IMG/VR virus record: IMGVR_UViG_3300042691_018587
Span: 1-20,955 of that record
Origin: a virus
Reading direction: 5' to 3' (one strand)
Length of the DNA: 20,955 nucleotides
Position numbers and translations under genes: made by a program. Under the pieces are notes generated by a model. It was not told where the DNA came from and ran no database searches. It saw only the letters and a list, made by a program, of their open reading frames with translations. Every line of letters starts with the position of its first letter. Within the stretch, counting starts at the first letter, position 1. Shown here piece by piece: positions 1 to 20,955 of the stretch.

Positions 1-624
1 TTTAACGGCCAATACGGCTATTGCGCCGCCGAGCGCTACCAAATTAAAGAGGCCGTAGCTAAAGCGTGGCCTAGTAGAAACCCCGATATATTTTTTAGTA
101 TTAAAGAGAGTAATAACGGCCTAGTAGAAACCTTAAGAAAACATACCCAAGACCTTTACGAGGTATTTATAGAAAAAACTAAAGAGTACGCCGCGCGTAT
201 GCACAAAGTAGCTACCGACAACTATAACCAACCGCTAGCAAGTTTTTACCCCTCTTACGGTATTGAACTAGAAACCGTAGAAAGCTACGGCCGTATAATA
301 GAAAGGGTAACCGAAAAAACGCGCCGCGCTTATACTGAGTTACAACGTAACCGCTCTAAATGGTACGAAATAGCTAGCAAGCCTTTCGAGGTTTTCGAGG
401 CTAAAGAGGTTAAGCACGCTAACGAGCACTACGAGAGTAGCCTACTAAGATTAGCCGCTAGATTAGAGGCTAAGGGTATTAAAGGCGACTTTACGGCCGT
501 TAGCGGTAGAGTAGGTATGAACTTCGAGGTAGTAATTAGACACGGCGACACTACTACCCGCGCTTGGACTATTATAGCGGAGGGCCCTATAGTAAGAGCA
601 CATTACCGCTACCTAGTTAAGTAA
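1..624 (+). CDS. Hypothetical protein, 5'-truncated by the window edge
   Basis: The reading frame is open from base 1, so the first in-frame ATG at 199 is internal and the real start lies upstream of the window. There are 207 visible codons. Codons 1-66, before that ATG, use the same codon preferences as the rest, which supports reading through. The visible protein has a charged, probably helical middle (about residues 40-150) rich in Glu, Lys and Arg, and a C-terminal part ending in short beta-like segments (VVIRHGDTTTRAWTIIAEG). There is no signal peptide, membrane segment or motif I can assign to a family. It is followed directly by a strong hairpin terminator, so it is the last gene of its transcript. 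Function unknown; coding status is confident. Confidence 0.8.
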   Translation, partial: FNGQYGYCAAERYQIKEAVAKAWPSRNPDIFFSIKESNNGLVETLRKHTQDLYEVFIEKTKEYAARMHKVATDNYNQPLASFYPSYGIELETVESYGRIIERVTEKTRRAYTELQRNRSKWYEIASKPFEVFEAKEVKHANEHYESSLLRLAARLEAKGIKGDFTAVSGRVGMNFEVVIRHGDTTTRAWTIIAEGPIVRAHYRYLVK

Positions 625-629
625 AAAAT

Positions 630-654
630 AAGGGGGCCACTACGGCCCCCTTTT
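630..654 (+). terminator. Rho-independent terminator
   Basis: A perfect 9-bp stem pairs 630-638 (AAGGGGGCC) with 644-652 (GGCCCCCTT) around a 5-nt loop. It runs into a short T tract (651-654) eight bases after the stop codon at 622-624. It should end the transcript that enters from the left edge. Confidence 0.8.
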
Positions 655-705
655 AACCTAACCCATATAAGCAACAAAACACAATACAAACCTAAAACCA
701 AATTT

Positions 706-981
706 ATGAAAGTTTTACTACCCGACTACGGGCTTACTTACGACACGTTACTAGCTTTATTACCAAGCGAGGTAAAAGACGGCTACCGACTAGAGCACAA
801 TAAAACGTATAACCTCTTAACGATAGGCTATAAAAGGCTTGGCGGCCCTTTAGACTTATCTATACCACTCGAAAAGGTGCGAATGATTAAACGCGACGAG
901 GTTAGCCTAGATATAGTAGCTAGTAATTTTTACCTATCTATTTTTATAAACGTGGAGTACATAAACTTACAAATAAATTAA
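706..981 (+). CDS. Hypothetical protein, 91 aa
   Basis: This is a 91-residue unknown that opens a new gene group after the terminator at 630-654. The ATG is preceded by an A-rich leader with AAACCTAAA at 688-696, the 9-mer seen before five other genes in the window. That leader supports this start. The protein mixes Leu-rich and beta-prone stretches (LLALLPSEV near the N-terminus, FYLSIFINVEYI near the C-terminus). It has no convincing membrane helix, no Cys/His cluster and no family motif I recognise. It is followed after 11 bases by a 31-codon membrane micro-gene. It is probably a small early phage accessory protein. Confidence 0.65.
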   Translation: MKVLLPDYGLTYDTLLALLPSEVKDGYRLEHNKTYNLLTIGYKRLGGPLDLSIPLEKVRMIKRDEVSLDIVASNFYLSIFINVEYINLQIN

Positions 982-992
982 ACCCCCTCTAT

Positions 993-1088
993 ATGAAACA
1001 AAGCACTAAAGACGCTATAGTAGTTACCATAGGCCTTATTTTAGCCCTATTAGGCGACGAAATTTTTAGCCGTATTTTCAACTTTTAA
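993..1088 (+). CDS. Micro-protein with one membrane segment, 31 aa
   Basis: This short ORF encodes 31 residues: a polar, basic start (MKQSTKD), a hydrophobic stretch of about 15 residues (AIVVTIGLILALLG) and a polar end with DEIFSR. This is the layout of a single-span membrane micro-protein. It begins 11 bases after the preceding stop and fills most of an otherwise unexplained gap. Its codons (ATA, GTA, CTA; C-ending before G) match neighbouring genes, which argues that it is translated. Function unknown. Such peptides in phages can be membrane-active or accessory, but nothing here specifies which. Confidence 0.5.
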   Translation: MKQSTKDAIVVTIGLILALLGDEIFSRIFNF

Positions 1089-1120
1089 CCTCTTTACCTA
1101 AACCAACAAAAACCTAAAAA

Positions 1121-1444
1121 ATGAGTAAAACCCTTTGCCACATTACCGCCCAGCGCTACGAAAATTACGGCGCTAAAATACACGGTATAGACCACGCCGC
1201 TTGGAAACCTAAAGGCGCCCAAATGTTTAGCCTTACGGTCGACGACGACTATTTTTTTTACGGCGAGCCTCAAACTATAGAGGCTATAGAGCAACTACTT
1301 AGAGAGTACTCTAACGACCACGTAAAGTACGAGTATAGAGAGCACGAGCTAATTTTTTGCGATATAAAAGAGCTAGACGCGGATAAATTCGAGCTAGCCT
1401 ACGAGCAAATAGTAAACAAACTTAAATCTACAACCAATAACTAA
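1121..1444 (+). CDS. Hypothetical acidic protein, 107 aa
   Basis: This is a 107-residue acidic protein. The start is preceded by AAACCTAAA at 1110-1118, only two bases before the ATG. The N-terminus carries a Cys/His-containing stretch (LCHITAQRY) and one HGIDHAAW segment. The middle has an acidic aromatic run (TVDDDYFFYG) and the rest is predicted to be helical (IEAIEQLLREY; FELAYEQIVNKL). It contains no membrane helix and no motif I can place. Its stop overlaps the AAACCTAAA leader of the next gene (1444-1452), so the two are probably one transcript. Function unknown. Confidence 0.7.
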   Translation: MSKTLCHITAQRYENYGAKIHGIDHAAWKPKGAQMFSLTVDDDYFFYGEPQTIEAIEQLLREYSNDHVKYEYREHELIFCDIKELDADKFELAYEQIVNKLKSTTNN

Positions 1445-1455
1445 AACCTAAAACT

Positions 1456-2166
1456 ATGTACTACGTAGAAAAAGGCGCCCTAATAGCGGCGCCGCTCCCA
1501 CTTGAAACCAAGACCTACAAACCCGTAGAAAACGGGCAACTTATTGACCTAACCCTTAACGCTTTGGTAGGCTCGGGGTTTGAGCTAGCCGAGGAGGTTT
1601 ATACAATGACCGCCGACGGCCAAGTAGCTAACGGCCGTTACACTATTAAAAACATAGCCGACGACCAAATGGCTTTACAAGTAGGTTGGCAAAATTCGTA
1701 CAATAAAAGCCTAGCGCTTAAGTTTGCTATCGGTACGAAAATTTTTATATGCTCTAACGGGTGCGTATCGGGCGACTTTGGAGCCTTTCGTAAAAAACAT
1801 ACGGGCACGGTCCAACACTTTACCCCTAACGCTATTACCGAGTACATAAAAAGCGCGGGCGACGTGTTTAGAAATATGCAAATAGAGCGGGAGGCTATGA
1901 AAGAGTACGATATAAGCAAGCGAGTAAGGGCCGAGCTAGTGGGCCGTATGTTTATAGAGGAGGGTATAATAGCCTCGACCCAACTTAATATAATTAAGGG
2001 CCAAATAGCTAACCCTAGTTTCGACTACGGCGCTAGCGGTAGCCTTTGGGAGCTATACCAACATACTACGTACGCCCTTAAAGAGGTGCACCCTACCCAA
2101 TGGCTTACTAGCCATATTAAAGCCCATAGGTTTTTTAATATGGAGCTAGAAGAAATAACCTATTAA
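1456..2166 (+). CDS. DUF932-like phage/plasmid protein
   Basis: This 236-residue protein resembles the DUF932 (phage/plasmid-like) family, whose molecular function is not established. The match rests on the block at about residues 77-103 (GWQNSYNKSLALKFAIG, then a segment with two Cys, FICSNGC), followed by a helical region, and on the C-terminal LWELYQHTTYAL and HIKAHRFF segments. The family's usual length is somewhat greater, about 250-350 residues, so this is a compact member. The ATG follows AAACCTAAA at 1444-1452. A terminator-like hairpin follows six bases after the stop. DUF932 proteins recur in early regions of phages and on plasmids, which fits the position here. The family assignment is from memory of motif layout and should be checked by profile search. 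Confidence 0.7.
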   Translation: MYYVEKGALIAAPLPLETKTYKPVENGQLIDLTLNALVGSGFELAEEVYTMTADGQVANGRYTIKNIADDQMALQVGWQNSYNKSLALKFAIGTKIFICSNGCVSGDFGAFRKKHTGTVQHFTPNAITEYIKSAGDVFRNMQIEREAMKEYDISKRVRAELVGRMFIEEGIIASTQLNIIKGQIANPSFDYGASGSLWELYQHTTYALKEVHPTQWLTSHIKAHRFFNMELEEITY

Positions 2167-2171
2167 AATAA

Positions 2172-2208
2172 GACGTAAGGGGCGGTTTTTACCGCCCTTA
2201 TTTACGTC
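2172..2208 (+). terminator. Terminator-like compound hairpin
   Basis: An inner stem pairs 2180-2186 (GGGCGGT) with 2191-2197 (ACCGCCC) around a TTTT loop. An outer 7-bp complement pairs 2172-2178 (GACGTAA) with 2202-2208 (TTACGTC). It lies directly behind the DUF932-like gene. There is no long T tract after the outer stem, so termination strength is uncertain. T-rich sequence follows at 2211-2219. Confidence 0.55.
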
Positions 2209-2216
2209 CCTATTAT

Positions 2217-2251
2217 TTTGGTAAAACTTTGGTTTTTATAAAGTAATTTAG
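2217..2251 (+). promoter_or_regulatory. Candidate Bacteroidota-type promoter
   Basis: TTTG at 2217-2220 and TAATTTAG at 2244-2251 are separated by 23 bases. The second matches the Bacteroidota -7 consensus TAnnTTTG at all but one defined position. The pair sits between a terminator-like hairpin and the ATG at 2269, where a new promoter would be expected. The match is imperfect and the AT-rich background makes chance occurrences likely. Confidence 0.3.
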
Positions 2252-2268
2252 ACGTAAAATTTACATAT

Positions 2269-2439
2269 ATGCAAACACTAAAAGAAAATAGAGGCGGCCC
2301 TAGAAAAAATAGCGGCCGTAAACCCGTAGCCGACAAAAAGCAACCCGTAACGCTATTTATAGAGCGCTCGGTAATTGAAAGGCACGGCGGCCCCGATAAG
2401 ATTAAAGAGGCGCTAATAAGTAACATAAAACAAACCTAA
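2269..2439 (+). CDS. Small basic protein, possible DNA-binding, 56 aa
   Basis: This 56-codon ORF fills a stretch between a terminator-like hairpin and the next gene. The N-terminal half is strongly basic and glycine-rich (ENRGGPRKNSGRKPVADKK), like the flexible DNA-contacting arm of small phage regulators. The second half (VTLFIERSVIERHGGPDKIK) looks like a beta strand followed by helices, similar to short CopG-like or HTH-like proteins. No exact family is recognised. Its own candidate promoter at 2217-2251 and the leader AAACCTAAA at its 3' end (2432-2440, serving the next gene) suggest that it heads the transcript leading into the recombination genes. A regulatory role is inference only. 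Confidence 0.6.
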   Translation: MQTLKENRGGPRKNSGRKPVADKKQPVTLFIERSVIERHGGPDKIKEALISNIKQT

Positions 2440-2450
2440 ACCCCTAAGCT

Positions 2451-2762
2451 ATGTATGCAACTAAAAGCCTAGAGCTAACTACTCGGGCGTCTAACGTCCT
2501 TAAGGTAATTTTAAAAGCTAGCAACCGTATAACCGAGCTAGAGCAAAAAATACACGAAAACGAGCGCACCGCGGCGCTATTCAACGAGGCGCGGCTATAT
2601 TACAAAGTAGAGCAACTAACTAAGAAAAAAAACGCGGCTAGCGTAGCTAAAGACCGACTAGTAAAGTACTACGGCGGGCTAGTTTTGCGAATTGTTTACA
2701 ATGGGTTAAAACAAGGCGTTTTTGAGCACCTAGACGAGCCTAGTAAGACCCCTAAAATTTAA
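2451..2762 (+). CDS. Hypothetical coiled-coil protein, 103 aa
   Basis: This 103-residue protein is dominated by a long amphipathic helix from about residue 12 to 75, with heptad-like spacing of Leu/Val/Ile and many Lys and Glu (for example ITELEQKIHENERTAALF and YKVEQLTKKKNAASVAKDRL). A coiled coil is therefore likely. It has no membrane segment and no catalytic motif. The ATG follows AAACCTAAA at 2432-2440 by ten bases. It precedes by three bases a gene for a membrane-anchored helical protein, and the two may be co-translated partners. Function unknown. A scaffold or anti-host accessory role cannot be told apart from sequence. Confidence 0.65.
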   Translation: MYATKSLELTTRASNVLKVILKASNRITELEQKIHENERTAALFNEARLYYKVEQLTKKKNAASVAKDRLVKYYGGLVLRIVYNGLKQGVFEHLDEPSKTPKI

Positions 2763-2765
2763 GCT

Positions 2766-3137
2766 ATGGCTATACTTATATTTAAGGTTTTAGCTCTTTA
2801 TATCCTAGGGTATATACTTTTACAAATGGTATCGGATTGGCTACTAAAGACCTCCGAAATAGAAAAACCCGCGGCTATATACACTACAAAGACTATAGGG
2901 CACTATAAAGCCGACTACGAGCAAATAAAAACCCTTATAGGCCAAGCTAAAACGCTAGAGCAAATAAAGCACCTATTTAACGCCGTTTACTCTTTTAGGG
3001 TAAGGTATAGGCACTTTACCAATTACGGCGTAGACGTAGAAAAAACTACCGACCAACTAATAAGCCTAATAGACGAAAGGCTTACCGCTTTAAAGCACGA
3101 TATCCCTAAAAACAAACTCTTAAACCTCTTTTTTTAA
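2766..3137 (+). CDS. Membrane-anchored helical protein, 123 aa
   Basis: The protein starts with a hydrophobic segment of about 20 residues (ILIFKVLALYILGYILLQMV, residues 3-22) that should act as an uncleaved N-terminal anchor. A basic/acidic helical domain follows (about residues 45-115: YEQIKTLIGQAKTLEQIKHL and DQLISLIDERL). No charge-rich N-terminal leader precedes the helix, so orientation is unclear. The gene lies between the coiled-coil gene and recT, with three bases upstream and 15 downstream. No family recognised. Confidence 0.65.
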   Translation: MAILIFKVLALYILGYILLQMVSDWLLKTSEIEKPAAIYTTKTIGHYKADYEQIKTLIGQAKTLEQIKHLFNAVYSFRVRYRHFTNYGVDVEKTTDQLISLIDERLTALKHDIPKNKLLNLFF

Positions 3138-3152
3138 ACAAAAACCTAAAAA

Positions 3153-3884
3153 ATGGAAAGTACAAACCAAATGCAAGTAATGCAAGACGTAAGCGCTTTT
3201 AGCGCTCCCGCTCAATTCGAGCACGCCCAACGAGTGGCAAAAATGTTATCGAGTAGCGACCTAGTACCTAAAGAGTACCGCGGCAATATCCAAAACACGC
3301 TAATAGCTTTAGAGGCGGCTAACCGTATCGGAGCTAGCCCGCTTATGGTAATGCAAAACCTTTACGTAATACACGGGCGCCCAAGTTGGAGTAGTAGCTT
3401 TATAATAGCGGCTATTAACTCTAGTAAAAAGTTTAGCCCGCTACGCTTTAAAATGGGCGGCGAGGGCGACGCTTACGGGTGCATAGCTTGGGCGTTAGAA
3501 AACGGGACCAACGAGCGCCTAGAGAGCCCTAAAATAACTATGGGTATGGCTAAGGCCGAGGGTTGGGTAACTAAGACGGGTAGTAAATGGAAAACTATGC
3601 CCGAGCTTATGCTTATGTATAGGGCCGCGTCTTTTTTTGGTCGCTTATACGCTCCCGAGGTCCTTATGGGTATGCACTCGGTAGAGGAAATACAAGACGC
3701 CGAGGTAGTAGTAACTACTACGCCCAAAGCTAGTAAGGCCAATAAAGAAAACGAGCGCTTAACCTTGCTTATTAACGACGCCGAAACCGTAGAGCAACTA
3801 GAGGCACTAAAAGCCCATATAGACCCAACTAACGAGCCCGTAATAGAGGCGTATTTTTCTAAACTTTCAACTTTAAAACCTTAA
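3153..3884 (+). CDS. recT: RecT-family single-strand annealing protein
   Basis: RecT-type proteins bind single-stranded DNA and anneal complementary strands in phage recombination, acting on ends resected by a partner exonuclease. This 243-residue protein carries two segments I recognise from RecT relatives. At about residues 49-79, LIALEAANRIGASPLMVMQN leads into YVIHGRPSW. At about 146-175, KWKTMPELMLMYRAASFFGR leads into LYAPEVLMGM. The C-terminal 50 residues are a variable, charged tail. The length suits the family (about 240-300 residues). The start is set by AAACCTAAA at 3142-3150, two bases before the ATG. A YqaJ-type exonuclease gene follows after four bases, the usual SSAP-exonuclease pairing, which strengthens the call. 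Confidence 0.88.
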   Translation: MESTNQMQVMQDVSAFSAPAQFEHAQRVAKMLSSSDLVPKEYRGNIQNTLIALEAANRIGASPLMVMQNLYVIHGRPSWSSSFIIAAINSSKKFSPLRFKMGGEGDAYGCIAWALENGTNERLESPKITMGMAKAEGWVTKTGSKWKTMPELMLMYRAASFFGRLYAPEVLMGMHSVEEIQDAEVVVTTTPKASKANKENERLTLLINDAETVEQLEALKAHIDPTNEPVIEAYFSKLSTLKP

Positions 3885-3888
3885 TACT

Positions 3889-4620
3889 ATGCACCCCGAA
3901 AATATACTTATACGTTGTAGCTCCCTAGGTAAACTTATGACCGAGCCAAAGCTAAAAGCCGACAAAGAGGCGGGCAACCTATCGGAAACTACTAAAAGCT
4001 ACCTAGTAGACGTTTACGTAACCGAAAAATACGGCCGAGAGCCCGAAATACAAAGTAAATACATAGAGAAAGGGCTAGCCGCCGAGGACGATAGTATAAC
4101 GCTCTACTCGAGGCTAAAAAAGGCCTTTTATAAGAAAAACGAAACTACCCTTAAAAACGAGTATATAAAAGGCACGCCCGACCTATACGAGGGCGAGAGT
4201 ATAACCAACGCCGAGGTAGTTATAGATATAAAAACAAGTTGGGACGTATTTAGCTTTTTTCGTACTAAGGCTAAAGACCTTAATAGCGACTACTTTTACC
4301 AACTCCAAGGCTATCTAGCCCTTACGGGAGCCCATACGGCTAAGTTAGTTTATTGCCTAGTAGATACTCCCGAGTTATTGATAAACGACGAAAAACGGCG
4401 CCTAATGTATAAAATGGGCGTAGCTACTGACCTTAACGAGGAATACCTAAAAGCGGCCGAGGAGCTCGATAAATCTATGAGGTTTGAAGATATACCCATA
4501 AACGAGCGCGTTTACGAGGTAATTATACCAAGGGACGAGGACGTAATTACTAAAATGTACGACAAAGTAAAAAAGGCTAGGCTATACCTTGCCGACTTAG
4601 AAACCAAACTAAATGGCTAA
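3889..4620 (+). CDS. YqaJ-type PD-(D/E)XK exonuclease
   Basis: This is a 243-residue nuclease of the YqaJ/lambda-exonuclease-like fold, expected to resect double-stranded DNA ends and hand 3' single strands to the adjacent RecT-like protein. Visible active-site elements are an early acidic residue (E66), the GTPD motif (residues 95-98, metal-binding D98), the DIK motif (D113-K115, the D/E-x-K core) and QLQGY (138-142), the motif that follows in Cas4/RecB/YqaJ enzymes. The YqaJ domain spans about residues 5-190. The C-terminal 50 residues are helical. It starts four bases after recT, and its end overlaps the NinG-like start by eight bases, so translational coupling is likely. Family and catalytic residues are clear; polarity and substrate are inferred. 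Confidence 0.88.
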   Translation: MHPENILIRCSSLGKLMTEPKLKADKEAGNLSETTKSYLVDVYVTEKYGREPEIQSKYIEKGLAAEDDSITLYSRLKKAFYKKNETTLKNEYIKGTPDLYEGESITNAEVVIDIKTSWDVFSFFRTKAKDLNSDYFYQLQGYLALTGAHTAKLVYCLVDTPELLINDEKRRLMYKMGVATDLNEEYLKAAEELDKSMRFEDIPINERVYEVIIPRDEDVITKMYDKVKKARLYLADLETKLNG

Positions 4621-4990
4621 GACACCCCTACCCATACCTAAGCTAATAGCAAAGGCTCAAACCGTTTTTAACGCTTGGATAAGAAACCGCGACAAGGCGC
4701 TAGGTTGTATTTCGTGTGGTGGCCCCGTAGAGCAAGCGGGCCACTACCTTAATACTAAATACTCCGCTTTTAGGTTTAACGAAACTAATGTTAATGGCCA
4801 ATGTATACGGTGCAATATGTACGAGCACGGTAATTTGATAGCATACCGACAAGGCTTAGTAAGGCGTTACGGCGAGCTAAAGGTTACAATACTAGAGGGT
4901 TTTATGGCTAGAGGCGTACATAAATGGAGTAGGCTAGAGTTGGAGGCTATTATACAAAAGTATAAGCTAAATGATAAAAAGGAAATTTAA
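4613..4990 (+). CDS. ninG: NinG/Rap family recombination nuclease, compact form
   Basis: This 125-residue protein matches the core of phage lambda NinG (Rap), a structure-specific nuclease that stimulates recombination. Recognisable blocks are WIRNRDKALGCISCG (residues 22-36, with C32 and C35), QAGHY (41-45, H44), FRFNETNVNGQCIRCN (53-68, with C64 and C67) and HGNLIAYR (72-79). Four Cys plus His and Asn residues fit an HNH-like zinc-binding fold. Lambda NinG is about 200 residues with an N-terminal zinc-finger-like extension, which is absent here. The gene overlaps the exonuclease by eight bases and the next ORF by 20, completing a recombination cassette. The assignment is strong from motif order. 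Confidence 0.87.
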   Translation: MAKTPLPIPKLIAKAQTVFNAWIRNRDKALGCISCGGPVEQAGHYLNTKYSAFRFNETNVNGQCIRCNMYEHGNLIAYRQGLVRRYGELKVTILEGFMARGVHKWSRLELEAIIQKYKLNDKKEI

Positions 4991-5189
4991 ACGGCCCCCG
5001 CCTCCCGAGCCAATTATAGTAAACCCTATTAACGAGGTTTGGGTATATTATACCCGCCCTACGTTAATTTACCCTATACCTTGGAAAGGTTGGGCCAAGT
5101 TGGAAAAAATTAACGAACTTAAAAAACTACTTGAAAATGGCACTACAAAAATTAACTTCGCTAAAAAGCGACATAAAGGGACTACTTGA
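4971..5189 (+). CDS. Hypothetical basic/proline-rich protein, 72 aa
   Basis: This is a 72-residue unknown. Its N-terminus is basic and proline-rich (KRKFKRPPPPEP), its middle is aromatic (VWVYYTRPTLIYPIPWKGW) and its end is Lys-rich. It begins inside the last 20 bases of the ninG-like gene and runs 53 bases into the next gene, an unusually long overlap for this window. The codon style up to about 5130 looks like that of real genes. The C-terminal part shares bases with the next reading frame, so its sequence is constrained by both. No family recognised. It is probably real but less certain than its neighbours. Confidence 0.5.
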   Translation: MIKRKFKRPPPPEPIIVNPINEVWVYYTRPTLIYPIPWKGWAKLEKINELKKLLENGTTKINFAKKRHKGTT

Positions 5190-5445
5190 AACCGTACCCC
5201 AATTAAGGGATAGCGACAACTTACTAGTATCTACCTATTACTCTATTTTATTAAAGGACCAAATAGCCAAGCTAAGCGGCGTAGCCCTCTTAAAACTTAT
5301 TAGGGACGGTAGGCTACCCTCGGGGGATAACATTTGCCGCGTAAGGCGCAAAATACAAGCCGACACGCCCGAGCTAAGGGGTAAAACGTACTTAAAGCGC
5401 AAAGAGTTAGAGGTAGAGGTACGGGAAAATATAGGCGACCTATGA
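5137..5445 (+). CDS. Hypothetical phage protein, 102 aa
   Basis: I choose the ATG at 5137 over the TTG two codons upstream at 5131. The 102-residue product is helical and basic, with a segment LRDSDNLLVSTYY (about residues 21-33) and a conserved-looking stretch LPSGDNICRVRRKIQADTPE (about 60-79) followed by LRGKTY. I have seen similar short phage proteins between recombination and replication genes, but I cannot name a family. The Arg/Lys-rich second half might bind nucleic acid. It overlaps the previous ORF by 53 bases and the next by four (ATGA), so it is coupled to both. Confidence 0.65.
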   Translation: MALQKLTSLKSDIKGLLETVPQLRDSDNLLVSTYYSILLKDQIAKLSGVALLKLIRDGRLPSGDNICRVRRKIQADTPELRGKTYLKRKELEVEVRENIGDL

Positions 5446-5660
5446 GCGAAAACTTAACCCTATACGTTATAAAAATTATAAACGTAAGTAAGTCTAGTAT
5501 ATGGTACTATGCCCGAAAGGGCCAAACTTTCGAGGCAATTATAGAAAAAAGGGAGGGCGTCGAAATGTATAGAGTAGCCGCCCTTACCTATTTCTATATC
5601 TACCCTATGGACGCCGAAATAGTAGAGGTAAAAAAAGTACCCAAATACACGAAATTTTAA
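5442..5660 (+). CDS. Small SH3-like hypothetical protein, 72 aa
   Basis: The 72-residue product is mostly beta-prone. It has a block SSIWYYARKGQTFEAIIE (about residues 18-35), then MYRVAALTYFYIY and a final DAEIV. This alternation resembles small SH3-fold phage proteins with a WY...G..F.V pattern, which are common and mostly uncharacterised. The start overlaps the preceding stop by four bases (ATGA), so translation is probably coupled. It lies directly before the replication genes. The fold suggestion is inference; function unknown. Confidence 0.6.
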   Translation: MSENLTLYVIKIINVSKSSIWYYARKGQTFEAIIEKREGVEMYRVAALTYFYIYPMDAEIVEVKKVPKYTKF

Positions 5661-5682
5661 AAACTCCTAAAAAATTAAAAAT

Positions 5683-6387
5683 ATGGCTAAAGACCCCGCT
5701 TTTTTGTTTTACCCTAACGACTTCGACGCGGCTACTAAGTTTTTTACCGACGAGCAAGTAGGTAAGTACTTAAGGTTACTTATAGCCCAATTTCAGCACG
5801 GGAGGCTAAACCGTAAGCAAATTACTTTTATACTAGGCTCGGAGCCCGACGAGGAAATACTAAGCAAGTTTAAGGTAGACGACCAAGGCAAGTACTACAA
5901 CGAGCGCCTAGAGGCCGAAATAACGAAACGTAAGGCTTTTAGCGAAAGTAGACGTAAAAACGTACAAAAACGCTACGAAAGCGCTACTAGTGTATCTACT
6001 AGTCTACCTACTAGCGAGGTACGTATGGAAAATGAAAATGAAAATGAAAATAAGAGTACTAAAGACAAAAAAATACAACTTTCGCCTACGGGTTTTATGG
6101 CTAGTACCGAGCACTTAGGTATAGAAATTAACGAGGTACAAGTAGGCGCTTGTATTGAGTACCTAGGTATAACCAAAAGTAAGCGCGTTACTCCCGACTT
6201 CATAAAAAAGCTATGGGAGGTATTTAAGGTTAAAGAGTTTACGGGTAAAAAATGGTATAACGACGAGCGGGCCGTATTTACCCACTTTTTAAATAGCCTT
6301 AAATACGAGAAAATAGACGACGCTAAGGCTACCGTAATTAAGCCTAACGACAAAAAAGCCAACGATATACTAAGTTTAACCGACTAA
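5683..6387 (+). CDS. DUF1376-type replication initiator/helicase-loader-like protein
   Basis: The N-terminal 85 residues match DUF1376 (YdaU-like): DPAFLFYPNDF (4-14), then QVGKYLRLLIAQFQHGRL (25-42) and an acidic turn, as in phage proteins encoded just before a replicative helicase. A basic linker with a low-complexity part (residues 100-132, including Ser/Thr-rich repeats and four Glu-Asn pairs) leads to a helical C-terminal domain (about 135-215) that could contact the helicase. Total length is 234, typical for the family. The DnaB gene follows one gene later. The linker DNA holds 12-nt direct repeats and an A-rich hexamer tract, so the gene may contain the replication origin. The ATG follows an A-rich leader (5660s-5682). 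Family is confident; the initiator role is inferred. Confidence 0.8.
   Translation: MAKDPAFLFYPNDFDAATKFFTDEQVGKYLRLLIAQFQHGRLNRKQITFILGSEPDEEILSKFKVDDQGKYYNERLEAEITKRKAFSESRRKNVQKRYESATSVSTSLPTSEVRMENENENENKSTKDKKIQLSPTGFMASTEHLGIEINEVQVGACIEYLGITKSKRVTPDFIKKLWEVFKVKEFTGKKWYNDERAVFTHFLNSLKYEKIDDAKATVIKPNDKKANDILSLTD
5984..6014 (+). repeat. Three 12-nt-spaced direct repeats (CTACTAG), iteron-like
   Basis: CTACTAG occurs at 5984-5990, 5996-6002 and 6008-6014 with exact 12-base spacing, and the intervening bases are partly alike (TGTAT, TCTAC). The spacing is in frame, giving a Ser/Thr-rich linker in the DUF1376-type protein. Because it lies in the initiator gene beside an A-rich tract, it may serve as an iteron cluster. 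Confidence 0.6.
6028..6051 (+). repeat. Tandem hexamer GAAAAT x4
   Basis: Four perfect tandem copies of GAAAAT are in frame and encode four Glu-Asn pairs. A purine/A-rich stretch continues to about 6077. The tract is the least GC-rich part of its gene and could be a slippage-prone linker or a DNA unwinding element next to the CTACTAG repeats. Confidence 0.75.
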
Positions 6388-6398
6388 AACCTTATACT

Positions 6399-6809
6399 AT
6401 GCAATATATTTTAACTAATATAGATTATTGGAAAAAAACACTACTATATTGGAAAGAGGAAAAAGAAAGCGCAAGGGTAGGCTCTACCTATTACGGTAAT
6501 TGTTGCGCTAGGATTGGACTTTTAGAGGATATTTTTAAATGTTTAGAGCCAATAAAACAAAAGCCCCAAAAACAACCTTATAAAATGAGCCCTATAAATT
6601 GGCTAGTTAAAAAAATACGGTCCTTTGGTATAGATACTAGTTTTTTAAACAACTCTATAAAAACGGCCAACGAAATGCGAAAGCGGGAAATAGAAACGCT
6701 TTTTACCGAAACCCAAGTTATAGACATAGTACGGAAAACCAAGGAAACGGGCCTTACCGCCGAGTACTTTATACTTTTACACAAAACCAAGCAAAAATTT
6801 AAAAAATGA
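6399..6809 (+). CDS. Hypothetical basic protein, 136 aa
   Basis: This is a 136-residue unknown between the initiator-like gene and dnaB. It is Lys-rich and mostly helical, with an aromatic N-terminus (YWKKTLLYWKEEKES), a Cys pair (NCCARIG, about residues 34-40) and a basic C-terminus (HKTKQKFKK). There is no family motif. Its position between initiator and helicase suggests a replication accessory or loader role, but nothing in the sequence proves it. The codon style is somewhat different from the neighbours: in its first 55 codons there are five two-fold codons ending in T before T (GAT, TAT or AAT), a pattern rare in the flanking genes. It may be a later arrival. It overlaps dnaB by four bases (ATGA). 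Confidence 0.65.
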   Translation: MQYILTNIDYWKKTLLYWKEEKESARVGSTYYGNCCARIGLLEDIFKCLEPIKQKPQKQPYKMSPINWLVKKIRSFGIDTSFLNNSIKTANEMRKREIETLFTETQVIDIVRKTKETGLTAEYFILLHKTKQKFKK

Positions 6810-8158
6810 ACTTAAGCCAAGCTAAACTACAACCCCAAGCGGTCGAAATAGAGAGCGCTATACTAGGCGCTCTTATGCTAGATAACACCGCTTACGAAAT
6901 AGTTACCCCCTTTATTACCTCTAGTAGTTTCTACTTAGAGAAAAACGAAACTATTTTTAAGGCTATAGAAAGCCTAGCTAATAGCCAAAGGCCTATAGAT
7001 ATACTTACCGTAGCCGACGAGCTAAAAACCCAAGGCACGTTAGAAAAAATAGGCGGCCCTTATGAGCTAGTAAAACTAACTAACGCTATAGTAAGTAGCG
7101 CCCACGTAGAAACCCACGCTAAAATAGTAGCCGAGAAATTTATGCTAAGGCAACTAATAAAAATAAGCACTACGGTAATAGGCGCCGCTATGGACGAAAG
7201 TAGCGACCCTTTCGAGGTAATGGACGCGGCCGAGAAAGCTATACTAAGCCTAAGTACCTCTACGAGTATAGGCGGCGTTACCGATATAAGCGCCGTAGTA
7301 ATGGAGGCGCTAAAAAAAGTAGATAGTTGGAGGCAAAACGATAGCACGCTAACGGGTATACCGACGGGCTTTGCCGAGTTGGACCGAGCTACTAGAGGTT
7401 GGCAAAACGGCGACCTAATTATAATAGCCGCCCGCCCAAGCGGAGGTAAAACGGCCCTAGCCTTAAACCTAATAAGAAACGCCGCGCTAAACTCTACTAA
7501 ACCCGTAGCCGTTGGCGCTTGGTCCCTAGAAATGAAAGCCGTTTATTTAGTCTTACGTATGCTAGCCGCCGAGAGTGAAATAATACTACATAAAATACAA
7601 ACGGGCCGCCTAAGCGACGAGGAAATGGACCAACTAGTAAGGAAAGGCGCTAATAAGCTAAGTAAGGCTAAGGTTTATTTCGACGAAAGTAGTAGCGTAA
7701 ATATACGTAACCTAAAAGCTAAGGCTAGGCGCCTTAAAAAGAAAAATAACCTAGGGCTAATAGTTATAGACTACCTCCAACTTATGAGCGGCGAAAGCAA
7801 CAAGGGCAACCGAGAGCAAGAGATTAGCACCATAAGCCGAGAGCTAAAAAACCTAGCCCAAGAGTTGGACGTACCTATAATAGCCTTAAGCCAACTATCT
7901 AGGGAGGGCGTTAAGGGTTGTAGTTGGGAGGTAGGGCCACCCGTTAGCGCTCTTAGAGAAAGCGGAGCTATAGAGCAAGACGCCGACCTTATCCTTATGC
8001 TATGGGGACCTAACGAGAGCGAGCTAGCTAACGACGCAAGCCTAGACGGAAAAAGAAAGCTACGTATAGCAAAGCAACGGAACGGCGTACTAGTAACCGT
8101 AGAGCTCGACTTTAGGAGCGAAATACAACTATTTAATAGTATAAAAACGTACTTTTGA
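6806..8158 (+). CDS. dnaB: DnaB-type replicative DNA helicase
   Basis: This 450-residue hexameric 5'-3' helicase is expected to unwind DNA at the phage fork. The N-terminal domain (about 1-110) begins QPQAVEIESAILGALMLD, as in DnaB. The RecA-like C-terminal domain holds Walker A ARPSGGKT (209-216), WSLEM (239-243), Walker B LIVIDYLQLM (318-327), ALSQLSR (360-366), LRESGAIEQDAD (383-394) and the arginine-finger region KQRNG (423-427). Length is near the bacterial norm of about 450-470, so no domain is lost. The second Gly in the P-loop replaces the Met common in bacterial DnaB (PSMGKT), a harmless variant. It overlaps the upstream gene by ATGA, implying coupling. Confidence 0.96.
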   Translation: MNLSQAKLQPQAVEIESAILGALMLDNTAYEIVTPFITSSSFYLEKNETIFKAIESLANSQRPIDILTVADELKTQGTLEKIGGPYELVKLTNAIVSSAHVETHAKIVAEKFMLRQLIKISTTVIGAAMDESSDPFEVMDAAEKAILSLSTSTSIGGVTDISAVVMEALKKVDSWRQNDSTLTGIPTGFAELDRATRGWQNGDLIIIAARPSGGKTALALNLIRNAALNSTKPVAVGAWSLEMKAVYLVLRMLAAESEIILHKIQTGRLSDEEMDQLVRKGANKLSKAKVYFDESSSVNIRNLKAKARRLKKKNNLGLIVIDYLQLMSGESNKGNREQEISTISRELKNLAQELDVPIIALSQLSREGVKGCSWEVGPPVSALRESGAIEQDADLILMLWGPNESELANDASLDGKRKLRIAKQRNGVLVTVELDFRSEIQLFNSIKTYF

Positions 8159-8160
8159 GT

Positions 8161-8277
8161 ATGTGGAAATTTTACCTATTTGAGTTTTTAATAGTGCTTA
8201 CTATATCCATACTTTGGGTACACCTTATAGATAAAAGCAAAGACGTACCTAGGGACGAAAACGACGAACTTTTTTAA
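8161..8277 (+). CDS. Micro-protein with one membrane segment, 38 aa
   Basis: The ATG lies two bases after the dnaB stop. The 38-residue product has an aromatic/hydrophobic N-terminal span (FYLFEFLIVLTISILWVHLI, residues 4-23) and a charged acidic tail (DKSKDVPRDENDELF). That is a type of single-span membrane peptide with a cytoplasmic or external charged tail. Its stop lies just before the AAACCTAAA leader of the next gene. Codon style matches neighbours. Function unknown. A membrane role next to replication genes is notable but unproven. Confidence 0.55.
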   Translation: MWKFYLFEFLIVLTISILWVHLIDKSKDVPRDENDELF

Positions 8278-8298
8278 ACAAACCTAAAAACTATAACT

Positions 8299-8625
8299 AT
8301 GGCAAAACTAATAAGCCTAAAAATTGACGTAACCAAAATAGACAAAGCCCGCCTATACAAAGGCGCTAAAGGCACCTACTTAGACGCTACCGTATACCTT
8401 AACGACGAGGCCGACGAGTACGGCAATTATGGAATGATAACCCAAAGCGTAACCAAGGACGAGAGAGAAAGCGGCGTAAGGGGTGCAATTTTAGGCAACG
8501 CAAAGGTATTAAGGGACTTTGGAGCTACCGAGCAAAAAAAGCCCGAAAAACCAACCGAAACGCCAAAGCCTTTTAAAGATACCGTAACTATTAACCTTAA
8601 CGACGACGACGACCTACCTTTTTAA
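8299..8625 (+). CDS. SSB-like protein with acidic C-terminal tip
   Basis: This 108-residue protein ends in NLNDDDDLPF, the acidic tip (D-D-D-I/L-P-F) by which bacterial SSB proteins recruit repair and replication partners. Before the tip is a Pro/Lys/Thr-rich flexible linker (about residues 76-95). The N-terminal 75 residues are beta-prone (ISLKIDVTKI, TYLDATVYLND, YGMITQSVTK), as expected for a small OB fold, but they lack the usual SSB sequence motifs. I therefore infer a phage ssDNA-binding protein of a divergent type. Its position after dnaB agrees. It is shorter than bacterial SSB (about 170). The ATG follows AAACCTAAA (8280-8288) by ten bases. Confidence 0.75.
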   Translation: MAKLISLKIDVTKIDKARLYKGAKGTYLDATVYLNDEADEYGNYGMITQSVTKDERESGVRGAILGNAKVLRDFGATEQKKPEKPTETPKPFKDTVTINLNDDDDLPF

Positions 8626-8646
8626 CTTACTCTAAAAGCTTACTAT

Positions 8647-8844
8647 ATGCTTAAATTACTAAAGTCCTTTGGCTTAACCCTTTTTATTTTTTCTATAATC
8701 TACTTACTAGGCTCTTTTTACTCCCTTAGCTTTGATATATCAAAATGGAACGAAAATACTAGGAGTATAGTAAGCGTTATGGGCGGGTTTTTTAGTTTGC
8801 TTTTTGGGCTTATTTATTACGCCTCTAAAAGCGAATTTATTTAA
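8647..8844 (+). CDS. Small two-span membrane protein, 65 aa
   Basis: The 65-residue product has two hydrophobic segments, about residues 8-27 (FGLTLFIFSIIYLLGSFYSL) and 42-59 (VSVMGGFFSLLFGLIYYA). They are separated by a polar loop with DISKWNENTR, and the ends are Lys-containing. Two short helices in a tiny protein fit class II holin topology, but the gene sits between replication and packaging genes with no endolysin in view, so a holin call is not supported. No family is recognised. It is the last gene before the dyad at 8859-8893. Confidence 0.6.
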   Translation: MLKLLKSFGLTLFIFSIIYLLGSFYSLSFDISKWNENTRSIVSVMGGFFSLLFGLIYYASKSEFI

Positions 8845-8858
8845 AGAAAGCCCTAGCG

Positions 8859-8893
8859 TACCCCTATAAAAAAAGTACTTAAATTAAGGGGTA
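8859..8893. promoter_or_regulatory. Nested dyad symmetry, possible operator upstream of terS
   Basis: TACCCCT (8859-8865) and AGGGGTA (8887-8893) are perfect inverted repeats. Centred between them is the self-complementary AAGTACTT (8873-8880), flanked by 7 and 6 A/T-rich bases. It lies in the gap before terS and could be a protein-binding site or a weak hairpin. It carries no T tract typical of a terminator. Confidence 0.4.
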
Positions 8894-8916
8894 ACTTGCA
8901 TACTAAAGACTTAACT

Positions 8917-9297
8917 ATGGCTACTAAAAAGCGGGCAACCCCCGACAAAAAAGACACGCAAAAAAAGGAAAACCTACTTAAGGCGCTAGAGGCGAGCCTT
9001 GGGGTAGTATCGGTAGCTTGCAAAAAAGCAAACGTACACCGTAGCACTCACTACCGTTGGATAAAAGAGGACGAGGACTATAAGGCGGCGGTAGATAGTA
9101 TAGAGGACCTTACGCTAGACTTTGCGGAAACGGCCCTACATACTCAAATAAAACGCGGTAACGTAGTAGCTACTATTTTCCTACTAAAGACCCGAGGCAA
9201 AAAGCGGGGCTACGTGGAAAAAACCGAGGTAGAGCACTCGGGCGAGGTAATAAGCAACACCGTAATAAAATGGGGCGACAAGGAAATAAAGGTATAA
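8917..9297 (+). CDS. terS: Terminase small subunit-like HTH protein
   Basis: Small terminase subunits bind the packaging start site on the phage genome and regulate the large subunit. This protein has a basic N-terminus, then a helix-turn-helix segment ALEASLGVVSVACKKANVHR (about residues 24-43) followed by STHYRWIKEDEDYKAAV, the typical layout of phage DNA-binding TerS proteins. A helical oligomerisation part follows (DLTLDFAETALHTQIKRGNV) with a C-terminal tail. I start it at ATG 8917 (126 aa) because the upstream in-frame TTG at 8896 would add only MHTKDLT and lies close to the dyad. The large subunit follows after a structured gap. The position makes the assignment good although sequence conservation in TerS is low. 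Confidence 0.82.
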   Translation: MATKKRATPDKKDTQKKENLLKALEASLGVVSVACKKANVHRSTHYRWIKEDEDYKAAVDSIEDLTLDFAETALHTQIKRGNVVATIFLLKTRGKKRGYVEKTEVEHSGEVISNTVIKWGDKEIKV

Positions 9298-9397
9298 GTA
9301 AGTACTAGACGAAACCCATACACAAAGTAAGAGGTACCGCTTGCTTTTGAAAGGGAGTAGAAAAATTGGAGGCGGTAGCTACGCCTCCTACTTACTT
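9296..9397 (+). other. Structured intergenic RNA/DNA element between terS and terL
   Basis: Nine bases at the terS stop (9296-9304, AAGTAAGTA) are perfectly complementary to 9389-9397 (TACTTACTT). Enclosed are a hairpin at 9323-9349 (one T bulge, one G-T pair, 8-nt loop AGGTACCG) and the GC-rich hairpin 9368-9388. Together they form a plausible three-way junction of about 100 nt. It may be a transcript attenuator, an RNA element or a packaging recognition site. The outer stem is A/T-rich, so its stability is uncertain. Confidence 0.4.
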
Positions 9398-9400
9398 TTA
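9368..9400 (+). terminator. Terminator-like hairpin between terS and terL
   Basis: GGAGGCG (9368-9374) pairs with CGCCTCC (9382-9388) around a 7-nt loop. T-rich sequence with interruptions follows (9389-9407). It could partly terminate or attenuate transcription between the two terminase genes. Confidence 0.5.
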
Positions 9401-9405
9401 TCATT

Positions 9406-9421
9406 TTGTTGGCTCCAACAA
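9406..9421 (+). promoter_or_regulatory. Hairpin in the terL leader
   Basis: TTGTTG (9406-9411) pairs with CAACAA (9416-9421) around a GCTC loop, 17 bases before the chosen terL ATG at 9439. It may modulate translation of terL or be part of the structured region upstream. Confidence 0.4.
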
Positions 9422-9438
9422 TATGCTATAAAAATAAT

Positions 9439-10812
9439 ATGAACGACGCTATAGTATTTACCCGAAAGCAAGCCGAGGCTATGGACGCTATAGCTAGCGA
9501 GGCTTACGACTTTATCCTTTTTGGCGGGGCTATGGGCGGGGGTAAAACTTTTTGGGGGCTTTCGGCTTTGCTTATAATGTGCCAAGTTTTCCCGCGGTCC
9601 CGTTGGTGCGTAGTGCGAGAGGACCTAGAAAAAATACGTATAACTACTATACCGTCCTTTATGAAACTAAACGCGTCGGGTAAACTACGTACTAACCCTT
9701 ACGAGTATACCCACCCTAACGGCTCGGTAATTATGTTTAAGGGGGAAAACTACGACAAAGACAAAGAACTACAATGGTTAAAGGGGCTAGAGGTTAACGG
9801 CTTTCTATTTGAGGAAATAAACGAGTGTAGCGAGGACACTTTTAACATAAGTTTCGGTAGGGCGGGCCGTTGGGAGTGCAACCCTAGACCTAAGCCTATT
9901 ATACTAGCAACGTGTAACCCTACAAGTAATTGGGTTAAAAAGCGCGTATACGACAAGTTTAACGCGGGCGAGCTCCCTAGTAATTGGCTATACATACCTA
10001 GCAAAATAACCGACAACGACTACCTAACCGACGACTATAAGCGCAACCTCGAAAACCTCCCTAGATATCAATACGAAATGTATGTTAACGGTAATTGGGA
10101 CCTACAACTAAAGCAAGGCGGCGAGTTTTATAAATGCTTTGAACTAGACAAACACGTAGGGCGCACCGTGTACGACCCTAGCCTACCGCTCCATATATCT
10201 TGGGACGACAACGTAAACCCTTACCTACCGCTTGGTATTTTCCAAATAGTAGGTAAAAGGGTAATGGCTATAGACGAAATAGCGGGCGAAAACCCACGTA
10301 ACACGGTTAAAGAGGTTTGTAGGGAGTTTATACGACGCTACCCTAGCCATACCTCGGGCCTTTTTGTATACGGCGACGCTACGGCTAATAAGGACGACAC
10401 TAAACTAGAGAAGGGGTACAATTTTTACCGCCTTATACTAGAGGAGCTAAAAGACTATAGGCCAACGTCTAGGGTATTACGCTCTAACCCGTCGGTAGTA
10501 ATGCGCGGTAATTGGCTTAACACGGTCCTAGAGAAAGAAATAGGCGGGGTAAGCGTTGTAATAGGCGAAAATTGTAAGAAAATGATAGCCGACCTAGTCA
10601 ATTTAAAAGAGGCGGCCGACGGTACAAAAAGTAAAGAAATGGAAACCGACCCACGTACTAAGATACGCTACCAAAAGCTAGGACACTTTAGCGACCTATT
10701 CGACTATTTAATGGTAGCGGCTTTCGGCTCGGAATTTGAAAACTACCAACGCGGGGGCTCGAGTATTTCGATTAACTTTGGTAAAAATAAACCTTCTAAA
10801 AATAGCTACTAG
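9439..10812 (+). CDS. terL: Terminase large subunit (ATPase/nuclease)
   Basis: TerL pumps DNA into the prohead and cuts it. The ATPase half shows the Walker A variant GGAMGGGKT (residues 29-37) and Walker B GFLFEEIN (121-128, with the catalytic Glu). An adjacent motif is LATCNPTSNW (156-165). The RNase H-like nuclease half shows ISWDDN (253-258; D256/D257), YGDATA (311-316; D313) and HFSDLFDYL (416-424; D419). The length of 457 residues fits the family. The frame is open upstream to a TTG at 9406, but that codon lies inside a hairpin. The ATG at 9439 gives the natural N-terminus just before FTRKQAEAM. The next gene starts one base after the stop. Confidence 0.95.
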   Translation: MNDAIVFTRKQAEAMDAIASEAYDFILFGGAMGGGKTFWGLSALLIMCQVFPRSRWCVVREDLEKIRITTIPSFMKLNASGKLRTNPYEYTHPNGSVIMFKGENYDKDKELQWLKGLEVNGFLFEEINECSEDTFNISFGRAGRWECNPRPKPIILATCNPTSNWVKKRVYDKFNAGELPSNWLYIPSKITDNDYLTDDYKRNLENLPRYQYEMYVNGNWDLQLKQGGEFYKCFELDKHVGRTVYDPSLPLHISWDDNVNPYLPLGIFQIVGKRVMAIDEIAGENPRNTVKEVCREFIRRYPSHTSGLFVYGDATANKDDTKLEKGYNFYRLILEELKDYRPTSRVLRSNPSVVMRGNWLNTVLEKEIGGVSVVIGENCKKMIADLVNLKEAADGTKSKEMETDPRTKIRYQKLGHFSDLFDYLMVAAFGSEFENYQRGGSSISINFGKNKPSKNSY

Positions 10813-10813
10813 T

Positions 10814-11698
10814 ATGGCCTACCTTTATAACAAAGACTACGCGGTAAGTATACAAGACGTAAACATAAGCCAAATAATAAACGCCGACGAGAGTATAAGG
10901 CTTAAAGCCCAACTAGCGGGCGAGGCCGAGGCTCAAAGCTACCTAAAACAAAAGTATAACGTAGCGCGGGAGTTTCAAGACTTGGGCGTATTTGTCTATA
11001 GTAACGCCTATTACGCGTATAACCGCGCTTACTTAGACGCTCCTATATACGATACTACCCAAGGGTATAGCTTAAACGTACTTAGGGTATTTAGTGGCAA
11101 CGTGTACCGTTGTACTACGGCAATTACGGCGCCCGCGGGAGCGTTTGACCCTACCAAATGGGCACTAGTAGGCGCCCAATACGCTATAATATGGGTTAAA
11201 CCCCAATACCCCGAGTTTAACTACGAGGCGTACTATAACATAGGCGACCAAGTTTACTATAATAACAAAACGTACACTTGTAGAGTGCAAACGCCTTTAC
11301 TTAGCCACGATACCGCTATACAATACCGAGAAATTAAAAACCTACCCGCTCAAAACGTAGCCCCCGACGACCCTATAAGCGGGGTAGAGTATTGGGGCTC
11401 GGGTACGCCGTTTAGCGTTTCTAGTGTATGGCCTAACGCGTCTAATTTTTGGGTATTTAGCGACCCGCGCGACGCCCAAATGGTCCTATATCTTTGCGAC
11501 CTAGTACTTTACCACTTGCACGCCCGTATAGCTCCGCGTAATATACCCGAGCTAAGGGTTAAGCGCTACGACGACGCTATAGAGTGGTTAAAAATGTGCG
11601 CCGAGGGTAACGTAACGCCAAACCTACCCCTAATAAGTCCAAAGCAAGGTAATAGGATAAGATACGGCGGGGGTATTAGGCAAATAAATTCGTACTAG
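10814..11698 (+). CDS. Head-tail connector-like protein (Mu gp36/DUF1320-like) with inserted beta modules
   Basis: The 294-residue protein has the helical ends expected of a DUF1320 connector. The N-terminus is YLYNKDYAVSIQDVNISQI, and residues 218-270 (DPRDAQMVLYLCDLVLYHLH, then RYDDAIEWLKMCAEGNVTPN) resemble the Mu gp36 C-terminus. These proteins sit under the portal and link head to tail. Residues 85-118 and 138-200 are two inserts with a Y..G..V-Y.....Y.C and W pattern like carbohydrate-binding family 5/12 modules, making it about twice the normal size (about 140). I start at ATG 10814, two bases past the terL stop; the longer frame from 10736 would overlap terL. The connector call is good; carbohydrate binding is inference. 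Confidence 0.7.
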   Translation: MAYLYNKDYAVSIQDVNISQIINADESIRLKAQLAGEAEAQSYLKQKYNVAREFQDLGVFVYSNAYYAYNRAYLDAPIYDTTQGYSLNVLRVFSGNVYRCTTAITAPAGAFDPTKWALVGAQYAIIWVKPQYPEFNYEAYYNIGDQVYYNNKTYTCRVQTPLLSHDTAIQYREIKNLPAQNVAPDDPISGVEYWGSGTPFSVSSVWPNASNFWVFSDPRDAQMVLYLCDLVLYHLHARIAPRNIPELRVKRYDDAIEWLKMCAEGNVTPNLPLISPKQGNRIRYGGGIRQINSY

Positions 11699-11709
11699 TG
11701 TATATACAA

Positions 11710-11730
11710 GTCTAAAACACGTCTAAAACA
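11710..11730 (+). repeat. Tandem GTCTAAAACA leader repeat
   Basis: GTCTAAAACA occurs at 11710-11719 and 11721-11730 in the 52-base gap before the portal gene, followed by an A-rich leader to the ATG at 11751. It could be a small protein-binding site or simply part of the A-rich leader. Confidence 0.5.
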
Positions 11731-11750
11731 AACCAAAAAAAGAGTAAACT

Positions 11751-13112
11751 ATGGCTAATATAATTACCAAAAGCCTAAACCAAGTTAAAAGCTATCTATT
11801 TCCAACTCCCGACAACCCGCTAACGGGCAAGGTTGGGGATTGGCGCAACGTGAAAAACCCCGAGCGTAACCTACGTAGCTATATTACGCCCGTACAACTT
11901 CAACGTATTAGGACCGACGTACAACTTTGGCGGGAGGCGGTAGCCGAGGCCGAGCAAGCTTGGTACCCACACCGCGTACGTATGCAACGTATGTACTTAG
12001 ACACCGTACTAAACGGCCACGTTAGCGCGTGTATGAGTAGGCGTAAAAACCTAACACTACTTAAAGACTTTAAGCTATGCAACGAGTTAGGCGAGGAAAA
12101 CGAGCAAGCTACTAAGCTACTTAAAAAGAGTTGGTTTGCTACGTATTGCAACTATGTACTAGACGCCCAATTTTTTGGGTATAGCCTTATTAGTTTAGGC
12201 GACCTAGTTAACGACGAGTTTCCTAACATTACTACTATTAGGCGCTTTAACATAAGCCCCGACCGCGAAAACGTAACTAGCTACGTGTATAGTTTGAGCG
12301 GCGCCCAATTTAAAGAGGACCCTTACCGACTTTGGAACGTATGGCAACCAACGCCTACCGACGTAGGTATAAGCCTTTGCGGTTACGGGTTGCTCTATAA
12401 AGCCGCTATGTACGAAATTATTTGCCGCAATACGTTAGGCTTTAATACCGACGCCGCCGAGTTGTACGGTATGCCAATACGTAAGGGTAAGACTAACAAG
12501 ACTACCGAGGAGGAACGCGCCAACTTTGAGGCGGCCCTTGCTAATATGGGTAGCGCGGGTTATATCTTACTAGACACCTTAGACGACCTAGAGCTAATAG
12601 AAAGCGGGACCTCGGGCAACGGTTACAAGATATACGAGAGCCTCGAAAGCCGTTGCGAGAAAAAAATAAGTAAAATACTCTTAGGCCACGCGGACGCCCT
12701 AGATAGTACTAGCGGAAAGCTAGGCGCTACCCAAGGCGAGGATAGCCCCGTAGCCCAAGCCCTTACCGACATACAAAGTATAGACGTACGCTTTTTAGAA
12801 AATAACATAAATAGCGAACTATTACCAAGGCTTAGAGAAATGGGTATGAGTATACCGCAAGACCTTTGCTTTATGGTTAAAAACGACGAGGAGCGGGAGG
12901 CTATGCGCCGTAGAGAGGACGAAAGTAACAAGGTTACGGCCGAAATTGCCCAAGTAATGAAAAACGCGGGGCTACAAATGGCCCCCGAGTATTTCGAGGA
13001 AAGGACGGGTATACCTACCCAAGCGGTACCAACGGCGGCGCCTCCAACGGCCCCCGAGGTAGGAGGTATTACTAACTCGATAAAAAACCGCTTAAATGAA
13101 ATTTACCGATAA
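11751..13112 (+). CDS. Portal protein, Mu gp29-like (DUF935)
   Basis: The portal is the dodecameric ring at the head vertex through which DNA passes and on which the connector assembles. This 453-residue protein has the DUF935 layout. A helical N-terminus is followed by MYLDTVLNGHVSACMSRRKN (residues 81-100) and a core with IICRNTLGFNTDAAELYGMP (about 224-243) and IRKGKTNKTTEEE. Then comes DTLDDLELIESGTSG and the C-terminal ISKILLGHADALDSTSGKLG (about 305-324). The last 60 residues are a charged, then Pro/Ala-rich tail. Length is a little under Mu gp29 (about 510). The gene overlaps the MuF gene by 17 bases, the usual gp29-gp30 order, which supports both calls. Confidence 0.88.
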   Translation: MANIITKSLNQVKSYLFPTPDNPLTGKVGDWRNVKNPERNLRSYITPVQLQRIRTDVQLWREAVAEAEQAWYPHRVRMQRMYLDTVLNGHVSACMSRRKNLTLLKDFKLCNELGEENEQATKLLKKSWFATYCNYVLDAQFFGYSLISLGDLVNDEFPNITTIRRFNISPDRENVTSYVYSLSGAQFKEDPYRLWNVWQPTPTDVGISLCGYGLLYKAAMYEIICRNTLGFNTDAAELYGMPIRKGKTNKTTEEERANFEAALANMGSAGYILLDTLDDLELIESGTSGNGYKIYESLESRCEKKISKILLGHADALDSTSGKLGATQGEDSPVAQALTDIQSIDVRFLENNINSELLPRLREMGMSIPQDLCFMVKNDEEREAMRRREDESNKVTAEIAQVMKNAGLQMAPEYFEERTGIPTQAVPTAAPPTAPEVGGITNSIKNRLNEIYR

Positions 13113-14754
13113 GCAAATAGAGGAGCTACTAAGCGGAGTATACGCGGGTAAAATTACGGTAGACAAACTACCCGAGGACCTTTACCTAGCTATAGGGGAC
13201 CACCTAGAGGACGCTATACGGGAGGGTTGGGGCGAGTTAGCTACTAACATACCGCTAGGTACTCCCGACGTGCCCCTATATAATGCCTTACGCGAAAACG
13301 TGTATATATTTAGCGCGGCTAAGACCTACCAACAAGTTAGGGATATGGCCGAGTTTATAGCCGAAAGTACTAGCTATACGAATTTTAAGCTAAAGGCTAT
13401 GGAAACCTACGACGAGTATAACGTAAATTGGCTTAAAGCCGAGTATAACACGGCCGTAGGACAAGCCCAACAAGCCAACCAATGGAAACGTATACAAGAT
13501 AGTAAGGAAACTTTCCCCTATATAAGATACTCGGCGGTTATAGATAGCAAGACTAGCGAAATATGCCGACCCTTAGACGGGGTTACTCTACCCGTAGACG
13601 ACCCTTTTTGGAATAATTACACCCCGCTTAATCATTTTAACTGCCGTTGCACTCTAGAGAAAATAGACAAGTACGAGGACGTTACTATAACACCCCAAAG
13701 CAAAATAGACGAACTAAACAAAGAGCTAGCCGAAACCGTAAACGACGAGTTTCGAATGAATAGCGGTAAAGACGGTTATATATTCGACCCTAATAGCCAC
13801 CCCTATTTTAAAGTAGCGCCCAAAGACAAGCCGCTAGCTAAAGAAAATTTTAACTTGCCTATACCGCCGCCTATAGAGCCAAAGGTAGAGCCGTTAAAAA
13901 AAGACACGGGTATAGAGCAACGCCTTAAAAAAGTAAAAGAGGAGGCTAAACGCTTGCACGAAACGGGCGAGGGTAAAACTTTTAGGGAGTTATCCGATAA
14001 AATAAAGGCAATTAACGACGAAACCGAGGTGGTTTACGACAAGTACGAGAAACTACTAAAAACTAGAGGCTTTAGCGACCCCGAAACTGTAGAGGTTAGG
14101 AAAAAATTTAACGAACTTATACTAAATAGGAGAGCATTAGAGGCGCAAAGAGAGCCTATAAAGCTACTATACGAAAGTAAGGTTACGGAAATTTTAGAAA
14201 ATAGAAACGCCCCAAGTAAATTTACACTAGGGGCTAGCCCAACACAATATAAAAGTATTGAAAGATTAAGGGCAAGCGAGGACGCTTTTAGGCGTATAGT
14301 TGGCAATAATTTACTAAACGAAAACGTAAGTATAGGCGTTAATACGCTTAGAAAGGACGGGCGGGCTTTTTATAGGAGTTACGAAAATGCTATTTCAGTT
14401 ACTAAAATAGAGGAATTAGGTACAATTACCCACGAATTAGCGCACGGGTTGGAGTACCATAACAAGGGTTATTTTGAGAAAGTAAAAGCCTACTACGCTA
14501 AAAGGACCGAGGGCGACACCTTGGAGCGCTTGCGGGACGTAACGGGAAATAAAAACTACGACACTTGGGAGGTTACAAAAAGGGATAAGTTTACCGAGCC
14601 TTATATAGGCAAATGGTATAAAAATAACGCGGGGCAACAAACGGCCACGGAACTTACTAGTATGTGGTTTACCGAGGTATATAAAGACTTAGACCGCTTT
14701 ATAGAAACCGACCCCGACTACTTCGAGCACTTTTATAAACTCTTTAACGAATGA
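13096..14754 (+). CDS. MuF minor head protein fused to a C-terminal zincin-like domain
   Basis: Residues about 60-190 form the phage Mu gp30/SPP1 gp7-like MuF domain: RYSAVIDSKTSEICRPLDG (144-162, C157) and YTPLNHFNCRCTLE (175-188, C183 and C185), the family's signature end. It rides in the head and is associated with DNA ejection. Residues 190-370 are a charged, helical linker. Residues about 370-552 carry a zinc-peptidase motif THELAHGLEYH (445-455: H446, E447, H450) with a downstream Glu (E519 in QQTATELTSMWF) as a likely third ligand. At 552 residues it is longer than plain MuF proteins. The zincin-coding part breaks the codon-context habit of the window, suggesting transfer. The next gene overlaps by four bases. 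This resembles phage MuF polymorphic toxins; toxicity is inference. Confidence 0.85.
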   Translation: MKFTDKQIEELLSGVYAGKITVDKLPEDLYLAIGDHLEDAIREGWGELATNIPLGTPDVPLYNALRENVYIFSAAKTYQQVRDMAEFIAESTSYTNFKLKAMETYDEYNVNWLKAEYNTAVGQAQQANQWKRIQDSKETFPYIRYSAVIDSKTSEICRPLDGVTLPVDDPFWNNYTPLNHFNCRCTLEKIDKYEDVTITPQSKIDELNKELAETVNDEFRMNSGKDGYIFDPNSHPYFKVAPKDKPLAKENFNLPIPPPIEPKVEPLKKDTGIEQRLKKVKEEAKRLHETGEGKTFRELSDKIKAINDETEVVYDKYEKLLKTRGFSDPETVEVRKKFNELILNRRALEAQREPIKLLYESKVTEILENRNAPSKFTLGASPTQYKSIERLRASEDAFRRIVGNNLLNENVSIGVNTLRKDGRAFYRSYENAISVTKIEELGTITHELAHGLEYHNKGYFEKVKAYYAKRTEGDTLERLRDVTGNKNYDTWEVTKRDKFTEPYIGKWYKNNAGQQTATELTSMWFTEVYKDLDRFIETDPDYFEHFYKLFNE

Positions 14755-14972
14755 TTATAAAAATAAAATTAAACGGCGAGCCCGTTACAATAAAAGACGG
14801 CGTAGCCTATAGTAAAAATAAACCTATAGAGGAACTTATTAACTTTGTAAGTAAAACTATAGGCTTAGGGGGTCCCTCTTATATGGGGTATCTACCAACT
14901 TTACGGGATATTTTCGGCGACAAGATTAGAGTAATAGACGTAGAGGACGAGCCTAAAGACGTTATACACTAA
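14751..14972 (+). CDS. Hypothetical 73-aa protein, candidate immunity partner
   Basis: The start overlaps the MuF-zincin stop as ATGA, so translation is coupled to it. The 73-residue product has a beta-prone N-terminus (IIKIKLNGEPVTIKDGVAYS), a central helix (IEELINFVSKTIG), a GLGGPSYMGYLP turn and an acidic C-terminus (RVIDVEDEPKDVIH). It is acidic overall, has no signal peptide or membrane segment and should be cytoplasmic, which fits an inhibitor of a MuF-linked enzyme. In MuF polymorphic toxin systems an immunity gene commonly follows the fusion. I recognise no family, so the partner role is inference from position only. It could instead be a virion accessory protein. Confidence 0.6.
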   Translation: MIIKIKLNGEPVTIKDGVAYSKNKPIEELINFVSKTIGLGGPSYMGYLPTLRDIFGDKIRVIDVEDEPKDVIH

Positions 14973-14982
14973 ATTTAACTAT

Positions 14983-15345
14983 ATGAAACCAATACAAGTA
15001 CTTAACAAATTTTTAGAGGCGCGGGATTGTATGCACCTAGTACACCTTAATACTACTAGCTACGCCGAGCACAAGGCGCTAGGTAAGTTTTACGAGGGTT
15101 GGCTAGACCTAGTAGATACGTTTATAGAAACCTTACAAGGTAGCCAAGGTAGAGTAGCGGGCGACGTTACTATAACCGCCTCTAGTAGTACCAACTCGGT
15201 AGAGTATTTAACCCAATTACGGGCCTTTTTGCAAGTAGACGCGCCTAGTATTATAGCGCCCGAGTTAGACAAGGACCTAGATAACATACTTGCGGATATG
15301 TTAGGACTAGTAAACCAAACCCTTTACCTATTAACACTTAAGTAA
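14983..15345 (+). CDS. Ferritin/Dps-like helical protein (possibly DUF5856)
   Basis: This 120-residue protein is predicted to be nearly all helical. The N-terminal half reads ARDCMHLVHLNTTSYAEHKA (13-32), with H18, H21 and H30, followed by FYEGWLDLVDTFIE (36-49) with E38, D42, D45 and E49. This His/acid spacing on paired helices resembles the metal-ligand pattern of Dps/ferritin-like proteins and of the phage family DUF5856 as I remember it. A Ser/Thr-rich loop (61-72) separates it from two more helices (YLTQLRAFLQ; DNILADMLGLVNQTLYLLT). Iron binding is inferred; a simple structural four-helix bundle is the alternative. It lies among head-completion genes and its stop shares one base with the next start (TAATG). 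Confidence 0.6.
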   Translation: MKPIQVLNKFLEARDCMHLVHLNTTSYAEHKALGKFYEGWLDLVDTFIETLQGSQGRVAGDVTITASSSTNSVEYLTQLRAFLQVDAPSIIAPELDKDLDNILADMLGLVNQTLYLLTLK

Positions 15346-15629
15346 TGGTATACAACTTTAGCGACTACGAGCCTACCCACAATAAAGCTATAGACCTTTG
15401 CGCTAACCTAATAGCTAACGCTAGGCTACATAGTTTACCTTTAAAAGCCTTGCACCTTACACCCTTGTACTATGAGTGGTATAAGAGCGGGGTACAAACT
15501 TTACTAAATAGGCCGCTTTTAGACGACGAATTTATGGAGTTTGACGGGGTAAACATAGAAAAGGGTAGTAGATACCAAACTAAAAGCGTAGTACTCGAGT
15601 ATTACGAAAATAAAACCGTGCAAAATTGA
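15345..15629 (+). CDS. Hypothetical protein of the head-tail module, 94 aa
   Basis: This 94-residue unknown starts on the last base of the previous stop codon (TAATG), so it is translationally coupled. It has a helical N-terminal half (HNKAIDLCANLIANARLHSL), a Leu/Tyr-rich middle (LHLTPLYYEWYKSGVQTLL) and a more extended C-terminus (MEFDGVNIEKGSRY). It has no Cys cluster, membrane segment or motif I recognise. Its place between the ferritin-like gene and the gpG-like gene suggests a neck or head-completion component, by position only. Its stop overlaps the TTG start of the next gene (TTGA). Confidence 0.65.
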   Translation: MVYNFSDYEPTHNKAIDLCANLIANARLHSLPLKALHLTPLYYEWYKSGVQTLLNRPLLDDEFMEFDGVNIEKGSRYQTKSVVLEYYENKTVQN

Positions 15630-16171
15630 GCAAGTTAAAACTAGACGAGGCGCTAGCTAGGTTTGAGCAAGTTAAAAAGACCTTGCCCGAGGTCCTAGCA
15701 AACGACGCCCAAAGGTTTTTTACTGCCTCTTTTAGAAAAGAGGGTTGGGACGACGGCGGCCTTAAGGCTTGGGCTCCTAGGAAAAACCCAAGTAGTAAAG
15801 ATAGCGGGCGTAACTTACTAGTAAAAACGGGTAGACTACGTAGAGCGGTAGCTAATAGCGTAAGAGGGGTAGCTTGGGGGCTTATTAAATTTGTTGTAGA
15901 CGTGCCTTATAGTTTCGTACATAACGAGGGCGGTACGTTTACTAGAAAGCAACACGCTAGAGGTAAATACTCTAGCCGCGACGTAGAGCATACGGGTATT
16001 TTTAGAGGTACTAAAACAAAACAAAAAACTAACAAACGGGTAGGCGAAATTACCGTAAAGGCTAACGACGCTACCTACCCCCAACGTAAATTTATGGGCG
16101 ATAGTAAAACGCTTAGAAATTTACAACGGAAAAAAATTAACTTAGCGTTATCTAGTATATGGCAAACCTAA
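15626..16171 (+). CDS. Virion morphogenesis/tail completion protein, Mu gpG-like
   Basis: This 181-residue protein has the layout of the Mu gpG/P2 gpS and HK97 gp10-like tail-completion family. It has a helical N-terminus (ARFEQVKKTLPEVLANDAQR), then FRKEGWDDGGLKAWAPRK (36-53) and LVKTGRLRRAV (64-74). PYSFVHNEGGTF (about 94-105, the Y..-H..G signature) precedes a basic C-terminus with PQRKFMG. The start is TTG at 15626: no ATG occurs before the C-terminal part of the protein, and the TTG overlaps the preceding stop as TTGA, so re-initiation is likely. It overlaps the next gene by 13 bases. Placement in a Mu-like neck module agrees with the call. Confidence 0.82.
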   Translation: MSKLKLDEALARFEQVKKTLPEVLANDAQRFFTASFRKEGWDDGGLKAWAPRKNPSSKDSGRNLLVKTGRLRRAVANSVRGVAWGLIKFVVDVPYSFVHNEGGTFTRKQHARGKYSSRDVEHTGIFRGTKTKQKTNKRVGEITVKANDATYPQRKFMGDSKTLRNLQRKKINLALSSIWQT

Positions 16172-16743
16172 ACGACTACTACCAAAGTCTAATAACAAAA
16201 ATAAACGCTACGGGCGTTTTTCCTTTCGTTAGGATATGGAATAACCAACTAGACCAACTAGAGGACGGTAGTACTTACGCTTTCCCTTTCCCTAACGCTT
16301 TCGTAGAGGTATTAACCCCCGCCAACTATTTGCCCCTAGGAGGCGGCTATAGTATAGGCGAGGTTACGGTACGTATACATATAGGCCAAATAGAGTACGA
16401 CGCGGGCGGCGGCCTTTTAGAGCAAAACACTAGCGTATTTTTACTACGTAACGCGGTTATAGTTGCTTTAAACAATTTCCAACCTACGGGAGGTAGTAGC
16501 CTTATGAAAATAGCCGAGCTCCAAGACTTTGAGCATAACAACCTATACCACTACCAAATAGATTTTAAGGGCAACCTAATAGATAGCACCGCTAGCACTA
16601 TAGACGGCGGCGTAACGGGCGAAATTACCGACGTAATTTTTAGCCCTATAGGCGACGCCGACCCTAGGGCCGATATAGACGTAGTAGCTAGTATAAGCGG
16701 CGAACAAAACGAGGACTATAGAAAGTATAAACTAAAAAAATAA
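16159..16743 (+). CDS. Putative tail terminator/neck protein
   Basis: The 194-residue product begins with a helix (LNDYYQSLITKINATGVFPF), followed by beta-prone segments (AFPFPNAFVEVLT and SIGEVTVRIHIGQIEY) and a short helix (VFLLRNAVIVALNNF). More strands follow (LYHYQIDFKGNLID). This alpha-then-beta layout, and the position between a gpG-like protein and a baseplate gene, match tail-terminator proteins that cap the tail tube and join it to the neck. The last 50 residues are an acidic tail (ADPRADIDVV) with a Lys-rich end. The assignment rests on length, layout and context, not on a signature motif. It overlaps the upstream gene by 13 bases. Confidence 0.5.
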   Translation: MANLNDYYQSLITKINATGVFPFVRIWNNQLDQLEDGSTYAFPFPNAFVEVLTPANYLPLGGGYSIGEVTVRIHIGQIEYDAGGGLLEQNTSVFLLRNAVIVALNNFQPTGGSSLMKIAELQDFEHNNLYHYQIDFKGNLIDSTASTIDGGVTGEITDVIFSPIGDADPRADIDVVASISGEQNEDYRKYKLKK

Positions 16744-16745
16744 CT

Positions 16746-17588
16746 ATGGCTAGGAGTATAAACGAAATACAAGCGAGTATAATAGCAAACGTACAAGCCC
16801 AACCCGAACTAGCGGCGGCTAATAGTACAAGTAAGCGGGCTATATGGCGGCTATGGACCTACGTAGTAGCGGTAGCTATTAACTTTTTAGAGCAACTTAT
16901 GGATATTTTCCAAACCGAGGTAGAGGCTACGGTAGCCCTTTCGGCTCCGCAGACGGCCCAATGGGTACAAGATAGAGTTTTAAAGTTTCAATACTCCGCT
17001 ACCGACCCGCAAATAGTACAACTTATTAACCTAGTGCCCGAGTACCCCGTAGTAGACCCCGAGCTAAGGATAGTTACGCGTTGTAGCGTTAAGTCTACTA
17101 TTTCTAACCAAGTAAGTATAAAAGTAGCCAAAGACGACCCCCCTACTCCCTTGGCGGTTGGCGAACTTTCGGCGCTCCAAAGTTACGTAGATACTATAGG
17201 GGTAGCTGGGGTAGAGTATTTAGTAACCTCTACGGCCTCCGATAAAATTTTTATAGACGCCGATATATACTATAACGGCCAATATAGTGCCGTTATCCAA
17301 ACCAACGTAATAAACACTATTACCGACTTTCTAGCCGCTATACCTTTCGACGGGGTAGTAAAGCTATTAGACTTAGAGATAGCTATACGTAATACGTTGG
17401 GCGTAAACGACGTAGTTTTTAACAATATAAGAGCTAGAAAGGATAGCACGGGGCTAGCTTTGGCTACGTATTTAGTGGAAAATAACGAGCTAATAGCTAG
17501 ACAATGGCCAACTATTAGCGGCTATATAGTAGGAGAAACTACCGCGGGTAGTACTTTAACCGATACCTTAACCTTTATACCCGAGTAA
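16746..17588 (+). CDS. Baseplate J-like protein
   Basis: This 280-residue protein resembles the baseplate J family (P2 gpJ, Mu gp47, T4 gp6-like), which builds the wedges of a contractile-tail baseplate. The N-terminus is helical (SINEIQASIIANVQAQPELA, then RAIWRLWTYVVAVAINFLEQ). Residues about 100-145 are strands, and GELSALQSYVDTIGVAGVEY (138-157) precedes SDKIFIDADIYY, recalling the conserved J-protein core. Residues 185-225 (VINTITDFLAAIPFDGVVKL, then IAIRNTLGVNDV) are the usual helix plus FDG motif. It is shorter than P2 gpJ-type proteins of about 300. The next gene starts on the last base of its stop codon (TAATG). The call implies a contractile tail. Confidence 0.8.
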   Translation: MARSINEIQASIIANVQAQPELAAANSTSKRAIWRLWTYVVAVAINFLEQLMDIFQTEVEATVALSAPQTAQWVQDRVLKFQYSATDPQIVQLINLVPEYPVVDPELRIVTRCSVKSTISNQVSIKVAKDDPPTPLAVGELSALQSYVDTIGVAGVEYLVTSTASDKIFIDADIYYNGQYSAVIQTNVINTITDFLAAIPFDGVVKLLDLEIAIRNTLGVNDVVFNNIRARKDSTGLALATYLVENNELIARQWPTISGYIVGETTAGSTLTDTLTFIPE

Positions 17589-18262
17589 TGAGTATATACG
17601 ATATAAATTTTAACCAAAAAGCTATAGAGTTAGCGCCTCCCGACAAGCGGCGCCCTATTTTTGTTAAATGGGTGCAAAGTCTACTAAGCCAAAACACTAT
17701 ACTACATAAAAAAATTTTTATAGACTACAAAACGGGCGCTAGTTACCCTAACTATAACCCCGCTTTAACCTACTCCCAAGGGGTTTTAGTTATCTACGGC
17801 GAAACCGTTTACCAAAGCCTAGAAAACTCTAACGCCTCGGTACCTACCGACCCTAGCAAGTGGATAGTATACCAAACTAGCTTTATAGGGACCAATGAGC
17901 GTATAACATATAACCACGTTAAACTAAGCCTAGAGTACGCGCTTAACCGACGTTTTCAAACTACGTTTAACCAGCCCCCAACCCTTAGCGACATATATAT
18001 AGTAACAAACGCCAAGCCGTTTGGCCCTTTTATAGTTGGCGCCGACGAGCCTATAAGTAGCTCGTCTTATAGTACTACTAGCTCGGACTTTATAATAAAC
18101 GCGTATAGCTTTGGTACTCTTTTTTATAACTTTACCGTATACGTACCTTTAGCCGTTTATAACGGCGTTAGTGCGACCCCCTCGGCTAGGGAAAACATTT
18201 TTAGGACCTTTATAGACCAATACAACACTATAGGAATAAATTACAACATACAAACCTACTAA
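17588..18262 (+). CDS. Baseplate/tail protein in gpI position with CBM-like module
   Basis: The gene follows a J-like gene by a one-base overlap, where P2 gpI or Mu gp48 proteins normally lie. The 224-residue product has a polar N-terminal part (about 1-60). A module at 61-95 reads TYSQGVLVIYGETVYQ, then NASVPTDPSKW. It resembles the family 5/12 carbohydrate-binding pattern and a similar insert in the connector gene at 10814. A helical segment (HVKLSLEYALNRRF, 110-123) and a Ser/Thr-rich beta part with FYNFTVYVPL (from about 155) follow. I cannot match gpI motifs, so the baseplate call is contextual. Carbohydrate binding to host or capsule glycans is a reasonable guess. Confidence 0.55.
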   Translation: MSIYDINFNQKAIELAPPDKRRPIFVKWVQSLLSQNTILHKKIFIDYKTGASYPNYNPALTYSQGVLVIYGETVYQSLENSNASVPTDPSKWIVYQTSFIGTNERITYNHVKLSLEYALNRRFQTTFNQPPTLSDIYIVTNAKPFGPFIVGADEPISSSSYSTTSSDFIINAYSFGTLFYNFTVYVPLAVYNGVSATPSARENIFRTFIDQYNTIGINYNIQTY

Positions 18263-18263
18263 A

Positions 18264-19166
18264 ATGAAAAAAGTAAAAACCTCGGATATAACTACCGCTA
18301 TAGGTATGCCTATAAAAAGCGGTACTATTGACCACTTACAAAGCGCCTATACCGACACCTTCGTAAGCCTTGTTAAAAACCTAATAGGCAAAGAGTACGA
18401 CGCTAATAAAGTTTATATTTTGGAGGGGTTAGAAAATACGGGCACGGGCAACACTTATACAATAAGCGCGGGCTCGGTATTTTTTTCTAACGAAATTTTC
18501 CAAGTAGACGCTTTTACGGGTACCGCGGCTAGCTCTAGTATTGTGCCTATGGTAAGCGTTACTACTACTTACTTTAGCGACGCCACGGCCGACCCCGTTA
18601 CGTTTACCGACGGCGTACCTAGAAACGTGCACGAAATAAGAAAAGCAACGCTAACGCTCCAAACCGTTACCCTACCAACTGCTAACCTAAGTTATTTAAA
18701 CTTTGTACCCCTCCAAACTAGGGCCAAAGTATTTAGCGCCGCGGCGGGTAATTTGCCCGCGGGTATCGTTTACGGGGGCACGGCCTCGGGTACGGTCAGC
18801 TTTATTAGCCTTTACGTTACTAAGTTGCAAGACCTTTGCCTAGTAAATTACGCTATAGGCGTTAATATAACTACGGCCCCCGCTAACTCGGATAGACAAG
18901 CCGTTATACCTTTAACGGGCCTTGGTTTACCTTTCCCTAATGGTATAGTAACTATAGGGGGAACTACTTTTTACGGTAATTATAATATAGGACACGTAAG
19001 TAACGCGGGAGGCGGCGCCCAAGGTACGGGTACGATAGCGACTATAGTAAGCGACTTAGGCGACCCTACCCTAAACTATACGCTTATGGTAAATTATACG
19101 GCTATAGCGGCCACGGGAGTAAGAACTATTACGGGCCAATTTTTTTATAGGTGCGATACTCTTTAA
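18264..19166 (+). CDS. Tail fibre/receptor-binding-like protein
   Basis: The 300-residue protein is low in charge and rich in Thr, Ser, Gly, Val and Ala, with predicted beta structure nearly throughout. The N-terminal part (residues 1-45) is more charged and helical (KKVKTSDITTAIGMPIKSG, AYTDTFVSLVKNLIG). The middle has TYTISAGSVFFSNEIFQV, and the C-terminal half is Gly/Thr-rich with VSNAGGGAQGTGTIAT. This resembles tail-tip or fibre proteins whose N-terminus attaches to the baseplate and whose C-terminus meets the receptor. It follows the baseplate genes by one base. No collagen repeat, enzymatic motif or chaperone gene is seen. The role is inferred from composition and place. Confidence 0.6.
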   Translation: MKKVKTSDITTAIGMPIKSGTIDHLQSAYTDTFVSLVKNLIGKEYDANKVYILEGLENTGTGNTYTISAGSVFFSNEIFQVDAFTGTAASSSIVPMVSVTTTYFSDATADPVTFTDGVPRNVHEIRKATLTLQTVTLPTANLSYLNFVPLQTRAKVFSAAAGNLPAGIVYGGTASGTVSFISLYVTKLQDLCLVNYAIGVNITTAPANSDRQAVIPLTGLGLPFPNGIVTIGGTTFYGNYNIGHVSNAGGGAQGTGTIATIVSDLGDPTLNYTLMVNYTAIAATGVRTITGQFFYRCDTL

Positions 19167-19175
19167 TTTTTTACT

Positions 19176-19496
19176 ATGGTTATAAAAACTAAACTACTAC
19201 CTAATAACGTGCTAGCTTTATCTATATGGCCTTTTATTATAGTAAACTCTAACGTAAAGCTAACCGAGGCAACTATAAGACACGAAAAAATACATATACG
19301 CCAACAAGTAGAAACCCTTATTTTGTTTTTCTATTTATGGTACGGTATAGAGTTTATAGTTAGACTTTTGCAATATAAACACCCTTATACCGCGTATAAA
19401 AATATAAGTTTTGAGCGGGAGGCTTTCGCTAACGAAAACGACGGCTATTTTTTACAATATAGAGAGCCTTTAAACTTCATAAACTACCTCTACTAG
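19176..19496 (+). CDS. Small membrane-associated HExxH protein
   Basis: This 106-residue protein has HEKIH (residues 36-40) preceded by a helix start (LTEATIR) and followed by a hydrophobic helix (VETLILFFYLWYGIEFIVRL, 45-64). It has a Glu-rich segment SFEREAFANE (78-87), where E80 or E82 could be the third zinc ligand. The layout (HExxH, membrane helix, then a late Glu) resembles small M48/M56-like zincins, and I recall similar short proteins in flavobacterial genomes. The N-terminus (about 11-24) may be a further membrane segment. This is the second HExxH protein in the window. Activity and substrate are unknown. The next gene starts with GTG sharing one base with its stop. Confidence 0.6.
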   Translation: MVIKTKLLPNNVLALSIWPFIIVNSNVKLTEATIRHEKIHIRQQVETLILFFYLWYGIEFIVRLLQYKHPYTAYKNISFEREAFANENDGYFLQYREPLNFINYLY

Positions 19497-19699
19497 TGGC
19501 GACAAAAAAAAGGGTACATACTAACAAGGTTTACGGCTACTTAAAGCCAAAAAATGAGGCTTGCTTTAAGGGCTTTGTAGCGGTTAACGAGTTAGGGGTA
19601 AGCGAGGCTATAAATATAATTTTTAAGGACTATTTCCAACGAATAAGCGAAAGCGACAAGGCTAAGTACTTAAACTATAAAAAACCCTATTTAAAGTAA
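19496..19699 (+). CDS. Small basic protein, possible ribbon-helix-helix, 67 aa
   Basis: The start is a GTG overlapping the preceding TAG stop by one base (TAGTG), which supports coupled translation. The 67-residue product is basic at both ends (MATKKRVHTNKVYGYLKPK; YKKPYLK). Its centre, CFKGFVAVNELGVSEAINII followed by FKDYF, could form the strand-helix-helix of a CopG-type DNA-binding protein, though the pattern is short and uncertain. No other family is recognised. It is followed by a hairpin at 19711-19734, suggesting that it ends the tail gene group. A regulatory role is inference. Confidence 0.55.
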   Translation: MATKKRVHTNKVYGYLKPKNEACFKGFVAVNELGVSEAINIIFKDYFQRISESDKAKYLNYKKPYLK

Positions 19700-19710
19700 T
19701 GTACCCCACA

Positions 19711-19742
19711 CGCCTATAGTATTTAAAATAGGCGCTAATTTT
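19711..19742 (+). terminator. Terminator-like hairpin before the protease gene
   Basis: CGCCTAT (19711-19717) pairs with ATAGGCG (19728-19734) around a 10-nt A/T-rich loop, followed by CTAATTTT. It separates the tail genes from the protease gene. The loop is long and the T tract short, so it may be only a partial terminator. Confidence 0.45.
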
Positions 19743-20849
19743 ATGCTAGTGAGTAACTTTATTTATACCATAGACGTAGAAAGCGACGAGCCTATAATGC
19801 TTATAAATAAGCACATCGGTAACGACGACCAACTAGGGCAAGGTATAGACGGCTCTATATTTCAAGCCGAGCTATTGAGGCTTGACACTATGGGCAAAAA
19901 GCGTATACAAGTTTGGATAAGTAGCGAGGGCGGTATAGTAATGGACGGGTATAAAATTTACAACGCTATACTAAAGTCTAAGACTAAAGTAGACACGTAT
20001 AACGTCGGTATATGCGCTAGTATTGCCGCCGTAATTTTCCAAGCGGGCCGTAAAAGAATAATGGCCGACTACTCCCTACTTATGTACCACAACCCTTACG
20101 GGGGCGAGAGTACCGAACTTAAAAAAATGCGCGAAAGTATAGCCGTAATGGTAGCCGAGCGTACGGGCAACGTAAAGGACGACGTACTTAAAATAATGGA
20201 CCGTACTACTTGGATAAGCGCGGCCGAGGCTTTACTTGGGGGTTTTTGCGACGAGGTAGAGTATAGTAAAGACGTAAATATAAAACACGGCAACGCTAAA
20301 GCCCTTTGGGAAAGCGGGGCACTTGTAGCTAATAGTATTTTAAACCCAAAAAATAAAAAACCAATGTTAACAAACGTAGCTAATAAGCTAGGGTTAAACC
20401 CCGAGGCCAACGAGGCGGCCGTAGTAGCCGAAATTACCGCTATACTCAATAAAAAAATGAGTATGGAGGACAAAATGGCTAAAATGGAAAACGAATACAA
20501 AGCCGCTAAAGAAAAATGCGACGAGTTAGAGGCTAAAATGGCTAAAATGGCCGAGGAAATTAAAGAGGCCGAGGACAAAAAAGCCGAGGCCGAAATGGAC
20601 GCTAAGAAAACCGAGGCTAAAAATATGGTCGAGAGTTTCGTAAAAGCGGGCAAAATTAAAAACGAAAGCGCCGACAAATGGGTAGCCCAAGCGTTGGTAA
20701 ACTTTGATAGCGTTAAAAACTTGCTCGAGGAGTTGCCTACTAACGGCAAAGCCGCGGTAATTAACACTAACCCCGTAGCTAACGAGGCGGCTCTTACAAT
20801 GGTAGCGGCTAAGGCTATGCAAGACGTACGTAATAAACTTAAAATCTAA
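19743..20849 (+). CDS. ClpP-like prohead protease with coiled-coil scaffold-like tail
   Basis: The N-terminal 200 residues are a ClpP/S14-type prohead maturation protease. The sequence IQVWISSEGGIVMDG (55-69) is followed by GICASIAAVIFQAG (89-102, nucleophile S93), SLLMYHNPYGG (111-121, H116) and GGFCDEVEY (166-174, D170 as the likely third residue). It would trim scaffold and capsid during head maturation. Residues about 208-370 are a long, Lys/Glu/Ala/Met-rich helical region (MSMEDKMAKMENEYKAAKEK and later heptads), which looks like an internal scaffold. Met208 (ATG at 20364) follows an A-rich stretch like the leaders of other genes, so a separate scaffold product may be made. The gene before the capsid start is the normal place for such a protease. 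Confidence 0.9.
   Translation: MLVSNFIYTIDVESDEPIMLINKHIGNDDQLGQGIDGSIFQAELLRLDTMGKKRIQVWISSEGGIVMDGYKIYNAILKSKTKVDTYNVGICASIAAVIFQAGRKRIMADYSLLMYHNPYGGESTELKKMRESIAVMVAERTGNVKDDVLKIMDRTTWISAAEALLGGFCDEVEYSKDVNIKHGNAKALWESGALVANSILNPKNKKPMLTNVANKLGLNPEANEAAVVAEITAILNKKMSMEDKMAKMENEYKAAKEKCDELEAKMAKMAEEIKEAEDKKAEAEMDAKKTEAKNMVESFVKAGKIKNESADKWVAQALVNFDSVKNLLEELPTNGKAAVINTNPVANEAALTMVAAKAMQDVRNKLKI
20364..20849 (+). CDS. Possible nested scaffold protein from an internal start
   Basis: Met208 of the protease gene is preceded by about 20 mostly-A bases (20343-20363, AAACCCAAAAAATAAAAAACC at its core), resembling the A-rich leaders before confirmed starts here. Translation from 20364 would give a 161-residue, mostly coiled-coil protein without the catalytic domain, similar in layout to the lambda C/Nu3 arrangement. 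It is in the same frame as the full-length gene, so no new ORF is required. This is inference from leader likeness and domain border and is not proved. Confidence 0.4.
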   Translation: MLTNVANKLGLNPEANEAAVVAEITAILNKKMSMEDKMAKMENEYKAAKEKCDELEAKMAKMAEEIKEAEDKKAEAEMDAKKTEAKNMVESFVKAGKIKNESADKWVAQALVNFDSVKNLLEELPTNGKAAVINTNPVANEAALTMVAAKAMQDVRNKLKI

Positions 20850-20876
20850 ATTTTTTAACCCATAAATTAAAACAAA

Positions 20877-20955
20877 ATGAGCGAGGCTTTAAACATTCAA
20901 GATACTAGTTGGTCGGGACCCGCCGCTAGCTATATGATTACCCGCGCCGTAGTAG
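20877..20955 (+). CDS. Start of the probable major capsid gene, cut by the window edge
   Basis: An ATG at 20877 follows an A-rich leader (TAAATTAAAACAAA) and opens a frame that runs to the last base: MSEALNIQDTSWSGP, then AASYMITRAVV. Only 26 residues are visible. The call as major capsid protein rests on position after the prohead protease, where the capsid gene is normally found. The fragment has no diagnostic motif. Coding status is likely, function inferred. Confidence 0.55.
   Translation, partial: MSEALNIQDTSWSGPAASYMITRAVV

What the first reader, a model, noticed from the sequence alone, without database searches (positions are those of the whole stretch)
14203..14972. MuF-zincin fusion followed by an overlapping small gene: candidate phage polymorphic toxin/immunity pair
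Seen: the MuF head protein continues into a domain with H446-E447-x-x-H450 and E519, and a 73-codon gene overlaps its stop as ATGA. Known: temperate phages encode MuF-linked toxin domains followed by immunity genes, so the arrangement matches a described class. What may be new is a zinc-peptidase effector carried in a head protein, and the partner, which I cannot assign to any family. Delivery with the ejected DNA would let the enzyme act in the recipient cell.
Basis: partly seen in the sequence, partly recalled or inferred. Interest (0 to 1): 0.75.

Follow-up and report, generated by a model that had tools for sequence, protein, structure and literature searches.

The report
Phage-head zinc protease and its partner
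A virus of bacteria carries a zinc-protease domain on the end of a minor head protein, next to a matching small gene; the two are gained, lost and swapped together across many phages, apparently including the laboratory phage P1, which suggests an enzyme kept in check by its own inhibitor until it is delivered.

Summary
The 552-aa MuF head protein (13096-14754) ends in a zincin domain (H446-E447-x-x-H450, E519) and overlaps a real 73-aa gene (14751-14972) as ATGA. A zinc-peptidase on MuF followed by a small ORF is already a described class. What is added here: (1) the unassignable 73-aa protein belongs to an uncharted family of about 70 proteins (58 clusters) encoded just after this zincin, with a small alpha/beta fold and a disordered tail; 46 of 58 clusters end in an aliphatic then an aromatic residue. 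(2) Zincin and partner form one cassette: 7/7 zincin-bearing MuF relatives have the partner and 0/33 zincin-less ones do; in Flavobacterium phages pippi8-1 and lotta8-1, identical on both sides, both parts are replaced together. (3) Phage P1 DdrB carries a related zincin, and 'Hxr', annotated as a repressor, looks like its partner. Best reading: a virion-delivered, host-directed protease co-made with its inhibitor. Toxicity, inhibition and delivery are not shown. Lysogen immunity is doubtful: Pippiviruses were isolated as lytic phages and hxr is dispensable in P1. Known kind, new variant.

The parts
11751..13112 (+). Mu-type portal protein gene, directly upstream of MuF
   Evidence: Pfam PF06074 E 2.3e-49
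13096..14754 (+). MuF minor head protein fused to a C-terminal zincin (552 aa)
   Evidence: PF04233 E 6.4e-16
13096..13860 (+). MuF carrier part (aa 1-255); zincin-less relatives end at this point (..NFxLPxPKKD)
   Evidence: 36 relatives; pippi/lotta identity stops at aa 259 of their MuF
14203..14751 (+). zincin (M34-like) domain, aa 370-552
   Evidence: PHROG_33618 E 4.6e-26; fold of relative L081 matches PPEP-2 Z 9.1 and LF catalytic domain Z 8.8
14431..14445 (+). HExxH zinc motif (H446-E447-L-A-H450)
   Evidence: read directly; invariant in 67 relatives
14650..14652 (+). E519, presumed third zinc ligand
   Evidence: invariant in 67 relatives
14751..14754 (+). ATGA stop/start overlap, suggests translational coupling
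   Evidence: same overlap (-4) in 23 of 70 pairs and -1 in 19
14751..14972 (+). 73-aa partner protein (beta-beta-beta-alpha-alpha-beta plus tail)
   Evidence: AlphaFold2 model, mean pLDDT 80; family profile hit; dN/dS 0.26
14946..14969 (+). C-terminal tail DEPKDVIH of the partner, unstructured in the lone model
   Evidence: pLDDT about 48 at the end; aliphatic-aromatic end in 46 of 58 clusters
14983..15345 (+). DUF5856 gene; in several zincin-less relatives it directly follows MuF, so it marks the far edge of the cassette
   Evidence: PF19174 E 6.9e-18; L087, L088, L101, L122

Best explanation
The zincin domain plus the 73-aa gene is a mobile enzyme-inhibitor cassette hung on a virion protein. 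SHOWN by sequence: the two are gained, lost, swapped and diversified together, on unrelated carriers. INFERRED: the zincin is an active endopeptidase that enters the particle with its carrier and reaches the recipient cell with the DNA, where it cleaves a host protein. INFERRED: the partner is made by coupled translation, binds the zincin while heads are assembled and keeps it off. A likely contact is the disordered C-terminal tail, whose aliphatic-aromatic carboxyl end is the most conserved feature of the family and would fit a substrate-like or product-like plug of the active site. The partner stays behind, or is stripped when the carrier is ejected, so the protease becomes active only in the recipient.
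For: Joint gain and loss: 7/7 zincin-bearing and 0/33 zincin-less MuF relatives have the partner; the MuF tree needs at least 4 changes of zincin state. Joint swap: pippi8-1 and lotta8-1 have identical portal, MuF aa 1-259 and next tail gene, but different zincin and different small gene. Joint transfer: L065 and L134 share zincin (55%) and partner (52%) with no detectable similarity between the N-terminal carriers. Joint diversification: P1 and S. Newport DdrB are 91% identical in the carrier part but 49% in the zincin and 47% in the partner. DdrB without a zincin (461 aa) has no hxr-type gene after it. Intact zinc site across 67 rows on a peptidase fold. Tail conserved beyond background, 46/58 against 2.7%, though outside the predicted fold. 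In P1 virions DdrB is found with 39 peptides, while Hxr is not in the table (PMC9024508).
Against: No experiment shows protease activity, binding or toxicity. A linked-chain AlphaFold2 model did not dock the tail (tail pLDDT 34-41), but only 3 rows covered the partner, so it is inconclusive. P1 without hxr plates normally although ddrB is present (PMC10695390). Three partners (L034, L072, L205) have a C-terminal extension without the motif. Four single zincin genes have no visible partner (L069, L133, L197, L207), and some cyanophages have 2-3 zincin genes per partner. P1 DdrB is reported to be cut before packaging (PMC5512222), so its zincin may never enter the virion.
Confidence: 0.5

Rival explanations
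1. Classical MuF polymorphic toxin with immunity: the partner protects lysogens and kin from toxin delivered by the same phage.
For: Matches the described architecture (Jamet 2017); Bxa and Apk2 are tested MuF toxins with small antidotes encoded alongside (PMC11699363); cassette exchange.
Against: The partner is embedded in the head operon; promoter-like sites around it do not clearly exceed the shuffle mean (5 against 3.9), so it may be silent in a lysogen. The cassette is swapped between phages isolated as lytic (PMC7077304). P1 without hxr plates normally.
Confidence: 0.2
2. The zincin is a processing protease that cuts its own carrier or other head proteins during maturation, and the partner is a timing regulator or substrate of that step.
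For: Proposed for P1 DdrB, which is cut to about 76 kDa before packaging (PMC5512222). A conserved exposed tail could as well be a cleavage site.
Against: Most close MuF relatives do without the domain, and ddrB is nonessential for plaques. A separate ClpP-like maturation protease is present in the window (19743-20849). Rapid joint diversification fits conflict better than housekeeping.
Confidence: 0.2
3. The partner is a folding or packaging chaperone for the zincin domain, not an inhibitor.
For: Coupled translation and strict linkage fit a dedicated chaperone as well; its absence from the P1 virion table fits too.
Against: A chaperone does not call for a conserved disordered carboxyl terminus ending in an aromatic; loss of hxr has no reported plating phenotype.
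Confidence: 0.08
4. The partner is an unrelated small head gene that merely lies next to MuF.
For: Small connector genes are common in head modules.
Against: 0 of 33 short-MuF relatives have it; it follows the zincin onto unrelated carriers.
Confidence: 0.02

Closest known systems
MuF polymorphic toxins of phages (Jamet et al. 2017, PMC5576092)
   Same: MuF carrier after the portal, variable C-terminal enzyme domain (20% metallopeptidase), small ORF following
   Different: Here the partner family is defined, it travels with the zincin onto non-MuF carriers, and it occurs in phages isolated as lytic; toxicity not shown
Zincin-like MPTase domains of polyvalent proteins, e.g. phage P1 DdrB (Iyer et al. 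2017, PMC5512222)
   Same: The domain appears to be of the same type (P7 DdrB hit at E 5e-3, and the same kind of next gene)
   Different: The passages read there do not describe a partner; the proposed role is mainly self-processing
Bxa and Apk2 MuF toxins with immunity proteins (PMC11699363)
   Same: Same gene order; small non-enzymatic antidotes encoded next to the toxin
   Different: Toxin domains are ADP-ribosyltransferase and alarmone synthetase, not proteases; relatedness of the antidotes was not tested
M34 zincins: PPEP-1/PPEP-2 and the lethal factor catalytic domain
   Same: Closest solved folds (Z 9.1 and 8.8); HExxH plus distal Glu
   Different: About 11-15% identity; no sequence-profile match to them; phage-borne with a partner gene

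Membership tests
MuF polymorphic toxin | MuF domain encoded directly after the portal gene | tested here: met
   PF04233 E 6e-16; PF06074 upstream
MuF polymorphic toxin | C-terminal enzyme domain swapped between carriers | tested here: met
MuF polymorphic toxin | Small ORF (<150 aa) follows and goes with the domain | tested here: met
   7/7 against 0/33
MuF polymorphic toxin | Carried by temperate phages | tested here: inconclusive
   No integrase recognised in the 21-kb record, which may be a fragment; nearest isolates were described as lytic
MuF polymorphic toxin | Toxic to bacteria and neutralised by the partner | not testable with these tools
   needs expression assays
Zincin metallopeptidase (M34-like) | HExxH and distal Glu conserved | tested here: met
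   invariant in 67 rows
Zincin metallopeptidase (M34-like) | M34 fold | tested here: inconclusive
   best Z 9.1 to PPEP-2 and 8.8 to LF, M1 peptidases at 7-7.6; no significant Foldseek or profile match
Zincin metallopeptidase (M34-like) | Peptidase activity with zinc | not testable with these tools
   needs purified protein
Polyvalent-protein MPTase (P1 DdrB type) | Sequence relationship of the zincin domains | tested here: inconclusive
   tblastn to P7 DdrB E 5e-3, 28% over 115 aa; same gene arrangement; Hxr/OdaA ends IVY but its profile hit is not significant
Partner family defined here | Profile membership of the window's 73-aa protein, held out of the model | tested here: met
   19.6 bits, E 5e-6 at Z=100
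Partner family defined here | C-terminal aliphatic plus aromatic residue | tested here: met
   window ends VIH, His counted with the aromatics; 46 of 58 clusters

The most novel reading that the evidence does not exclude
A large, so far unnamed family of phage-encoded protease inhibitors that plug the zinc site with their own carboxyl-terminal aliphatic-tyrosine tail. It would unite MuF toxins, P1 DdrB/Hxr and other virion-borne effectors into one delivered-protease system used by both lytic and temperate phages.
Probability: 0.3. Interest if true: 0.75.

Novelty: new variant of a known kind. Interest (0 to 1): 0.55.

Why it matters
MuF-linked peptidases are counted by the dozen, but their partners have been anonymous and none has been tested as far as was found. 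Defining the partner family, showing that it is exchanged as one unit with the enzyme, and tying both to ddrB-hxr of phage P1 would make a long-open question (what do the zinc-peptidase domains carried in phage heads do?) testable in E. coli K-12. It also suggests re-annotating P1 Hxr, listed as a repressor homologue.

Tried and rejected
Partner searches by tblastn in phage records and by pattern in viral contigs found nothing: too divergent; only the neighbourhood of the zincins revealed the family. Fold search with the partner model gave no convincing PDB match (best Foldseek E 2.5, best Z 3.7); in the viral library the pippi8-1 partner came second (prob 0.66). Pfam, NCBIfam and PADLOC gave no match for the partner. 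A genome-contig scan with the Bacteroidetes-type alignment found nothing. A linked-chain model (L081, stop read as Gly over a natural in-frame spacer of about 20 residues) gave a good zincin but no docked tail; MAFFT could not place partner-only rows beside zincin rows, so the partner was thinly covered. Association of tail class with zincin columns gave scattered hits without correction for relatedness or multiple testing and is not used. The idea that the partner is an Xre-type repressor (the P1 annotation) was set aside: no helix-turn-helix family hit, and its place follows the zincin.

Full report
Observation. The window is a 20,955-base virus record with Mu-like head genes. MuF (13096-14754) follows a Mu-type portal and ends in a domain with H446-E-L-A-H450 and E519; the next ORF (14751-14972, 73 aa) starts inside the MuF stop as ATGA. 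Both reader statements are right. The small gene is real: L010, with a 70% identical zincin, has a 73-aa gene at the same place, 58% identical, with dN/dS 0.26 against 0.07 for the zincin (synonymous sites near saturation).

Zincin. Pfam and NCBIfam have no model for it; PHROG_33618 and others do. Across 67 relatives H, E, H of HExxH and E519 are invariant, with R, D, Y, G and D besides. A relative (L081) was modelled at pLDDT about 95 over the domain. The closest solved folds are PPEP-2 and PPEP-1 and the lethal factor catalytic domain (Z 9.1 and 8.8), ahead of M1 aminopeptidases at 7-7.6. Foldseek E-values are not significant, so 'M34-like' is a fold description and not a filing.

Partner family. 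Reading downstream of about 90 distinct zincin ORFs in viral contigs and phage records gave 70 small proteins in 58 clusters. A profile built without the window's kin recovers the window protein at 19.6 bits. Starts are mostly -4 (23) or -1 (19) from the zincin stop. Of 89 assessed zincin ORFs, 67 have a partner by profile or tail, one of them doubtful (L146). Of the 22 without, 14 are members of tandem arrays, 11 of them in one cyanophage lineage; four have a right-sized neighbour that both criteria missed (L009, L055, L079, L175); four have none. The model of the window protein is beta-beta-beta-alpha-alpha-beta with an unstructured tail of about 8 residues. After the last strand the tail is 11-23 residues long. 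The end is aliphatic plus aromatic (His counted with them) in 46 of 58 clusters against 2.7% of 1039 ORFs from the same loci. Variable length with a fixed end is what a tethered binding motif looks like.

One cassette. Close MuF relatives of the window mostly stop at 245-270 aa after NFxLPxPKKD and continue directly with DUF5856 or another head or tail gene. The partner profile finds 0 of 33 there and 7 of 7 where the zincin is present. The MuF tree needs at least four changes of zincin state. Flavobacterium phages pippi8-1 and lotta8-1 are identical in portal, MuF aa 1-259 and the following tail gene, but differ in C-terminal domain and small gene. lotta's domain is a second zincin type, whose partner is a Cys-rich protein; the same pairing recurs in L115, L211 and, on an unrelated MuF, L212. 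Zincin plus partner also sit on carriers with no detectable N-terminal similarity (L065 and L134).

Phage P1. P7 and P1 DdrB end in this kind of zincin (tblastn E 5e-3) and are followed at -11 by OdaA/Hxr, ending DQIVY. P1 and a Salmonella phage-plasmid share 91% of the DdrB carrier part but only 49% of the zincin and 47% of the partner. A 461-aa DdrB form in an E. coli plasmid has no zincin and no partner. The ddrB-hxr stretch is found at 80% coverage or more in 445 of 5426 complete E. coli genomes. Literature: P1 virions hold DdrB (39 peptides) while Hxr is not in the table (PMC9024508); ddrB and hxr are both nonessential (PMC10695390); DdrB is thought to be self-processed (PMC5512222). Kinship of Hxr to the partner family rests on place and tail; its profile score alone is not significant.

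Mechanism. The linkage argues for an enzyme and its cognate binder. An inhibitor made during assembly fits best: the genes are coupled and in the late head operon, and phages isolated as lytic swap the pair (PMC7077304), where lysogen immunity has no role. That the tail enters the active site is a proposal; the linked-chain model did not show it. Normal plating of P1 without hxr means that the partner is not vital for phage growth in the laboratory. Delivery rests on the general behaviour of MuF and Dar proteins (PMC5512222, PMC12810830), not on a test here.

Novelty. [quoted passage not shown]), as is the zincin of polyvalent proteins. I found no description of the partner family or of Hxr as a zincin partner in the papers searched; that library is partial.

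Noticed in passing
window 10736-11698: The Mu gp36-like adaptor protein carries CBM_5_12-type carbohydrate-binding modules (Pfam E 4.7e-6, two stretches), unusual for a head-tail connector.
   Followed up: no
window 19176-19493: A 106-aa ORF with RHEKIHIRQQ (another HExxH) and hydrophobic stretches, no Pfam hit.
   Followed up: no
window 14983-15345: DUF5856 gene, similar to PHROG_858 (starvation-inducible regulator), within the head module of this phage group.
   Followed up: no
L098 (MuF match from 5001): MuF with a long insertion just before the NCRC motif that looks like a Hint/intein domain by eye.
   Followed up: no
L007, L023, L026, L031, L033: Planktothrix-type cyanophages hold tandem arrays of 2-3 zincin genes with a single partner gene.
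   Followed up: partly
L009 after 4768: Bacillus phage vB_BboS-125 has an unannotated ORF after its zincin that could start at ATT and ends TEGAIV.
   Followed up: partly
L004, L115, L211, L212: A second zincin type on MuF pairs with a Cys-rich protein (C..C.HF..C.AF..IPD.I..G..H.KP.KG), a parallel cassette.
   Followed up: partly
L072, L205, L034: Partner proteins with long C-terminal extensions in place of the usual tail.
   Followed up: partly
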